Assembly: GCA_003447295.1 (NCBI GenBank)
Contig: DLZQ01000032.1
Span: 1-64,000, forward strand
Direction of reading: 5' to 3'
Source of the DNA: Lachnospiraceae bacterium
GTDB lineage: Bacteria > Bacillota > Clostridia > Lachnospirales > Lachnospiraceae
Length of the DNA: 64,000 bases
Shown here: one piece after another, positions 1 to 64,000 of the stretch
Position numbering within the stretch: the stretch's first letter is position 1
Layout of the letters: each line of letters opens with the position of its first letter
Notes under the pieces: model-generated
The model's database searches: none
What the model was told of the DNA's origin: nothing
Seen by the model: the letters and a program-made list of their open reading frames with translations, nothing else
Translations under genes and position numbers: made by a program

Positions 1-74
1 GCGATTTGTGCGCAAGCGCCCATCGCTGTCTTCACTATGCCTATGCGCGGCTCACTGCCCGCGTAACTTTCAAT

Positions 75-1172
75 TTATCGATAGAACTCCACAAGGGAAC
101 CCAGCTTCGCAGACATATTCAGCATCATGGCATCCAACACAGTGATGGCGGTCATGCATTCCATGACAACGACAGCTCTGGGGACGATGATGGGATCGTG
201 ACGACCGCGGATGGTAAGCTCGGTATTTTCACCGGAGCGGTTCACGGTCTGCTGGGGGCGGAAGATGGAGGGAGTGGGTTTCACATAAGCACGGACGATG
301 ATAGGACTTCCGTCACTCATACCTCCTAAAATACCGCCGGAATGATTGCTGGTTTTTGTGACTTTGCCGTTCTCCATGCGGAAGGGATCGTTATTCTCAC
401 TACCGGTATGACGGGATGCTTCTGCACCATCGCCGATCTCTACAGATTTTACGGCACCGATGGACATAATGGCTTTTGCAAGGTTGGCATCCAGCTTCTC
501 GAACACCGGATCTCCGATGCCTGCGGGAAGTCCTTCGACCAGACATTCCATGCATCCACCCACAGAATCGCAGGCCTCTCTTGCCTGCTGCAGATAAGCA
601 CAGGCTTTTTCATCAGCTTCTGCATCCGGCATGGCGGTGATAGTGGAGCGGGAAGTAGTACGGTCGAACTTTGTAAGATCCGCATCCACGGGACCGATGG
701 AGCGGGTGTAGGCGAATACGGTAATACCCATCTGCTCTAAGATCTTGGCTGCAATGGCTCCGGCAGCCACACGCCCGATGGTCTCACGACCGGAGGAACG
801 TCCGCCACCCCGGTAATCCCGGAAACCGTATTTGGCATCGAAACAATAATCCGCATGACCGGGACGGTAATTCTCTGCGATCTCGCTGTAATCTGCGGAA
901 ATCTGAGAGGTATTATGTACCATCAGGGAGATGGGGGTACCGGTGGTCCTGCCTTCGAAGACTCCGGAGAGAATCTCCACCTGATCGGCCTCCTTGCGCT
1001 GAGTGGTGATGGCACTGGTGCCGGGTTTGCGGCGGTCTAAGTATTTCTGTATATCTTCCTCGGAGAGAGACAGTCCTGCGGGACAGCCGTCTACGACGAC
1101 ACCTAATGCTTTCCCGTGGGATTCTCCCCAGGTAGTGATCCTGAAAATGTTTCCAAATGTTGAACCGGCCAT
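75..1172 (-). CDS. aroC: Chorismate synthase
   Basis: Converts 5-enolpyruvylshikimate-3-phosphate to chorismate, the last shared step of aromatic amino-acid synthesis, using reduced FMN. The 365-residue product opens with MAGSTFGNIFRITTWGESHG, the family's first signature, and has a further signature in the RGGGRSSGRET segment; the length is normal. An upstream in-frame start adding 13 residues is possible, but the ATG at 1172 has an AAGGAG site a few bases ahead and leaves the conserved N-terminus intact. It is transcribed alone on the minus strand. Its 5' leader holds a palindromic repeat (1190-1275) between promoter and ribosome site. Confidence 0.95.
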   Translation of the reverse strand: MAGSTFGNIFRITTWGESHGKALGVVVDGCPAGLSLSEEDIQKYLDRRKPGTSAITTQRKEADQVEILSGVFEGRTTGTPISLMVHNTSQISADYSEIAENYRPGHADYCFDAKYGFRDYRGGGRSSGRETIGRVAAGAIAAKILEQMGITVFAYTRSIGPVDADLTKFDRTTSRSTITAMPDAEADEKACAYLQQAREACDSVGGCMECLVEGLPAGIGDPVFEKLDANLAKAIMSIGAVKSVEIGDGAEASRHTGSENNDPFRMENGKVTKTSNHSGGILGGMSDGSPIIVRAYVKPTPSIFRPQQTVNRSGENTELTIRGRHDPIIVPRAVVVMECMTAITVLDAMMLNMSAKLGSLVEFYR

Positions 1173-1189
1173 GGCGGATCTCCTTTTCC

Positions 1190-1275
1190 AACTGTTCAGA
1201 ACCCCGCCCATACATTCTTAAAAACGCACGATGAATTGTGCTTTCTCACTGCTGCGCAGGGGTTCTGAATAGTTA
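1190..1275. repeat. Palindromic intergenic repeat, copy 1
   Basis: Arms at 1190-1205 and 1259-1274 pair over 16 bases with one mismatch. The right end carries GGGGTTCTGAATAGTTAC. The same ends recur at 13741-13854 and 45423-45487 and, diverged, at 10233-10368. Here the copy lies in the aroC leader just before its ribosome site, so it would fold in the aroC mRNA. Confidence 0.7.
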
Positions 1276-1289
1276 CCTTTTTATCATAG

Positions 1290-1318
1290 ATTATACGCAA
1301 TTACAGAAAAAACCGCAA
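1290..1318 (-). promoter_or_regulatory. Promoter for aroC
   Basis: Read on the minus strand: TTGCGG, 17 bases, TATAAT. Transcription would start near 1283 and run through the palindromic repeat into aroC. Confidence 0.6.
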
Positions 1319-1356
1319 CTTTTTTATAGAAAAAGGATGCAACGGAATATAAAATA

Positions 1357-1365
1357 TGCTATCAT
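1357..1365 (+). promoter_or_regulatory. Extended -10 promoter for the VanY-like gene
   Basis: TGCTATCAT, an extended -10 with a weak -35, 43 bases before the ATG at 1408. Confidence 0.45.
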
Positions 1366-1407
1366 ATTACATAATTGCTAACGGGAAGCAAAAGGTCGAA
1401 TATACAA

Positions 1408-2493
1408 ATGGAAAAAACAACGGAAGAGAAAGCCAGAGCAAAACTTCTGAAATTGGGGAAAAAGAATCGATGGAACAGGGCGGTAGTAGTGCTACTGCTG
1501 TTTTTTGTGATGCCTTTTTTTCATGTTTGTAACTATTGTAAGAATAACGGAAAGCGCTTTACTGTGATGGCGGGAACCTTTTTCCTATTTGCGGTATACA
1601 GTAGTTTTTCATTCCCGGCGTTTATTACAGAGGATGTGGGGAATGACTATGAATTGAAAAATGCCGAGACTGCCGACATCTCTCTGGCGGAGGAGAAGGA
1701 ACCGGATATGGCGGGGCTGGAACTCTTAGAGGATGAGGACGTTCTGGAACAGTCGGATTACAACAGTACTTCCCACGGCTATGCACTGGTAGACAAATAC
1801 GATGCCTCTGACATTTTGCGGGCTTCGGAGGAAATTGTGAGTGAAAATGCCCAGGAGAACGGAGCAGACAGCGATGCGCGTGAGGCTGCGGAGCAACAGG
1901 AATTCCGCTCTGATGACTGGAGACTGGTTCTGATCAACAAGCAGAACTCCATTCCGGAGGATTATACGTTTCAGCTGGGCACCATCCGGGGGTCCATGCA
2001 GTGCGACAAGAGAATCTTAGAGGATCTTCTTGCTATGCTGGAGGCAGCGGAAAAGGATGGCGTGAACCTGACGATCTGCTCTCCTTACCGGGATCTGGAG
2101 TATCAGAAGATGCTGTTCAACCGGAAGATCAAGAGGTATATGAACCGCGGAATGTCCTATATGGAAGCTTATCAGTTGTCCAGTCAGGCAGTGACGGTAC
2201 CGGGAGCCAGTGAGCATCAGATCGGGCTGGCACTGGATATTGTGTGTAACGACTATATGTCGCTGGATGAAGGCTTCGGCGATACGAAGGCAGGAAAGTG
2301 GCTGGCAGCCAACAGCGGTTGTTTTGGATTTATCTTACGATACCCGGAAGGCAAGGAGAATATTACGGGGATCGAATATGAACCGTGGCATTTCCGCTAT
2401 GTAGGGAAAGCAGCAGCACCTGTGATCATGGAACAGGGCATAACATTAGAAGAATTCTGGGAGGAATATGTAGAAGATGTATCGATTGATTAA
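1408..2493 (+). CDS. Membrane-anchored VanY-type D-Ala-D-Ala carboxypeptidase (M15B)
   Basis: Predicted zinc peptidase that trims the terminal D-alanine of peptidoglycan stem peptides outside the membrane. The 361-residue product has two hydrophobic stretches near the N-terminus (about residues 20-75), an acidic linker, then a VanY domain from about residue 165. The metal ligands fit the M15 pattern: H270 and D277 in SEHQIGLALD and H328 in EPWHFRYVG. ATG 1408 is preferred over the in-frame TTG 33 bases upstream because AAAGG precedes it at a usable distance. Its end overlaps the start of tgt by 17 bases. Exact substrate specificity is inferred. Confidence 0.8.
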   Translation: MEKTTEEKARAKLLKLGKKNRWNRAVVVLLLFFVMPFFHVCNYCKNNGKRFTVMAGTFFLFAVYSSFSFPAFITEDVGNDYELKNAETADISLAEEKEPDMAGLELLEDEDVLEQSDYNSTSHGYALVDKYDASDILRASEEIVSENAQENGADSDAREAAEQQEFRSDDWRLVLINKQNSIPEDYTFQLGTIRGSMQCDKRILEDLLAMLEAAEKDGVNLTICSPYRDLEYQKMLFNRKIKRYMNRGMSYMEAYQLSSQAVTVPGASEHQIGLALDIVCNDYMSLDEGFGDTKAGKWLAANSGCFGFILRYPEGKENITGIEYEPWHFRYVGKAAAPVIMEQGITLEEFWEEYVEDVSID

Positions 2494-3610
2494 ACAGGAA
2501 GGACGTGCTAAAAGAGGAGAATTTACCACAGTGCATGGCGTGATCCAGACCCCTGTATTTATGAATGTGGGAACGGTAGCGGCGATCAAGGGCGCCGTAT
2601 CCACAGCAGACTTAGAGCAGATCGGAACCCAGGTGGAATTATCCAACACCTACCATCTGCATGTCAGACCCGGTGACCAAATTATCAAACAGATGGGCGG
2701 ACTTCACAAGTTCATGTCCTGGAATAAGCCGATTCTGACAGATTCCGGCGGATTCCAGGTGTTTTCCCTGGCGGGACTTCGTAAGATTAAGGAAGAGGGC
2801 GTTACCTTTCGCTCCCATATTGATGGTCATAAGATCTTCATGGGGCCGGAGGAGAGCATGCAGATCCAGTCGAATCTGGGATCTACCATTGCCATGGCTT
2901 TTGATGAGTGTGCGCCCAGTAAGGCGGACCGGATGTACGTACAGAATTCCGTGGAGCGGACTACCAGATGGCTGCAAAGATGCCAGGCAGAGATGAAACG
3001 TCTGAACAGTTTAGAGGATACTGTGAACCCGCACCAGCTGTTATTCGGTATCAATCAGGGTGCTATCTATGAAGATATCCGTATCGAGCATGCCAAGCGG
3101 ATCGCTGAAATGAATCTGGATGGTTATGCGGTCGGCGGTCTGGCAGTGGGCGAGACCCACGAGGAAATGTATCACATTCTGGATGAGGTGGTACCTTATC
3201 TCCCGGTGAACAAGCCAACCTACCTTATGGGCGTGGGCACCCCGGCCAATATTCTGGAAGGCGTAGAGCGAGGTGTTGATTTCTTCGACTGCGTATATCC
3301 GACGAGAAACGGACGCCATGGACATTTATATACCAACCATGGAAAGATTAATCTGTTCAATGCCAAATACGAACTGGATGACAGACCCATCGAAGAGGGC
3401 TGCAACTGTCCTGCCTGTCAGAGATACTCCAGAGCTTATATCCGACATCTATTAAAAGCGAAGGAGATGTTGGGCATGCGCCTTTGTGTACTCCACAATC
3501 TGTATTTTTATAATACCATGATGACAGAGATCCGCGATGCCTTGGATGCAGGCCGCTTTGCAGAATATAAAAAACACAAGCTGGATTCTATGGCTACACC
3601 GTTGGAATAA
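2477..3610 (+). CDS. tgt: tRNA-guanine transglycosylase
   Basis: Exchanges guanine-34 of GUN-anticodon tRNAs for preQ1 during queuosine synthesis. The 377-residue length is typical. Visible features are the TDSGGFQVFS segment with D89, FFDCVYPTRNGRHG with the expected nucleophile D271, and a C-terminal zinc site with CNCPACQRYS and downstream histidines. It is translated from within the end of the VanY-like gene and is separated from yajC by about 130 bases that hold a possible promoter. In many bacteria tgt and yajC are neighbours, which supports both calls. Confidence 0.95.
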   Translation: MYRLIKQEGRAKRGEFTTVHGVIQTPVFMNVGTVAAIKGAVSTADLEQIGTQVELSNTYHLHVRPGDQIIKQMGGLHKFMSWNKPILTDSGGFQVFSLAGLRKIKEEGVTFRSHIDGHKIFMGPEESMQIQSNLGSTIAMAFDECAPSKADRMYVQNSVERTTRWLQRCQAEMKRLNSLEDTVNPHQLLFGINQGAIYEDIRIEHAKRIAEMNLDGYAVGGLAVGETHEEMYHILDEVVPYLPVNKPTYLMGVGTPANILEGVERGVDFFDCVYPTRNGRHGHLYTNHGKINLFNAKYELDDRPIEEGCNCPACQRYSRAYIRHLLKAKEMLGMRLCVLHNLYFYNTMMTEIRDALDAGRFAEYKKHKLDSMATPLE

Positions 3611-3662
3611 GCTGCAACTGTCGGAGTTTAGAGGAATTTCATACAATTTTATGCAAAAAGAC

Positions 3663-3691
3663 TTGCTCCTTAAGCTATTTTTGTGTATCAT
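3663..3691 (+). promoter_or_regulatory. Possible promoter for yajC
   Basis: TTGCTC, 17 bases, TATCAT. The -35 is poor, so this is tentative. Confidence 0.35.
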
Positions 3692-3744
3692 ACTTACTTG
3701 TACAGAAAGTTTTACAGGCGTAACACGCCGGAATGGAGGAACAA

Positions 3745-4068
3745 ATGGGTATTTTATTAACTGAGTCAGAGGCTGCTGCAGCAGGTTCCGGAACCAGCAT
3801 GATCGTTATGCTTCTTGTATATGCAGTATTGATCGGTGCAATGTGGTTTTTCTTTATGAGACCGCAGAAGAAGGAACAGAAGAGAGTAGCTGCAATGCTG
3901 TCCAACTTAGAGACAGGTGACTGCGTTCTGACCACTTCCGGTTTCTATGGCATCGTGATCGATATTACCGACGATACCGTTATCGTAGAGTTCGGTAATA
4001 ACAAGAACTGCCGTATTCCTATGGAGAAATCTGCCATCAGCAAGGTTGAGAAGGCTGGAGAGAACTAA
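3745..4068 (+). CDS. yajC: Preprotein translocase accessory subunit YajC
   Basis: Single-pass membrane protein associated with SecDF in protein export. The 107-residue product has one transmembrane stretch (MIVMLLVYAVLIGAMWFFF) followed by the family motif MRPQKKEQ and a soluble domain with the GDCVLTTSGFYGIV segment. An in-frame ATG lies 12 bases upstream at 3733, but GGAGG sits between the two and is correctly spaced only for 3745. It is monocistronic and ends in a strong terminator. Confidence 0.93.
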   Translation: MGILLTESEAAAAGSGTSMIVMLLVYAVLIGAMWFFFMRPQKKEQKRVAAMLSNLETGDCVLTTSGFYGIVIDITDDTVIVEFGNNKNCRIPMEKSAISKVEKAGEN

Positions 4069-4077
4069 AAAGAAGTG

Positions 4078-4116
4078 AAAAAGGAGCAATGCCGGGATAA
4101 GGTATTGCTCCTTTTT
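4078..4116 (+). terminator. Intrinsic terminator after yajC
   Basis: A perfect 13-base stem (AAAAAGGAGCAAT with its complement) around a 13-base loop, ending in TTTTT. Confidence 0.85.
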
Positions 4117-4186
4117 ACGTGTATGACACACCTAACAACTTGATCTATTTTAATGTGCATAATTGCATTTATGTTAATTTTCAATG

Positions 4187-4215
4187 TTGAAATTTCATAC
4201 AGTATCAGTTATTAT
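4187..4215 (+). promoter_or_regulatory. Promoter for leuB-ilvD-ilvB
   Basis: TTGAAA, 17 bases, TATTAT, about 60 bases before leuB. I see no T-box or leader-peptide attenuator in this short leader. Confidence 0.6.
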
Positions 4216-4276
4216 GAAATAAGTATTTTACGTAAAAAATACAGGAAATATCACAGGAAACGAGGAAAATAACACT

Positions 4277-5359
4277 ATGGAGTTACATATTACCTGTATT
4301 CCCGGCGACGGCATCGGTCCGGAGATCGTCAGGGAGACAAAAAAGGTTTTAGACAAAGTTGCGCATAAATATGGTCATAAAATGATCTATAAGGATATTT
4401 TAATGGGTGGAGCTTCCATTGATGTCCATGGAGTCCCTCTGACAGAGGAAGCTATCGCGGATGCCAAAGCGGCGGATGCGGTGTTGATGGGATCCATTGG
4501 TGGTAATACCACCACATCCCCCTGGTACAAATTACCTCCCGAGAAGCGTCCGGAAGCAGGACTTCTGGCAATGCGCAAGGCGTTGAATCTGTTTGCTAAT
4601 TTAAGACCGGCAGTGCTCTATGATGAGCTGGCAGCGGCGTGCCCTCTGAAGGAGGAGATCAGCAAGGCCGGATTCGATATGCTGATCATGAGAGAATTGA
4701 CCGGCGGATTATACTTTGGTGAGCGTAAGACCATCGAGGAGAATGGGGTGAGAAAAGCGACAGATACCCTGACCTATGATGAGAACGAGATACGCAGGAT
4801 CGCCATCAAAGGCTTTGATATTGCCAGAAAGCGCAGGAAAAAGGTAACCAGCGTGGACAAAGCCAATGTGCTGGATTCCTCCAGATTGTGGAGAAAGGTT
4901 GTGGAAGAGGTAGCGAAGGATTATCCTGATGTTACTTTGGAACATATGCTGGTAGACAACTGCGCCATGCAGTTAGTTAAGGATCCCGCACAGTTTGATG
5001 TGATCCTGACAGAGAATATGTTCGGAGATATCCTGTCTGATGAGGCAAGTATGGTGACCGGTTCCATCGGAATGTTAGCCAGCGCCAGCTTAAACGATAC
5101 AAAATTTGGCCTCTACGAACCCAGCCACGGATCCGCTCCGGACATTGCGGGTAAAGATATTGCAAACCCTATCGCCACTGTATTAAGCGCGGCTATGATG
5201 CTTCGTTATAGCTTTGACCTGGACGAAGAAGCAGATGCCATCGAGGCAGCGGTAAAGAAAGTATTGCAGGATGGCTTCCGCACCGGCGATATCATGTCTG
5301 AGGGCTGCACACGGGTAGGTTGTACCGAGATGGGAGACCTTCTGGCAGAGAGAATCTGA
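4277..5359 (+). CDS. leuB: 3-isopropylmalate dehydrogenase
   Basis: Oxidatively decarboxylates 3-isopropylmalate in leucine synthesis with NAD+. The 360-residue product shows the beta-decarboxylating dehydrogenase pattern: GDGIGPEIV at the N-terminus, the LMGSIGGN loop, [11 protein letters not shown], and the C-terminal [13 protein letters not shown] cofactor and substrate loop. It leads a run with ilvD 70 bases and ilvB about 1.8 kb downstream, so leucine and valine/isoleucine steps are co-expressed. Its partners leuC and leuD are 24 kb away at 28940-30726. Confidence 0.95.
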
Positions 5360-5429
5360 TGTCGCATGCCCCCCAAAAGCACATTTATCCGGTATAGAGA
5401 AAATAAGGAAGAGAAAGAGAGATATAATT

Positions 5430-7106
5430 ATGAGAAGTGATTCCGTTAAGACAGGAACTGCCCAGGCACCCCACAGAAGTCTGTTCAATGCGCTGGGATT
5501 TACCGAAGAAGAGAGAAGACGCCCCATGATCGGTATCGTCAGCTCCTTCAATGAGATCGTACCCGGACATATGAATCTGGATAAGATCACAGAAGCTGTA
5601 AAAATGGGTGTAGCCATGGCAGGTGGTATGCCGGTAGTATTCCCCGCCATCGCTGTATGTGACGGTATTGCCATGGGACATGTGGGAATGAAGTATTCCC
5701 TGGTGACCAGAGACCTGATCGCCGACAGCACCGAGTGCATGGCTATGGCACACGGATTTGACGGTCTGGTATGTATTCCCAACTGTGACAAGAATGTTCC
5801 CGGACTTTTGATGGCGGCAGCCAGAGTGAATATCCCCACTATCTTTGTATCCGGCGGTCCTATGTTAGCCGGTCATGTACACGGACAGAAGAGAAGCTTA
5901 TCCTCTATGTTCGAGGCAGTGGGAAGTGTGGCAGCCGGTACCATGACTATGGATGAACTGGCTGAGTTCGAGGAAAAGGTATGTCCTACCTGCGGTTCCT
6001 GCTCCGGTATGTATACCGCGAACTCCATGAACTGTCTGACTGAAGCCATTGGTATGGGACTTCGCGGCAACGGTACGATCCCCGCCGTATATTCCGAACG
6101 TATCCGTCTGGCAAAACATGCCGGCATGAAGATCATGGAACTGGTAGAGAAAAATATCCGTCCCAGAGACATCATGACGCCGGAAGCTTTTCAGAATGCC
6201 TTGACTGTGGATATGGCACTTGGATGCTCTACAAATACCATGCTGCATCTGCCCGCTATCGCAAGAGAAGCAGGTGTGGAACTGAACCTGGAGATCGCCA
6301 ACGAGATCTCTGCCAAGACTCCGAATCTGTGTCATCTGGCACCTGCCGGTCCTACTTATATGGAAGACCTGAACGAAGCAGGTGGTGTATATGCGGTAAT
6401 GAATGAACTGTCCAAGAAGGGACTTTTGAATCTTGACTGCCTGACTGCCAACGGTACGACCGTAGGAGAGAATATCAAGAATAGTGTCAACAAGAATCCG
6501 GAAGTCATCCGCCCTGTGGAGAACCCCTATTCCCAGACCGGCGGTATTGCTGTACTGAAGGGCAACCTGGCACCGGACAGCGGCGTGGTCAAGAGATCTG
6601 CTGTGGCACCGGAGATGTTGGTACACGAAGGTCCTGCCAGAGTATTCGACTGCGAAGAAGATGCTATTGATGCTATCAAGTCCGGTAAAATCGTGGCAGG
6701 CGATGTAGTAGTGATCCGTTATGAAGGACCTAAGGGCGGCCCCGGCATGAGAGAGATGCTGAATCCCACATCTGCTATTGCGGGCATGGGGCTGGGCTCC
6801 AGCGTGGCACTGATCACCGACGGACGTTTCTCCGGAGCTTCCCGTGGCGCATCCATCGGACATGTCTCTCCGGAGGCAGCAGTGGGCGGTCCGATCGCAC
6901 TGGTGGAAGAGGGCGATATTATCCGTATCAACATCCCGGAGAACAAACTGGATGTACTGGTATCCGACGAAGAACTGGCAGCCAGAAGAGCAAAATGGCA
7001 GCCCAGAGAGCCTAAGATCACGACCGGCTACCTGGCAAGATATCATGAACTGGTGACCAGCGGTAACCGCGGTGCGGTACTGGAAGCACCTTCTCAGAAA
7101 AACTAA
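5430..7106 (+). CDS. ilvD: Dihydroxy-acid dehydratase
   Basis: Dehydrates dihydroxy-acids to the 2-keto acids of valine and isoleucine synthesis using an iron-sulfur cluster. The 558-residue length is standard. Family motifs include CDKNVPG and [17 protein letters not shown], which supply cluster cysteines, and the C-terminal [14 protein letters not shown]. The ribosome site ahead of ATG 5430 is weak (purine-rich), the only soft point. It lies between leuB and ilvB in the same direction with short gaps. Confidence 0.96.
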
Positions 7107-7138
7107 GCAATCATTAAAATAACCGGAGGGATTTTGCA

Positions 7139-8818
7139 ATGCAGTTAACAGGATCGGAAATTCTGGTAGAATGCCTGAAGGAGCAGGGGGTAGATACCGT
7201 ATTCGGTTACCCCGGCGGGGCAATCCTTAATATTTATGATGCACTTTATAAGCACAGTGGGGAGATCAGACATATTCTGACTTCCCATGAACAGGGAGCG
7301 GCACATGCGGCGGACGGCTATGCGAGAGCTACGGGAAAAGTAGGTGTCTGCATGGCTACCAGCGGACCCGGCGCTACGAACCTGGTCACCGGTATCGCTA
7401 CGGCTTACATGGATTCCGTACCGATGGTAGCGATCACCGCAAATGTTACCTTACCTTTACTCGGCAAGGACAGCTTTCAGGAGGTGGATATCGCCGGCGT
7501 GACCATGCCCATTACGAAGCATGGTTATATTGTGAAAAACGTGGAGATCCTGGCAGATACCATCCGCAAGGCATTCCATATCGCCAGGAGCGGAAGACCC
7601 GGTCCTGTCCTGATCGATATTACGAAGGATGTGACGGCAGCTACCTGTGAGTACACGCCCATGACGATTCAGCAGGAGGAGAGAGTGACTCGTTACACCA
7701 GGGAAGAATTGATGCTGGTAGCAGAGATGATCCACAAGGCGAAAAAACCATACATCTATCTGGGTGGCGGAGCCATCATTTCCGAGGCTAGTGCTGAGGT
7801 GGCAGAATTTGCAGAGCTGATCGATGCACCGGTATGTGATACTCTGATGGGTAAGGGAGCCTTTGATGGAAGAAGTGAGCGCTATACCGGCATGATCGGC
7901 ATGCATGGTACCAAGACTTCGAACCTGGGAGTCAGCGAATGTGATCTGTTGGTGGCACTGGGTGCCAGATTCTCCGACCGTGTGACAGGTAACCCGAAAA
8001 AGTTCGCGGAGAATGCAAGAATCATCCAGCTGGATGTGGATGCTGCGGAGATTAATAAGAATATCCGTGTGGACGCCTCTCTGGTAGGCGATCTGAAGAA
8101 AACTCTGACGGAATTAAATGCCTGCCTGTCCAAACAGGAACATCCGGAGTGGATGGCGCATATAACGGAACTGAAGGAAAAATATCCTCTGAAATACGAT
8201 GACGAAAATCTGTCCTGTCCTTATATCATGCAGGAAATTGACCGTGTGACGAACGGAGAAGCCATCATCACCACAGACGTGGGACAGCATCAGATGTGGG
8301 CGGCACAGTATTATCATTATACGAAGCCCCGTACCTTCCTGTCTTCCGGGGGCTTAGGTACCATGGGTTACGGTCTGGGAGCCTGCATCGGTGCGCAGAT
8401 CGGACAGCCGGATAAGGTCTGCATCAATATTGCAGGCGACGGATGCTTCCGCATGAACATGAATGAACTGGCTACTGCCAGCCGTTATAACATTCCCATT
8501 ATCCAGGTAGTCATCAACAACCAGGTGCTTGGCATGGTAAGACAGTGGCAGACACTGTTCTATGGGAAACGCTATTCCCAAACAGTACTGAAGGATAAGG
8601 TGGATTTCTGTAAGGTGGCAGAAGGACTGGGCTGTACCGCCATCCGCGTGACCCAAAAGGAAGAAGTGGCACCCGCTATCGAGAAAGCCATTGCCCTGAA
8701 GGCACCGGTAATGATCGAGTGTATGATCCCGGAGGATGATAAGGTATTCCCCATGGTTCCGGCAGGAGCCCCCATCAGTGAAGTATTTGACGGAGATGAT
8801 TTGAAAAGGCAGTCCTGA
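7139..8818 (+). CDS. ilvB: Acetolactate synthase, large (catalytic) subunit
   Basis: Thiamine-diphosphate enzyme that condenses pyruvate with pyruvate or 2-ketobutyrate, the first common step of branched-chain amino-acid synthesis. The 559-residue product has the N-terminal FGYPGGAILNIYD, the catalytic glutamate in SHEQGAAHAADGYARATG, and the cofactor motif from GDGCFRMN to VVINNQ. GGAGGG precedes the ATG. No regulatory subunit gene (ilvN) is found next to it or elsewhere in the window. The stop overlaps the start of the following transpeptidase gene by one base (TGATG). Confidence 0.95.
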   Translation: MQLTGSEILVECLKEQGVDTVFGYPGGAILNIYDALYKHSGEIRHILTSHEQGAAHAADGYARATGKVGVCMATSGPGATNLVTGIATAYMDSVPMVAITANVTLPLLGKDSFQEVDIAGVTMPITKHGYIVKNVEILADTIRKAFHIARSGRPGPVLIDITKDVTAATCEYTPMTIQQEERVTRYTREELMLVAEMIHKAKKPYIYLGGGAIISEASAEVAEFAELIDAPVCDTLMGKGAFDGRSERYTGMIGMHGTKTSNLGVSECDLLVALGARFSDRVTGNPKKFAENARIIQLDVDAAEINKNIRVDASLVGDLKKTLTELNACLSKQEHPEWMAHITELKEKYPLKYDDENLSCPYIMQEIDRVTNGEAIITTDVGQHQMWAAQYYHYTKPRTFLSSGGLGTMGYGLGACIGAQIGQPDKVCINIAGDGCFRMNMNELATASRYNIPIIQVVINNQVLGMVRQWQTLFYGKRYSQTVLKDKVDFCKVAEGLGCTAIRVTQKEEVAPAIEKAIALKAPVMIECMIPEDDKVFPMVPAGAPISEVFDGDDLKRQS

Positions 8819-10227
8819 TGAATAAGACGACGAAGAGATTACTTTTTGCGGTGTTGATATTACTACTGTTTCTGTTGACAGTATATTTTGTCCTGGCATT
8901 TTATTACAGGGAAGGCTTTTCTCTGAATACCTGGATCAACGGAGTGTACTGTACCGGAAAAACGGTGGAAGAAGTGAATTCGGAGCTTTTGTCACATACA
9001 GAAGCTCCGAATGTTGTCATCGTGGATAAAGCGGGAGAGGAATACACGATCGCTCTCGCCGATGTGGATTATCGCGCGGACTTTGGCAGTGCACTGGAAG
9101 CGTACAGACAGGAACAGAATCCGTATCTGTGGGTGGACAATGTTCTGCTTCATTCCAGGCGGACCCTGGCACCTGCGGTGACCGTGGATGAGGAGGCGCT
9201 TCGCAGAGCCTACAATGCCCTGGAATTCGTACAGACGGAACAGGAGAGAATAACAGATTACAGCCTTACCAGGGATACGGAGGGGGCCTATGCCTTCACA
9301 GACGGACTGAGCGACCGCATCGATCTGGAGAAGGCTTTTTTGGCATTAAAAGAAATCGTGGAGAATGGGCAGGAAACACTGAACCTGCAGGAGAGCGGAT
9401 GCTACTATGAGATAACACCGGATGAGAGTCAAAAAACTCTGAGGAATCTGTGGAAAGAGATCGAGAGATTTCAGACCTGCGATATTGTCTACTGCTTCGG
9501 TGAAGAGAGACATCCGGTAACAGCGGCGGACTGTGCTTCTTTTCTGACTGCGCAGAACGGACTGCCGGTGCAGGATGAGAAGGGAAACTTTGTGTTGGAC
9601 GAGGAGGCTGTGGCGGCGTATGTGCAGAGCCTGGCGGAAGAATATGACGGCTATGGACGAACCAGACAGTTTCACAGTACCCGTGGGGATGTGATCACCA
9701 TCGAGGGCGGAACCTATGGCAGCAAAATGGACCGGAAAAAGGAGACTGCCTACCTGCTGGAGCATCTGTTGGATCCCGGTGTACATACAGGCACTCCCCA
9801 GACACATATCCCTATTTATGAGAGAGAAGCCTTCTGCTATGGTAAAAATGATATTGGTGACACCTATATCGAAGTGGATATGACAGAACAGAAAATGTAC
9901 TATTACGAAAAAGGCGCATTGAAGCTGGAGACGGAGATCGTGACAGGCAATATGCGGCAGCGTATGGGAACGCCGGAAGGCGTCAATTTTGTCTATAATA
10001 AGCAGAAAAACCGGGTTTTACGGGGACCGGGGTATGCCTCTCCTGTGAAATTCTGGATGCCTGTGAAGGGCGGTATCGGTATTCATGACGCCGGATGGCG
10101 CAAAGAATTCGGCGGGGACATCTACCAGACTGCGGGTTCCCACGGCTGTATCAATACGCCAAAGGACAAAATGGAAGAATTGTTTGATTGCGTGCAGATC
10201 GGTACCCCTGTCGTAATGTTTTATTAG
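8818..10227 (+). CDS. L,D-transpeptidase with YkuD domain, membrane-anchored
   Basis: Predicted to make 3-3 peptidoglycan cross-links or attach proteins to the wall, outside the membrane. The 469-residue product has an N-terminal signal-anchor (about residues 7-29), a long extracellular part resembling the putative peptidoglycan-binding repeats of this family, and a C-terminal YkuD domain from about residue 345. The catalytic signature is present: GIHDAGW followed by GSHGCINTP with the active cysteine. Its start overlaps the ilvB stop, implying translational coupling to a metabolic operon, which is an odd partner. A heavily folded intergenic element follows. Confidence 0.87.
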   Translation: MNKTTKRLLFAVLILLLFLLTVYFVLAFYYREGFSLNTWINGVYCTGKTVEEVNSELLSHTEAPNVVIVDKAGEEYTIALADVDYRADFGSALEAYRQEQNPYLWVDNVLLHSRRTLAPAVTVDEEALRRAYNALEFVQTEQERITDYSLTRDTEGAYAFTDGLSDRIDLEKAFLALKEIVENGQETLNLQESGCYYEITPDESQKTLRNLWKEIERFQTCDIVYCFGEERHPVTAADCASFLTAQNGLPVQDEKGNFVLDEEAVAAYVQSLAEEYDGYGRTRQFHSTRGDVITIEGGTYGSKMDRKKETAYLLEHLLDPGVHTGTPQTHIPIYEREAFCYGKNDIGDTYIEVDMTEQKMYYYEKGALKLETEIVTGNMRQRMGTPEGVNFVYNKQKNRVLRGPGYASPVKFWMPVKGGIGIHDAGWRKEFGGDIYQTAGSHGCINTPKDKMEELFDCVQIGTPVVMFY

Positions 10228-10232
10228 TGAAT

Positions 10233-10368
10233 AGCAACTATTTAGATATTATTTGCATAGAAAAGCAAATAATATTGCTTACGCAATACATAAATATCAA
10301 CAACGGTCCTTACAAATGCGAGCATTTGAAGTACCATTTTTGATATTTACGTATTCTAAATAGTTACT
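10233..10368. repeat. Structured intergenic element, diverged copy of the palindromic repeat
   Basis: Four nested helices can be drawn: outer arms 10233-10246 with 10355-10368 (one mismatch), hairpin 10249-10274 (perfect 9-base stem), inner arms 10285-10300 with 10340-10355 (15 of 16), and hairpin 10313-10328. The right end TCTAAATAGTTAC resembles the TCTGAATAGTTAC end of the other three copies. It fills most of the gap between the transpeptidase and the serC promoter. Confidence 0.6.
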
Positions 10369-10443
10369 TTTCTAATAATACAGACATTTTCAGATAAATT
10401 GTCCTTGCCAGGCGAACAAATTGAAAATAATTTAACAATGTAG

Positions 10444-10472
10444 TTGACTAAAGCAAATGAAAAGCTTATTCT
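10444..10472 (+). promoter_or_regulatory. Promoter for serC-serA
   Basis: TTGACT, 17 bases, TATTCT, about 50 bases before serC. Confidence 0.6.
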
Positions 10473-10524
10473 ATACCTATGCTTTTTATAAAAAATTTAG
10501 AAAATATCGAGGAGGTCTTTGAAA

Positions 10525-11607
10525 ATGGCAAGAGTGTATAACTTTTCCGCAGGCCCTGCAGTACTCCCTGAGGAGGTATTACAGGAAGCAGCCGATGAAA
10601 TGCTGGATTATAGAGGAACCGGCATGTCCGTAATGGAGATGAGCCATCGATCTAAAGCCTATGATACGATCATTAAGGAAGCGGAAGTTGATCTCAGAGA
10701 ACTGATGAATATCCCGGACAACTATAAGGTACTGTTTTTACAGGGTGGTGCGAGCCAGCAGTTTGCCATGATCCCCATGAACCTGATGAAGAACCGTGTA
10801 GCAGACTACATCGTAACCGGTCAGTGGGCGAAGAAGGCATACCAGGAGGCTTCTCTGTACGGCAAGGCTAATAAGATTGCTTCTTCCGAGGATAAGACTT
10901 TCTCTTATATTCCCGATTGCTCCGATCTGCCCATCAGTGAGGATGCAGATTACGTGTACATATGCGAGAATAACACCATTTACGGTACGAAATTCAAGAC
11001 CCTGCCCAATACCAAGGGTAAGCCCCTGGTTGCAGATGTATCCAGCTGCTTTTTATCCGAGCCGGTAGATGTGACAAAATATGGTGTGATCTATGGCGGC
11101 GTACAGAAAAATATCGGACCTGCAGGTGTGGTTATCGTGATCATCCGTGAGGACCTGATCACCGAGGATGTACTTCCCGGTACACCGACCATGCTTCGTT
11201 ATAAGATCCATGCAGATGCGGATTCTCTGTACAATACTCCTCCCGCATACGGCATCTACATCTGTGGCAAGGTATTTAAATGGCTGAAGAAGATGGGTGG
11301 TCTGGAAGCAATGAAGGAGCGCAACGAGAAAAAGGCGAAGATCCTGTATGACTACCTGGATGAAAGCAAGCTGTTCAAGGGTACCGTCCGCAAGGAAGAC
11401 AGATCCCTGATGAATGTTCCGTTCATTACCGGAAATGAGGAGCTGGATGCCAAGTTCGTAAAAGAAGCAAAAGAAGCCGGTTTCGAGAACCTGAAAGGTC
11501 ACAGAACCGTAGGCGGCATGAGAGCAAGTATCTACAATGCAATGCCCATCGAAGGTGTGGAGAAGCTGGTAGAGTTCATGAAGAAGTTTGAAGCGGAGAA
11601 CGCTTAA
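10525..11607 (+). CDS. serC: Phosphoserine aminotransferase
   Basis: Transaminates 3-phosphohydroxypyruvate to phosphoserine using pyridoxal phosphate. The 360-residue product begins MARVYNFSAGPAVLPEEV and holds the cofactor-lysine region VIYGGVQKNIGPAG, both standard for SerC. An in-frame TTG two codons upstream is too close to the GGAGGT site; ATG 10525 has eight bases of spacing. It is 11 bases ahead of serA in one operon, covering the first two steps of serine synthesis; no serB is nearby. Confidence 0.96.
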   Translation: MARVYNFSAGPAVLPEEVLQEAADEMLDYRGTGMSVMEMSHRSKAYDTIIKEAEVDLRELMNIPDNYKVLFLQGGASQQFAMIPMNLMKNRVADYIVTGQWAKKAYQEASLYGKANKIASSEDKTFSYIPDCSDLPISEDADYVYICENNTIYGTKFKTLPNTKGKPLVADVSSCFLSEPVDVTKYGVIYGGVQKNIGPAGVVIVIIREDLITEDVLPGTPTMLRYKIHADADSLYNTPPAYGIYICGKVFKWLKKMGGLEAMKERNEKKAKILYDYLDESKLFKGTVRKEDRSLMNVPFITGNEELDAKFVKEAKEAGFENLKGHRTVGGMRASIYNAMPIEGVEKLVEFMKKFEAENA

Positions 11608-11618
11608 GGGGGAGAAAA

Positions 11619-12782
11619 ATGTTTCAGATCAATTGCCTGAATCCCATTTCCAAAGTGGGACTGGATCGTCTGACAGCAGACTATAAAGTAACCGATAATA
11701 TGAATGACGCAGAGGGCGTTCTGGTCCGCAGTGCTTCCATGCATGAGATGGATCTGCCGGAAAATCTTCTGGCAGTAGCGAGAGCCGGAGCCGGTGTCAA
11801 CAACATTCCTCTGGATAAATGTGCCCAAAAGGGTATCGTAGTATTCAATACGCCCGGTGCCAACGCCAATGGCGTAAAGGAACTGGTGATCGCTGGTATG
11901 CTGTTAGCTGCCCGTGATGTGGTAGCCGGTATCGAATGGGTCAAGGCATCCAAAGACAACGCTGACATTGCCAAAGCCGCAGAAAAAGAAAAAAAGAAAT
12001 TCGCCGGTACAGAAGTAATGGGCAAAAAGTTAGGTGTCATCGGTCTGGGTGCTATCGGCGTCAAGGTGGCCAATACAGCAGTAAGCCTTGGTATGGAAGT
12101 CTATGGCTATGATCCTTACGTATCCGTCAATGCTGCCTGGAACTTAAGCCGTTCTGTCAAGCATGTGATGAATGTGGAAGAAATTTATGCAGACTGTGAT
12201 TACATTACGATACATGTACCGCTTCTGGATTCCACAAAGGGTATGATCAACAAGGAAGCCATCAGCAAAATGAAAGATGGCGTGGTCCTGTTAAACTTTG
12301 CAAGAGATCTGTTAGCAAATGAGGCAGATGTCCTGGAGGCATTAAAGAGCGGCAAGGTAGCCCGTTATGTATCTGATTTCCCGAATCCTACGACAGCAGG
12401 ACAGCCCGGCTGTATCGTGATCCCTCATCTGGGCGCAAGCACCGAGGAATCCGAGGATAACTGTGCGAAGATGGCTGTGGAAGAGATGATGGATTATCTG
12501 GAGAACGGCAATATCCGCAACAGCGTAAATTATCCTGCCTGTGACATGGGCGTATGCAGCCAGGCCGGAAGAATTGCCATTTTCCATAAAAATATTACCA
12601 ATATGCTGAATCAGTTTACCGCAGTGATCGGTGAGAAGAACATCAATATCTCCGATATGACCAACAAATCCCGCGGTGAAGTGGCATATACCATGCTGGA
12701 TATTGAAAGTGCGGCAACGCAGGATCTGGTAGAGGCTTTGCAGAAGATTGACGGCGTCTTCCGTGTACGTGTGGTAAAATAG
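11619..12782 (+). CDS. serA: D-3-phosphoglycerate dehydrogenase, short form with ACT domain
   Basis: Oxidises 3-phosphoglycerate with NAD+, the entry to serine synthesis. The 387-residue product has the dinucleotide-binding motif GVIGLGAIGVKVAN, the LLNFARD loop, and HLGASTEESEDNC with the catalytic histidine. A C-terminal ACT domain of about 70 residues follows, the usual site of serine feedback inhibition. This is the short architecture without the intervening domain of long SerA proteins. It is the second gene of the serC operon and ends in a terminator. Confidence 0.94.
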   Translation: MFQINCLNPISKVGLDRLTADYKVTDNMNDAEGVLVRSASMHEMDLPENLLAVARAGAGVNNIPLDKCAQKGIVVFNTPGANANGVKELVIAGMLLAARDVVAGIEWVKASKDNADIAKAAEKEKKKFAGTEVMGKKLGVIGLGAIGVKVANTAVSLGMEVYGYDPYVSVNAAWNLSRSVKHVMNVEEIYADCDYITIHVPLLDSTKGMINKEAISKMKDGVVLLNFARDLLANEADVLEALKSGKVARYVSDFPNPTTAGQPGCIVIPHLGASTEESEDNCAKMAVEEMMDYLENGNIRNSVNYPACDMGVCSQAGRIAIFHKNITNMLNQFTAVIGEKNINISDMTNKSRGEVAYTMLDIESAATQDLVEALQKIDGVFRVRVVK

Positions 12783-12814
12783 AATATCAAATAAAACATG
12801 CAGGAAAGTTACAG

Positions 12815-12855
12815 ACAGGCATTGGGTGGAATATATCCGGTGCCTGTTTTATTTT
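12815..12855 (+). terminator. Intrinsic terminator after serA
   Basis: ACAGGCA (12815-12821) pairs with TGCCTGT (12841-12847), with weaker inner pairing, followed by TTTATTTTT. Confidence 0.7.
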
Positions 12856-12866
12856 TCGCAAAAGCG

Positions 12867-12895
12867 TTGTATGCTATGAGGGAATCTGTTATACT
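12867..12895 (+). promoter_or_regulatory. Promoter for the PHP-domain gene
   Basis: TTGTAT, 17 bases, TATACT. Its position rules out the much longer reading that would start at 12798 inside the serA terminator region. Confidence 0.55.
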
Positions 12896-12944
12896 TGGCA
12901 TGGGCCAAAGACGTAAGCCACAAGAGAAAGAAGGAACAAAACAG

Positions 12945-13718
12945 ATGAAATTTGATATGCATTGTCATACAAAAGAAGGATCTATGGATGGAAAGGTTCC
13001 TATTGAGGATTTTATTGCGGAATTGATCCGCAAGGGTTTTGACGGTATGTTGGTCAGCGATCATAATTCATATAATGGTTACCGCGCGTGGAAACGAAAC
13101 ATCAAGGATCAAAAATATAAAGACTTTGTAGTGCTGAAGGGGATTGAATACGATACCATTGATGCAGGACATATCCTGGTGATCATGCCGGAGACTATTA
13201 AACTGAAAATTCTGGAGCTTCGGGGATTGCCGGTACAGATTCTGATCGATATCGTGCATAAGAACGGCGGAATATTAGGACCGGCACATCCCTGCGGAGA
13301 GAAATATTTAAGCTTCACCAATACCCTGAAGAAGCGGAATCAGATGGCGGTGATGAATCAGTTTGATTTTCTGGAAGGCTTCAATGCCTGTGAGAGTGTA
13401 GAGAGCAACCATTGCGCTAAGGTACTGGCGGAAATGTACGCACTGCCAACCTTTGGTGGAAGCGATGCTCACAAAACGGACTGTGTCGGTATGGCGTATA
13501 CTGACATCCCGGAGCAGATTCATTGTGAATCCGATCTGATCCGGGCGGTGAAGCTTGGAGAAGGGATCAAATGCGGAGGATCTTATTACCGGGGGACTAC
13601 CAAAGAGAAGATCGGAAAAGCCAATAATATTCTGGTACAGTCCTTCTGGTTCTACAACAGACTGGGAAGCCTGTACCGGCATCACAGAAGAAAAACGGAA
13701 ATGCATAAGATGGTATAG
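12945..13718 (+). CDS. PHP-domain metal-dependent phosphoesterase
   Basis: Predicted metal-dependent phosphoesterase of the polymerase-and-histidinol-phosphatase superfamily; substrate unknown. The 257-residue product starts MKFDMHCHTKEGSMDG, giving the first metal motif (HxH), then VSDHNSYNGY, GPAHPCGEKY and GGSDAHKTD near the C-terminus, the expected ligand set. The start at 12945 is backed by AAGGA nine bases upstream and by the promoter at 12867. The terminator stem overlaps the end of the gene. It has its own promoter and is not in the serCA operon. Confidence 0.8.
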   Translation: MKFDMHCHTKEGSMDGKVPIEDFIAELIRKGFDGMLVSDHNSYNGYRAWKRNIKDQKYKDFVVLKGIEYDTIDAGHILVIMPETIKLKILELRGLPVQILIDIVHKNGGILGPAHPCGEKYLSFTNTLKKRNQMAVMNQFDFLEGFNACESVESNHCAKVLAEMYALPTFGGSDAHKTDCVGMAYTDIPEQIHCESDLIRAVKLGEGIKCGGSYYRGTTKEKIGKANNILVQSFWFYNRLGSLYRHHRRKTEMHKMV

Positions 13719-13740
13719 GTCCCCTGGGCCTATACTTTTT
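13713..13740 (+). terminator. Intrinsic terminator overlapping the PHP gene stop
   Basis: GTATAGGTCC pairs with GGGCCTATAC (one G-U) around a three-base loop, followed by TTTTT. Confidence 0.75.
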
Positions 13741-13854
13741 GTAACTATTCAGAGCCAAAGGGCGAAGTAACCACTATGAGCAAATAACATGCAAGCATGT
13801 TATTCAGAAAAGCCTTGCAGAGGCGGTTTTGCGAATGGGGTTCTGAATAGTTAC
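13741..13854. repeat. Palindromic intergenic repeat, copy 3
   Basis: Perfect 13-base terminal inverted repeat GTAACTATTCAGA (13741-13753) and TCTGAATAGTTAC (13842-13854), with an internal perfect hairpin 13783-13804. It begins directly after the terminator of the PHP gene and is followed by a T-run. The rest of the 313-base gap before the next gene holds a -10 element at 13921 and a short leader. Confidence 0.8.
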
Positions 13855-13920
13855 TTTTTTTTATACAAATCGTAATCTGAATTCATAAATTCTTAAGATG
13901 CTTTTACTATGGAAATAGGG

Positions 13921-13926
13921 TATAAT
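13921..13926 (+). promoter_or_regulatory. -10 element for the composite transporter locus
   Basis: A perfect TATAAT about 105 bases before the first gene, without a clear -35, suggesting activator dependence. The leader between contains small imperfect hairpins but no riboswitch I recognise. Confidence 0.4.
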
Positions 13927-14031
13927 ATGCATAAATAAGTAAGCAATATGGAAGGTTCCGTAGAACTTGCTATTAGGGCGAATCTTTAAGATTACAGACC
14001 ACAATAAACATAATTAAGAGGAGAGAAATAT

Positions 14032-16332
14032 ATGAGAAAAAATTTAAGGGGCAGAAAAGCAACCGCGATCGCGCTGGCATCCGTTATGGCAATGTCGCTT
14101 GCAGCCTGCGGCAAGCAGGATGGATCGAATCAGGGGGGACAGACAGAACAGAAGGAATATGTATATGTTCCCGAATATCTGGAGCTGGACGATAATACGA
14201 ATTCCAGCTACAGTAACATGACAGTACAGGGGGATAAGCTGTATTATACAAATTACCAATGGGATGAAGCTTCCGGTGAGAGCAAGGTCGTGATTGGAGC
14301 TTATTCGCTGACAGACGGTTCCAGGGAGGACCTGCCGATCACCATTAATGCGGACGGCGGTGGAATCTATTCCATGCAGGCAGATGAGGAAGGTAATATT
14401 TATACTGCGGAATTTGAGTGGAATGCCACCGAAGGTGATGACGCTTATACACAGCAGACAACGGTATTGCACAAGTACGATGCATCCGGTACGGAGCTGA
14501 TGGCACAGGATATCACGGACATCATGCAGCAGGATGAGAATAATTCTTATGTGGGCAGCATGTGCCTGGACGACCAGGGCAGATTTTATATCAGCTCTGA
14601 TTCACTGATCCGGCTGTTTGGCAGTGACGGACAATTTCAGGGAGCTGTGCAGACGGACAGCCAGTGGATCCAGGGCATGGGAAAGGCAAAAGACGGCAAG
14701 GTATACCTGGCTTATTATGACCAATCCGGCAATGTGAAGCTATCCCAGATCGACTTTGACGGCAAAGCATTAGGACAGACATATGATAACTTCCCGAACA
14801 CGAACGGTAACGGAGGATTATGTGCCGGAATAGACAATGATCTCCTGGTCAATACGGATACTGCCCTGTATGATTATAGTCTCGCAGACCAGAAGACTAC
14901 CGAAATATTGAACTGGCTGGACAGTGATATTAACGGCAGTTATGTCACATATGCCGCAGCCACCGCAGACGGTAAGATCCTGGCAGTGGTCAATGACTGG
15001 AACACAGGGGAAACTGACCTGGTGAAGCTGACCAAAACCAAGGCCAGTGAGGTGGCACAGAAGTCCCAGATCACGATCGGAACTCTGTATACCTCCCAGA
15101 GCCTTCAGGCAGCAGCCGTAGCCTTCAACAAGCAGAGTAATGAATATCATGTCAATATTAAAACATATATCGATGATAATAACTGGACCGAAACTTCCTG
15201 GGCGGATGGCATTACAGCCATGAACAATGATATTACTTCCGGAGCCGGGTGCCCGGATATCCTGGATCTGTCCAACCTGGATGTCAAGGAACTGGCTTCC
15301 AAGGGTGTATTTGAGGATATGACACCCTATCTGGAGAAGAGCAGTGTATTAAGCAAGGACGATTTCTTTGAAAATATTGTAGACAGTTATACCTATGACG
15401 GAAAACTGGTGGGAATTCCGAAGAGCTTCACCTTAAGCACAATCGTCGGTAAGACCTCCGAAGTAGGCGATAAGAAGGGCTGGACCATTGACGATATTAT
15501 AGCCTATGCAGGCCAGCACGAAGGTGCTTCCCTGTTTGAGGGCATGACCAAGAGCGGTATGCTGTACACATTGTTAGCCTATGATCTGGACAGCTATATT
15601 GACTGGGAGACGGGAAAGTGCAGCTTTGATTCGGAAGATTTCCAGAAGGTACTGGAATTTGTCAATACCTTCCCCGAAGAGTATGACTGGCAGAATGACG
15701 ACAGATCTACACCGGCGAAGATCCAGTCCGGTGAAGTACTGTTGAATATGACAGGTATCTATCAGCTGAACAGTATTCAGGAGGAGGAAGCTATGTTCGG
15801 CGAGCCGGTAACCTATATCGGATATCCTACCTCCGGCGGTGGCAGCGGTACTTATATGCAGGCCAGTGAGCTGTATGCGATTACCGCCAAATCCTCCAAT
15901 AAGGATGGCGCATGGGCATTTATTGAGAATTACCTGAATCAGCCGTTTGATAATTTTTATTCCTATGGACTTCCTGCCAGAAAGTCTGCGCTGGATGATA
16001 TGGTGGAGAAGGCAATGAATATGACATATATGACGGATGAAAACGGTGAGCAGATCCTGGATGAGAATGGGAATCCGATTCCGGAGGGTGGTACTTCCAG
16101 CATCAGCTACGGAGACTGGGAATATTCCTATCATATACCTACACAGGAGGAAGTGGCAGTCCTGCAGGATCTGATCAATGTGGCTGAGCCTTCCAGTGCA
16201 ACCGGTAATGATGAGATCACCAATATCATCACCGAGGAAGCAGAAGCATTCTTCAAAGGTCAGAAATCTGTATCGGATGTGGCGAATGTCATTCAGAGCC
16301 GTGTGCAGGTCTATGTAAATGAAAACAGATAA
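14032..16332 (+). CDS. Composite lipoprotein: propeller-like N-half and ABC solute-binding C-half
   Basis: A 766-residue surface lipoprotein. The signal peptide ends in the lipobox SLAAC with C26. Residues of roughly 40-340 show recurring blade-like segments (GDKLYYTNY, EEGNIYTAEF, DGKVYLAYYD) suggesting a beta-propeller. From about 345 it matches the pattern of family-1 type sugar-binding proteins (TIGTLYTSQSLQAAAVAFNK, CPDILDLSNLDVKELASKG). A second gene of the same design closes the locus at 21370; both end in the identical VIQSRVQVYVNENR. It is followed 18 bases later by permease genes, so it should feed them. Ligand unknown; the propeller call is from pattern only. Confidence 0.75.
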   Translation: MRKNLRGRKATAIALASVMAMSLAACGKQDGSNQGGQTEQKEYVYVPEYLELDDNTNSSYSNMTVQGDKLYYTNYQWDEASGESKVVIGAYSLTDGSREDLPITINADGGGIYSMQADEEGNIYTAEFEWNATEGDDAYTQQTTVLHKYDASGTELMAQDITDIMQQDENNSYVGSMCLDDQGRFYISSDSLIRLFGSDGQFQGAVQTDSQWIQGMGKAKDGKVYLAYYDQSGNVKLSQIDFDGKALGQTYDNFPNTNGNGGLCAGIDNDLLVNTDTALYDYSLADQKTTEILNWLDSDINGSYVTYAAATADGKILAVVNDWNTGETDLVKLTKTKASEVAQKSQITIGTLYTSQSLQAAAVAFNKQSNEYHVNIKTYIDDNNWTETSWADGITAMNNDITSGAGCPDILDLSNLDVKELASKGVFEDMTPYLEKSSVLSKDDFFENIVDSYTYDGKLVGIPKSFTLSTIVGKTSEVGDKKGWTIDDIIAYAGQHEGASLFEGMTKSGMLYTLLAYDLDSYIDWETGKCSFDSEDFQKVLEFVNTFPEEYDWQNDDRSTPAKIQSGEVLLNMTGIYQLNSIQEEEAMFGEPVTYIGYPTSGGGSGTYMQASELYAITAKSSNKDGAWAFIENYLNQPFDNFYSYGLPARKSALDDMVEKAMNMTYMTDENGEQILDENGNPIPEGGTSSISYGDWEYSYHIPTQEEVAVLQDLINVAEPSSATGNDEITNIITEEAEAFFKGQKSVSDVANVIQSRVQVYVNENR

Positions 16333-16350
16333 GGAAAGGCTTAAAATATC

Positions 16351-17265
16351 GTGAGCAGACAGCAGGTGGATCAGAAGCGGAAGCGGCATCACAAATTGGA
16401 TAAGAGAATGCGGAAACTCAAGAGGAGCTCGGGGCTTTTTATAGCCCCAAGCTTTCTTGGAGTACTTGCTTTCTTTTTTCTTCCTTTTCTGGTTGTGATA
16501 TTTTATTCGCTGGTGGATAACCCTATCAGCATGAATTTTGTATTTTTAGACAACTTTGTAAGCGTAATAAAAAACGCGGCATTCCGTACGGCAGTGCATA
16601 ATACGGTGGTATTTTCTGCAATTGCGGTGCCGTTAGCCGTGGTTTTGTCCCTGCTTCTGGCAGTGGTACTGGAAGCAAAGCTTCCTTTCCGGAGTCAGTT
16701 CCGTACCTTTTTCTTAAGTCCCATGATGGTGCCGGTGGCATCCATTGTACTGATCTGGCAGGTATTGTTCCATTATAATGGTGCGGTCAATGATCTGTTG
16801 GGAGTATTCGGTGTGGAGAAGATCGACTGGCTGAAGTCTGGCTACTCCATTATTGTAATAGTGATCTTATTCCTATGGAAGAATCTGGGATATAATATGA
16901 TCCTGTTTATGGCAGCACTTGCCAGCATACCCAGGGATCTGTTGGAGGTGGCGAGACTGGAGAATGCCACATCGTTACAGACCTTTTTCTATATTAAGAT
17001 CCGGTATTTGTCTTCCACCTTTTTATTTGTGACGATCATGTCCCTGATCAGTTCTTTTAAGATCTTCCGTGAGATCTATCTGCTGACAACGGATTATCCT
17101 TACGATTCCATCTATATGCTGCAGCACTTCATGAACAATAAGTTCAAGAGTCTGGATTATCAGACACTGTCTGCAGCAGCGATACTGATGTCTCTCGTCA
17201 TGGTTGTGATCATCGGACTTCTGTTCGCAGTGGAAAATCATTTCGGAAAGGATGTGGAAGGCTGA
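16351..17265 (+). CDS. ABC transporter permease, MalF/sugar type
   Basis: Inner-membrane permease of the carbohydrate-uptake class, 304 residues with about six membrane spans after a basic N-terminus. The cytoplasmic coupling loop that contacts an ATPase is present near LLEVARLENATSLQTFF. The start is a GTG at 16351 with a loosely spaced GGAAAGG; an ATG 57 bases in is a possible alternative. It pairs with the next gene, which overlaps it by one base. No ABC ATPase gene lies in the locus; in Firmicutes such permeases often share a distant MsmK-type ATPase. Confidence 0.85.
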   Translation: MSRQQVDQKRKRHHKLDKRMRKLKRSSGLFIAPSFLGVLAFFFLPFLVVIFYSLVDNPISMNFVFLDNFVSVIKNAAFRTAVHNTVVFSAIAVPLAVVLSLLLAVVLEAKLPFRSQFRTFFLSPMMVPVASIVLIWQVLFHYNGAVNDLLGVFGVEKIDWLKSGYSIIVIVILFLWKNLGYNMILFMAALASIPRDLLEVARLENATSLQTFFYIKIRYLSSTFLFVTIMSLISSFKIFREIYLLTTDYPYDSIYMLQHFMNNKFKSLDYQTLSAAAILMSLVMVVIIGLLFAVENHFGKDVEG

Positions 17266-18215
17266 TGGAGCAGAAGATGAAAAAACCTGTCCCACCGGAG
17301 CTTAGAAGGGCAATCCGGTTCAAGAAGAGAAAGAAGATATTTGAGAATATGCGCATCAGCATAGCAACAGTGATCGCAGCTTTTTTTGCCATACTGTTCC
17401 TGATGCCGATCGTTCTGACGATCACTAACTCTTTCATGTCATCTTCGGAGATATCAGCGAACTATGGTTCTGTATTTGCCACAAATGATAAGGGCGGCAA
17501 GGTCTATATTTCCGAAAAAGTGAATTTGAAATTTATTCCGGATATCGTATCCTTCAGCCAGTATACTACGGTACTTTTGAAAAGCCCGGAATATCTGCTG
17601 AAATTCTGGAATTCCGTGATCCTGGTGGGACCGATCGTACTGTTTCAGCTGATCGTGGCATCGCTGGCGTCTTATGGATTCGCCAGGTACTCGGGGAAGC
17701 TGAGGTCATTGGTATTTTTCTCCTATGTGATATTGATGTTGATGCCGTACCAGGTAACACTGGTACCCAATTATCTGGTGGCGGAAAAGCTGAACATACT
17801 AAATACGTACTGGGCCATCTGGCTGCCCGGAATCTTTTCACCTTTTGCAGTCTATCTGCTGACGAAGTTCATGAAGAGAATTCCTGTGGGAGTCATGGAA
17901 GCGGCACAGATCGACGGTGCCGGAGAGTGGCAGATCTATCGGCTGATCTGTATGCCGTTGTGCAAAGGAGCGCTGTGTTCCGCGGCCATCCTTGTATTTA
18001 TCGATTACTGGAATATGGTGGAACAGCCGTTGATCCTGTTATCCGATGCGGAGATGCATCCATTGTCCGTATTTTTGAGTAAGATCAATTCCGGAGAGAT
18101 CGGACTGGCATTCGCCGTGGCTACGATCTACATGGTACCCAGCCTTCTGGTATTTCTCTACGGAGAAGAATATCTGGTGGACGGAATTACTTACCAGGGC
18201 GGTGTCAAAGGCTAG
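17265..18215 (+). CDS. ABC transporter permease, MalG/sugar type
   Basis: Second membrane half of the importer, 316 residues. It has a basic N-terminus, an extracellular insertion between the first two spans, and the classic coupling loop VMEAAQIDGAGEWQIYR. The stop of the preceding permease and this start share one base (TGATG), so the pair is translationally coupled. An 82-base gap separates it from the adaptor gene, which continues in the same direction. Confidence 0.87.
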   Translation: MEQKMKKPVPPELRRAIRFKKRKKIFENMRISIATVIAAFFAILFLMPIVLTITNSFMSSSEISANYGSVFATNDKGGKVYISEKVNLKFIPDIVSFSQYTTVLLKSPEYLLKFWNSVILVGPIVLFQLIVASLASYGFARYSGKLRSLVFFSYVILMLMPYQVTLVPNYLVAEKLNILNTYWAIWLPGIFSPFAVYLLTKFMKRIPVGVMEAAQIDGAGEWQIYRLICMPLCKGALCSAAILVFIDYWNMVEQPLILLSDAEMHPLSVFLSKINSGEIGLAFAVATIYMVPSLLVFLYGEEYLVDGITYQGGVKG

Positions 18216-18297
18216 GAACATTGATTTTTGATGATATACCGGCATGGATCCGATTGTCGGAGTACAGATAGAAAGTGAAGTATAGAGGAGAAGCAAG

Positions 18298-20019
18298 ATG
18301 AACGAGAACGGTGGAAAAAAGAGAAGAGAATGGGTAAAAAATGCAGCCATTATATTCTTGTCGGTAATGTTGGTGCTGACATTTTTCTCCAACACATTTA
18401 TGAACTATTCCCTTCCGGAAGTGGCGGCACAATATGTACAGTCCGGCACCATTACGGCGAAGATCCGCGGAACCGGCACGGTGGAGAGCGGAGATCCCTA
18501 TAATGTGAAGATAACGGAAACCCGTACGATCTCCAGCGTCCTGGTGAAGACCGGGGATAAGGTGGAGAAGGGAGCTCCCCTGCTGTTACTGGAGGATAAG
18601 GAAAGCAAGGAACTGACCGATGCCCAGGCAGCACTGGATAAGGCAATGCTGGATTTCGAACTGGCGCTTTTGTCCGGGGATATTTCCAATACGGCCTATA
18701 CAAATGTACAGACCGGTCAGATAGCATCGGTAGGTACCTATCAGAGCCGGATCGTTGCGGCAGAGGCGGAGATTGACAAATGGCAGAAGCAGGTGGATGA
18801 AGCTACGACAGCTATCAATCAGTTAAAGACCGCACAGGTGAATGTGGAAGCCGGCGGAGCTCCCGACACCAGCTCCGAACAGGCAAAAGTAGCAGAAGCC
18901 CAGGCGGCATTGAACAATGACTGGGTCAAGATCGCAAAGGATAAGATCAGTGAGTGGCAGGCAGCCAAGGCAGCCTGCGATGCCACCATCGAAAAGTACG
19001 AGGAATGGATCCTAAGCTCAGTATCCGGCAATGAAGGATACCCCAATCAGGTGCCCGAAGATGAATATAATGTTGCCAAGACCAACAGAGCAACCTATCA
19101 GAGACTGATCAAAGAAAAACAGGATCAGATCAATGCAGATCCCGCAGCTGTGACAGCATATAATAATAAAGTGAACGCCCTGGCAGAAGCTAACAAAAAA
19201 CTGGCAGAGAAGCAGAACAGCAAAACAAATACAACCAGTTCCCTGACGGTACAGACCCAGAACTGGCAGAACGAACTGGACAGCAGAAATGCAAAGCTGA
19301 AGGCAGCACAGGACTTTAAGGCACAGCTATTGAAGGATATTTCCACAGAGTTGAATCTGGATTACCAGTTAGACAGCCTCAAGAAGCAGAGAGATGATAT
19401 CGCAAAATTGCAGGAGAATGCGGTAGGCGCCAGCATCGAAGCACCCATTTCAGGAACCATTACCGGCGTAACAGTCAAGGCAGGAGACGAGGCACAGCCG
19501 GATACTGCACTGGTGACCATGCAGCCGGAGGGTAAGGGCTTTACCATGAGCTTCTCCGTGACCAATGATCAGGCGAAGAGACTTTCCGTGGGAGATAAGG
19601 CAGATCTGGTGAACTCCTGGAGATACAGTGATATGGATATTACCCTGGCCAGTATCAAGCCGGATACCACAGATCCCGGACAGAAGAAGCTGCTGACCTT
19701 TGATATCACCGGAGATGAAGTGACACCCGGACAGTCCTTAAATGTATCCGTAGGACAGAAGAGTGCCAATTACGATCTGATCGTACCCAACAGTGCCATC
19801 CGTGAGGACAGTAACGGCAAATTTATCCTGATCGTGGAGTCCAAGAGCAGCCCCTTAGGTAACCGCTATGTGGCAACCCGTGTGGATGTGGAGGTACTGG
19901 CAAGTGATGACACCCAGTCCGCAGTGAGCGGAGCTTTATATGGCTATGAATTTGTTATTACGACATCTACCCAGCCGGTAGAGGCAGGAAAGCTGGTCAG
20001 ACTGGCAAATAATTCATAA
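18298..20019 (+). CDS. MacA/HlyD-type membrane-fusion (adaptor) protein
   Basis: A 573-residue protein anchored by one N-terminal span (about 17-35) with the remainder outside the cell. It has the two halves of a biotinyl-lipoyl fold (about 45-100 and 375-410, ending in IEAPISGTITGVTVKAGDEA) split by an unusually long alpha-helical coiled coil (about 103-372), then a beta-barrel region. This is the layout of adaptors that sit on MacB-type exporters. Here it lies between sugar-type permeases and a MacB-periplasmic-domain protein, with no exporter ATPase. Family assignment is firm; the role in this setting is unknown. Confidence 0.8.
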   Translation: MNENGGKKRREWVKNAAIIFLSVMLVLTFFSNTFMNYSLPEVAAQYVQSGTITAKIRGTGTVESGDPYNVKITETRTISSVLVKTGDKVEKGAPLLLLEDKESKELTDAQAALDKAMLDFELALLSGDISNTAYTNVQTGQIASVGTYQSRIVAAEAEIDKWQKQVDEATTAINQLKTAQVNVEAGGAPDTSSEQAKVAEAQAALNNDWVKIAKDKISEWQAAKAACDATIEKYEEWILSSVSGNEGYPNQVPEDEYNVAKTNRATYQRLIKEKQDQINADPAAVTAYNNKVNALAEANKKLAEKQNSKTNTTSSLTVQTQNWQNELDSRNAKLKAAQDFKAQLLKDISTELNLDYQLDSLKKQRDDIAKLQENAVGASIEAPISGTITGVTVKAGDEAQPDTALVTMQPEGKGFTMSFSVTNDQAKRLSVGDKADLVNSWRYSDMDITLASIKPDTTDPGQKKLLTFDITGDEVTPGQSLNVSVGQKSANYDLIVPNSAIREDSNGKFILIVESKSSPLGNRYVATRVDVEVLASDDTQSAVSGALYGYEFVITTSTQPVEAGKLVRLANNS

Positions 20020-20054
20020 GCGTTTAATCTTACAGGAAGGAAGAAACAGACTAT

Positions 20055-21335
20055 ATGTTTCGGATGCAGATACAGAGTAAAAAAAAGTGCATATGGTATT
20101 GCAGTGCGGCAGTATCCTTCCTACTGTTCCTGCTATTGAACCTATGGTGTGATCATCTGGTCAATATGCAGGATGCCCAGCAGATGGCCGGACGCTGGAG
20201 TAAAAAAAAGGATGTGGCACAGATCAGCTGCTTTTTCTCCTCCAAGGCGGAAGTGACGGAGGATACCATTCAAAGCTTTGAGTATTCGCTGAAAAATGTG
20301 CTGCAGGAGGCCTCTATTACAGAGACCTCAGAGAATCCAAGTGCCAGACTCTGGGTGGATGCTTATAGCGCAGACGGTAAGATCACCCTGGTGAACGGAA
20401 GAAATACACTGGATGCCAATGCGATTGGGATCGGAGGGGATTTTTTCCTGTTCCATCCGTTAAAGCTGATCACCGGCTCCTATTTTTCCGGTAACGATCT
20501 GATGCAGGACTATTGTATCATCGATCAGGATGCGGCATGGCAGCTGTTCGGCTCCAATGATGTGGTGGGAATGACCGTATATATCGGGAATGTCCCGCAC
20601 ATTGTGACCGGAGTGGTACGCAGACCCCAAGGCAGAATGGAAAAGGCAGCAGGCTTAACTTCCACGGTAGTCTATGTATCTTATGAGACACTGGAGACCT
20701 ACGGGACCAGCAACGGTATCAATCATTATGAGATCGTTATGCCGAACCCTGTGGATGAGTTTGCTTACGGCAAAGTAAAAGAAGGGATCGGTATAGACGA
20801 GAAAAATGTCGAGATCGTGGAGAACAGCAGACGGTATTCCCTGCCCAACCGGATCAAAACAATCCTTTCCTTCGGAACGCGTTCCATGAACGGCAAAGCC
20901 ATTATCTACCCCTACTGGGAGAATCTGGCGAGAGGCTATGAAGACATTATTGCATTTCTTACGGTATTTATGCTGCTTCTGCTATTATATCCGGTAGTGA
21001 CCGTTATCTGGTGCTTTGTACACTGGTGGCGTCATAAGGGATGGACCTTGAAGGATGTATGGCATACCGGTAAGGATCAGGCAGAGCGAGCTGTGGAACG
21101 CCGCAGGGAGAAAAAACACCCCCACAAGGAGAGGGATGTTTTGGAGGAACTGGAGCGGGAACTGGAGGAAGACCCTTATGCAGACAGTGAATTCTCCTGG
21201 CTGACGGATGAACCGGTGGAGGAAACAGAGCCTGCGGATGCAGCTTCCAAAGAGCCGGAGAAAGCGCAGACAATGAAAATGCAGACAGAGGAAACGCAGA
21301 CACCACAGGAGACAAAAGAGGAACAGCAGTCGTAA
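20055..21335 (+). CDS. MacB periplasmic-core-domain membrane protein lacking ATPase and FtsX spans
   Basis: A 426-residue protein with a first membrane span (about 12-31), an extracellular domain resembling the MacB core (FFLFHPLKLITGSYF, DQDAAWQLFGSNDVVGMTVY, VTGVVRRPQGRMEKA), a second span (about 294-320) and a charged cytoplasmic tail of about 100 residues rich in E, Q and T. Ordinary MacB or FtsX proteins carry four spans; here two are missing. It follows the adaptor gene by 35 bases. The reduced form suggests a structural or sensory part of an envelope complex, which is inference. Confidence 0.72.
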   Translation: MFRMQIQSKKKCIWYCSAAVSFLLFLLLNLWCDHLVNMQDAQQMAGRWSKKKDVAQISCFFSSKAEVTEDTIQSFEYSLKNVLQEASITETSENPSARLWVDAYSADGKITLVNGRNTLDANAIGIGGDFFLFHPLKLITGSYFSGNDLMQDYCIIDQDAAWQLFGSNDVVGMTVYIGNVPHIVTGVVRRPQGRMEKAAGLTSTVVYVSYETLETYGTSNGINHYEIVMPNPVDEFAYGKVKEGIGIDEKNVEIVENSRRYSLPNRIKTILSFGTRSMNGKAIIYPYWENLARGYEDIIAFLTVFMLLLLLYPVVTVIWCFVHWWRHKGWTLKDVWHTGKDQAERAVERRREKKHPHKERDVLEELERELEEDPYADSEFSWLTDEPVEETEPADAASKEPEKAQTMKMQTEETQTPQETKEEQQS

Positions 21336-21369
21336 AACAACAGACACAGACAAGAAAAGGAGAGGGAGA

Positions 21370-23874
21370 ATGAAAAAGAAAGGGAAAAAACTGATCAGTA
21401 TCGCGTTGACCGTGGCAATGATCGCAGGGCTGACTGCATGTGGAAAGGGTAACGGCGGGAACGGAAACGGTGGCAGCAGTGCGGCCGATGCCAGCCTTGC
21501 AAAACAGTATGTATTTAAGGAACAGGCGCTGGATCTTAATATGGATTCAGACAATATGAATATTGATCTGCTGACCAGAAAGGGAGATACGATTTACCTT
21601 CTGTTTGAGACCTATGACTATTCCGATAACGGCAGCCAGAGTACGCTGCATCTTGCTACAATGAAGCCGGACGGTACAGTCATCGACACTGTAGAACTGC
21701 CTATGTGGAAGGAAGGAGAGGCTCCGGCGACTCCGGCACCTGCACAGGGCGGTGAGGCTTCTGGGGACGGAAATGAAGCAGTGCCTCAAACAGAGCAGGA
21801 GGCCAGCACACAGGATATTGCGGCAGCGGATATGGATGTGGTTGATGCACCGGCAGGGAACAGCAGTTATACTTACACATCGCTCAACAATTGCACGGTC
21901 GGTTCGGATGGAAATGTCTACGGAATACGCAATTACTATAGTGAGACATATTCCGACGATGATTACAGCAGTACGAATGATTATGCATTGATCTGCTGGA
22001 GTGCGGATGGGACTATCAAATGGGAAGCTGATCTGAATGATATGAATACAGAAGAAAGCTATTCCTGGGTATATAGTATCATCCCCAATGAGGATGGAAG
22101 CCTGACACTGCTGTTAAGCGGTGATAAAATAGAGAAATGCACTGTGACGGAAGAGGGTATCACAGACCGGAAGGATCTGCCTGAGACAGTAGCAACACTG
22201 TTCAACAATGCAAGCTCTAATATCATTACGCCGGATGGCAAGGTGCAGATCATCTATTATGATGAGAGCAATTACACGGATATGTATATCGCAACCTATG
22301 ATCCTGCAACAGATGCGGTATCAGAAGGAATAAAGCTTTCCTCGACACTGACCAACGGCGGTTATTATAATATGGTGCCCGGAGACGGTGACATCCTGTA
22401 CTATGCCGATAGTAACGGACTGTTTGGTTATAATGTGCAGACACAGGAGTCGAAGCAGATCATGAGTTATATCAATTCGGATCTGGCTGCCGGCAGCCTG
22501 AACAATTTCCTGGTACTGGACGAGGAACAGTTCCTGGGCTTTTACTATGATAACAACGAAGGTAAAATATGCGGCGGTCTGTTCACTCACGTGAAGCCGG
22601 AGGATATCAAGGACCGGATCGTCCTTACACTGGCAGGTAACTATATCGACTATGATCTGAAGAGAAAAGTGGTAGAATATAATAAGTCCGGTGACACCTA
22701 TCGTATTGTAGTTAAGGAATACAGTACCTACAACACTTCAGAGGATTATACTCTTGGTGTGAAGCAGTTAAATAATGATATCATCTCCGGAGGAATGCCG
22801 GATATTCTGGTCGTGGACAATAATATGTCAATGGACAGCTATATTGCCAAGGGACTGGTGGCAAATGTGGATGACCTCATTGCGGGGGATGAGGAATTAT
22901 CGAAAAACGACTATCTGCAGAATGTCTGGGATGCGTACCGTGTGGACGGTAAACTGTACTATGTGATTCCTTCCTTCTATATCTCTACTATGGTAGGAAA
23001 AGAATCTATTTTCGGTGACCGTACCTCCATTACTATGGAAGAGCTGCAGGCGATCCGGGATACCATGCCGGAAGGAACCGCACTCTTCAGCGATGAGACC
23101 AGAGACAGCTTCCTGTATACTATGATGAATTATTGTGGCAGTGATTTCGTGGATGTATCCACCGGAAAATGTGCATTTGATACGGATAATTTCGTGGCAA
23201 TGCTGACCTATGCAGCCGGGCTGCCGGTAGAATATGGAGAGGATTACTGGGGAGAGGATTACTGGAATAACTATGAATCCCAGTTCCGTGAGGACAGAAC
23301 CCTGCTGGATGGCATCTCCATCAGCAACATCCGTGATCTGAACGGTACGATCAACGGTGTCTTTGGTGAGGATATCTCCTTTGTGGGCTTCCCGACCGAT
23401 GGAGACATGGGATCCATATTATGGGCAGGTAACAGGATGTATGCCCTGTCTGCAAAATCCAAGAACCTGGATGGTGCATGGGAATTCCTGCGCTACTATC
23501 TGACACAGGAATATCAGGATAAGATACAGGAACAGGAATACAATCTTCCGGTACTTCGCAGCACCTTTGAGAAGAATGTGCAGGATGCTACGAAGAAGCC
23601 GTACTATATGGATGAGAACGGCAACAAAGTGGAATACGATGAGACCTATTACATCAACGGTGAGGAAATACTGTTGCCGCAGCTGACACAGGAGCAGGTG
23701 GACAGAATCGTAAGCTTTGTGGAAAGCGTGAATAAGAGGGGATACTATAATGAGGCAATCTCCAATATCATTTCAGAAGAAGCCGGTGCATACTTCTCAG
23801 GACAGAAGAGTGCGAAGGATGTGGCAGGTGTCATTCAGAGCCGTGTACAGGTTTATGTAAACGAGAACAGATAA
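21370..23874 (+). CDS. Composite lipoprotein paralogue: propeller-like N-half and solute-binding C-half
   Basis: An 834-residue lipoprotein (lipobox GLTAC, C24) of the same design as the protein at 14032 but well diverged. A glycine/asparagine linker follows the lipidated cysteine; an Ala/Pro/Glu/Gln-rich insertion (about 118-160) interrupts the first part; blade-like strands continue to about 400, then a solute-binding half (LNNDIISGGMPDILVVDNN, YVIPSFYISTMVGKES). It shares the exact C-terminal VIQSRVQVYVNENR with its paralogue. It closes the six-gene run and is followed by a terminator. Confidence 0.75.
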   Translation: MKKKGKKLISIALTVAMIAGLTACGKGNGGNGNGGSSAADASLAKQYVFKEQALDLNMDSDNMNIDLLTRKGDTIYLLFETYDYSDNGSQSTLHLATMKPDGTVIDTVELPMWKEGEAPATPAPAQGGEASGDGNEAVPQTEQEASTQDIAAADMDVVDAPAGNSSYTYTSLNNCTVGSDGNVYGIRNYYSETYSDDDYSSTNDYALICWSADGTIKWEADLNDMNTEESYSWVYSIIPNEDGSLTLLLSGDKIEKCTVTEEGITDRKDLPETVATLFNNASSNIITPDGKVQIIYYDESNYTDMYIATYDPATDAVSEGIKLSSTLTNGGYYNMVPGDGDILYYADSNGLFGYNVQTQESKQIMSYINSDLAAGSLNNFLVLDEEQFLGFYYDNNEGKICGGLFTHVKPEDIKDRIVLTLAGNYIDYDLKRKVVEYNKSGDTYRIVVKEYSTYNTSEDYTLGVKQLNNDIISGGMPDILVVDNNMSMDSYIAKGLVANVDDLIAGDEELSKNDYLQNVWDAYRVDGKLYYVIPSFYISTMVGKESIFGDRTSITMEELQAIRDTMPEGTALFSDETRDSFLYTMMNYCGSDFVDVSTGKCAFDTDNFVAMLTYAAGLPVEYGEDYWGEDYWNNYESQFREDRTLLDGISISNIRDLNGTINGVFGEDISFVGFPTDGDMGSILWAGNRMYALSAKSKNLDGAWEFLRYYLTQEYQDKIQEQEYNLPVLRSTFEKNVQDATKKPYYMDENGNKVEYDETYYINGEEILLPQLTQEQVDRIVSFVESVNKRGYYNEAISNIISEEAGAYFSGQKSAKDVAGVIQSRVQVYVNENR

Positions 23875-23911
23875 ACGGAAGATAGTACTGCGTAGAGCAG
23901 AATAGTAAAAG

Positions 23912-23945
23912 ATGGCGGTCTGTTGAAAAACAGGCCGCCATTTAT
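23912..23945 (+). terminator. Terminator closing the composite transporter locus
   Basis: ATGGCGGTCTGTT pairs with AACAGGCCGCCAT (one G-U) around GAAA, followed by a weak T-run. Confidence 0.7.
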
Positions 23946-23956
23946 AGTAAGGTGCT

Positions 23957-24388
23957 TCAGCTAAGGCGGATGGGAATGCCCTGCTTTTTCAGATGTGTCG
24001 TCAGGGTAAGCTCCTGTCCGTGCTCCCTTAGCCACTGTTTATAGATCCGGTAATCCGGCATGATGCGCTCGACCATGTTCCAGAAGTCCTTCGAATGGTT
24101 CATATGAGTCAGGTGGCAGAGCTCATGGACTACCACATAATCCAGAGGACCGGCAGGACCGTAGATCAGACGGTAATTGAAGGATAAAGTCCCTCTCGAG
24201 GAACAGCTTCCCCAGCGGGTCTTCTGGTCACGGATGGTGATGGAGGTATAGTGCCCACCGGTGAAGCGGTGGTAGTATGCCACACGGTTCGTAAACACTT
24301 CTCTGGCAGCATTCCGATATCGGTTTTCCAAAGCCTGCAGCCTGCGGAGCTCCGCAACGGTCAGAGGCTGATTTTCATATAGATTCAT
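23957..24388 (-). CDS. YgjP-type metallopeptidase-like protein
   Basis: A 143-residue protein of the YgjP/SprT-like zinc family. It carries the zinc motif HELCHLTHMNHSKDFW and the preceding RWGSCSSRGTLSFNYRL block typical of YgjP. Substrate and role are not established for the family. ATG 24388 follows AAAGG at seven bases; a GTG five codons upstream lacks a ribosome site. It is convergent with the transporter locus and divergent from thiN. Confidence 0.82.
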   Translation of the reverse strand: MNLYENQPLTVAELRRLQALENRYRNAAREVFTNRVAYYHRFTGGHYTSITIRDQKTRWGSCSSRGTLSFNYRLIYGPAGPLDYVVVHELCHLTHMNHSKDFWNMVERIMPDYRIYKQWLREHGQELTLTTHLKKQGIPIRLS

Positions 24389-24469
24389 GAGAGTGCCTTT
24401 CACATACAGGGATGTTGATCCTCTGGGTATCTTTGTAAGTTTGAACAGATTAAATATACTGCGTATGGC

Positions 24470-24498
24470 TTGAAAAGTAAACGCAGAAATTGTAGAAT
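24470..24498 (+). promoter_or_regulatory. Promoter for thiN
   Basis: TTGAAA, 17 bases, TAGAAT, about 55 bases before the gene. No TPP riboswitch is visible in the leader. Confidence 0.5.
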
Positions 24499-24553
24499 AG
24501 TGCGTGACGTCTCGTGGACAAAACCGTTACAGGAAAGGAAAACAGTAAATACT

Positions 24554-25210
24554 ATGGGTAAATGTATTTTGATCGGCGCAGGAGACCTCACGATGGGAGA
24601 GCTGTCTGTGACGGAGGAAGATTATGTGATCGCGGTGGACGGCGGCTTAGGCTACTGCGGGATCCTGAATGTGGAGCCGGACCTGATCATCGGAGATTTT
24701 GACTCGATGAGCGAACAGGAGAAGCTTGCTGTGGAACAGTTACAACAGACCGTTCCGGAGAAGATCTGCCGCCTGCCGGAGTGTAAGGATGACACAGACA
24801 TGCTGGCAGCTATCAAGCGGGGGCTGGAGCTGGGCTATACCGATTTCCGTATTTATGCGGCCACCGGTGGGAGATTTGATCATACCCTGGCGAATATCCA
24901 GTGTCTGCTGTATCTCAAAAATCACGGTGCGGTGGGGTACCTGGTAGACGGTACGGGAATGGTGCTGGTACTGCAGAACGAAGCCGTGCATTTCCGGAAG
25001 GAGCTGGAGGGCACCATGTCGCTGTTTGCCCTGACGAAGGAGGCAAAAGGCGTGGATATCCGCGGCATGAAATATTCTTTGGAAAATGCCGTGATCACCA
25101 ACGATTTCCCCATCGGGATCAGCAATGAATTCCTGGGAGAGGAAGCGGAGGTGTCCGTAGAGGACGGTGAACTGGTATGCATGATCCGGTACTATGAGGA
25201 TGAAGTATAA
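24554..25210 (+). CDS. thiN: Thiamine pyrophosphokinase
   Basis: Transfers pyrophosphate from ATP to thiamine to make the cofactor TPP. The 218-residue product shows the family motifs: AVDGGLGYC, IIGDFDSM, KDDTDMLAA and ATGGRFDHTLANI. A longer reading from 24470 would begin inside the promoter, so ATG 24554 is chosen; AAGGAAA precedes it at a rather long distance. The gene stands alone here rather than in the common rsgA-rpe-thiN arrangement. Confidence 0.9.
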   Translation: MGKCILIGAGDLTMGELSVTEEDYVIAVDGGLGYCGILNVEPDLIIGDFDSMSEQEKLAVEQLQQTVPEKICRLPECKDDTDMLAAIKRGLELGYTDFRIYAATGGRFDHTLANIQCLLYLKNHGAVGYLVDGTGMVLVLQNEAVHFRKELEGTMSLFALTKEAKGVDIRGMKYSLENAVITNDFPIGISNEFLGEEAEVSVEDGELVCMIRYYEDEV

Positions 25211-25449
25211 CCATGTAAGCCGGAATGACCGCCTGCGGCAGTAAGTCCGGGGATACCTATTCCTTCAAAGTGGAGAAATAACAGTTGAAAAACGGAAAAC
25301 TGACGATCAGAGAGATGGCGTTTTTACGAAAAAAATCTTTAGAAAATCTTTTGTTTTTTCTGTAGGTGAAATTAGAAATTATAACTTAGAATCAGAAACA
25401 GACAGGGGAGAGGATCCCCTTGCCGCATGCGGCAGAATGAGAGGGAGTC

Positions 25450-26166
25450 ATGGAGAATCATAAATATCATATTCTCATCGTGGAGGATGATAAGGAAATC
25501 CGGGATGGTGTGGAGATTTACCTGAAAAATCAGGGTTATCAGGTATGGAAAGCTGCCAACGGTAAGGAAGGACTGGAGATCGTAGCACAGGAAGAGATCC
25601 ATCTGGCTATTCTGGATATTATGATGCCGGTGATGGACGGTGTGACGATGTTAATGAAGCTGCGGGAGCAGAATCACGAGTTCCCAGTGATCATGCTGTC
25701 CGCCAAGTCCGAGGAAGTGGATAAGATCATGGGATTAAATATGGGAGCGGATGACTATGTGACCAAACCCTTTACACCGTTGGAACTGTTGGCGAGGGTG
25801 AATTCCCATCTGCGCAGATATTCCAAATATCTGACGGCGGTCAGTGGGGAAGAACAGGAAAAATCCCATGTGTATACCATCGGTGGACTGGAACTTAACG
25901 AAGAAACCGTGGAAGTGACGGTGGACGGAGAAGCAGTGAAGCTGACTCCTATGGAATTCAAGATCGTACAGCTCCTGATCAAGAATCCGGGCAGAGTATT
26001 TTCCGCGGATGAGATCTATGAGCGTATCTGGAACGAGAAAGCGGTCAACACCGATACCATTATGGTACATGTGCGGAATATCCGCGAAAAAATCGAGATC
26101 GATCCGCGAAATCCCAAGTATCTGAAAGTGGTATGGGGTGTAGGATATAAGATCGACAAACAATAA
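25450..26166 (+). CDS. OmpR/PhoB-family response regulator
   Basis: A 238-residue two-domain regulator: receiver domain with acidic pocket EDD (12-14), phospho-acceptor D56 in LAILDIMMPVMDG and switch lysine in TKPFTPLEL, then a winged-helix DNA-binding domain ending KVVWGVGYKID. The partner kinase starts 63 bases downstream. The 239-base gap before this gene holds an AT-rich tract but no promoter I trust. Targets are unknown; proximity to the composite transporter locus is only suggestive. Confidence 0.92.
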   Translation: MENHKYHILIVEDDKEIRDGVEIYLKNQGYQVWKAANGKEGLEIVAQEEIHLAILDIMMPVMDGVTMLMKLREQNHEFPVIMLSAKSEEVDKIMGLNMGADDYVTKPFTPLELLARVNSHLRRYSKYLTAVSGEEQEKSHVYTIGGLELNEETVEVTVDGEAVKLTPMEFKIVQLLIKNPGRVFSADEIYERIWNEKAVNTDTIMVHVRNIREKIEIDPRNPKYLKVVWGVGYKIDKQ

Positions 26167-26228
26167 ATGCGGATGTGGGAAACAAAGCGTTTCGGCAGAC
26201 AGAGGGAAATGACCGGAGAGGTGTAAGA

Positions 26229-28724
26229 ATGGAACAGGTAACAGAGGCTGTGAAAGCGGAGACAACAGAAAACAGGGAAAACCGAGGAAACAGAAAGCCT
26301 GCAGTCAAATGGCTGATCATCGGACTGATTGTCAGTCTGGCAGCTTCCGGCATTTTTACCGCCTGCTACGGAATCTTCGAGCGTAGAGCGGAGAGCAGGA
26401 GGAACGAACAATACATTGCGGATCCGCTGGAGACGTCGAATACGATTACTTATCTGTATCAGAACTGCTATCTGCTCTACCGCGATCTGTATAACAAAGA
26501 ACACCAGACTTCCTTAAGTTATGGGGAATTATATATGCAGCCCACGGAGGGAAACGAATGGCTCAATGATGACCGGAAGCGGGCAGAAGTGGCATATGGA
26601 GATACGGAGGAGCTCACGATACCGGAAGGAGCAGATCCAGAAAACTATGCGGCTCAGGGAATCTTGGCGGCACAGACCGGGGAATACCTGGAAGAACATT
26701 TTAATACCCTGGAAAACTCCTTTGGTCAGCTGAATAATTTGTATGATTACAGGATCCGGGATACTCAGACCGGAGAGATCCTAAGTAATCTGGCGGATAC
26801 GGATATCGTGGCGGAGGACCAGAGCTTTTATCTGACTTTTGTATTTGACGCCTATGGAAATGATGCCACCTTAGGGAATACGGTGATCGGATCGGATACG
26901 ACAACCCTTCGCAAGACGGCGACGGAAGTGATCCGTAACTGCGGTCTTACGCGCATGGTGGATGCCAATATGGGCAATGTGATCGATGCCGGTCATAATA
27001 CCATGTTCCGGCTGGAAATGCCGAAAAATTGTGAGATCACCTTCTGCATTTCCAGACAGGCGGCACAGAGTCTGGGACAGAACGGTCAGTATATTTATTA
27101 TGATCAGGACATGAACAATGTTAGTGTTTACTTTTCCATGGGAGATCAGTATACATCCTACTATCTGTCCGGATGTCAGCAGATGTTTCTGATCCTGGCA
27201 CTGCTGATCTTTCTGCTGGCGCTTGTATTACCGGGACTTGAGGAAGAGAGAGCCTGGGAGAAGGTGGTTCTGCTGAAGCTGCCTGTCGAGGCGATCGTTG
27301 TGATCCTTGTGGTGATCGCCGGCATTGGAAGTGAACAGGTGGTAGGACTGGTATCCTGGGTAAGGAGCGGTCATGCGCTGAGCACGGTTTTACAGGGAAA
27401 CAATGCGCAGATACAGATGTTGACCACAATACTGACCTATGCATTAAATGTTCTGGCAGTGGCAGCCTTGTTTTTCATTGCCTGGTGCCTGGGTGTGTCC
27501 CTGCGGGCAATGCGGGTCCAGGGAGCCGGAACGTATTTGAGACAGCACAGCTTGTGCTATCTGTTAGTGTCTCTCTGGAAAAAACTATGGAGAGGAATGA
27601 AGAAGGGATTTTCCATTGGCAGGGATAAGGTGGTGGATGTCTATCATGATGCAGAGCATTTTGATGTGACGAAGGATGGCAAGAAGCTGATCCTGCGGAT
27701 CGTATTGTGGAATGCCCTGATTCTGGTGATCGTATGCAGCCTTCCGCTGGGAGGAGTGACGATCGCGGTCATTTATTCTGTGGTACTGTATTTTGTACTG
27801 CGGCGTTATGTCAGCAAATTGCAGAAAAAGTACGGATTGCTGTTAAAGGCTACCAATGAGATAGCTCAGGGTAATCTGAATGTGACCATAGAGGAAGATC
27901 TGGGCGTGTTTGAACCCTTTAAACCACAGATCTACCGGATCGAGGAAGGCTTCCGCAATGCGTTGGCGGAGGAAGTGAAGAGCCAGCGGATGAAATCGGA
28001 ACTGATTACGAATGTATCCCACGATCTGAAGACGCCACTGACAGCTATCATTACCTATGTAAAGCTGCTACAGGAGCCGGGAGTGACGGAGGAACAGCGG
28101 AAGGAGTACTTAGAGACGCTGGATCGTAAATCGCTGCGCCTGAAGGCACTGATCGAGGATCTGTTCGAAGTCAGCAAGGCAAATTCCCAGAATATCACGC
28201 TCGACATCCGTGATGTGGATATTGTAAGCATGGTGAAACAGGTCGAATTTGAGATGGAAGATAAGCTGGCGGATGCCGGACTGGATGTGCGGGTGAGCAT
28301 GCCGGAGGAGAAGGTCATCGTGCCGTTAGACAGTCAGAAGACCTTCCGGATTTTTGAAAATCTGTTTGGCAATATTGCAAAATATGCTCTGCCGGGAACC
28401 AGAGTCTATGTCAGCGGTTTTACGGCAAAGGATGAGGTGACCATAATCTTAAAAAACATCACAGCGCAGGAATTATCCGTATCGGGAGAGGAACTGACCG
28501 AGCGATTCGTCAGAGGGGATGCTTCCCGTAACACGGAAGGAAGCGGACTGGGACTGGCAATTGCAAAAAGCTTTACAGAAATTCAGGGCGGAAAGTTCCG
28601 GATCGAACTGGACGGAGATTTATTCAAGGTGGTGCTGAACTGGAAAGTAAAGCCAGAGAGTGGGAACCACGACAATTCCGGGGACACAGTGACGGCCGGA
28701 GAAAAAGAAAAACAACCACTGTAA
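26229..28724 (+). CDS. Large multi-span sensor histidine kinase
   Basis: An 831-residue kinase. After a first span (about 27-50) comes an extracellular domain of roughly 270 residues, then several spans between about 319 and 525, a linker, the dimerisation domain with H598 in VSHDLKTPLTAIITY, and the ATPase domain with FENLFGNIAKYALPG and GSGLGLAIAKSF. The N-box is slightly unusual (GNIAKYA). ATG 26229 is chosen over an in-frame GTG at 26175 because GGAGAGGT precedes it. It forms a two-component pair with the regulator upstream and ends at a strong terminator. Confidence 0.9.
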   Translation: MEQVTEAVKAETTENRENRGNRKPAVKWLIIGLIVSLAASGIFTACYGIFERRAESRRNEQYIADPLETSNTITYLYQNCYLLYRDLYNKEHQTSLSYGELYMQPTEGNEWLNDDRKRAEVAYGDTEELTIPEGADPENYAAQGILAAQTGEYLEEHFNTLENSFGQLNNLYDYRIRDTQTGEILSNLADTDIVAEDQSFYLTFVFDAYGNDATLGNTVIGSDTTTLRKTATEVIRNCGLTRMVDANMGNVIDAGHNTMFRLEMPKNCEITFCISRQAAQSLGQNGQYIYYDQDMNNVSVYFSMGDQYTSYYLSGCQQMFLILALLIFLLALVLPGLEEERAWEKVVLLKLPVEAIVVILVVIAGIGSEQVVGLVSWVRSGHALSTVLQGNNAQIQMLTTILTYALNVLAVAALFFIAWCLGVSLRAMRVQGAGTYLRQHSLCYLLVSLWKKLWRGMKKGFSIGRDKVVDVYHDAEHFDVTKDGKKLILRIVLWNALILVIVCSLPLGGVTIAVIYSVVLYFVLRRYVSKLQKKYGLLLKATNEIAQGNLNVTIEEDLGVFEPFKPQIYRIEEGFRNALAEEVKSQRMKSELITNVSHDLKTPLTAIITYVKLLQEPGVTEEQRKEYLETLDRKSLRLKALIEDLFEVSKANSQNITLDIRDVDIVSMVKQVEFEMEDKLADAGLDVRVSMPEEKVIVPLDSQKTFRIFENLFGNIAKYALPGTRVYVSGFTAKDEVTIILKNITAQELSVSGEELTERFVRGDASRNTEGSGLGLAIAKSFTEIQGGKFRIELDGDLFKVVLNWKVKPESGNHDNSGDTVTAGEKEKQPL

Positions 28725-28775
28725 TCATAAAAAGCATTACATTGCAATATTAAAATAAATCAATAAATTGAAGCC

Positions 28776-28822
28776 AAAACATCCACATTTGCGTAGAAAT
28801 ACGTTAAATGTGGATGTTTTCA
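28776..28822. terminator. Strong hairpin terminator after the histidine kinase
   Basis: A perfect 15-base stem (28776-28790 with 28806-28820) whose loop folds again (CGTA/TACG), with A and T runs on both sides, so it could work in either direction. Its right edge overlaps the -35 of the leuC promoter. Confidence 0.85.
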
Positions 28823-28845
28823 ATTACAAATGAGTGTGCTACAAT
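28817..28845 (+). promoter_or_regulatory. Promoter for leuCD
   Basis: TTTTCA, 17 bases, TACAAT with an extended -10 (TGCTACAAT). The -35 falls in the T-tract of the preceding terminator. No T-box is seen in the 95-base leader. Confidence 0.55.
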
Positions 28846-28939
28846 AATGGAAACTTCAAGGAGATGTATTTCGTATCTGAAGAGTGAGCAGCTGTGCGGA
28901 ATGCGCAAGTTGTATGAAGAGAAAAAGGAGCAGTAAACA

Positions 28940-30211
28940 ATGGGAATGACAATGACACAGAAGATACTTGCACAGGCAGCGGGCCTTGCGCAGGTACAGG
29001 CAGGACAGTTGATCGAGGCACAGCTGGATCTGGTGCTGGGTAACGATATTACCAGTCCGGTGGCAATCAAGGAAATGGATAAAATGAAGGTACAGGGAGT
29101 GTTCGATAAGGATAAGATCGCACTGGTACCGGATCATTTTGTTCCCAATAAGGATATTAAATCTGCGGAGCACTGCAAATGTGTCCGTGAGTTTGCAAGA
29201 CGCAATGAGATCACGAATTATTTCGAAGTGGGAGAGATGGGTATCGAACATGCCCTGCTTCCGGAGAAAGGTCTTACCGTAGCCGGAGATGTGATCATCG
29301 GAGCGGATTCCCATACCTGTACTTACGGCGCTCTGGGTGCATTTTCCACCGGTGTGGGAAGTACCGATATGGCAGCCGGTATGGCTACCGGCAAGGCATG
29401 GTTTAAAGTTCCTGCGGCGATCAAATTCAATCTGACCGGCAAACCCGCAGAATGGGTCAGCGGTAAGGATGTGATCTTACATATCATCGGCATGATCGGT
29501 GTTGACGGTGCACTGTACAAGTCTATGGAATTTGTAGGAGACGGTATCGCCAATCTGTCCATGGATGACCGATTCACCATTGCCAACATGGCTATCGAAG
29601 CCGGCGGTAAGAACGGTATTTTTCCTGTGGACGAGAAGGCTGTTGCTTACATGGAAGAACATTCAAAACGCCCCTATAAGGTATTTGAAGCAGATCCGGA
29701 TGCACAGTATGATGCAGAATATACTATTGATCTGAGCACCTTACGTCCCACTGTGGCCTTCCCGCATCTGCCGGAGAATACACATACCATTGATGAGATC
29801 CACGAGATGGAGCCAATCGCTATTGATCAGGTAGTGATCGGATCCTGTACCAACGGACGTATCGACGATCTGCGCACCGCAGCGAAGGTACTTGCAGGCA
29901 GACATGTGGCAAAGGGCATGCGCTGTATCGTGATCCCCGCCACCCAGTCCATCTACATGCAGGCAATGGAAGAGGGACTTCTTAAGACCTTCATCGAGGC
30001 GGGAGCAGTGGTAAGTACACCTACCTGCGGACCCTGCCTCGGCGGATACATGGGTATCCTGGCAGAGGGAGAGAGATGTGTCTCCACAACCAACCGTAAT
30101 TTCGTGGGACGTATGGGACATGTAAAGAGTGAGATCTATCTGGCGAGTCCCGCAGTGGCAGCAGCCAGCGCCATCACCGGCAAGATTTCCTGCCCCTGTG
30201 AACTCAAATAA
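28940..30211 (+). CDS. leuC: 3-isopropylmalate dehydratase, large subunit
   Basis: Isomerises 2-isopropylmalate to 3-isopropylmalate with the small subunit LeuD, using a 4Fe-4S cluster. The 423-residue length matches the shorter, archaeal-like LeuC group. Motifs include [26 protein letters not shown] and [12 protein letters not shown], which together supply three cluster cysteines. AAGGAG precedes the ATG. leuD follows after 20 bases. Confidence 0.95.
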
Positions 30212-30231
30212 AATAAAAGAGGTAATAGAAA

Positions 30232-30726
30232 ATGAACAACGCAAAAGGAACGGTTTTTAAATTCGGAGATAACGTGGATACCGACGTTATCATTCCCGCA
30301 AGATATCTGAATTCCTCCGATCCCGCAGAACTGGCTACCCACTGCATGGAGGACATTGATAAGGATTTTATCAAGAATGTGAAAAAAGGTGACATTATCG
30401 TAGCGGAGAAGAACTTCGGCTGCGGATCCTCCAGAGAGCATGCCCCCATCGCCATCAAGGCGGCAGGCGTCAGCTGCGTCATTGCAGAGACCTTCGCCCG
30501 AATCTTCTACCGCAATGCCATCAATATCGGGCTGCCCATCATTGAGTGTCCCGAGGCATCCAGGAAGATTCAAAACGGTGACGAAGTCGAGATCGACTTC
30601 AATACCGGCGTGACCAAAGATCTCACCACCGGCGAGAGCTTCCAGGGACAGGCATTCCCCGAGTTCATGCAGAAGATCATTGCTGCAGAGGGACTGATCA
30701 ACTACATCAATAGTAAAGAAGATTAG
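30232..30726 (+). CDS. leuD: 3-isopropylmalate dehydratase, small subunit
   Basis: Swivelling-domain partner of LeuC in leucine synthesis. The 164-residue product shows [15 protein letters not shown] near the N-terminus and the substrate loop [19 protein letters not shown]. Its length fits the short LeuD type that pairs with a short LeuC. It is the last gene of the leuCD pair; the terminator 15 bases downstream also serves the convergent CDF gene. Confidence 0.95.
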
Positions 30727-30741
30727 GAAAAAAGTTTAAGA

Positions 30742-30767
30742 AAAAGAGCAGCCTGTGCTGCTCTTTT
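30742..30767. terminator. Bidirectional terminator between leuD and the CDF gene
   Basis: AAAAGAGCAG pairs perfectly with CTGCTCTTTT, extended by one pair around the loop CTGT; A-run and T-run serve both converging genes. Confidence 0.8.
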
Positions 30768-30773
30768 CTGTGG

Positions 30774-31943
30774 TTATCGAACCACTGCCTTATCTACATC
30801 TATCACCGTATAGAAGTCCGGATGGTTCATCTGAATCCGTTTCGTGACAGAGTCAACCACCTCCTGATCGGAGACGGGATAATCATAGGGAACTACGATG
30901 TCAAAAATGATATTCGTGTGGGTCGGTCCCTGGACAATGCGGAAATCATGCATGCTGAGTTTTGGATCGATCTGATCCAGATAAGTGTTTACCTCCGCTT
31001 TCAGGGACAGTGTCTTGGGATCATTGGTGCTGACGGGATCCATGTGGATCACCGCATTACAGTTTAATTTGCTGCGCAGTTCATGCTCAATGGTATCGAT
31101 CGTATCGTGCAGGGTCAGAATATTTCCATCGGCGGGAACCTCTGCATGCAGAGAGATCAGTGTTCTGCCGGGTCCGTAGTTATGTACGATGAGATCGTGG
31201 ATCCCGGTGACAGCATCATAGGAGAGTACGATATCATTGATCTGCTTCACAAACTCCGGTTCAGGGGGCTGCCCCAGCAGAGGACTGATGGTATCCTTCG
31301 CAGCTACGAAGCCGGAGTAGAGGATGAACATACCCACCAGTACACCACAGTAGCCATCGATAATGATGCCGGAGGTGGCGGAGACGATGGTGCCAATGAG
31401 AACCACCGTGGTTGCCACCACATCGCTTAAACTGTCAATGGCCGTAGCCTTCATGGCTACGGAGCTGATCCGGGTACCGATGCGGCGGTTATAGAGTGCC
31501 ATATAGCATTTTACCAGGATCGAAAATATCAGGATGCCAATAATGACAGGGGAGTAGTCAGGAGCTTCCGGATGGAAAATCTTGCTTACAGAACTTTTTA
31601 CCAGTTCGAAGCCCATGAGCACGATCAGGATGGACACTAACAGTCCGGAGATATATTCGATCCGTCCGTGCCCAAAGGGATGATCGGAGTCCGGCTTCTG
31701 TCCGGCCATCCTGAAGCCCACCAGCGTAATGATGGAGGATGCCGCATCCGACAGGTTATTGAATGCATCCGCCGTGATGGCGATGGAATGACTGAACAAG
31801 CCTGCCAGAGCCTTGGTGGTGAACAGGATCAGATTGAAACAGATACCGACGATACCGCAGAGCACACCATATGCCTGACGAACGCCGGAATCCGTAACGT
31901 TTTCATGATCCCTGATAAATAATTTTGCCAATAATGTAACCAT
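30774..31943 (-). CDS. Cation diffusion facilitator (CDF) family metal efflux transporter
   Basis: Predicted divalent-cation/proton antiporter of 389 residues with about six membrane spans and a C-terminal cytoplasmic metal-sensing domain. The transport-site residues appear in HSIAITADAFNNLSDAASS and the partner HPFGHGRIEYISGL. A much longer reading from 32150 lacks a ribosome site; ATG 31943 has AAGGGG at seven bases and a good promoter. Metal specificity (Zn, Mn, Fe or Co) cannot be read with confidence. Confidence 0.9.
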   Translation of the reverse strand: MVTLLAKLFIRDHENVTDSGVRQAYGVLCGIVGICFNLILFTTKALAGLFSHSIAITADAFNNLSDAASSIITLVGFRMAGQKPDSDHPFGHGRIEYISGLLVSILIVLMGFELVKSSVSKIFHPEAPDYSPVIIGILIFSILVKCYMALYNRRIGTRISSVAMKATAIDSLSDVVATTVVLIGTIVSATSGIIIDGYCGVLVGMFILYSGFVAAKDTISPLLGQPPEPEFVKQINDIVLSYDAVTGIHDLIVHNYGPGRTLISLHAEVPADGNILTLHDTIDTIEHELRSKLNCNAVIHMDPVSTNDPKTLSLKAEVNTYLDQIDPKLSMHDFRIVQGPTHTNIIFDIVVPYDYPVSDQEVVDSVTKRIQMNHPDFYTVIDVDKAVVR

Positions 31944-31980
31944 AAGATAACCCCTTTTCCCAAATGAGAGTTTAAGAGAT

Positions 31981-32009
31981 ATTGTAGCGCATATGAAGGG
32001 AAAATACAA
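31981..32009 (-). promoter_or_regulatory. Promoter for the CDF gene
   Basis: On the minus strand: TTGTAT, 17 bases, TACAAT, ending 37 bases before the start codon. Confidence 0.6.
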
Positions 32010-32032
32010 GTGCAAGAAATCAGCGGTTGCTA

Positions 32033-32061
32033 TTGCGCATCCGGCATTTTCAGTGTATAAT
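32033..32061 (+). promoter_or_regulatory. Promoter for gpmI
   Basis: TTGCGC, 17 bases, TATAAT, about 110 bases before gpmI and back to back with the CDF promoter. Confidence 0.6.
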
Positions 32062-32174
32062 CTCCGTGGATGTAATATAGAAACTTTTATAACGGATCCT
32101 GAGGGCAGAGAAATCGCCCCCGGAAACGTACAGGTAATGATAATGAGCATAAAGTAAAAATGGAGGAACGATCG

Positions 32175-33716
32175 ATGAGAAAGAAACCGGTTGTATTAAT
32201 GATCCTGGATGGCTATGGATTAAATGATAAGACAGAGGGCAATGCCGTAGCAATGGCGAACACCCCTGTCATGGATTCCCTGATGAAGGAGTATCCTTAT
32301 GTACATGGTAACGCCAGTGGTTTGGCAGTAGGACTTCCCGAGGGTCAGATGGGTAACTCTGAAGTAGGTCATATGAACATGGGTGCCGGCCGTATCGTAT
32401 ATCAGGAGCTGACCCGTATCACCAAGGAGATCCAGGACGGAGACTTTTTTAAGAATGAAGCTCTGTTAAAGGCTATTGATAACTGTAAGAAGAACAACAG
32501 CGCCCTGCACCTGATGGGTCTGTTATCCGATGGTGGCGTACACAGCCACATCACCCATCTGTACGGTCTGCTGGAGCTGGCTAAGCAACAGGGACTGGAA
32601 AAAGTATATGTTCACTGCTTCTTAGACGGACGTGATACTCCTCCCGCCAGCGGTAAGAGCTATGCAGAGCAGTTAAATGAAGAAATGAAGAAAATCGGTG
32701 TAGGTAAGATCGCTTCTGTAATGGGACGTTACTATGCTATGGATCGTGATAACAACTATGACCGTGTACAGCTGGCTTACGATGCCATGACCGAAGGCAA
32801 AGGTCTGACCGCTGCCTGCGGTATCTGCGGTATCCAGGAGTCTTACGACAGAGAAGAGACCGATGAGTTTGTAAAACCTACTGTTGTTGTAGAAGACGGC
32901 AAGGCAGTCGGACTGGTGCAGGACAAGGATTCCGTAATTTTCTTCAACTTCCGTCCCGACCGTGCAAGAGAGATCACCAGAGCTTTCTGTGATGATGACT
33001 TCAAGGGATTTGACCGCGTGAGAAAGGACATCACCTTCGTATGCTTCTCCGATTATGATCCTACGATTCCTAATAAAGAAGTGGCATTCCACAAGATCGC
33101 AATTACCAATACCTTCGGTGAATGGCTGGCAGCACATGATATGAAGCAGGCACGTATTGCCGAGACCGAGAAGTATGCACATGTAACCTTCTTCTTCAAC
33201 GGCGGCGTAGAGCAGCCCAACGAGGGAGAGGATCGTATCCTGGTAAATTCTCCCAAGGATGTAGCTACCTACGATCTGAAGCCCGAGATGAGTGCTCCCG
33301 CAGTAAGTGAGAAGCTGCTTGACGCGATCCGTTCTGAAAAATACGATGTGATCGTGATCAACTTCGCGAACCCCGATATGGTAGGCCATACCGGTGTGAT
33401 CTCCGCAGCCATCAAGGCTATTGAGACCGTAGATGAGTGCGTAGGCAAGGCAGTACAGGCAGTGAAGGATGTAGACGGCGTTCTGTTCATCTGTGCAGAC
33501 CACGGTAACGCAGAGCAGATGATCGATTACACCACCGGTCAGCCTCATACCGCACATACCACCAATCCGGTTCCTTTCATCCTGGTAAACTACGATCCTG
33601 CATACACTCTGAAAGAGGGCGGATGCCTGGCAGATATCGTACCTACCCTGATCAACGTGATGGGTATGGAGCAGCCCGCAGAAATGACCGGCAAGTCTCT
33701 GTTAATTAAGAAATAG
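32175..33716 (+). CDS. gpmI: Cofactor-independent phosphoglycerate mutase
   Basis: Interconverts 3- and 2-phosphoglycerate in glycolysis using two metal ions. The 513-residue product has MILDGYG at the N-terminus, the catalytic serine in GQMGNSEVGHMNMGAGR, FLDGRDTPP, and the metal site CADHGNAEQM. The in-frame ATG at 32160 lies upstream of the GGAGGA site, so 32175 is the start. It is a single-gene unit; enolase, the next glycolytic step, follows 1.2 kb later after an oxidoreductase gene. Confidence 0.96.
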   Translation: MRKKPVVLMILDGYGLNDKTEGNAVAMANTPVMDSLMKEYPYVHGNASGLAVGLPEGQMGNSEVGHMNMGAGRIVYQELTRITKEIQDGDFFKNEALLKAIDNCKKNNSALHLMGLLSDGGVHSHITHLYGLLELAKQQGLEKVYVHCFLDGRDTPPASGKSYAEQLNEEMKKIGVGKIASVMGRYYAMDRDNNYDRVQLAYDAMTEGKGLTAACGICGIQESYDREETDEFVKPTVVVEDGKAVGLVQDKDSVIFFNFRPDRAREITRAFCDDDFKGFDRVRKDITFVCFSDYDPTIPNKEVAFHKIAITNTFGEWLAAHDMKQARIAETEKYAHVTFFFNGGVEQPNEGEDRILVNSPKDVATYDLKPEMSAPAVSEKLLDAIRSEKYDVIVINFANPDMVGHTGVISAAIKAIETVDECVGKAVQAVKDVDGVLFICADHGNAEQMIDYTTGQPHTAHTTNPVPFILVNYDPAYTLKEGGCLADIVPTLINVMGMEQPAEMTGKSLLIKK

Positions 33717-33748
33717 TAACTGTACCATATTACTATGACAAGAAATGA

Positions 33749-33785
33749 TTCCTCAGGCACTTTGCACGGTGCCTGGGGATTTTAT
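33749..33785 (+). terminator. Intrinsic terminator after gpmI
   Basis: TCCTCAGGCAC pairs with GTGCCTGGGGA (G-U tolerated), then TTTTATA. Confidence 0.7.
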
Positions 33786-33825
33786 ATCTAAATTTTCTTA
33801 TCAGCAGGAGGAAGAATTATATTAT

Positions 33826-34860
33826 ATGGAACAGAAGAGAAATCTGGTAACTTTAGGAAGTACGGGAATTACTGTGGAGAAGAACTCCTTCGGAGCACTG
33901 CCCATCCAGCGTATCTCCAAAGAATCAGCCATCGGACTGCTTCGCAAAGCCTATGCGGCTGGCGTGACCTTTTACGACACTGCCAGATACTATACCGACA
34001 GTGAAGAGAAAGTGGGCGCTGCTTTTTGGGGTATGCGGGATAAAATATATATCGCTACCAAGACCGGAGCCACCACAGCAGAAGGCTTCTGGAAGGAGCT
34101 GCATACTTCCCTGGAAAAATTAAAAACAGACTATATCGACATTTATCAGTTCCATAACCCGGCATTCTGCCCGAAGCCGGGAGACGGCACAGGATTGTAT
34201 GAAGCTATGCTGGAAGCGAAGGACAAAGGCATGATCCGCCATATCGGCATCACGAACCATCGCCTGAATGTGGCACATGAAGCCATCGAAAGCGGACTGT
34301 ATGAGACTCTGCAGTTTCCTTTCTGTTATCTGGCAACGGATAAGGATCTGGAGCTGGTACAGGATTGTAAAAAAGCAGGCATGGGATTTATCGCCATGAA
34401 AGCACTGTCCGGCGGACTGATCAATAATTCAGCAGCGGCATATGCATATCTGGCACAGTTTGATAATGTACTTCCGATCTGGGGAGTGCAGCGGGAGAGC
34501 GAGCTGGATGAATTTCTGTCCTATATAGATAATCCTCCTGCATTAACACCCGAATTGCAGGCGGTGATCGACCATGACAGAGAAGAACTGCAGGGAGAAT
34601 TCTGCAGAGGCTGCGGCTACTGCATGCCCTGCCCCGCGGGAATCGAGATCAACAACTGTGCCCGCATGAGTCTGATGATCCGCAGAGCACCTTCCGCCGC
34701 ACAGCTGACAGACGAGATGCAGGCGAAGATGCGTAAGATTGAAGAGTGCCTGCATTGTGGCAGATGCAAATCCAAGTGTCCCTACGGACTGGATACTCCG
34801 GCACTGCTTGAGAAAAATTATAAGGATTACTGTGAGATCCTTGCCGGAAAAGCGTATTAA
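33826..34860 (+). CDS. Aldo/keto reductase with C-terminal iron-sulfur domain
   Basis: A 344-residue oxidoreductase. The aldo/keto reductase barrel shows the tetrad in context: FYDTARYYTDSEEKVG (D and Y), IATKTG (K) and QFHNP (H). The C-terminus adds two ferredoxin-like clusters, CRGCGYCMPCPAGI and CLHCGRCKSKCPYG, enough for two 4Fe-4S centres. Such fusions are common in anaerobes and probably couple to ferredoxin rather than only NADPH; substrate unknown. The ATG at 33826 follows GGAGGAA; the longer reading begins inside the gpmI terminator. Confidence 0.88.
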   Translation: MEQKRNLVTLGSTGITVEKNSFGALPIQRISKESAIGLLRKAYAAGVTFYDTARYYTDSEEKVGAAFWGMRDKIYIATKTGATTAEGFWKELHTSLEKLKTDYIDIYQFHNPAFCPKPGDGTGLYEAMLEAKDKGMIRHIGITNHRLNVAHEAIESGLYETLQFPFCYLATDKDLELVQDCKKAGMGFIAMKALSGGLINNSAAAYAYLAQFDNVLPIWGVQRESELDEFLSYIDNPPALTPELQAVIDHDREELQGEFCRGCGYCMPCPAGIEINNCARMSLMIRRAPSAAQLTDEMQAKMRKIEECLHCGRCKSKCPYGLDTPALLEKNYKDYCEILAGKAY

Positions 34861-34881
34861 CGCATAGCAGATCTGAATAAT

Positions 34882-34943
34882 AACCTCCTTATGGGACATA
34901 CTTACCTAAGAAATAGTAAGTTAAGGATGCCTGTAAGGAGGTT
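34882..34943 (+). promoter_or_regulatory. Leader hairpin that masks the enolase ribosome site
   Basis: AACCTCCTTA (34882-34891) is perfectly complementary to TAAGGAGGTT (34934-34943), which is the enolase Shine-Dalgarno. A small hairpin (34900-34905 with 34916-34921) sits in the loop. The 3' arm runs straight into TTTTTT and the ATG, so the same fold could act as a terminator for the upstream gene or as a ribosome-site mask. Confidence 0.55.
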
Positions 34944-34947
34944 TTTT

Positions 34948-36267
34948 ATGGAAAAATATCTGGAGATCATCGAAGTACACGGAAGGGAGATCCTGGATTC
35001 GAGAGGGAATCCCACGGTGGCTGCTGTCGTTACCGTGAAGGACAAAGAGACCGGAAGATGCACAAAAGGTATGGCGGCAGTGCCTTCCGGAGCCAGCACC
35101 GGTCAGTTCGAGGCCGTGGAACTCAGGGACGGTGAGACCAGGTATTTCGGTCTGGGCGTGCAGCATGCCGTGAAAAATATAGACGAGAAAATTGCAAGTG
35201 TTTTACTGGGAGAAAATGCCCTGGAGCAGATCCGTATCGACAGAATTCTACGGGAGACGGACGGCACGGACAACAAGAGCAGCTTAGGTGCCAATGCCAT
35301 GCTGGCAGTGTCCATGGCGGTGGCAAGAGCAGCTGCGGAGGCACTGGGCCTTCCCCTGTACCGTTACTTCGGAGGAATCTCTCCGAGACTTCTGCCGGTA
35401 CCTATGATGAATATCTTAAACGGCGGAAAGCATGCGGCGAACACCGTGGATTTCCAGGAGTTCATGATCATGCCCGTGCAGGCTAAAAACTTTGCGGAGG
35501 GGTTACGGATCTGTGCGGAAATTTATCATAATCTGAAAAAACTGCTGGAGGAGAAAGGCTTGTCCACCGGAGTCGGGGATGAGGGCGGCTTTGCACCCAA
35601 TCTGCCGGATGCGGAGAGCGTGCTGGATTTCCTTGTGGAGGCGATCGAGGCTTCCGGATATGTCCCGGGACAGGATATCAAGATCGCCATGGATGCCGCC
35701 AGCAGCGAACTTTATAATGAAAAAACGGGAATGTACCATTTTCCCGGGGAGAGTAAGCTGAAGGGAGAGGAAGTCCTGCGGGATACCGGAGAAATGATCT
35801 CGTATTATGAACGGCTCGTGGAGAACTATCCCATTATCTCTATTGAGGACGGACTGGATGAAAATGACTGGGACGGTTGGCAGGAGCTTACAAAACGGCT
35901 GGGGGAGAAGATCCAGTTAGTGGGAGATGATCTGTTTGTCACAAATACAAAGCGGCTGGATGCCGGGATCAAACTTCATTGTGGTAATGCCATTCTGGTA
36001 AAAGTCAATCAGATCGGAACCTTGTCCGAAGCCTTCGAAGCGGTGGAAATGGCACACAAGAATGGTTACAAGGCGGTGATCTCCCACAGATCCGGCGAGA
36101 CGGAGGATACCACCATAGCGGACATAGCGGTGGCACTGAATGCCGGACAGATCAAGACCGGAGCACCCTGCCGCAGCGATCGTGTGGCGAAGTACAACCG
36201 GTTGCTTGCCATGGAAGAGGAGTTAAAGGATGCCGCGGCGTATATGGAGCCGTTTCGCAAGATCTGA
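34948..36267 (+). CDS. eno: Enolase (phosphopyruvate hydratase)
   Basis: Dehydrates 2-phosphoglycerate to phosphoenolpyruvate. The 439-residue product has [15 protein letters not shown] at the N-terminus, [17 protein letters not shown], the metal site GDEGGFAP and the C-terminal [19 protein letters not shown]. Some stretches are more divergent than in typical enolases, so a second eno copy elsewhere is possible. ATG 34948 is set by an excellent AAGGAGG; the longer reading from 34891 starts in the leader hairpin. Confidence 0.94.
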
Positions 36268-36315
36268 ATGGTTGCGCAACAAAATGTAAACTACAAAAAA
36301 TAAAAAATGTATAAA

Positions 36316-36352
36316 CAGGAGGATTTTCATCACCGGAAATCCTCCTGCTTTT
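36316..36352 (+). terminator. Intrinsic terminator after eno
   Basis: CAGGAGGATTT pairs with AAATCCTCCTG, then CTTTTATAG. Confidence 0.75.
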
Positions 36353-36592
36353 ATAGTAAAACGATAGAAAAATACATGAGTGAAAGAAAAATGCACAAAA
36401 ATAAAATGTTTAAATATACATAATAGAAGCGTAAAATATACACTATATGCAGATTTGAAAAACAGAAACTATTTTTATTGAAAAAGTTTTTCATAAATAT
36501 ACAGACATATGTGCGCGCTACACGCACAGCGGAAGGAGACAGCAAAAGAGGCAGAGTCACGGAAACCGGCAGATGCTTCATGTGTAATTCAG
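36353..36592. other. AT-rich intergenic stretch before the opp promoter
   Basis: Part of a 472-base gap between eno and oppB. I see no gene here. It is AT-rich on the left and GC-richer near 36510-36590; a regulator site could be hidden but none matches a motif I can name. Confidence 0.5.
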
Positions 36593-36621
36593 TTGACACA
36601 GCCTCAAAAGTGTTGTAATAT
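36593..36621 (+). promoter_or_regulatory. Promoter of the opp operon
   Basis: Consensus TTGACA, 17 bases, TAATAT. Transcription would start near 36628, giving a leader of about 110 bases with a weak hairpin. Confidence 0.8.
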
Positions 36622-36739
36622 AACAAAAGTCGTTGTCGGAAAGTAAAGTACATTTTACGTGCGTGTATACTTGCATACAAATGCGAAAAATGCATTTTAT
36701 TAATGTCCGTAGGCAAAAGAAAAGCAAGGAGTTGAAGAG

Positions 36740-37657
36740 ATGCTTAAATATATTGCAAAACGTATCGGTCTGGCGCTGATCACGATTTTTACAGTAGCAA
36801 CACTCACCTTTTTCCTGATGAACATGGTTCCCGGTGGACCGTTCCTCTCGGAGAAAGCAGTAAGCCCCGCTGCACAGGCAGCCCTGGAGGCAAAATATGG
36901 ACTGGACAAGCCTTTGTCCCAGCAGTATCTGACGTATATGAAAGATGCTTTGCACGGTGATTTCGGAGAGAGTCTGAAGCAGAGAGGAAGAACCGTTACT
37001 TCTATTATAGTATCCAAGTTCCCTGTATCTGCAAGAGTAGGTGGACTTTCCGTTATCGTAGCGCTGTTGGTAGGTATTCCTCTGGGATGTCTGGCAGCTA
37101 CCCATCGCGGCAAGACGCTGGACAGCGTGATCTCCGTGATCTCCACCTGTGGTATTGCGGTACCAAGCTTCGTTATATGTACTCTGCTTCTTTATTTCCT
37201 GGGAAGTAAGGTAAAGATACTGCCCACCTACGGAATCGGCACCTGGAAGCATTATGTGATGCCCGTGATCGCACTGGCATTGTACCCAACTGCTTATATT
37301 ATGAGACTGATGCGTTCTTCCATGCTGGATGTTCTGGGACAGGATTATATGAGAACCGCTACGGCGAAGGGAGTAAAGCCTTTCTTCCGTCTGTTCAAGC
37401 ATGCACTGAGAAATGCACTGCTCCCCGTTATCACCTATGTAGGTCCTATGATGGCTTATACTATGACAGGAAGTTTCGTAGTAGAGAAGATTTTCACGAT
37501 CCCCGGTCTGGGCAATGAATTTGTCAGCTCGATCATTAACCGTGACTACACCATGATCATGGGTACCACCATTTTCCTCGCAACACTGATGGTTGTCATG
37601 AATGTGCTGGTGGATATCGTATATAAGATCGTCGACCCCAGGATCAAGTTGAAGTAA
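36740..37657 (+). CDS. oppB: Oligopeptide ABC transporter permease OppB
   Basis: First membrane subunit of an oligopeptide importer, 305 residues. It begins MLKYIAKRIGLALITIFTV, typical of OppB/DppB, has about six spans, and carries the coupling loop DVLGQDYMRTATAKGV. A characteristic SFVVEKIFTIPGLG follows. It leads a five-gene operon in the order B-C-D-F-A, with oppC 23 bases downstream. Confidence 0.93.
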   Translation: MLKYIAKRIGLALITIFTVATLTFFLMNMVPGGPFLSEKAVSPAAQAALEAKYGLDKPLSQQYLTYMKDALHGDFGESLKQRGRTVTSIIVSKFPVSARVGGLSVIVALLVGIPLGCLAATHRGKTLDSVISVISTCGIAVPSFVICTLLLYFLGSKVKILPTYGIGTWKHYVMPVIALALYPTAYIMRLMRSSMLDVLGQDYMRTATAKGVKPFFRLFKHALRNALLPVITYVGPMMAYTMTGSFVVEKIFTIPGLGNEFVSSIINRDYTMIMGTTIFLATLMVVMNVLVDIVYKIVDPRIKLK

Positions 37658-37680
37658 GATTAACAGGAAGGAAGATACCG

Positions 37681-38730
37681 ATGAAAGAACCGAATGCTAT
37701 GAGCTTTCATGTAAAATATAAACCGGAAGATTTTATGCCGGCGAATGAAGAAGAGAAGCAGAGCCAGGTCATCATGCGTGAGAGCGTGGGCTTCTGGCAG
37801 GATGGCTTCCGCAGACTTCGTAAGAATAAGGTTGCCATGGTCAGCCTCTTCGTTATTATTGTAGTTATGATCTTTTCCTTTATCGTGCCTGCATTTTATC
37901 CCTATGATTACAAGACACAGATCAAAGGAAGCGAGAATCTGCACCCCATGCAGTATTCCGAGAAAGAGATAGAGCGTATGGATGCGGGAGAGAAGGTATT
38001 CCCCCATGTGCTTGGTACCGATAAAATGGGCCGTGATTATGCCATCCGTGTTATGATGGGAAGCCGTATTTCACTGCTGGTTGGCTTGATCGCTACTGCC
38101 ATTATTTTTGTGATCGGTTCCCTGATCGGTTCCATCTCTGCATTCTTCGGTGGATGGGTGGACCTGATCATCATGCGTATTGTGGATATTATCTATACGA
38201 TACCGGATTTCCTGCTGATCGTACTGCTGTCCTTTGCGTTAAAGGATCCGCTGGCAAAGCTGGCACAGCTTCCCGGATTCGGATGGATGCAGATCGTAGG
38301 ATCTAACCTGATCAGTATCTTCATCGTATTCGCATTGCTGTACTGGGTAGGAATGGCACGTATGGTACGAAGCCAGATCCTGACCCTGAAGGAAAATGAT
38401 TATGTCATGGCAGCCAAGGCTCTGGGAGCCAAGGATGGCCGTATCATTAAAAAGCATCTGCTGACCAACTGTATCGGTACGCTGATCGTTACCACCACAC
38501 TGCAGATCCCTTCCTCTATTTTTACCGAGAGTTATTTGAGCTTCTTAGGTATGGGTGTGGCAGTTCCTCTGCCTTCCCTGGGAAGTCTTGCAAGTGATGC
38601 CATTAACGGAATGATCACATTCCCGTACCTGCTGTTTGCACCCTGTCTGCTGATCAGTCTGATCATCTTAAGCTTTAACCTGTTTGGTGACGGACTTCGT
38701 GACGCATTTGACCCGAAGCTTAAGAATTAA
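37681..38730 (+). CDS. oppC: Oligopeptide ABC transporter permease OppC
   Basis: Second membrane subunit, 349 residues with a long cytoplasmic N-terminus (FWQDGFRRLRKNKVAM), about six spans, and the coupling loop TLKENDYVMAAKALGAKDG. The segment HVLGTDKMGRDYAIRVMMG is a hallmark of OppC/DppC. AAGGAAG precedes the start. oppD follows directly. Confidence 0.93.
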   Translation: MKEPNAMSFHVKYKPEDFMPANEEEKQSQVIMRESVGFWQDGFRRLRKNKVAMVSLFVIIVVMIFSFIVPAFYPYDYKTQIKGSENLHPMQYSEKEIERMDAGEKVFPHVLGTDKMGRDYAIRVMMGSRISLLVGLIATAIIFVIGSLIGSISAFFGGWVDLIIMRIVDIIYTIPDFLLIVLLSFALKDPLAKLAQLPGFGWMQIVGSNLISIFIVFALLYWVGMARMVRSQILTLKENDYVMAAKALGAKDGRIIKKHLLTNCIGTLIVTTTLQIPSSIFTESYLSFLGMGVAVPLPSLGSLASDAINGMITFPYLLFAPCLLISLIILSFNLFGDGLRDAFDPKLKN

Positions 38731-38747
38731 TGGAAGGAGTAGTGAAG

Positions 38748-39752
38748 ATGGATAACAATTATCTGGTAGATATACAGCATGAACGTCTCTCTTTCTTTAC
38801 TCCTGCCGGAGAAGTAAAGGCACTGAACGATGTCTCCATTCACCTGAAGGAAGGGGAAGTACTGGGCATCGTAGGAGAGAGTGGTTCCGGTAAATCCGTA
38901 ACCGCATACAGTCTGATGGGACTGACCGCTTATCCCGGTAAGCTGATAGGCGGAGAACTTCACTTCAATGGACACGAAGTGGAGAAAATGACCGAAAAAG
39001 ATTTTTCCAAAATGCGTGGTAAAGAGGTCTCCATTATTTTCCAGGATCCTCTGACCAGCTTAAATCCCGTATATACCATTGGTAATCAGATCATGGAAGT
39101 GATTCGTCTGCATACCGATGCGGACAAGAAAAAGGCATATGCAAGAGCAGTGGAGCTTTTGTCTCTGGTAGGTATCAATGAACCGGAGAAACGTATGAAG
39201 CAGTATCCCCACGAGCTGTCCGGTGGTATGAGACAGCGTGTCATGATCGCAATTGCGCTGGCATGTGAACCGAAGCTTCTGATCGCCGATGAGCCTACTA
39301 CCGCACTGGACGTTACCATTCAGGCGCAGATCCTGGAGCTGATGATGGAGCTGAAGGACAAGCTGGGCATGGCAATCATCATGATCACCCATGACCTGGG
39401 TATCGTGGCGAGCATGTGTGACCGTATTGCAGTCATGTATGCCGGTCGTATCGTGGAGACCGGTACCTGTGACGAGATCTTCTACCATCCGAAGCATGAA
39501 TATACCAAGGGCCTTCTGGAGAGTATCCCCCGTCTGGACAGCACGAAGCATGAGAAGCTGATCCCCATCGAGGGTAATCCGGTGGATCTTCTGAATCCTC
39601 CCGAGGGATGTGCATTCGCACCCCGCTGTAAGAACTGCATGAAGATCTGCCTGAGAGAGAATCCTCCTAAGACGGATTTCAGCGAGACGCATTATGCACA
39701 CTGCTTTATGAACCAGAAAGCTGAGATGGAGGGAGGAAATACCAATGAGTGA
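38748..39752 (+). CDS. oppD: Oligopeptide ABC transporter ATPase OppD
   Basis: ATP-binding subunit, 334 residues. Walker A is GESGSGKS, the signature is LSGGMRQR, and Walker B is LLIADEPTTALD. The C-terminal oligopeptide-transporter extension has four cysteines (CAFAPRCKNCMKIC) that may bind an iron-sulfur cluster, as in the OppD/DppD group. ATG 38748 is used because AAGGAG precedes it; the ATG at 38730 overlaps the oppC stop. Its end overlaps oppF by 8 bases. Confidence 0.93.
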   Translation: MDNNYLVDIQHERLSFFTPAGEVKALNDVSIHLKEGEVLGIVGESGSGKSVTAYSLMGLTAYPGKLIGGELHFNGHEVEKMTEKDFSKMRGKEVSIIFQDPLTSLNPVYTIGNQIMEVIRLHTDADKKKAYARAVELLSLVGINEPEKRMKQYPHELSGGMRQRVMIAIALACEPKLLIADEPTTALDVTIQAQILELMMELKDKLGMAIIMITHDLGIVASMCDRIAVMYAGRIVETGTCDEIFYHPKHEYTKGLLESIPRLDSTKHEKLIPIEGNPVDLLNPPEGCAFAPRCKNCMKICLRENPPKTDFSETHYAHCFMNQKAEMEGGNTNE

Positions 39753-40737
39753 TAAGTTACTTCAGGTTGAACATTTGAAGCAATACTTCCCCGCAGGCGG
39801 CATGGGTAAAAACCGTAAGTTCGTGAAGGCCGTGGATGATGTCAGCTTTTTTGTAAATAAGGGTGAGACTCTCGGACTGGTAGGAGAGAGCGGCTGTGGT
39901 AAGACTACCACCGGACGTTCTATCTTACGGTTATATGAGCCCACCGGTGGTAAGATCACATTTGACGGCAATGTGATCCTGGATGTTGAAAATAAAGTAA
40001 AGGTAGATATGCTGCCTTACCGTCAGAAGATGCAGATGGTATTCCAGGATCCTTATGCAAGTCTGGATCCCAGAATGACCGTAGGAGATATCGTAGGGGA
40101 AGCCATCGATATTCATAAGCTGGCTGCCAATAAGAAGGAACGTCATGATATGATCATCTCCATGCTAGAGAGAGTAGGATTGAACTCTGAGCATGCGAAC
40201 AGATATCCTCATGAATTCTCCGGTGGACAGCGTCAGCGTGTCGGCATTGCGAGAGCACTGGCAGTGAACCCGCAGTTCATCGTCTGCGATGAGCCGATTT
40301 CCGCACTGGATGTATCGATCCAGGCACAGGTGGTGAATATGTTCGAGGAGCTGCAGGAGCAGATGGGACTGACCTATCTGTTCATCGCACATGACCTCTC
40401 TGTCGTAAAACATATCTCCGACCGTATCGGTGTTATGTACCTGGGCAAAATGGTAGAACTGGCAGACAGCTACGAGCTGGTAGCACGAAGCCTGCATCCT
40501 TATACCAAGAGCCTGATCTCTGCAATCCCCATTGCAGATCCCATCAAGGCAAGAGCAAGTAAGCGTATTGTTCTGCAGGGAGATGTACCCAGCCCCTTAA
40601 ATCCGCCTACCGGATGCCGTTTCCGCACCAGATGTCCTTATGCAGATGAGTGCTGTGCACAGAAGGAACCCGAATGGAGAGAAGTGGAAAAGGGTCACTA
40701 CGTGGCATGCCACCATGTGGAGAAGATCAATGCCTGA
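39745..40737 (+). CDS. oppF: Oligopeptide ABC transporter ATPase OppF
   Basis: Second ATP-binding subunit, 330 residues, forming a heterodimer with OppD. Walker A GESGCGKT, signature FSGGQRQR and Walker B FIVCDEPISALD are all intact. The C-terminus has the oligopeptide-type cysteine cluster CRFRTRCPYADECC. GGAGG lies eight bases ahead of the ATG, inside the oppD coding end. A folded 94-base gap separates it from oppA. Confidence 0.93.
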   Translation: MSDKLLQVEHLKQYFPAGGMGKNRKFVKAVDDVSFFVNKGETLGLVGESGCGKTTTGRSILRLYEPTGGKITFDGNVILDVENKVKVDMLPYRQKMQMVFQDPYASLDPRMTVGDIVGEAIDIHKLAANKKERHDMIISMLERVGLNSEHANRYPHEFSGGQRQRVGIARALAVNPQFIVCDEPISALDVSIQAQVVNMFEELQEQMGLTYLFIAHDLSVVKHISDRIGVMYLGKMVELADSYELVARSLHPYTKSLISAIPIADPIKARASKRIVLQGDVPSPLNPPTGCRFRTRCPYADECCAQKEPEWREVEKGHYVACHHVEKINA

Positions 40738-40746
40738 AATTAGGTA

Positions 40747-40803
40747 TTGACAGCTGAGCAATTTAGCTGTTTAATATAAAGCTATACAAAGCATAGTGCT
40801 TTT
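40747..40803 (+). promoter_or_regulatory. Folded spacer and possible internal promoter before oppA
   Basis: TTGACA at 40747 with TAATAT at 40772 (19-base spacing, long) may give a separate promoter. The same stretch forms a hairpin ACAGCT/AGCTGT and a second fold ending in TTTT. Such a spacer would let the binding protein accumulate above the membrane subunits. Confidence 0.4.
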
Positions 40804-40831
40804 GTATGAAAAGAAAGAGGAGGATAACTTT

Positions 40832-42514
40832 ATGAAAAAGAAGTTAGCTATGCTGCTCACCGCAGCAATGCTGGTAGGTTCTCTGGCAGCATGCGGCAAC
40901 AGCGACAATGGTTCTTCTGCAACCGGCAGTGCCAGTGCAACTGACAGCACCAAGACCGATGCAGCAGCAACTGAAGTTAGTACCGAAGGCAAACAGCTTA
41001 CCGTTCAGATCGGTCCCGATCCCGAGACCATCGATCCCGCACTGAACAGTGCAGTAGATGGCGGTAATATGCTGCTTCACTCTTTTGAGTGTCTTCTGAC
41101 CGTAGACCAGGATGGTAAGATCGCTCCCGGACAGGCTGAGACCTGGGAAGTATCTGAAGATGGTCTCACCTGGACCTTCCATCTTCGTGATGGATTAAAG
41201 TGGTCTGACGGCAGTGATCTGACCGCAGACGATTTTGTATACAGCTGGAAGCGTGTATGCGATCCCGTAGTAGCAGCTCCTTATGCTGAGACTGTTCTGG
41301 GTATGGTTAAGGGCTTTGACGAGGCACAGGCAGGTGATCTGGATGCTCTGGCAGTATCTGCTCCCGATGCTAAGACCTTCGTTGTAGAGCTTTCCAATCC
41401 CTGCCCTTACTTTGAGTCTCTGGCAGCATTCGCTACCCTGAGCCCTGTTCAGCAGGCAACCGTAGAGGCTAACGGCGATGCATGGGCTACCGCAGCTGAG
41501 ACCTATATCTCCAACGGACCTTTCTACATTACCGAGTGGGTACCCGGTTCTCACATCATTATGTCCAAGAACCCGTACTACTGGAACGCAGATGCTATCA
41601 AGCTTGGTAGCATCAAGTTCGTACTGATGGAGGATTCCAACGCAGCTTATACTGCATATCAGTCCGGCGATGTACTGTTCATCAAGAGTGTACCTACCCA
41701 GGAGATCCCCAGCTTACAGGGTAACCCCGAGTTCCATGTAGATCCTATCTTAGGAACTTACTATCTGTCTCTGAACCTGGAAGATCCTGCATTCGAGAAC
41801 GTTAACGTTCGTAAGGCTCTGAGCCTTGCCATTGATCGTGATTATGTAGCAAATACCCTGATGCAGGGAACCTACTCTCCCGCATACAACATCGTAGGTG
41901 AGGGCTGGGTAGATACCGACGGCAGCTCCTTCAATGCAAATGCTAACGGTGGTCAGAGCTATATCTCCGATGATTTCGATGCTAACCTTGAGGAAGCTAA
42001 GCAGCTCTTAGCTGATGCCGGCTACCCTAACGGTGAAGGACTTCCTACCATCACCTATACTACCAATGATGCAGGTTACCACAAGGTTGTTGCTGAGTAC
42101 TTACAGCAGGCTTGGGGCGAGCTTGGTATTAACGTAGAAGTAAATATCGTTGAGTGGTCCAGCTTCACTCCGATGCGTCGTAACGGTGAGTACATGGTAG
42201 CACGTAACGGATGGGTAGGAGACTACAGCGATCCTTCCAATATGTTAGATCTGTTCTGCACTGGTAACGGTAACAACGATGGTAAGTTCTCCAACGCTGA
42301 CTTCGATGCAGCTATGAAGAAGGCAGCTTCCACCATGGATACCGCTGAGCGTTCCGCAGCTCTTCATGAGGCTGAGGATGTTCTGATGGAGCAGGTAGGC
42401 TGCATCCCTGTTGCTTACTACAATGACTTCTGGCTGCAGAGCGAGAAGATCACCGGTATCTGGCATTCTGCTTATGGTTACTGGTACTTCATGTATGGTG
42501 ACATCGCAGAGTAA
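40832..42514 (+). CDS. oppA: Oligopeptide-binding lipoprotein OppA
   Basis: Extracellular family-5 binding protein of 560 residues that delivers peptides to OppBCDF. The signal peptide ends in lipobox SLAAC; a Ser/Ala/Thr-rich linker follows. Family features include GPDPETIDPALNSAVDGG, AETWEVSEDGLTWTFHLRDG and NVRKALSLAIDRDYV. Start ATG 40832 has GAGGAGG eight bases upstream. It closes the operon and is followed by a terminator. Confidence 0.94.
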   Translation: MKKKLAMLLTAAMLVGSLAACGNSDNGSSATGSASATDSTKTDAAATEVSTEGKQLTVQIGPDPETIDPALNSAVDGGNMLLHSFECLLTVDQDGKIAPGQAETWEVSEDGLTWTFHLRDGLKWSDGSDLTADDFVYSWKRVCDPVVAAPYAETVLGMVKGFDEAQAGDLDALAVSAPDAKTFVVELSNPCPYFESLAAFATLSPVQQATVEANGDAWATAAETYISNGPFYITEWVPGSHIIMSKNPYYWNADAIKLGSIKFVLMEDSNAAYTAYQSGDVLFIKSVPTQEIPSLQGNPEFHVDPILGTYYLSLNLEDPAFENVNVRKALSLAIDRDYVANTLMQGTYSPAYNIVGEGWVDTDGSSFNANANGGQSYISDDFDANLEEAKQLLADAGYPNGEGLPTITYTTNDAGYHKVVAEYLQQAWGELGINVEVNIVEWSSFTPMRRNGEYMVARNGWVGDYSDPSNMLDLFCTGNGNNDGKFSNADFDAAMKKAASTMDTAERSAALHEAEDVLMEQVGCIPVAYYNDFWLQSEKITGIWHSAYGYWYFMYGDIAE

Positions 42515-42547
42515 TCTGCGGATCTGATCATTCAGAATAAAAATAAA

Positions 42548-42590
42548 GGATCCCCGTGAGATCGTAAAGGTTTCCGGGGGTTCTTTTTTG
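42548..42590 (+). terminator. Intrinsic terminator after oppA
   Basis: GGATCCCCG pairs with CGGGGGTTC (G-U tolerated) around an 18-base loop, then TTTTTT. Confidence 0.75.
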
Positions 42591-42624
42591 TGCCGTCTTT
42601 TCGATACTGTCTTGTAAAATGTTG

Positions 42625-42653
42625 TTGCAATTGTGTACAATATATGGTAATAT
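42625..42653 (+). promoter_or_regulatory. Promoter for secG
   Basis: TTGCAA, 17 bases, TAATAT, 30 bases before secG. Confidence 0.55.
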
Positions 42654-42682
42654 AAAATCTGCTTGACATTAGGAGGTGTGAA

Positions 42683-42922
42683 ATGGAAGCATTAAGAGTA
42701 GTAATCAACATAATTTTTATATTGGTATGTGTAGCACTGACAGTGTTAGTATTGATGCAGGAAGGTAAATCCGCAGGACTGGGTTCCATCAGCGGCGCTG
42801 CTGAGACCTACTGGGGCAGAAATAAAGGACGTTCCATGGAAGGTATGCTGGTGAAGATCACGAAGATCCTTGCAGTATTCTTCATGTTACTTGCAGTCGT
42901 ACTGAATCTGAACGTATTTTAA
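42683..42922 (+). CDS. secG: Protein-export membrane protein SecG
   Basis: Small accessory subunit of the SecYEG translocon, 79 residues with two membrane spans. The loop EGKSAGLGSISGAAETYWG is the conserved SecG region. AGGAGG lies before the ATG. A terminator follows, but rnr and smpB come next in the same direction, matching the common secG-rnr-smpB-ssrA order of Firmicutes. Confidence 0.93.
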   Translation: MEALRVVINIIFILVCVALTVLVLMQEGKSAGLGSISGAAETYWGRNKGRSMEGMLVKITKILAVFFMLLAVVLNLNVF

Positions 42923-42937
42923 TCATTACGAAGGATG

Positions 42938-42974
42938 ACACTCTTGTGTGCATGGCATACAAGAGTGTTTTATT
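42938..42974 (+). terminator. Intrinsic terminator after secG
   Basis: ACACTCTTGT pairs perfectly with ACAAGAGTGT, followed by TTTATTTATT. Confidence 0.75.
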
Positions 42975-43100
42975 TATTCATAGGAAATTTCTTCCTATGA
43001 ATAAAAAACGCTCCGCAGGGATCGCACTGCGGTGGTTATGAAATATGTCGCAAAAGCGACCCGCCGCAGGCGGAGAATCTCGCAAGCGAGATTCTTTTTT
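42974..43100. repeat. Cluster of stacked hairpins between secG and rnr
   Basis: In series: a perfect 13-base stem 42974-42986 with 42992-43004, a GCTCCGCAGG-type hairpin, GTCGCAAAAGCGAC (43048-43061), CCGCCGCAGGCGG, and a terminator-like stem 43074-43083 with 43086-43095 followed by TTTTT. The last lies 18 bases before the rnr start, so rnr expression may depend on read-through. Confidence 0.6.
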
Positions 43101-43117
43101 ATATTAAGAGAGGTTAC

Positions 43118-45331
43118 ATGAGTAATAACGAAATCAGAGAGAAGAGAAAAAAGGTAATCTGTGATCTGGTGAAGGATGATTTTTACGTTCCGATGAAGGA
43201 AAAGGAACTGGCAATATTTCTTCAGGTCGCAAAAGAAGACCGGGAAGAGTTTCGTGAGATCTTGCGGGAACTTTTAGCGGAAGGAAAACTTACCCTGACC
43301 GTAAAAGGGAAATATATGAAGTCCAACGGTAAGGTTCTGACAGGAACTTTTATCAGCAATGCCAAAGGCTTTGGATTTGTGGAAGTGGAAGGAAGGGACG
43401 AGGATCTGTTCATTCCGGAGGACAAGCAGGGAGGAGCATTCCATAAGGATACCGTGGAAGTGGCACTTCTGCCTGCGAAGACCGGCAAACGCCAGGAAGC
43501 GCAGGTCATCCGTATCATTGCCAGGGGAATGACCCAGGTGGTGGGAACCTATGAGCAGTCCAAGAGTAATTTCGGCTTTGTTATTCCGGATAACACGAAG
43601 ATAGCACAGGATATTTTCGTGCCGAAGGAGTGGTCGAAGGGGGCCATGACCGGACATAAGGTCGTGGTGGAGATCACCGGATACGGCACGAATACGAAGA
43701 GCCCTGAGGGTAAAGTCGTGGAGATCCTGGGACATATCAACGATCCCGGTGTAGACATCATGTCTATCGTACGTGGCTTTGACCTGCCGGTGGAATTCGG
43801 CGAGAAGATCATGAACCAGGTGGAGAGGGTATCCCAGGAGGTATCCGGGGCAGACTGTGCCGGCCGCAGGGATCTGCGGGATGTGACCATGGTCACCATC
43901 GATGGAGAGGATGCCAAGGATCTGGATGACGCTGTCAGTGTATCCTTTGACGGGACATATTACCACTTAGGAGTACACATTGCAGACGTGACAAACTACG
44001 TGCAGGAGAATTCCGCTCTGGACAGAGAAGCATTAAAGCGCGGCACCAGCGTCTATCTGGTAGATCGTGTGATCCCCATGCTACCCCATGCACTGAGTAA
44101 CGGTATCTGTTCCCTGAACGAAGGCGTGGACCGGCTGGCATTAAGCTGCCTGATGAAGGTGGATGAAGAGGGCGAGATCGTGGACTATGAGATCTGCGAA
44201 TCTGTGATCCGGGTCAAGAAACGGATGTCTTATACCGTGGTGAAAAAGCTGCTGGAGGAGCCGGAGTGTGTAGAGAATAACACCGGTGTGCCGGATGGAA
44301 CCGCCGGGGAAAGCGCAGGAACCGTAACAGACTATTCCCAGTACAGGGAACTGCTCCCTATGTTCCAACAAATGGCTGAACTCGCGGACAAACTGCGGAA
44401 GAAGAGACAGAAGAGGGGATCCATTGATTTCGATTTCCCAGAGTGCAAGATCCTGTTGGATAAGGAAGGACATCCGCTGGATATAAAACCTTACGAGCGG
44501 AACGTGGCTACTATGCTGATCGAGGATTTCATGCTTGCAGCAAATGAGACAGTGGCGCAGCATTTTTACTGGCAGGAGCTGCCCTTCGTCTACCGCGTCC
44601 ATGATGTACCGGATCCGGAGCGGATCCAGAAGCTGTCCACGTTCATCAGCAATTACGGGTATTACATGAAGGCGCTGGGGCGCAGGAACAGCAAGGTCTC
44701 CACGGAGGAGATCCATCCCAAGGAGATCCAGAAGCTGTTACAGAAGATCGAGGGAACTCCCGAAGAGCCTATGATCGCCAGACTGACCCTGCGGAGCATG
44801 AAGCAGGCGAAATACAGCACGGAATGTACCGGACATTTTGGACTGGCATGTCAGTATTACTGTCATTTTACTTCGCCGATCCGCAGATATCCGGATCTGC
44901 AGATTCACCGCATTATCAAGGAGCAGCTGCGGGGACGCCTGAAGGCAGAGAGAGTGGAGCACTACCGGGATATTCTGCCGGAGGTGGCTAAGCATTCTTC
45001 CGAGATGGAGCGCCGTGCCGATGAGGCAGAGCGGGAGACGGATAAGCTGAAGAAGGTAGAATATATGGAACAGCACATTGGAGAGGAATACGAGGGTGTG
45101 ATCTCCGGTGTCACCGGCTGGGGACTGTATGTGGAACTGCCCAATACCGTGGAAGGGCTGATCCATATTTCCACGATCCCGGGCGACTATTATCACTACA
45201 ATGAGGCAGCGTGTGAGATGGTGGGAGAGGCTACCGGACGTTGCTTCAAACTGGGAATGCCGGTGCGGATCGAAGTGGAAGACTGCGACCGTTTTATGCG
45301 TACCATCAATTTCCGGCTGATGGATAAATAA
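43118..45331 (+). CDS. rnr: Ribonuclease R
   Basis: Processive 3'-5' exoribonuclease that degrades structured RNA and takes part with SmpB-tmRNA in clearing faulty mRNA. The 737-residue product has an N-terminal helical domain, two cold-shock domains (about 70-220), the catalytic RNB domain with DGEDAKDLDDAVSV and CTGHFGLACQYYCHFTSPIR, and a C-terminal S1 domain. Length is normal for a Firmicute. It sits directly upstream of smpB and ssrA, its functional partners. Confidence 0.95.
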   Translation: MSNNEIREKRKKVICDLVKDDFYVPMKEKELAIFLQVAKEDREEFREILRELLAEGKLTLTVKGKYMKSNGKVLTGTFISNAKGFGFVEVEGRDEDLFIPEDKQGGAFHKDTVEVALLPAKTGKRQEAQVIRIIARGMTQVVGTYEQSKSNFGFVIPDNTKIAQDIFVPKEWSKGAMTGHKVVVEITGYGTNTKSPEGKVVEILGHINDPGVDIMSIVRGFDLPVEFGEKIMNQVERVSQEVSGADCAGRRDLRDVTMVTIDGEDAKDLDDAVSVSFDGTYYHLGVHIADVTNYVQENSALDREALKRGTSVYLVDRVIPMLPHALSNGICSLNEGVDRLALSCLMKVDEEGEIVDYEICESVIRVKKRMSYTVVKKLLEEPECVENNTGVPDGTAGESAGTVTDYSQYRELLPMFQQMAELADKLRKKRQKRGSIDFDFPECKILLDKEGHPLDIKPYERNVATMLIEDFMLAANETVAQHFYWQELPFVYRVHDVPDPERIQKLSTFISNYGYYMKALGRRNSKVSTEEIHPKEIQKLLQKIEGTPEEPMIARLTLRSMKQAKYSTECTGHFGLACQYYCHFTSPIRRYPDLQIHRIIKEQLRGRLKAERVEHYRDILPEVAKHSSEMERRADEAERETDKLKKVEYMEQHIGEEYEGVISGVTGWGLYVELPNTVEGLIHISTIPGDYYHYNEAACEMVGEATGRCFKLGMPVRIEVEDCDRFMRTINFRLMDK

Positions 45332-45394
45332 ATCCGCGGTCACAATGAAGCTATACTTCATATGAACCCGGGGGCAAAGGAAAATGTCAGTTCA

Positions 45395-45422
45395 TTGACA
45401 AATGTAAAAAATATAGTAAACT
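45395..45422 (+). promoter_or_regulatory. Promoter for smpB
   Basis: TTGACA, 16 bases, TAAACT. The start point would fall in the left arm of the adjoining palindromic repeat. Confidence 0.45.
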
Positions 45423-45487
45423 GTAACTATTCAGAGTCGTAAAAAGCTCCGCAGGAGTGTTTTATGAACGGGTTTCTGAATAGTTAC
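45423..45487. repeat. Palindromic intergenic repeat, copy 4
   Basis: Perfect 13-base ends GTAACTATTCAGA (45423-45435) and TCTGAATAGTTAC (45475-45487) with an inner CTCC-GC-AGGAG hairpin. It is the shortest copy and lies just before the smpB ribosome site, so it is part of the smpB leader. Confidence 0.8.
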
Positions 45488-45506
45488 AAGGTTTTAAGAG
45501 GTAGCC

Positions 45507-45977
45507 ATGGCAAAAGGAAAAGAGTCCCAGAAGCTGATCGCGAACAATAAAAAAGCATATCATGATTTTTTCATCGATGAGACCTATGAGTGCGGCATTG
45601 CCCTGCATGGCACGGAGGTAAAGTCCATGCGTATGGGGAAATGCAGTATTAAGGAGGCTTTCGTCCGCATTGAAGACGGAGAAGTATTTGTCTACGGAAT
45701 GCATGTAAGTCCTTATGAGAAGGGAAATATTTTTAACAAAGACCCTCTTCGTGTGAAAAAGCTGTTGCTGCACAAGTACGAGATCAACAAGCTGTTGGGC
45801 AAGATTAAGGAAAAAGGGTATACATTAGTCCCTTTGCAGGTATACTTTAAAGACGGTAAGGTCAAGGTAGAGATCGGACTGGCACGTGGTAAAAAGCTCT
45901 ATGACAAGCGAGAAGCCATTGCCAAAAAGGATCAGCGCAGAGAGGCAGAGAAGGAATTCAAGGTCCGCAATCTGTGA
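45507..45977 (+). CDS. smpB: SsrA-binding protein SmpB
   Basis: Binds the tRNA-like end of tmRNA and brings it to stalled ribosomes. The 156-residue product has the family segments [20 protein letters not shown] and [18 protein letters not shown] near the basic C-terminal tail. AGAGG precedes the start. Its RNA partner gene ssrA begins 87 bases after the stop. Confidence 0.96.
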
Positions 45978-46016
45978 TCCGCAGGCTCTGATTCTGCAAT
46001 GCTTTACCGCAAGTGC

Positions 46017-46045
46017 TTGACAGTGTGTGTGCCATCAAGTATACT
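46017..46045 (+). promoter_or_regulatory. Promoter for ssrA
   Basis: TTGACA, 17 bases, TATACT, a near-consensus sigma-A promoter ending 20 bases before the mature RNA. Confidence 0.85.
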
Positions 46046-46064
46046 TGGTCTGACAATTGAATAA

Positions 46065-46402
46065 GGGGTAGTAAAGGTTTCGACAGGGGTTTTGCAGCTG
46101 GAGAAGCGAGTCGCATGGTAATGCGTTAAATGGCCAAATTAAAATTAAACGCTAACGATAATTTAGCATACGCTGCCTAATGGCAGCAGTCGGCCCTAGG
46201 GCACTCACACCTTAGGATCCCGGCTTCAAACATGTGAGAAACGACATATGCAAAGCTTTGCGCATATGGGCGTAACATGAAGCTACTGAAATGCTCAGGG
46301 TGTTTATTCCCGGGGCGCGGAGGGAATGTCAAAGAATAAACTACACTCGTAGAAGGACAGGGAATAGGCTTTTGGACACGGGTTCGACTCCCGTCTACTC
46401 CA
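46065..46402 (+). ncRNA. ssrA: Transfer-messenger RNA (tmRNA)
   Basis: Rescues stalled ribosomes and tags the unfinished protein. The 5' end GGGGUAG pairs with 3' CUACUCC as a tRNA-like acceptor stem, and GGTTCGACTCCCG near the end is the T-arm. The tag frame runs 46133-46180 and encodes AKLKLNANDNLAYAA followed by a stop. The last bases are CTACTCCA then TAG, so the terminal CCA is not encoded. Pairing segments consistent with the usual pseudoknots follow the tag. A terminator begins three bases after the gene. Confidence 0.95.
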
Positions 46403-46404
46403 TA

Positions 46405-46440
46405 GAAAAAGTGCCGTTTTTGGGGCACTTTTTCTTTTTC
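46405..46440 (+). terminator. Intrinsic terminator after ssrA
   Basis: GAAAAAGTGCC pairs with GGCACTTTTTC, then TTTTTC. Confidence 0.85.
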
Positions 46441-46468
46441 GTGTAGCCTCAACCAAACTCAGTATAAG

Positions 46469-46477
46469 TGGTATAAT
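46469..46477 (+). promoter_or_regulatory. Extended -10 promoter for the nuclease gene
   Basis: TGGTATAAT, a perfect extended -10, 37 bases before the ATG. Confidence 0.5.
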
Positions 46478-46513
46478 TTCCAAAGAGTTTTACAAGGGAG
46501 TAATTGACAAGCT

Positions 46514-47665
46514 ATGAAAATGAAACACAACAGACCTCAGAAACGTTTGATAATACAATTGTCATTATGGCTGGCACTGCTATTGACATTCACCGGCTGT
46601 GCGGAAAGCACCGTCACGCCGCAGGACAATACCTATGCGATAGAGCAGCCGGCGACGATCCCTTCCGAATTGCTGGAGGCATCGGAGACCGCAATATCGG
46701 AACCCGAATCCGGACAGCCGCAGGAATACTCTTCGGATACACAAGAAGCGCAGCAGGTCACATCTGCAACAGATGTTCCGACAGGAGAGGGCACGTCAGC
46801 ATTTTCCCTCCGGGAGATTCCGGCATACTCCGGCACGCCTTATACAGAAGTCAATGGCAACAAACCTTATTTCACAGAAGCGGATCTGACCACACAGTCC
46901 TTCGAGATATACAGCGAGCTGGATAGCCTGGGGCGCTGTGGCGTGGCATATGCCAACGTGGGACAGGATCTGATGCCGACAGAACCGAGAGGGGAGATCG
47001 GAGCCGTGAAACCTACCGGCTGGCATCTGGTGAAATACGATAACGTGGACGGAAAATACCTATACAATCGTTGCCACCTGATCGCCTACATGCTGGCGGC
47101 GGAAAACGCCAATCCACAGAACCTGATCACAGGAACCAGATATCTCAACGTGCAGGGGATGCTCCCTTTTGAGACGAAAGTCTGCGATTATGTCAAAAAT
47201 ACATGGAACCATGTTCTGTACCGCGTCACTCCTATTTTTGACGGGGATAACCTGTTGGCAGACGGCGTCCTCATGGAAGCCTATTCCGTGGAAGATGCCG
47301 GAGAGGGAATCTGCTTCTGTGTATTTGCCTACAATGTGCAGCCGGGGATCGGTATTGACTATGCCACCGGTGATAACTGGGCGGAGAGCAGCGGAACCTA
47401 CCAAAGCACAGCAGCGTCTGTCACGGTAGAGACACCGGCACCACAGCCTGAGACCGATACCACGGTGCAGGCCTCAACGGAATCGTCGGCACCACAGGAA
47501 TCCCAGGGAATTACTTATGTGCTGAATACCAACACTATGAAATTCCATTATCCCACATGCTCCAGTGTGGATGATATGAAAGAGAAAAACAAACAGATCT
47601 ACACCGGCAGCAGAGAAGAGATCATCAATATGGGATATGTTCCCTGCAAACGGTGCAATCCCTAA
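46514..47665 (+). CDS. Lipoprotein DNA/RNA non-specific endonuclease
   Basis: A 383-residue surface nuclease. Lipobox FTGC follows the signal peptide, then a Ser/Thr/Glu-rich linker. The nuclease core has YNRCHLIAYMLAAENANPQN, with H188 as catalytic base and downstream asparagines as metal ligands, as in the EndA/NucA-like group. The family's usual RGH or RSH is RCH here. A second linker leads to a C-terminal Ada-like zinc motif (HYPTCSSVDDM with CKRCNP). Probable jobs are nucleotide scavenging or DNA uptake. The ribosome site is loosely spaced from ATG 46514. Confidence 0.82.
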   Translation: MKMKHNRPQKRLIIQLSLWLALLLTFTGCAESTVTPQDNTYAIEQPATIPSELLEASETAISEPESGQPQEYSSDTQEAQQVTSATDVPTGEGTSAFSLREIPAYSGTPYTEVNGNKPYFTEADLTTQSFEIYSELDSLGRCGVAYANVGQDLMPTEPRGEIGAVKPTGWHLVKYDNVDGKYLYNRCHLIAYMLAAENANPQNLITGTRYLNVQGMLPFETKVCDYVKNTWNHVLYRVTPIFDGDNLLADGVLMEAYSVEDAGEGICFCVFAYNVQPGIGIDYATGDNWAESSGTYQSTAASVTVETPAPQPETDTTVQASTESSAPQESQGITYVLNTNTMKFHYPTCSSVDDMKEKNKQIYTGSREEIINMGYVPCKRCNP

Positions 47666-47678
47666 ATCGAAAGCACAC

Positions 47679-47718
47679 AAAAAGAGATATGCGCAACAAA
47701 TTGCGCATATCTCTTTTT
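47679..47718. terminator. Terminator after the nuclease gene
   Basis: A perfect 18-base stem (47679-47696 with 47701-47718) around CAAA, with A and T runs on both ends. No gene is seen between it and the GH53 promoter. Confidence 0.85.
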
Positions 47719-47837
47719 GCATTAGAAGATGGAAGAGAAGATGAAACGGATGAAATATGGATGCATAATTGGATAAAATACACAAAAATAGTTAATAAAT
47801 ATTAGAATTATTGTCAATTTAAAATACAAAATGCACA

Positions 47838-47846
47838 TGTTATAAT
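47838..47846 (+). promoter_or_regulatory. Extended -10 promoter for the galactanase
   Basis: TGTTATAAT with a poor -35 (TTTAAA). Start point expected near 47853. Confidence 0.5.
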
Positions 47847-47860
47847 CCAAACATAGCCGA

Positions 47861-47872
47861 GCAAACGGTTGC
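47861..47872. promoter_or_regulatory. LacI-family-type operator
   Basis: GCAAACGGTTGC is a palindrome with a central CG, the form of LacI/GalR-family operators, about 8-20 bases after the expected start point, where a repressor would block transcription. Two TTGCGCA copies follow (47869-47888). No LacI-family gene is in the window. Confidence 0.45.
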
Positions 47873-47920
47873 GCAAACAAGTTGCGCACGACAGGGAGGA
47901 TGCTGAGTGGGATATAGCAG

Positions 47921-47949
47921 TTCCGACCGGTGCGGGACACCGGTCGGAA
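47921..47949 (+). other. Stable leader hairpin before the galactanase
   Basis: TTCCGACCGGTG pairs perfectly with CACCGGTCGGAA around a five-base loop. There is no T-run, so it is more likely an mRNA-stability element than a terminator. Confidence 0.6.
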
Positions 47950-47970
47950 AGAAGAAAGGGAAGGTGCATT

Positions 47971-50900
47971 ATGAAGAAAAGAGACTGGAAGAGAAGTCTG
48001 GCATTTTTATGTGCGACGGCTCTTATCGCAGGAAACTTAAGTGAATTCGGACCGTTGACCCGGGTAAAAGCAGAGGAGACGAATCTGTTTACGGACGGTG
48101 ATATGGGTGATGACGAAATGGGAGACAGCACGGATGCCGCAAATTTTTGGGCGAATCAAAATTGGTATTTTGAAGGAGATACCTGGAATTGCACAAGTCA
48201 GGTAAAATATTCTATTTGGGCCAAGCAGGCAGGCAACTGTGGACTGGAGCTTGATTTTAATAAAGCAGATGGAACTGTCTGCATGTATCAGGAAATCGGT
48301 TCGCTGGAAGCAGGAAGCTATACTGTAACGGGATACATTAAAGATGGCAGTGGAAGTGACGGCACGATTGCTCTGTACCATGCAACAAAAGACGGCAGTT
48401 GGAATGTGTCAGAGAAATCGACACAACTGACGGCAGAATATGTCATGTTCACAGATGAATTTACGGTGGCAGAAGCTGTCAGTAACTATAAAGTCGGATT
48501 CCAAATTACAAGTAAAAAAGATGCGTGGATTTACATAGATACACTGACACTTACGAAGAAGACTTCGGATTCAGCAGAAGAGACTCCGGCACCGGAAGCA
48601 ACCGAATCCCCGGAGCCCACAGCTACGCCGGAAGCTTCTGTCACTCCTGCACCGGAGAACAATATTCTGTATTCTGAGGACTTTGAAGATAAGAAGTTTG
48701 ACTGGACGGAGAATTGGAGTACAGAAACCAAGGGAAAATCAGAATCAGCAACCGGAGAGTGTGATGCTAACTCCTCCAAAGTATGGAATTATTATTCCAC
48801 AATAGCACAGAACATGACAGCTACCACCACGGTGACAGCATCCGATGCCGGTAACTATAAAGCATCTTTCCTGACAGCCGGAGAGAACGTGACCGGAACC
48901 ATCAGCCTTACAGCCGGAGATAGAAAAGTATCGGCGGATCTGACCGCAGGAGGCTGGGATGTTTATACTCCTGCAGAGACCGATGCATTAACCGTGGAGG
49001 CAGGTACGAAGCTTACCATTACCATTTCTCTGGATATTGCAGCAGGCGGCTATCTGAAGATAGATGACATCCTGGTGACGAAAGCAAGTGATGCTGAAAT
49101 TCAGGCTGAAAAAACAGCAAAGGCAGAAGAATTACAGAGTCTGATCACAGAATATAAAGCATTAAAAGAGACAGATTATACTGCTGACAGTTGGAAAGAT
49201 CTGAAGGAAGCCCTGACAGAAGGCGAAAACTTCCTGCAGGCACTGAATGGCGATTATACTTCCACCACCGTAACAGAGATCGAAGAGAAGATCACGAATC
49301 TGAAAAAAGCGAAAGATGAATTAAAAAGCGCTACTGTGGAACAAGCCGGAATCAATGTGGAAAAGGTCAATGGACTGACGAGTGATTTCATCGGCGGTGT
49401 GGATATCTCATCCTACAGAACTCTGAAAGACAGCGGTGTAAAATATTATGATTTTGAAGGAAATGAATTGGATGATGCCGGATTTTTTAAGCTGCTGAAA
49501 GATAGCGGTATTAACTACGTACGTATCCGTGTATGGAATAACCCTTACGATGCATCCGGTAACGGCTACGGCGGTGGCAATAATGACCTGCAGAAAGCGG
49601 TGGACATGGGTAAACTGGCTACAGATGCAGGAATGCGTGTCATGATCGATTTCCACTATTCCGATTTCTGGGCAGATCCTGCCAAGCAGAAGGCACCGAA
49701 AGCCTGGGCAGACATGACGATTGCGGAAAAGACAGCAGCAGTAAAAGATTATACGATGAATAGCCTGAACACTTTACTGGATGCAGGCGTCGATGTCGGA
49801 ATGGTACAGGTCGGTAATGAGACAAACAACGGAATTGCCGGAGAGAACGGTCTGGAGAACGCCAATACAACAGCAATTTTCCGCGCCGGATGTGAAGCAA
49901 TCCAACAGGTGGAGCAGGAGCGGAGCAGAGTAATCAAGGCAGTAGTGCATTTCGCAAATCCTGAGAAACAGAATTATATGACCTATGCCGATGAATTAGC
50001 CAAAACAGGTGTGGAATATGATGTATTTGCCTCTTCTTATTATCCTTACTGGCATGGGACTCTGGATAACCTTAAAAACCAGTTAAATGCGATTACGGAA
50101 AATTACGGAAAAGAGGTCATGGTAGCGGAGACCTCCTGGGCGACCGGCTTAGAGGACAGTGACGGTCATGCAAACACCGTCCGCGAAGGCAATAACGATG
50201 CAGGCATGGATTATGATTTCAGCATCTACGGACAGGCGAAGGAATTGCGTGAGGTGATCAATACCGTCGCAGAAATGAACAAAGGTATCGGAGTGTTTTA
50301 TTGGGAGCCTGCATGGATCCCTGTAAAAGTGTATGATCCGGAAGCAGAAGATGCCGAGCAGACCCTTGCAACGAATAAGGCAGCCTGGGAAAAATATGGT
50401 TCCGGCTGGGCAGCTTCCTATGCGAAAGAATATGATGCCGAGGATGCCGGAAAATGGTACGGCGGATCCGCAATAGACAATCAGGCATTGTTTGATGCCT
50501 CCGGTCATCCCCTGGAAACCTTAAAGATATTCAGTTATGTAAAAACAGGTGCGGAGACGGCTAAAAAAATCAGTACTGTTAAAAATGCAGATGCAATCGA
50601 GATAGAATTAGGAAGTAGCTTTGCTTTACCGGAGACGGTAAAAGTTACCTATTCAGATTATACTTCCGGAGCAGAAAACGTAACCTGGAACGCACAGGAT
50701 GTTGCCACAGTTAACACCAAGGCAGCAGGAAAATATACTGTGAACGGAACAGTATCTCTGGAAGGAGAGACCTATCAGACGAAATGCGTGATCACCGTGA
50801 ATCCGCAGAACCTTCTGATCAATCCCCGGTTTGAGGATGGAGACAACGCATGGACATTAAGCGGAACCGGTATTAAAGTTCTAATGGATGGCAAGGACTC

Positions 50901-52062
50901 CAAAGATGGAAATGGATATCTGCATTTCTACAATGACAGTGATTTTACCTATGATGTAACACAGACAATTACGCTGGATGCAGGAATTTATCAGTTCGGA
51001 GGATATCTTCAGGGTGGTGGAAACTTAGCAGCAGACAGCTACGAGGTCTATGCCTCCGTAGATGGTAAGACACAGACAGCAGAAGGCGAATTGAACGGCT
51101 GGAAGAACTGGAGCAATCCGGAGGTACAGAATATCAAGATCACTAAGGATGGAACAAAAGTTACGGTAGGAATCCGGGCAACTGCATCTGCCGGAGCCTG
51201 GGGATCCTGGGACGATATGTACCTGAACAAAACCGGAGAAGTTACCCCGGCGCCTGTAGTTACCCCGCAGCCGACCGCAACCCCGGCACCTGCAACAGCA
51301 CCGGAAACAGAGAGCAGCTCTGCGGACAAGGATACATCTGCACCGGTACAGACAGTAGACTGGAATACCGTGACTTCCAACGTACAGGCAAAGATCGCGG
51401 AAGTGACGCAGTATCCGAATATTAACAGCGTGAACATGAATATCGTATGCTCCGGAGAGACCAGACTCTCTGCCGCAGTGCTGGGAAGCATCAAAGGCTC
51501 GGACATGACACTGGCACTTCATAGCGGCAACGGTGTGGCGGTCAGTATCAGCGGACAGGATCTGAAAGGCACAGCCCTGAATGCATTACAGAACATTGAT
51601 CTCACCGTGGACAGCAATGCACAGAATATCCCGGCAGCCATGGCAGCATCCAAGAAGGCAGAAGCCACAAAACAGCTGTCTGTAAAAGACACCGGAGCAT
51701 TTCCGGTAGCTGTGAACATTCATGTGAATGTCGGAGCAGAAAACAGTGGAAAATACGCAAATCTTTATCGTTATAATGCCGAGAAGAAACAACTGGAATA
51801 CTGTGGCTCCTTCCCCGTGACCAGGAATGGTCAGTCCATGTTTGCTCTAAAGCAGGGCGGTGATTACATGGTAACGGTAACCGCGGCACAACCGAAGGAG
51901 ACCGTATATTTTAGCAGTGGCGATTATGCAGTGAAAGCAGGAGATACCCTGTCTGCCATTGCCAAACGCAACCATATGTCATTGGCGGAACTGAAAGCCA
52001 AAAACCCGCAGATCAAGGATTTACATAAGATCTGCGTGGGACAGAAATTGAATTTGAATTAA
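47971..52062 (+). CDS. Secreted multidomain GH53 endo-beta-1,4-galactanase with LysM anchor
   Basis: A 1363-residue extracellular enzyme predicted to cut beta-1,4-galactan of pectin side chains. Order: signal peptide (to about 37), carbohydrate-binding-like module (to 190), Pro/Thr linker, second such module (230-370), FIVAR-like helical module (375-460), GH53 barrel (468-860) with acid/base E617 in VGNET and nucleophile E720 in VAETSW, an Ig-like module, a module resembling CBM61 (946-1090), a TPAP-rich linker, an unassigned domain (1130-1305) and a C-terminal LysM repeat (1311-1363). LysM would hold it on peptidoglycan in place of an LPXTG anchor. Module names other than GH53, FIVAR and LysM are less certain. 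Confidence 0.9.
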   Translation: MKKRDWKRSLAFLCATALIAGNLSEFGPLTRVKAEETNLFTDGDMGDDEMGDSTDAANFWANQNWYFEGDTWNCTSQVKYSIWAKQAGNCGLELDFNKADGTVCMYQEIGSLEAGSYTVTGYIKDGSGSDGTIALYHATKDGSWNVSEKSTQLTAEYVMFTDEFTVAEAVSNYKVGFQITSKKDAWIYIDTLTLTKKTSDSAEETPAPEATESPEPTATPEASVTPAPENNILYSEDFEDKKFDWTENWSTETKGKSESATGECDANSSKVWNYYSTIAQNMTATTTVTASDAGNYKASFLTAGENVTGTISLTAGDRKVSADLTAGGWDVYTPAETDALTVEAGTKLTITISLDIAAGGYLKIDDILVTKASDAEIQAEKTAKAEELQSLITEYKALKETDYTADSWKDLKEALTEGENFLQALNGDYTSTTVTEIEEKITNLKKAKDELKSATVEQAGINVEKVNGLTSDFIGGVDISSYRTLKDSGVKYYDFEGNELDDAGFFKLLKDSGINYVRIRVWNNPYDASGNGYGGGNNDLQKAVDMGKLATDAGMRVMIDFHYSDFWADPAKQKAPKAWADMTIAEKTAAVKDYTMNSLNTLLDAGVDVGMVQVGNETNNGIAGENGLENANTTAIFRAGCEAIQQVEQERSRVIKAVVHFANPEKQNYMTYADELAKTGVEYDVFASSYYPYWHGTLDNLKNQLNAITENYGKEVMVAETSWATGLEDSDGHANTVREGNNDAGMDYDFSIYGQAKELREVINTVAEMNKGIGVFYWEPAWIPVKVYDPEAEDAEQTLATNKAAWEKYGSGWAASYAKEYDAEDAGKWYGGSAIDNQALFDASGHPLETLKIFSYVKTGAETAKKISTVKNADAIEIELGSSFALPETVKVTYSDYTSGAENVTWNAQDVATVNTKAAGKYTVNGTVSLEGETYQTKCVITVNPQNLLINPRFEDGDNAWTLSGTGIKVLMDGKDSKDGNGYLHFYNDSDFTYDVTQTITLDAGIYQFGGYLQGGGNLAADSYEVYASVDGKTQTAEGELNGWKNWSNPEVQNIKITKDGTKVTVGIRATASAGAWGSWDDMYLNKTGEVTPAPVVTPQPTATPAPATAPETESSSADKDTSAPVQTVDWNTVTSNVQAKIAEVTQYPNINSVNMNIVCSGETRLSAAVLGSIKGSDMTLALHSGNGVAVSISGQDLKGTALNALQNIDLTVDSNAQNIPAAMAASKKAEATKQLSVKDTGAFPVAVNIHVNVGAENSGKYANLYRYNAEKKQLEYCGSFPVTRNGQSMFALKQGGDYMVTVTAAQPKETVYFSSGDYAVKAGDTLSAIAKRNHMSLAELKAKNPQIKDLHKICVGQKLNLN

Positions 52063-52069
52063 AAAATAG

Positions 52070-52106
52070 AATGGGACTCCGAGGCTGATTTGGGGTTCCA
52101 TTTTTG
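52070..52106 (+). terminator. Intrinsic terminator after the galactanase
   Basis: AATGGGACTCC pairs with GGGGTTCCATT with a mismatch and G-U pairs, then TTTTT. Confidence 0.6.
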
Positions 52107-52135
52107 AATTAATAGCTGCATGTGTAAATAAAAAA

Positions 52136-52161
52136 GGTAACACAATTGATATTGTGTTACC
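52136..52161. repeat. Left recombination-site-like repeat (and recombinase terminator)
   Basis: Near-perfect palindrome with 11-base arms GGTAACACAAT around a four-base centre. Read on the minus strand it begins GGTAACACAATATCAA, which matches the plus strand of the right repeat at 52938 over 23 of 25 positions. On the minus strand it is followed by a T-run (52131-52135), so it also forms the recombinase gene's terminator. Confidence 0.75.
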
Positions 52162-52168
52162 CTTGTGT

Positions 52169-52759
52169 TCATAGTATGATCTCCTGAAAAATTTTATCCC
52201 GGTCATCCTGCTCAATGCCAAGATATCGTTTGGTCACTTCATAAGACGAATGATTATAGATGCTGACCAGCATTGCCGGCTGTACGCCCTGCTGCCAGGC
52301 ATGATATCCGAAGGTTTTGCGAAGGGAATGACAGCAGATCACGCCGGGGATATTGTAATAAGCTGCCACCTTTTTGATGATGCGAAAAGCCTGCACCCGA
52401 CTGATAGGTTCATTTTTATTGCTGTGGGGAAAAAGATACTTTTCTGGCTGAATAGGTTTTTGCTCCTTTCGAAGCTGTGCCTGATAATTTTGAAGACATG
52501 CGTGAATATTATGATTGATATAGATGCAGGAGGTCTTTCCCGTCTTCTGCTCAATGATCTCAATATGCTCCTGCCATCTGTTTTGAGAAAAGTTATAAAC
52601 ATCTTCCCACCGCAGAGTAAGCAAATCCGAAATCCTCAGTGCAGTATTCAAGCCCAGGATCACTAACAATTGGTTTCTGGTATTGGGGTGGATTTCCTTA
52701 TAGTAGTTTTTAAAATTTTTCAGATCCTCCAGGTTACGAATTGGTTGTGCTGTATTCAT
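52169..52759 (-). CDS. Stand-alone tyrosine recombinase (FimB/FimE-sized)
   Basis: A 196-residue site-specific recombinase made of the catalytic domain alone, the size of the FimB/FimE inversion enzymes. The full active site is present: R42 in ALRISDLL, K72, H144 and R147 in HSLRKTF, H170 and nucleophile Y179 in VTKRYLG. Start ATG 52759 has a perfect AAGGAGGA seven bases upstream; the longer reading to 52945 would cross the sigma-28 promoter. The gene lies alone on the minus strand between two matching repeats and next to the flagellin operon, which suggests it switches flagellin expression. It is not accompanied by phage genes. Confidence 0.88.
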   Translation of the reverse strand: MNTAQPIRNLEDLKNFKNYYKEIHPNTRNQLLVILGLNTALRISDLLTLRWEDVYNFSQNRWQEHIEIIEQKTGKTSCIYINHNIHACLQNYQAQLRKEQKPIQPEKYLFPHSNKNEPISRVQAFRIIKKVAAYYNIPGVICCHSLRKTFGYHAWQQGVQPAMLVSIYNHSSYEVTKRYLGIEQDDRDKIFQEIIL

Positions 52760-52892
52760 CTGATTCCTCCTTGAAATTAGTGTAAGTCGCATAAATCCGG
52801 CGTTTTTATATATCTGTGAACTATAACATATACGTCCCGGGGCTGCATTTACTTTGGCAAATGAGGGGGTTAAAATTTTTTCAAAAAAGGGG

Positions 52893-52919
52893 TTAAGTTT
52901 TCTGTGGGCGTACCGATAT
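52893..52919 (+). promoter_or_regulatory. Sigma-28 (flagellar) promoter for csrA-flagellin
   Basis: TTAAGTTT, 11 bases, ACCGATAT, against the sigma-28 consensus TAAAGTTT-N11-GCCGATAA: 7 of 8 and 6 of 8 matches with exact spacing. It is the only promoter I can find for csrA and flagellin, and it lies inside the segment bounded by the two recombination-site-like repeats. Confidence 0.75.
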
Positions 52920-52937
52920 ACTATGTGAAAGCAAAAA

Positions 52938-52962
52938 GGTAACACAATATCAAGTTTGTTAC
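52938..52962. repeat. Right recombination-site-like repeat
   Basis: Begins GGTAACACAATATCAA and ends TGTTAC. It matches the minus strand of the left repeat at 23 of 25 positions, including the central ATATCAA expected to be the strand-exchange region. It lies just after the expected sigma-28 start point, so it is transcribed into the csrA leader. Confidence 0.75.
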
Positions 52963-53028
52963 ATTACGATTACTATTTCCAAAACACAGCAAATTATAAG
53001 GAAATAATCGATTCAAGGAGGAATGGCT

Positions 53029-53286
53029 ATGCTGAGATTATCGGTGAGAGATGAAGAGTTTCTGATGATCGGAGACGATGTGAAGATTGTATTTTTGGGA
53101 AGCAGCGGCGGACAGACACGTATCATGATCGACGCCCCCAAGGATGTGAACATCGTACGAAGCAAGGCCATTGAAAAACGGATCCAGGATCCGGAGCTTC
53201 TGGCGACGATCCCGAAGTATTACAAGAATCCGGAAGGTACCACCAAGAAGAAAAAATCCAACGTCGTGATCGTACAGAACAAATAA
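53029..53286 (+). CDS. csrA: Carbon storage regulator CsrA
   Basis: RNA-binding translational regulator, 85 residues. It shows the CsrA core: MLRLSVRDEEFLMIGDDVKI and the RNA-contacting IDAPKDVNIVRSKA. The C-terminus is longer and more basic than in minimal CsrA proteins (KKKKSNVVIVQNK). ATG 53029 is set by AAGGAGG seven bases upstream; the ATG at 53023 is too close. It is co-transcribed with flagellin, and the flagellin leader carries a matching CsrA target. In Bacillus the antagonist FliW is nearby; no fliW is in this window. Confidence 0.93.
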   Translation: MLRLSVRDEEFLMIGDDVKIVFLGSSGGQTRIMIDAPKDVNIVRSKAIEKRIQDPELLATIPKYYKNPEGTTKKKKSNVVIVQNK

Positions 53287-53360
53287 CTTCAGATATTGTG
53301 GGACAAAAGCTTGCTAACAATGCGGAATCCTAGGGCCGCAGTAACTATTAACCACACACC

Positions 53361-53382
53361 GCAGATAAACGGATGTATCTGC
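53361..53382 (+). promoter_or_regulatory. CsrA-binding hairpin in the flagellin leader
   Basis: GCAGATA and TATCTGC form a 7-base stem presenting AACGGATG in the loop; the site ATAAACGGATGT matches 10 of 12 positions of the CsrA consensus. A second GGA lies in the flagellin ribosome site GGAGGT (53399-53404), 17 bases downstream, the two-site layout used by Bacillus CsrA on hag. Confidence 0.65.
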
Positions 53383-53412
53383 AACACTTTTTACACATGG
53401 AGGTAAATTATT

Positions 53413-54861
53413 ATGGTAGTACAACACAACTTAACAGCTATGAACTCTAACAGAATGTTAGGATTAACCACCGCTTCTCAGGCAAAGTCCACCGAGAAAC
53501 TGTCTTCCGGTTACAAGATCAACCGCGCAGCTGATGATGCAGCAGGCCTGTCCATCAGTGAGAAGATGAGAAAGCAGATCAGAGGTCTGACACAGGCTTC
53601 TTCCAATGCACAGGACGGCATCAGTGCAGTACAGACCGCTGAAGGTGCTCTGAACGAAGTTCAGGATATGTTACAGAGAATGAATGAACTGGCTGTAAAG
53701 GCTGCCAACGGTACTCAGTCTGAAGATGACAGAAGCTATATCCAGAACGAAATTGATCAGTTAACCACTGAGATTGATCGTGTTGCTGAAACCACCAAGT
53801 TCAACGAGACCTATCTGCTGAAGGGCGATCAGGACAATGAGAAGGCATATACTTATACTTATGGAACAGCAACAAATAAAGTTGCTACAGTTACAATGCC
53901 GGCAACAGATTCTCAGAAGGGGACAAAGCTTACAGTAGCATTTAAGGATACTGCTAGCGGAGATGCTCAGAATGAAGTTGCTAAACTGATTAGAGATCAG
54001 GGATTAAGTGTAACTTATACATCAGTAGCAAGTACTACGGCCAATAAATTTGATGTTACAGCATCTGTTTCTTTAAATGGCACAGATAAATATTCTGTTG
54101 CTAAAAACGGTAAAGATTATGATATTAAGGATAGTAAGGGAAATGCTATTGCAACCATCACAGTTACCAATACAGGATTGGGAAATACTAAAGATGATAA
54201 AATAGAAGGTTCCGAGACTATCACAGCAAGCGAAGCAAAGGCTGGTTATAGTAATGGAGAGACCATTAAGTATTATGATAAAGATGGAAATGGCATCCCT
54301 GAGAATGCACTTGGAAAGTATTTTTCATCTACATCAGCTGGTGGAACAGTTACTTCTACTCCGAGAAGTGATGCACCTCAAATATATGATGCTCTTGGAA
54401 ATAAGATTACTGCAGCAGCAGCTGATGTAACCGGTAAACAGGATCTCACTGGTGCCTTAACTTTGACACTTCATGTGGGTGCAGATGCTACATCCAATAA
54501 CCAGATTAGCGTAAACCTTGATGCTATGTCTGCTAAGGGTCTTGGCGTAAACGGATTAAAGGTTGACGGCGCAGATGATACTAACGCTAAGAATGCTATC
54601 GAGACAATCAAGGAGTCTATCCAGAAAGTCTCTACCCAGCGTTCCGCACTCGGTGCTGTTCAGAACCGTCTGGAGCACACCATCAGCAACCTGGATAACG
54701 TTGTAGAGAACACCACCAGCGCAGAGAGCCAGATCCGTGATACCGATATGGCTACTGAGATGGTTAAGTACTCCAACAACAACATCCTGGCTCAGGCAGG
54801 TCAGGCTATGCTGGCTCAGGCTAACCAGTCCAACCAGGGTGTACTGTCTCTGTTACAGTAA
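53413..54861 (+). CDS. hag: Flagellin
   Basis: Filament protein of 482 residues. Conserved D0/D1 helices frame both ends (from MVVQHNLTAMNSNRML to FNETYLLKG; from QRSALGAVQNRLEH to NQSNQGVLSLLQ), with a variable middle of about 230 residues that is richer in A/T codons and low-complexity Lys/Asp/Thr than the ends. The TLR5-contact segment reads QRMNELAV (88-95), keeping the Q, R and L positions of the Salmonella QRVRELAV. Translation is probably limited by CsrA. A strong terminator follows. fliC is the equivalent name. Confidence 0.95.
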   Translation: MVVQHNLTAMNSNRMLGLTTASQAKSTEKLSSGYKINRAADDAAGLSISEKMRKQIRGLTQASSNAQDGISAVQTAEGALNEVQDMLQRMNELAVKAANGTQSEDDRSYIQNEIDQLTTEIDRVAETTKFNETYLLKGDQDNEKAYTYTYGTATNKVATVTMPATDSQKGTKLTVAFKDTASGDAQNEVAKLIRDQGLSVTYTSVASTTANKFDVTASVSLNGTDKYSVAKNGKDYDIKDSKGNAIATITVTNTGLGNTKDDKIEGSETITASEAKAGYSNGETIKYYDKDGNGIPENALGKYFSSTSAGGTVTSTPRSDAPQIYDALGNKITAAAADVTGKQDLTGALTLTLHVGADATSNNQISVNLDAMSAKGLGVNGLKVDGADDTNAKNAIETIKESIQKVSTQRSALGAVQNRLEHTISNLDNVVENTTSAESQIRDTDMATEMVKYSNNNILAQAGQAMLAQANQSNQGVLSLLQ

Positions 54862-54918
54862 TCTTAACCACAGTTTGATCCAAAACATTTTTAGAATTAG
54901 TTGTGTAAAAACTAACAT

Positions 54919-54956
54919 AAAAAGGTTCCACCGGAGGATTCCGGTGGAACCTTTTT
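54919..54956 (+). terminator. Strong terminator after flagellin
   Basis: A perfect 16-base stem (54919-54934 with 54941-54956) around AGGATT, ending in TTTTT. Confidence 0.9.
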
Positions 54957-55155
54957 GCTGTGAACAGCCTGAAAATACCAGTAATACAGCACTTGGTAAA
55001 AATGCACAAAATCCAAATCCGTGAAAATAGCCAATTTCAACATACTGAATTTTGTATACTTATTTCGTAGAAAATCATAGGAAAACACCCCTCGTATAAT
55101 ATCTTTTAGATACATAAATACATGTATCCTGATTAATAAGTTACTAAATAAATAT
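54957..55155. other. Gene-free stretch between flagellin and the IS element
   Basis: AT-rich with stops in all frames. I see no gene, terminator or repeat here. Confidence 0.5.
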
Positions 55156-55426
55156 TGTTCAATAGGCTTAGTTAAGCCCATGATATAATTGTCCCAGTGT
55201 CAATCAGGTAATAGTTCTTTCCCCCCCTGTTGAACCAGTAATGGTTGCTTCATAAATAGTCTGTTCCCCTGACATGGAAGTTAGCTTCAAACCGGCTGGC
55301 TGTTTGCTTAAGTACATGGACTACCATCTAGCAGTGTGGTTTCGCATCTATCCATCTTAAGCTGGATTCTTATATGCGAGGGTGTCGATGCTCCATGATC
55401 ATGGGTTTTACCAAGCCGATTGAACA
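55156..55426 (+). ncRNA. Candidate bridge-RNA region of the IS110 element
   Basis: In the IS110 group the bridge RNA, which pairs with both target and donor DNA, is encoded upstream of the transposase. Here a 29-base inverted repeat (55156-55184 against 55398-55426, 25 of 29 matching) encloses about 210 bases with local hairpins. The enclosing repeat is directly visible; its role as the RNA is inferred from the family. Confidence 0.4.
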
Positions 55427-55457
55427 CTTTAATCTACAACGAAAGAAGGTGATTACA

Positions 55458-56684
55458 ATGAACACACTTTACGTCGGTATTGATGTAAGCAGCAAATCCA
55501 ATGTCGTTTACTTAATGCTTCCAAATGGTGATAAGCACAGTAATTTTTCTGTTGCAAACTCACACGAAGGTTCCACCCAGTTGGTAAAAAGAATTCTTTC
55601 TGCTTTAACTTCACATTCCCTTGACACGGTTCTAATCGGTCTTGAAGCAACCTCTGTTTATGGAGACAATCTCGTGTACTTCTTAAGAGAAGATGCCACT
55701 CTGGCACCGTTTAACAGAAAGATTCATGTCCTCAATCCTAAGCAGGTCAAAAAGTTTCATGACGCTTATAATGACCTTTCAAAGAATGATTATGTGGACT
55801 CTTTTGTTATTGCTGACTGCCTGCGTTTCGGTAGAATCAACAAAGAGGTATATATGGGAGACTATCGTTACAAAGCTCTCCAGAACCTCACACGGGCACG
55901 TTTCTTTGCTGTTCAAAATCTGGTAAAAGAAAAGCAGCGATTTATGAATGTGCTGTTCAAGAAGTATTCTACGATGACGCAGGAGAAGGTCTTCAGCGAT
56001 ACCTTCAGCACTACCGCCCTTGCTGTCTACGATGAATTTGAATCCGCAGAAGCACTGGCAAATATGGACTTACATGAGCTTACTGACTTTATCATTGGAA
56101 AAGGAAAGAATCGTTTTCCTGATCCTGATGCAGTAGCCAAAGCCATACAGAAAGCTGCCCGCAGTTCTTACCGTTTACCCAAAACGGTAAATGATTCTGT
56201 CAATCAGGTGCTTTCCATATCCATAACCTCCATGAAGGCATTGGAATCTCAAATAAAAGAGTTCGATAAAGCTATTAAAGCCCAAATGGAACTCTTGCCA
56301 AACGTATTGATATCCATTCCGGGTATCGGACCTGTTTATTCAGCCGGAATCATAGCTGAAATTGGCGATATCAATCGTTTTAACAGTCAGGCTGCTCTTG
56401 CTAAATATGCAGGACTTGCCTGGAAGCAACACCAGTCCGGTGGCTTCGAGTCCGAAGTTACACGGCTCATTCCATCCGGCAACCGATTTTTAAAGTACTA
56501 TCTGTGTGAAGCTGCATTTTCTCTTGTAAGATGCGACAAGGAATACAGCGACTTTTACCACCTCAAATATAAAGAGGTAAACAGATGCCAACACAAACGT
56601 GCACTCGCATTAACTGCCCGTAAATTTGTGCGCTTAGTCTTTCGACTGCTGAAAGGCAATCGCCTATACTGTCCAGCAAAGTAG
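55458..56684 (+). CDS. IS110-family DEDD transposase
   Basis: A 408-residue serine-dependent, RuvC-like transposase. The N-terminal DEDD domain shows YVGIDVSSKSNVVY, GLEATSVYGDNLVYF and KNDYVDSFVIADC; the C-terminal Transposase_20 domain has SIPGIGPVYSAGIIAEIGD and a serine-containing HQSGGFESEV region. ATG 55458 has AAGGTG before it; the longer reading from 55374 crosses the inverted repeat. It looks intact, so the element may be active. Confidence 0.9.
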   Translation: MNTLYVGIDVSSKSNVVYLMLPNGDKHSNFSVANSHEGSTQLVKRILSALTSHSLDTVLIGLEATSVYGDNLVYFLREDATLAPFNRKIHVLNPKQVKKFHDAYNDLSKNDYVDSFVIADCLRFGRINKEVYMGDYRYKALQNLTRARFFAVQNLVKEKQRFMNVLFKKYSTMTQEKVFSDTFSTTALAVYDEFESAEALANMDLHELTDFIIGKGKNRFPDPDAVAKAIQKAARSSYRLPKTVNDSVNQVLSISITSMKALESQIKEFDKAIKAQMELLPNVLISIPGIGPVYSAGIIAEIGDINRFNSQAALAKYAGLAWKQHQSGGFESEVTRLIPSGNRFLKYYLCEAAFSLVRCDKEYSDFYHLKYKEVNRCQHKRALALTARKFVRLVFRLLKGNRLYCPAK

Positions 56685-56700
56685 CTTTTATCTACTTGCT

Positions 56701-56726
56701 GATGAGTTTACGCCCTGCTCATTTTT
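56701..56726 (+). terminator. Weak terminator after the transposase
   Basis: ATGAG pairs with CTCAT around an 11-base loop, followed by TTTTT. Confidence 0.4.
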
Positions 56727-56812
56727 AAAAAATTGGTCGATAGGGCTTAGGTGGGTGTTTTTTGTCTTCATGAACTATACCCAAAATAAAAAGATTACTT
56801 ATTTTATTTCAC

Positions 56813-56840
56813 TTGACATCACACCGCTGGACTATATACC
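56813..56840 (+). promoter_or_regulatory. Promoter for the small hydrophobic-peptide mRNA
   Basis: TTGACA, 16 bases, TATACC, with a TATAAT at 56842 that may be an alternative -10. A leader of about 90 bases with a perfect hairpin (56890-56896 with 56901-56907) follows. Confidence 0.5.
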
Positions 56841-56938
56841 TTATAATAAACGTGGGTGCTGCCAAAACGGTAAGCGGTTCGCCTTTCGCCAAAATGGGAA
56901 CATTTTGAGAACTTCCAGTATTATCGGAGGTGATACGA

Positions 56939-56965
56939 ATGGGAAATTTAACGAAAGGTACATAA
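56939..56965 (+). CDS. Eight-residue leader ORF upstream of the toxin-like peptide
   Basis: ATG to TAA encoding MGNLTKGT, with a strong GGAGGTGAT ribosome site. Its stop codon directly abuts the ATG of the next ORF, an arrangement expected to couple translation, comparable in logic to mok/hok. Expression is inferred. Confidence 0.5.
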   Translation: MGNLTKGT

Positions 56966-57070
56966 ATGATAGAAACAGTGGTTGGCGCTGTCGGTATTGT
57001 AGTTACGACGATCGGTATTATCGTGACCGTGATCAGTATCGTGCAGACCAGTCAGAAACGAAAACATTAA
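56966..57070 (+). CDS. Small hydrophobic peptide, candidate type I toxin
   Basis: A 34-residue peptide starting MIETVVGAVG, with one continuous hydrophobic stretch of Val/Ile/Gly/Thr (about 5-26) and a basic tail ending TSQKRKH. Size, single membrane span and charged tail fit type I toxins; the tail resembles that of BsrG-type peptides, but I cannot assign a family. It has its own AAAGG and is coupled to the leader ORF. It stops at a bidirectional terminator shared with a convergent antisense transcript. It lies between the IS element and the bile salt hydrolase gene. Confidence 0.65.
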   Translation: MIETVVGAVGIVVTTIGIIVTVISIVQTSQKRKH

Positions 57071-57110
57071 AAAAGCAACCGCCTCCACCAAAGGTACAAG
57101 TTGCTTTTTT
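57069..57110. terminator. Bidirectional terminator shared by toxin mRNA and antisense RNA
   Basis: AAAAAAGCAAC (57069-57079) pairs perfectly with GTTGCTTTTTT (57100-57110). A-run and T-run allow termination in both directions, and the stem begins inside the peptide's stop codon. Confidence 0.8.
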
Positions 57111-57160
57111 AGAACTATAAACTAAGGTGAACCGTTGCTGTACGGTAGCACTCTTTTTGT
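57069..57160 (-). ncRNA. Candidate antisense RNA antitoxin
   Basis: A minus-strand promoter at 57167-57195 and the shared terminator define a transcript of about 90 bases. Short direct repeats link its template to the toxin leader: AGGTGA at 56928 and 57125, and ACGGTA-GC at 56867 and 57142. The RNA would therefore carry UCACCU, complementary to the toxin leader's ribosome site. This copies the logic of the par/Fst locus; transcription is inferred. Confidence 0.5.
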
Positions 57161-57166
57161 TTTTTA

Positions 57167-57195
57167 ATACTAACACTTTTTTTACGATGCGTCAA
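57167..57195 (-). promoter_or_regulatory. Promoter for the antisense RNA
   Basis: On the minus strand: TTGACG, 17 bases, TAGTAT. Confidence 0.6.
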
Positions 57196-57209
57196 CGTTT
57201 TTCGCATAC

Positions 57210-57238
57210 TTGCAATCATTCTGCAAATGCTATAGACT
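57210..57238 (+). promoter_or_regulatory. Promoter for the bile salt hydrolase gene
   Basis: TTGCAA with TGCTATAGA at 57228-57236 (extended -10, 15-base spacing) or TAGACT at 57233 (17-base spacing). Confidence 0.45.
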
Positions 57239-57281
57239 AAGAGTAATCTACATTGACCTGAAAACAGTAAAGGAGATCACT

Positions 57282-58283
57282 ATGTGCACAGCAGCAACTT
57301 ATAGATCGCAGGATTTTTATTTTGGCAGAACTTTTGATTATGAATTTAATTACGGAGAAGAAGTGGTGGTGACACCGCGTAATTACTCTTTTCAGTTACG
57401 GCATCAGAATGCACTGACTGAGCATTATGCCATGATCGGTATCGCTCATATGGTAGGGGATTATCCGCTGTATTATGATGCAGTCAATGAAAAGGGTCTG
57501 GGTATGGCAGGTCTTAATTTCGCGGGCAACGCCGTATATCGTAAGCCCAAGGAGGGCAGAGACAATATCGCACAGTTCGAGTTCATTCCCTGGATCCTGG
57601 GACAGTGTGCTACGGTGCAGGAAGCGCGGACGCTGTTAGCTCACATCAATCTGGTGGATACGCGGTTCAGCGAGCAGTTTCCGACATCACAGCTGCACTG
57701 GATCCTGGCGGACAGGGACGAGGCAATTACGATAGAGGCAGTCGAGGAAGGACTGAACATCTATGATAATCCCGTAGGAGTATTGACGAACAATCCTTCC
57801 TTTGACAAGCAGCTGTTCCGGTTGAATGATTACAGCTATCTGTCTCCGGACCAGCCGGTGAACCGTTTCTCAGAGCAGCTTCAGCTGCAGCCGTACAGCC
57901 GTGGCATGGGAGCTATGGGGCTGCCCGGTGATCTGTCCTCTGCCTCCCGTTTTGTCCGGGTGGTTTTTACGAAAATGAATTCTGTATCGGGGATCTCGGA
58001 GTCTGAAAGCGTCAGTCAGTTTTTCCATATCTTAGGAAGCGTGGCTCAGACGAGAGGGTGCTGTCGTCTGGAAAACGGTAAGTATGAGATCACCATTTAT
58101 ACTTCCTGCTGCAATGCAGACAGGGGGATTTATTATTACACTACCTATGAGAACCACCAGATCACAGCCGTGGATATGTATCGGGAGAACCTGGATGGGG
58201 AGATCCCCGTGCATTATCCCCTGGTGCAGGGAGAGCATATCTTACTGCAGAATGCGGCAGATACAACGGAGGAAAATTTGTAA
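57282..58283 (+). CDS. bsh: Bile salt hydrolase (choloylglycine hydrolase)
   Basis: N-terminal-nucleophile enzyme of 333 residues that removes glycine or taurine from conjugated bile acids. After loss of the first Met, C2 becomes the nucleophile (MCTAATYR). The other catalytic positions of the Clostridium perfringens enzyme are all present: R16, D19, N79, N170 and R223. The similarity runs end to end (MGLPGDLSSASRFVR, YYYTTYENHQITAVDM). The loop before it reads YSRGMG where the C. perfringens enzyme has GQGTG, a region linked to taurine/glycine preference. Penicillin V acylase is the alternative but fits less well. A downstream gene starts on the next base after its stop. Confidence 0.88.
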   Translation: MCTAATYRSQDFYFGRTFDYEFNYGEEVVVTPRNYSFQLRHQNALTEHYAMIGIAHMVGDYPLYYDAVNEKGLGMAGLNFAGNAVYRKPKEGRDNIAQFEFIPWILGQCATVQEARTLLAHINLVDTRFSEQFPTSQLHWILADRDEAITIEAVEEGLNIYDNPVGVLTNNPSFDKQLFRLNDYSYLSPDQPVNRFSEQLQLQPYSRGMGAMGLPGDLSSASRFVRVVFTKMNSVSGISESESVSQFFHILGSVAQTRGCCRLENGKYEITIYTSCCNADRGIYYYTTYENHQITAVDMYRENLDGEIPVHYPLVQGEHILLQNAADTTEENL

Positions 58284-58898
58284 ATGGATGTAGAACAGAG
58301 AGAATATGTAGTGTCCGGCTTCGCCTTCTATTCTGAGAAGGATGCCGGACTTGCGGAGCAGGAACGGCAGAAGATCGCCTATCTGGATAAGCACATTGAC
58401 CATGCGGATATTCAATCGGTTCTTGCCATTTATAAAAAAGCGCTGGAAGACCGGGTGTTCCGTACTCCGGTGGGACTGGAGTATCTCAGGGAGCTGCAGG
58501 GAGAGCTGCGCGCCCGGGAAGAAGAATTGGGGGAGGAAGTACCTCCGATCCCTCTGTGGACGAGTTTTGCCGATGTCAGAACGAAGACGTCCCCTGCCAG
58601 AAGACGGATTCAGCCGATGCCGGAAGATGGGGGCAAAAAGGCGGGTCTCCACCTGTCAGTGATCATGAACATCGTGATGATTGTGGCGATCATTGCCATG
58701 TTTGTGATCACATTGAATTCCGACCAGCCCAATATCCTGAATTACGAGCGGAATCTTCAGAATAAATACGCTTCCTGGGAACAGGAACTGACCCAGAGAG
58801 AGCAGACAGTGCGGGAAAAAGAGAGAGAATTACATATAGAAAATACTGAAAATACAGGGAATACAGGGAATACGGAGACCGAGGTTTCACAGAATTGA
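58284..58898 (+). CDS. Membrane protein of unknown function, coupled to bsh
   Basis: A 204-residue protein I cannot assign. The first 120 residues are soluble and charged; one membrane span follows (about 125-145), then a coiled-coil-like segment (WEQELTQREQTVREKERELH) and a short repeated tail (NTENTGNTGNT) from a nine-base DNA repeat. Its ATG immediately follows the bsh stop codon, so the two are translated together. It may tether or regulate something at the membrane, but there is no direct evidence. Confidence 0.75.
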   Translation: MDVEQREYVVSGFAFYSEKDAGLAEQERQKIAYLDKHIDHADIQSVLAIYKKALEDRVFRTPVGLEYLRELQGELRAREEELGEEVPPIPLWTSFADVRTKTSPARRRIQPMPEDGGKKAGLHLSVIMNIVMIVAIIAMFVITLNSDQPNILNYERNLQNKYASWEQELTQREQTVREKERELHIENTENTGNTGNTETEVSQN

Positions 58899-58946
58899 CA
58901 TATTTTCGAGCTATACTATGTCTACAACAGAAAGGTGAGGGTATGT

Positions 58947-59630
58947 ATGGACAGACTGAAAATACTGGTAGTAGATGATGAGAGCAGAATGCGTAAGCTG
59001 GTCCGTGATTTCCTGGTGAAGAGTAATTTTGAGGTGCTGGAGGCCGGAGACGGCGAGGAGGCACTGGATATTTTTTATAAGGATAAGGATATTGCACTGA
59101 TCATTCTGGATGTGATGATGCCGAAAATGGACGGCTGGCAGGTATGTCGGGAGATCCGTGTGAACTCTAAAGTTCCTATTATTATGCTGACAGCCCGCGG
59201 AGATGAGAGAGACGAGCTGCAGGGCTTCCAGCTGGGAGTGGACGAGTATATTTCCAAGCCCTTCAGCCCCAAGATCCTGGTGGCGCGGGTGGAAGCAATC
59301 CTGCGCCGGACGAACCAGTTAGGGCATGACGAAGCACTGACCTGCGGTGGGATCACTGTGGATAAGACAGCGCACCGTGTGATCATAGACGGCAAAGATG
59401 TGGACTTAAGCTATAAAGAATTCGAGCTTCTGACCTATTTTATGGAAAATAAGGGAATCGCCCTGTCCAGAGAGAAGATACTGAACAACGTATGGAACTA
59501 TGATTACTTCGGGGATGCCCGTACCATTGATACCCATGTGAAGAAGTTGCGCAGCAAGCTGGGCGAGGAAGGCAATCTCATCAAGACCATATGGGGAATG
59601 GGGTACAAAATGGATGAAACAATGGAATAA
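58947..59630 (+). CDS. OmpR/PhoB-family response regulator
   Basis: A 227-residue regulator: acidic pocket DDE (10-12), phospho-acceptor D55 in LIILDVMMPKMDG, switch lysine in SKPFSPKIL, then a winged-helix DNA-binding domain ending IKTIWGMGYKMD. ATG 58947 follows GGTGAGGG; an in-frame GTG four codons earlier overlaps that site. A TATACT at 58912 may be its -10, but no spaced -35 fits. It overlaps its kinase gene by 17 bases. Confidence 0.92.
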   Translation: MDRLKILVVDDESRMRKLVRDFLVKSNFEVLEAGDGEEALDIFYKDKDIALIILDVMMPKMDGWQVCREIRVNSKVPIIMLTARGDERDELQGFQLGVDEYISKPFSPKILVARVEAILRRTNQLGHDEALTCGGITVDKTAHRVIIDGKDVDLSYKEFELLTYFMENKGIALSREKILNNVWNYDYFGDARTIDTHVKKLRSKLGEEGNLIKTIWGMGYKMDETME

Positions 59631-61110
59631 ACAGCAGAAGAAAAAAGTGCATTCTATCAGGGGACAGTTCGCGTGGATATTTATCGGACTGATGATCGGG
59701 ACGATCCTTTTGTGCCTGCTGCTGAATTACATGTTTTTAGGCAGAGTCTATATGCAGAGCAAGCTGGATGTCATTCACGATGCTTATGAGACGATCAAGC
59801 AGGCGGCGGAGAGCGACAGCTATGGTTCCGAGGAATTCGCCAGAGAACTGGATGATGTGTGCAGAAGCTATAACATGACAGTATGTGTCATGGACGTGAA
59901 TTCCAACATGAAATATGTATCCATCAACGGTGGTGAGAGACTGGAGAACCGTCTGATCGGCTATGTGTTCGGCTTCGGAACACTTCCGGATAATGAGCGG
60001 GTCATCGAGAACGGTGATGACTATGTGATCCAGAGAACCGGGCAGGAGAATAAGGAATATTTAGAGATCTACGGCAGGCTGAACACCGGAATCTCTTTTA
60101 TCATGCAGACGCCGCTCTCCAGTATTCAGGAGAGTGCCAGGATCGCCAATCGGTTTTATATGATGATCGGCTGTCTGGGAGCACTGGCGGGCGGTATCAT
60201 TATCTGGTTTGTCTCCAGACGTGTGACGAAGCCGATCCTGGAGCTGAACGATATCTCACAGCGGATGGTACAGCTGGATTTTGAAGCAAAATATCAGGGC
60301 AGGGCGCACAATGAGATCGATCTGCTGGGGGAGAACATTAATAAACTGTCCGATTCCCTGGAACAGACGATTTCGGAACTGAAGACTGCGAATAATGAGC
60401 TGCAGCGGGATGTGGAGAAAAAGGAAGCTGTCGATGAAATGCGTAAGGAGTTCCTGGCGAATGTCTCCCATGAACTGAAGACCCCCATCGCTCTGATCCA
60501 GGGCTATGCGGAAGGACTGCAGGAGGGCGTCAATGACGATCCCGAGAGCAGACAGTTCTACTGTGATGTCATCGTGGATGAAGCGGCGAAGATGAACAAC
60601 ATGGTGAAAAAGCTTCTGACGCTGAACCAGCTGGAATTCGGTAACGATGTGGTGACTATGGAGCGTTTCGACATTACGGCACTGGTGAAGAATTATATCC
60701 AGTCGGCGGCAATTCTGACCAGACAGAACGATATCACGGTGCGGATGGAAGAGTATCCTCCAATCTATGCCTGGGCGGATGAATTTAAAATAGAAGAAGT
60801 ATTTATGAACTTTTTCTCCAACGCGGTGAATCACTGCGAGGGTGAGAAGATCATCGATGTCAAAATGGAACAGAAGGATGGCAGGGTGCGCGTATCGGTA
60901 TTCAATACCGGTAAGCCGATCCCGGAGGATTCCATCGGCCACATCTGGGAAAAATTCTATAAAGTAGATAAAGCCAGAACCAGAGAATACGGCGGCAGCG
61001 GTGTGGGACTGTCCATCGTGAAGGCAATCATGGATTCCATGAACCAGCCATACGGTGTGATCAATTACACCAACGGTGTGGAATTCTGGTTTGAATTAGA
61101 GACAAAATAA
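59614..61110 (+). CDS. Sensor histidine kinase with HAMP domain
   Basis: A 498-residue kinase paired with the regulator upstream. Two spans (about 19-41 and 183-203) flank an extracellular sensor of about 140 residues; a HAMP domain and coiled coil follow, then H286 in VSHELKTPIALIQGY, the N-box FMNFFSNAVNHCEG and GGSGVGLSIVKAIM. The start lies within the end of the regulator gene, implying coupling. This layout resembles envelope-stress kinases of Firmicutes; the signal is unknown. Confidence 0.92.
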   Translation: MKQWNKQQKKKVHSIRGQFAWIFIGLMIGTILLCLLLNYMFLGRVYMQSKLDVIHDAYETIKQAAESDSYGSEEFARELDDVCRSYNMTVCVMDVNSNMKYVSINGGERLENRLIGYVFGFGTLPDNERVIENGDDYVIQRTGQENKEYLEIYGRLNTGISFIMQTPLSSIQESARIANRFYMMIGCLGALAGGIIIWFVSRRVTKPILELNDISQRMVQLDFEAKYQGRAHNEIDLLGENINKLSDSLEQTISELKTANNELQRDVEKKEAVDEMRKEFLANVSHELKTPIALIQGYAEGLQEGVNDDPESRQFYCDVIVDEAAKMNNMVKKLLTLNQLEFGNDVVTMERFDITALVKNYIQSAAILTRQNDITVRMEEYPPIYAWADEFKIEEVFMNFFSNAVNHCEGEKIIDVKMEQKDGRVRVSVFNTGKPIPEDSIGHIWEKFYKVDKARTREYGGSGVGLSIVKAIMDSMNQPYGVINYTNGVEFWFELETK

Positions 61111-61135
61111 TGATTTTAAAAGGATATATTTTTAT

Positions 61136-62419
61136 ATGAGGGAAGAACAGATGCAGGAGGCACCGGTAAAGGTGCTGTTAGTCGGTGTGGACATTGGGCA
61201 AGAAGCGGATTTTGAGCATTCCATGGAAGAGCTGGCAAGTCTGGCAGAAGCCGCGGAGAAGGAAGTCGTGGGTCAGATTGTACAACGGCTGGATCATGTG
61301 AACAAAGCATTGTATATCGGAACGGGCAAGGCGGCTGAGGTACGCAGAATGGCGGAGGAGAGAGGTGCACAGGAGGTCGTATTCGACAATTCCCTGACGC
61401 CTTCGCAGGTGAGAAATCTGGGGAAAGAGCTGGAGCTTACCGTCATTGACCGTACGAACCTGATCCTTGACATATTTTCCATACGGGCACAGACCAGAGA
61501 AGCCAAATTGCAGGTGGAGACAGCAAGACTGCAATATATGCTTCCGAGACTGGTAGGTATGTACGATGCACTGAGCCGTCAGGGCGGCGCCAGCGGCAGC
61601 ATGAGTAACAAGGGTACCGGTGAGAAGAAGCTGGAACTGGACAGACGTAAGATCGAACACCGGATCACGGAACTGAAAAAGGAGCTGGAGGATGTCAGCA
61701 GGACCCGGGATGTGCAGCGCAGGAAAAGACAGCAGTCCCGGACTCCGCAGGTGGCGCTGGTGGGCTATACCAATGCGGGAAAGTCTACGATCCTGAATCG
61801 TATGGTGGAGCAGTTCGGAGAGCTCCCGGAGAAGACAGTCATGGAAAAAGATATGCTGTTCGCCACATTGGAGACCAGCGTCCGCAGTATAGATACGGGG
61901 CATAATAAGCCGTTTTTCCTGACGGATACGGTTGGGTTCATTCATAAGCTGCCTCACGGTCTGGTAAAGGCATTCCGCTCGACTCTGGAAGAGGTAAAAT
62001 ACGCAGATCTGCTGGTCCAGGTGGTGGATTTTTCCGATGAAAATTACAGACAGCAGATGCAGGTCACTGCCGATACTCTGAAGGAACTGGAAGCAGGTGA
62101 CATTCCGCAGATCGTGGTGTATAATAAAGCAGACAAATGCGGCATGGAACCGCTGCCGCAGAAGAGACAGGAGCACTGGTATCTCGCCGCAGGGCAGAAT
62201 ACCGGTATCCGTGAACTGGCAGAAGCCATTGAGCAGCAGGTCTATGTGGATAATGTGGATTGTACTTTCCTGATCCCGTACAGCGCGGGGAATGTAGCTT
62301 CCTATCTTATGGAAGAGGCGCAGGTTTTTTCTACGGAGTATAGGGAAGACGGTATTTTGATCCATGCGGACTGCCACAGGCAGGACATGGAGAGATACAA
62401 AGATTACGTGGTGCAATAG
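61136..62419 (+). CDS. hflX: GTPase HflX
   Basis: Ribosome-associated GTPase that splits stalled or heat-damaged 70S ribosomes. The 427-residue product has the N-terminal HflX domain with its glycine-rich loop (LSRQGGASGSMSNKGTGEKK), a helical linker, and a G domain with Walker A GYTNAGKST, DTVGF and NKAD. The ribosome site before ATG 61136 is loosely spaced; an ATG 12 bases in is an alternative. It begins 25 bases after the kinase gene, so it may be co-transcribed. Confidence 0.92.
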   Translation: MREEQMQEAPVKVLLVGVDIGQEADFEHSMEELASLAEAAEKEVVGQIVQRLDHVNKALYIGTGKAAEVRRMAEERGAQEVVFDNSLTPSQVRNLGKELELTVIDRTNLILDIFSIRAQTREAKLQVETARLQYMLPRLVGMYDALSRQGGASGSMSNKGTGEKKLELDRRKIEHRITELKKELEDVSRTRDVQRRKRQQSRTPQVALVGYTNAGKSTILNRMVEQFGELPEKTVMEKDMLFATLETSVRSIDTGHNKPFFLTDTVGFIHKLPHGLVKAFRSTLEEVKYADLLVQVVDFSDENYRQQMQVTADTLKELEAGDIPQIVVYNKADKCGMEPLPQKRQEHWYLAAGQNTGIRELAEAIEQQVYVDNVDCTFLIPYSAGNVASYLMEEAQVFSTEYREDGILIHADCHRQDMERYKDYVVQ

Positions 62420-62445
62420 ATCATGCAATGCAGGGAGGATATTAT

Positions 62446-64000
62446 ATGGAACAGAATACACAGCAGGACAGAGCAAAGCTTTTGGAACAGCAGGCAAGGG
62501 AATACCTGATGCGTTCCAATGATCCGATTTTTACACAGTATGTACAGCAGTTGATTCCCAGAATACAGAAGCAGCCCCAGTATGTGGAGCAGTTACAGGC
62601 AGAGCTGGATAAAAGCGTGGAATACTGGCACCAGAGACAGAAACTGAATGCGGAAAGAGCAGAAAGTGCTGCCGCAGGGCAGATACAGGAGTCCGTACAG
62701 CCTTCTACACAGGAGCCCATGCAGAAACAGCCGATAGGGCAGGCTGTTGGGCAACCGGCAGGACAGTTCACTGGGCAGCCGACAGGACAGTTCGCTGAGC
62801 AACCGAGAGGACAGTCCACTGTGCAGCCGGCAGCAGAGACAGTAGTACTGGGGACGAAGAAAAAGCAGAATGCGGAATATCTCATTGGAACCATTGCTCT
62901 CTCTGTGGTGGGAGGCGTATTTATCCTGACAGCCCTGGTGCTGATGGGAATGTATTTCATGAACGGATGGATCAAGGGAATCTCTCTGTATGTGGTATCC
63001 CTGGGCGTAGTGCTGTTAGCAGAGCTGTTGATCCGGAGAAAATTACCGAAGCTTGCACAGATATTTTCGGCGATCGGCATGGCAGCTTTGTACCTGTCCA
63101 CCATGATCAATACGCTATCCTTACATAATTTCGGGATGCTTCCCGCAGCTTTGATCATTGGTGTGATCACCGTAGGCACGGTATTGCTGAGCCGGAAACG
63201 GGATTCGCTGATCCACAGACTGTTGGGGATTGCTTCCTGCTGGCTTTGCGCCTATCCGTTATCCATGTCCTCCGGGTTATCGATGGCGGAGGTCCTGATG
63301 GTAATGGGATTGATCCTGATCCTGAGTATATTGTGCGCCTGCGTACCGGTGCACAGATTCCATACGGCATCACAGCTGATCCTGTTTGCCAGTACCACAG
63401 TGCTGTTTCCGATGGTTGTAGGCTGCATCGTGTGGACACAGGGCATGTCGGTTGGTGTTGGAGTTGCCGCTTATAGTGTATTTTTCCTGATAGCTCATCT
63501 GATACTGGTGGCACAGACCCGTTATGCGCAAATAGAAAAGCAGACCGGACATGTGGTGAAAAGCGGAGGACTGCTTGCAGTATACATCGCATTTATTCTG
63601 GTATCCGGAATCATGACGGGTGCGGGTATGGATGATTATTGGAGAGCAGCAGAGACGGATGGATATATAGGCATTTTTACTCTGACCGGAATCGCATTTG
63701 TTATCACAATTCTGACTGTGATCGCTTTGCGGAAGGCGGAAAAAGGATGGCAGAAATGGATTCCGTGCTATTTCTTTAGTTTTGTGACTTTCTGTGGATT
63801 TTCAGTGATAGAGAATGATTGGGGAATTGTGATCTGTGCTACGGTATTGCTGATAGCAGTAAAAATACTGTCACGCCTAGCAAAAGGGGGCCTTGCTGCA
63901 CTGGATGCCATACTTACTACGGTATATTGTATCCTGCTCCTGATGAACGGGAAGGAGATCCCTTATGCTTATGTACTTTTGGCGGGAACGATCCTCAGTA
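62446..64000 (+). CDS. Large polytopic membrane protein, DUF2339-like (runs off the window)
   Basis: Open for 518 codons with no stop before the window edge. The N-terminus is soluble and Gln-rich with four tandem eight-residue repeats ([12 protein letters not shown], about 98-129); from about residue 145 a long series of hydrophobic spans begins ([19 protein letters not shown]). The soluble Gln-rich start followed by many spans resembles DUF2339 membrane proteins, whose function is not known. GGGAGG precedes the ATG, 26 bases after hflX. The assignment is tentative. Confidence 0.7.
62737..62832 (+). repeat. Four 24-base tandem repeats inside the membrane-protein gene
   Basis: Units start at 62737, 62761, 62785 and 62809, in frame, encoding [24 protein letters not shown] and GQSTVQPA. 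They are imperfect, so copy number is probably stable. Confidence 0.8.

Follow-up and report, generated by a model that had tools for sequence, protein, structure and literature searches.

Introduction

Parts of one account of the Salmonella phase switch (PMC9368917) describe the Hin segment as carrying hin together with the fljBA promoter, and FljA as suppressing fliC, an effect presented there as promoter binding. For C. difficile, sections of PMC5386303 and PMC7446863 report that the flg switch, located in the 5' UTR of flgB, lacks a functional promoter and acts via Rho, that cwpV in its OFF form produces an intrinsic terminator, and that RecV acts on more than one switch. The fimE terminator is given as Rho-dependent in the sections of PMC5386303 that deal with it.

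Here we describe a related arrangement in a Lachnospiraceae bacterium (contig DLZQ01000032.1), found within a stretch of 64,000 nucleotides that is called the window below. A putatively invertible segment of ~0.8 kb, containing a recombinase gene and an outward-facing sigma-28 promoter, lies immediately 5' of a csrA gene and a flagellin gene. Judging from the sequence of the window and its relatives, we consider it very probable that this segment is a self-contained invertible promoter flipped by its own recombinase. The original prediction had proposed such recombinase-driven inversion, and it gained support from a contig end in the nearest relative compared that fits the predicted OFF junction, from relatives carrying the opposite orientation, and from the agreement of crossover centers within loci.

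Layout of the Locus

The features of the locus, in window coordinates, are as follows.

47869-52062, GH53 glycoside hydrolase gene, the leftmost of the genes described (open reading frame and Pfam)
52133-52164, minus strand, putative distal recombination site, with the core of the left repeat (IRL) at 52137-52161 and a 14-bp stem that leads into a T-run (repeat search, terminator scan and fold)
52169-52759, minus strand, tyrosine recombinase of 196 aa, within the putatively invertible segment (open reading frame; PF00589, E 9e-21; alignment)
52894-52919, plus strand, predicted sigma-28-type promoter TAAG-N15-CCGATAT, inside the segment and facing csrA-flagellin, the ON orientation (motif)
52930-52965, plus strand, putative csrA-side recombination site, with the core of the right repeat (IRR) at 52938-52962, a degenerate outer arm, a weak hairpin and no T-run after it
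53023-53286, plus strand, cassette csrA paralogue of 87 aa, the first gene 3' of the invertible promoter (PF02599, E 1.6e-17)
53361-53382, plus strand, predicted CsrA-binding hairpin with ACGGAT in its loop, in the flagellin leader (z −1.4 for this hairpin stretch alone)
53413-54861, plus strand, flagellin of 482 aa (PF00669, PF00700)
54919-54956, no strand assigned, strong hairpin with A- and T-runs on its flanks, just 3' of the flagellin gene (terminator scan on the minus strand, and direct reading)

The last of these hairpins is likely a bidirectional terminator. The csrA gene more likely starts at 53029 than at 53023, as the start at 53029 has the better ribosome-binding-site spacing and aligns with residue 1 of solved CsrA. 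Its product belongs to the CsrA family, matching solved CsrA/RsmE chains in the PDB with E values down to 4.9e-8. A search of 52000-55400 against Rfam returned 0 matches. The ribosome-binding regions of the recombinase and csrA genes contain an exact 13-base inverted repeat (52763-52775 and 53012-53024), which probably reflects shared Shine-Dalgarno contexts. Just downstream of the flagellin gene, an open reading frame at 55374-56684 resembles, judged by eye, an IS110-type transposase.

At 196 aa, the recombinase corresponds to little beyond a catalytic domain, and PF00589 was its sole Pfam match. Residues R42, K72, H144, R147, H170 and Y179 were among the columns that were invariant across all 19 sequences of an alignment; these we take to be the catalytic set R-K-HxxR-H-Y of tyrosine recombinases. 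The protein can thus be assigned to the tyrosine recombinases, with all active-site residues in place as originally predicted. It does not group with the FimB/FimE-type invertases, since its scores of 26.5 and 29 bits against PRK09870 and PRK09871 compare with NCBIfam cut-offs of 221 and 222. Nor is it a serine recombinase of the kind found with Hin and fljBA, given that it matches PF00589 only.

Distribution Among Relatives

Relatives were collected in one scan of species genomes, from which the best 80 of at least 544 were taken as named loci. Adding the window and two second copies brought the total to 83 recombinase loci, a non-random sample that includes near-copies and loci sharing one genome. 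The 80 loci were labeled mostly as Lachnospiraceae or as genera of that family, and they include Roseburia porci, R. faecis, Butyribacter intestini, Lachnospiraceae bacterium A2, GAM79 and many metagenome bins. A csrA or flagellin gene was present within 1.5 kb of the recombinase in 73 of the 83 loci; the other ten recombinases, some of which lie at contig ends, had neither gene within that distance. Ten neighboring proteins were inspected in seven of these ten loci, and apart from one locus near fliD they gave unrelated Pfam matches or none. In that locus (L098, 442-3678) the recombinase relative sits near fliD and not near a flagellin gene, and other flagellar parts may also be switched.

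Matches to the recombinase (E ≤ 1e-10) were present in 24 of the 61 relatives, and in 16 of 37 in the genus of the window. Seven of the 61 genomes had two or more matches, some of them partial or distant. Of 299 genomes drawn from across the family, 51 had a match to the recombinase profile (E ≤ 1e-20), 21 of them above 200 bits, and the weaker ones could represent different recombinases. Among relatives, the device recurs without being universal. One csrA-flagellin cassette (L073/L214, on G022:C47) has a recombinase match covering residues 1-34 only and is possibly a decayed switch.

Promoter Position and Orientation

The predicted promoter of the window consists of TAAG at 52894-52897, a 15-base spacer and CCGATAT at 52913-52919. 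It adjoins the right repeat and points to csrA, so that it does aim at csrA-flagellin as originally stated. The arrangement is that of an invertible promoter, with an outward promoter, recognized by motif alone, inside inverted repeats whose centers match. In the 68 loci where a pair of recombination sites was found, 61 segments had a strict sigma-28 motif facing outward at one end only, none had one at both ends and seven had one at neither end, and an outward motif of this kind appeared in 1.1% of shuffled cases. Two layouts were distinguished, with the promoter at the 5' end of the recombinase in 20 segments, as in the window, and at its 3' end in 41. When 82 of the 83 recombinases were placed in a tree, the 20 members of the 5' class all fell within one 23-row clade (support 99/92), the other three rows of which had no assigned promoter.

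No strict sigma-28 motif lay between the csrA-side site and the flagellin gene in any of 63 loci (63/63, window included), and a sigma-70 scan of the csrA leader gave 8 matches where 8.0 were expected from shuffles. The earlier statement that the only visible flagellin promoter is inside the segment thus holds for the strict sigma-28 motif, while a sigma-70 promoter may exist in the csrA leader. We infer that the invertible promoter would be the main source of csrA-flagellin mRNA. In the ON orientation, that of the window, transcription from it would pass through the csrA-side site into csrA and the flagellin gene.

The orientation could be classified in 59 of the 68 loci, the other nine being unclassifiable. 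Five were ON (the window, L081, L117, L150 and L153) and 54 were OFF, so the comparison with related strains that had been proposed as a way to find the opposite orientation did find it. L117, which is ON, has 72–75% segment DNA identity with L124 or L143, which are OFF and have csrA on the opposite side. In two loci (L070 in G029, 5471-7660; L080 in G013, 6226-8193) the segment has a flagellin gene on either side, the two being divergent, and its sigma-28 promoter faces one of them; flipping there would choose between two flagellins.

The nearest relative compared, G001, has 51% of sampled 31-mers in common with the window. Its assembly is split at the repeats, which form the end of contig C48 (10,429 bases) and the start of contig C47 (11,396 bases). 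The last 40 bases of C48 are those of the csrA-side (ON) junction of the window (40/40). The start of C47 agrees at 40/40 with the predicted OFF distal junction, in which the left outer arm is joined to the promoter-side inner arm, and at 37/40 with the ON left junction, so that three bases separate ON from OFF at this end, in an assembly that may mix strains. Within G001 the 16-base half-site is confined to these two contig ends, and no match to the central part of the segment was obtained in the assembly. Both outer flanks are thus joined to the same segment end, as expected if both orientations were present in the sequenced population. Among 23 loci checked for contig ends at the sites, no second case like G001 was found.

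The strong excess of OFF loci would also fit an ancient switch that is now mostly locked, with populations fixed, mostly in the OFF state, and the window representing one of the rare strains locked ON. In keeping with such locking, the recombinase of G022 is matched only at residues 1-34 beside csrA, and the degenerate csrA-side outer arms could slow recombination. We nevertheless regard it as unlikely, because the recombinase frames are open and their presumed catalytic residues invariant (19/19), because the ON rows require changes on the tree in both classes (two in the 5' class, or one when only well-supported branches are counted, and three in the 3' class), and because both junction types are present in G001.

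Crossover Sites and the Inverted Register

The repeats at 52137-52161 and 52938-52962 match at 23 of 25 positions in inverted orientation, and their centers (TTGATAT and ATATCAA) are identical, which confirms the repeats as originally described. This pair scored 19 in the inverted-repeat finder, compared to a maximum of 13 when one flank was shuffled (164 trials over the locus set). The site finder returned no pair in 15 of the 83 loci, some of them at contig ends and R. faecis among them. In the 68 loci with pairs, the central 7-mers were identical (7/7) in the inverted register in 62, compared to only 2.5% of between-locus pairs, an agreement that is inflated within loci by the finder scoring the whole repeat, including its center. 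A control with mismatched flanks bounds this inflation: a score of at least 16 was reached by 61 of the 82 true pairs and by 60 of the 492 mismatched ones, and in none of the 164 shuffles. The mismatched-flank positives indicate that related loci share site sequence. The loci with site pairs had 45 distinct centers, which agree within a locus and differ between loci.

Tyrosine recombinases require identity in the center that is exchanged, and matching inverted centers therefore indicate sites built for inversion. The recombinase, which we infer performs the flip, would bind the palindromic arms, exchange strands in the shared asymmetric center (TTGATA/TATCAA) and turn the ~0.8 kb between the sites around.

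As the window repeats are imperfect palindromes, their arms match in both registers, and excision had been named as a competing outcome on account of a 16-base word that also occurs as a direct repeat. The direct repeat, which contains AAAAAGGTAACACAAT, does exist, and the segment could then be a small mobile element that leaves or integrates via these words. In the direct register, however, centers matching at six or more of seven positions were seen in 0 of the 68 loci, compared to the 62 with full identity in the inverted register, which argues for inversion and not excision. The proximity of most of the recombinases (73/83) to csrA or flagellin is also unlike that of a roaming element. Excision or integration was rejected on the direct-register test and appears highly improbable.

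A separate observation concerns L094 (~4773 and ~5639) and L208 (1795-1820), which are on contigs of equal length (827,256 bases). A csrA-flagellin cassette that has one site, and no recombinase in the stretch examined, has its site sequence in common with a recombinase segment ~100 kb away on, judging by length, the same contig, hinting at a large inversion or at separated parts.

The Distal Site as a Candidate Terminator

The recombinase gene had been predicted to end at a T-run terminator, and by fold and terminator scan this terminator proved to be the left site itself. Read on the minus strand, the distal site of the window folds at −16.9 kcal/mol (z −5.5), and the C47 end of G001, which fits the OFF junction and enters the same outer arm, gives −19.0 kcal/mol (z −5.7) with a U-run after it. 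The value for the csrA-side junction was −4.3 kcal/mol (z −0.1). Defining terminator-like as a mean energy of −8 kcal/mol or lower with a T-run of 4 or more, the outward reading was terminator-like at the distal site in 54 of 66 loci and at the csrA-side site in two. Of the two stems, the distal one was the stronger in 58 loci and the weaker in four. On these predictions, the distal crossover site should double as an intrinsic terminator, a point that goes beyond the original prediction.

Under the proposed mechanism, the promoter in the OFF orientation would be reversed and would reach the distal site within ~20 bases of its −10 element. The distal outer arm would there complete a strong hairpin with a T-run, forming an intrinsic terminator, so that the OFF promoter should fire into a stop at which termination would presumably occur. 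At the csrA-side site the outer arm is degenerate, so that the RNA hairpin would be weak and polymerase should pass; the simplest explanation would be selection against terminating the csrA-flagellin transcript. The distal site could in this way combine crossover with a transcription stop, acting on the recombinase in ON (in the layout of the window) and on the sigma-28 promoter in OFF. Read-through of the recombinase transcript into csrA after a flip, which had also been suggested, is consistent with the weak hairpin at that junction (−4.3 kcal/mol). That the repeats are mere terminators of the recombinase and its neighbors, alike by coincidence or through shared terminator sequence, would account for the good intrinsic terminator at the distal site, yet this reading was rejected on the center test and the weak csrA-side hairpin and is scarcely credible, as the csrA-side site is terminator-like in only 2/66 loci and still keeps the same asymmetric center, centers agree within loci and differ between them, and opposite orientations occur.

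Flagellin Cassettes and a Possible CsrA Layer

G001 contains two csrA-flagellin cassettes, on C1 and C48, in addition to a flagellin gene without adjacent csrA on C4 and a more distant flagellin on C10. A csrA copy on C4, 40% identical to that of the window, lies ~6 kb from the C4 flagellin gene. Close cassette csrA (E ≤ 1e-10) was detected in 27 of 146 genomes, all in one of 49 genera. Hairpins with GGA in the loop, the expected motif for CsrA binding, were found at −55 to −22 in the leaders of 63 of 79 cassette flagellins and 13 of 17 others without adjacent csrA, with frequencies of 4.6% and 7.4% in the respective shuffles. Their presence in cassette and non-cassette leaders leads to a speculative reading of the cassette CsrA as FljA-like.

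An extra flagellin and a co-transcribed regulator are probably switched on and off in these gut bacteria. More tentatively, and as a reading that is less likely than not, we suggest a combinatorial choice of flagellin that would have evolved independently of that in Salmonella. In genomes such as G001, beside a flagellin gene without adjacent csrA, two or more cassettes would each have their own inverting sigma-28 promoter and a private crossover center. A cassette turned ON would supply its own flagellin along with a CsrA paralogue, and the latter, in a FljA-like role, would block translation of the remaining flagellins by way of the GGA-loop hairpins in their leaders. The distal site, acting as a terminator, would keep OFF tight.

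Significance

We regard the locus as a genuine phase-variation switch that recurs among relatives and is of a known kind. New are its csrA-flagellin target, the presence of both recombinase and promoter on a single segment, in two layouts, and the crossover site, which appears to double as a terminator. This union of a crossover site with a terminator half makes for a simple design rule. In the titles and abstract beginnings searched, which covered few subscription journals or preprints, we found no description of an inverting promoter before csrA-flagellin in Lachnospiraceae; the main inverton survey is reportedly that of Jiang et al. 2019.

Gut Lachnospiraceae have flagellins that are prominent immune antigens. 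If inversion sets flagellin expression, then the presence of the gene in a genome does not equal its expression, populations may be mixed, and ordinary metagenomic reads would suffice to tell the orientation. Sigma-28 promoters were predicted for flagellin genes of Eubacterium and Roseburia in one study, which could not locate a promoter for some of them (PMC3720852). The terms "recombinase", "integrase" and "phase vari" each occur 0 times in its main text. An inverting promoter is a possible explanation for those Roseburia and Eubacterium genes whose promoters were not located.

Comparison with Known Systems

The switch works like fimS or hin-fljBA and belongs to neither. As in C. difficile flg and cwpV with RecV, so far as the sections cited above describe them, a tyrosine recombinase operates a switch in a Firmicute, with flg affecting flagella and the OFF form of cwpV making a terminator. 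Unlike in the C. difficile flg/RecV system, the promoter, the crossover site with its putative terminator half and the recombinase here form one unit beside the flagellin gene.

In E. coli fimS, a small catalytic-domain tyrosine recombinase likewise flips a short, promoter-bearing segment that is flanked by inverted repeats, and orientation also alters the termination of a recombinase transcript. The present locus differs from fimS in having the recombinase inside the segment, a csrA-flagellin target, a sigma-28-type promoter and a distal site resembling an intrinsic terminator.

Salmonella hin-fljBA, as far as it is described in the parts of the account cited above, shares with this locus a promoter and recombinase gene on the invertible segment and an ON state that drives a flagellin together with a regulator, in that case FljA, which suppresses the other flagellin. 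Hin is a serine recombinase, whereas the enzyme here is a tyrosine recombinase and a CsrA paralogue precedes the flagellin gene, with repression of the main flagellin being hypothetical in this locus.
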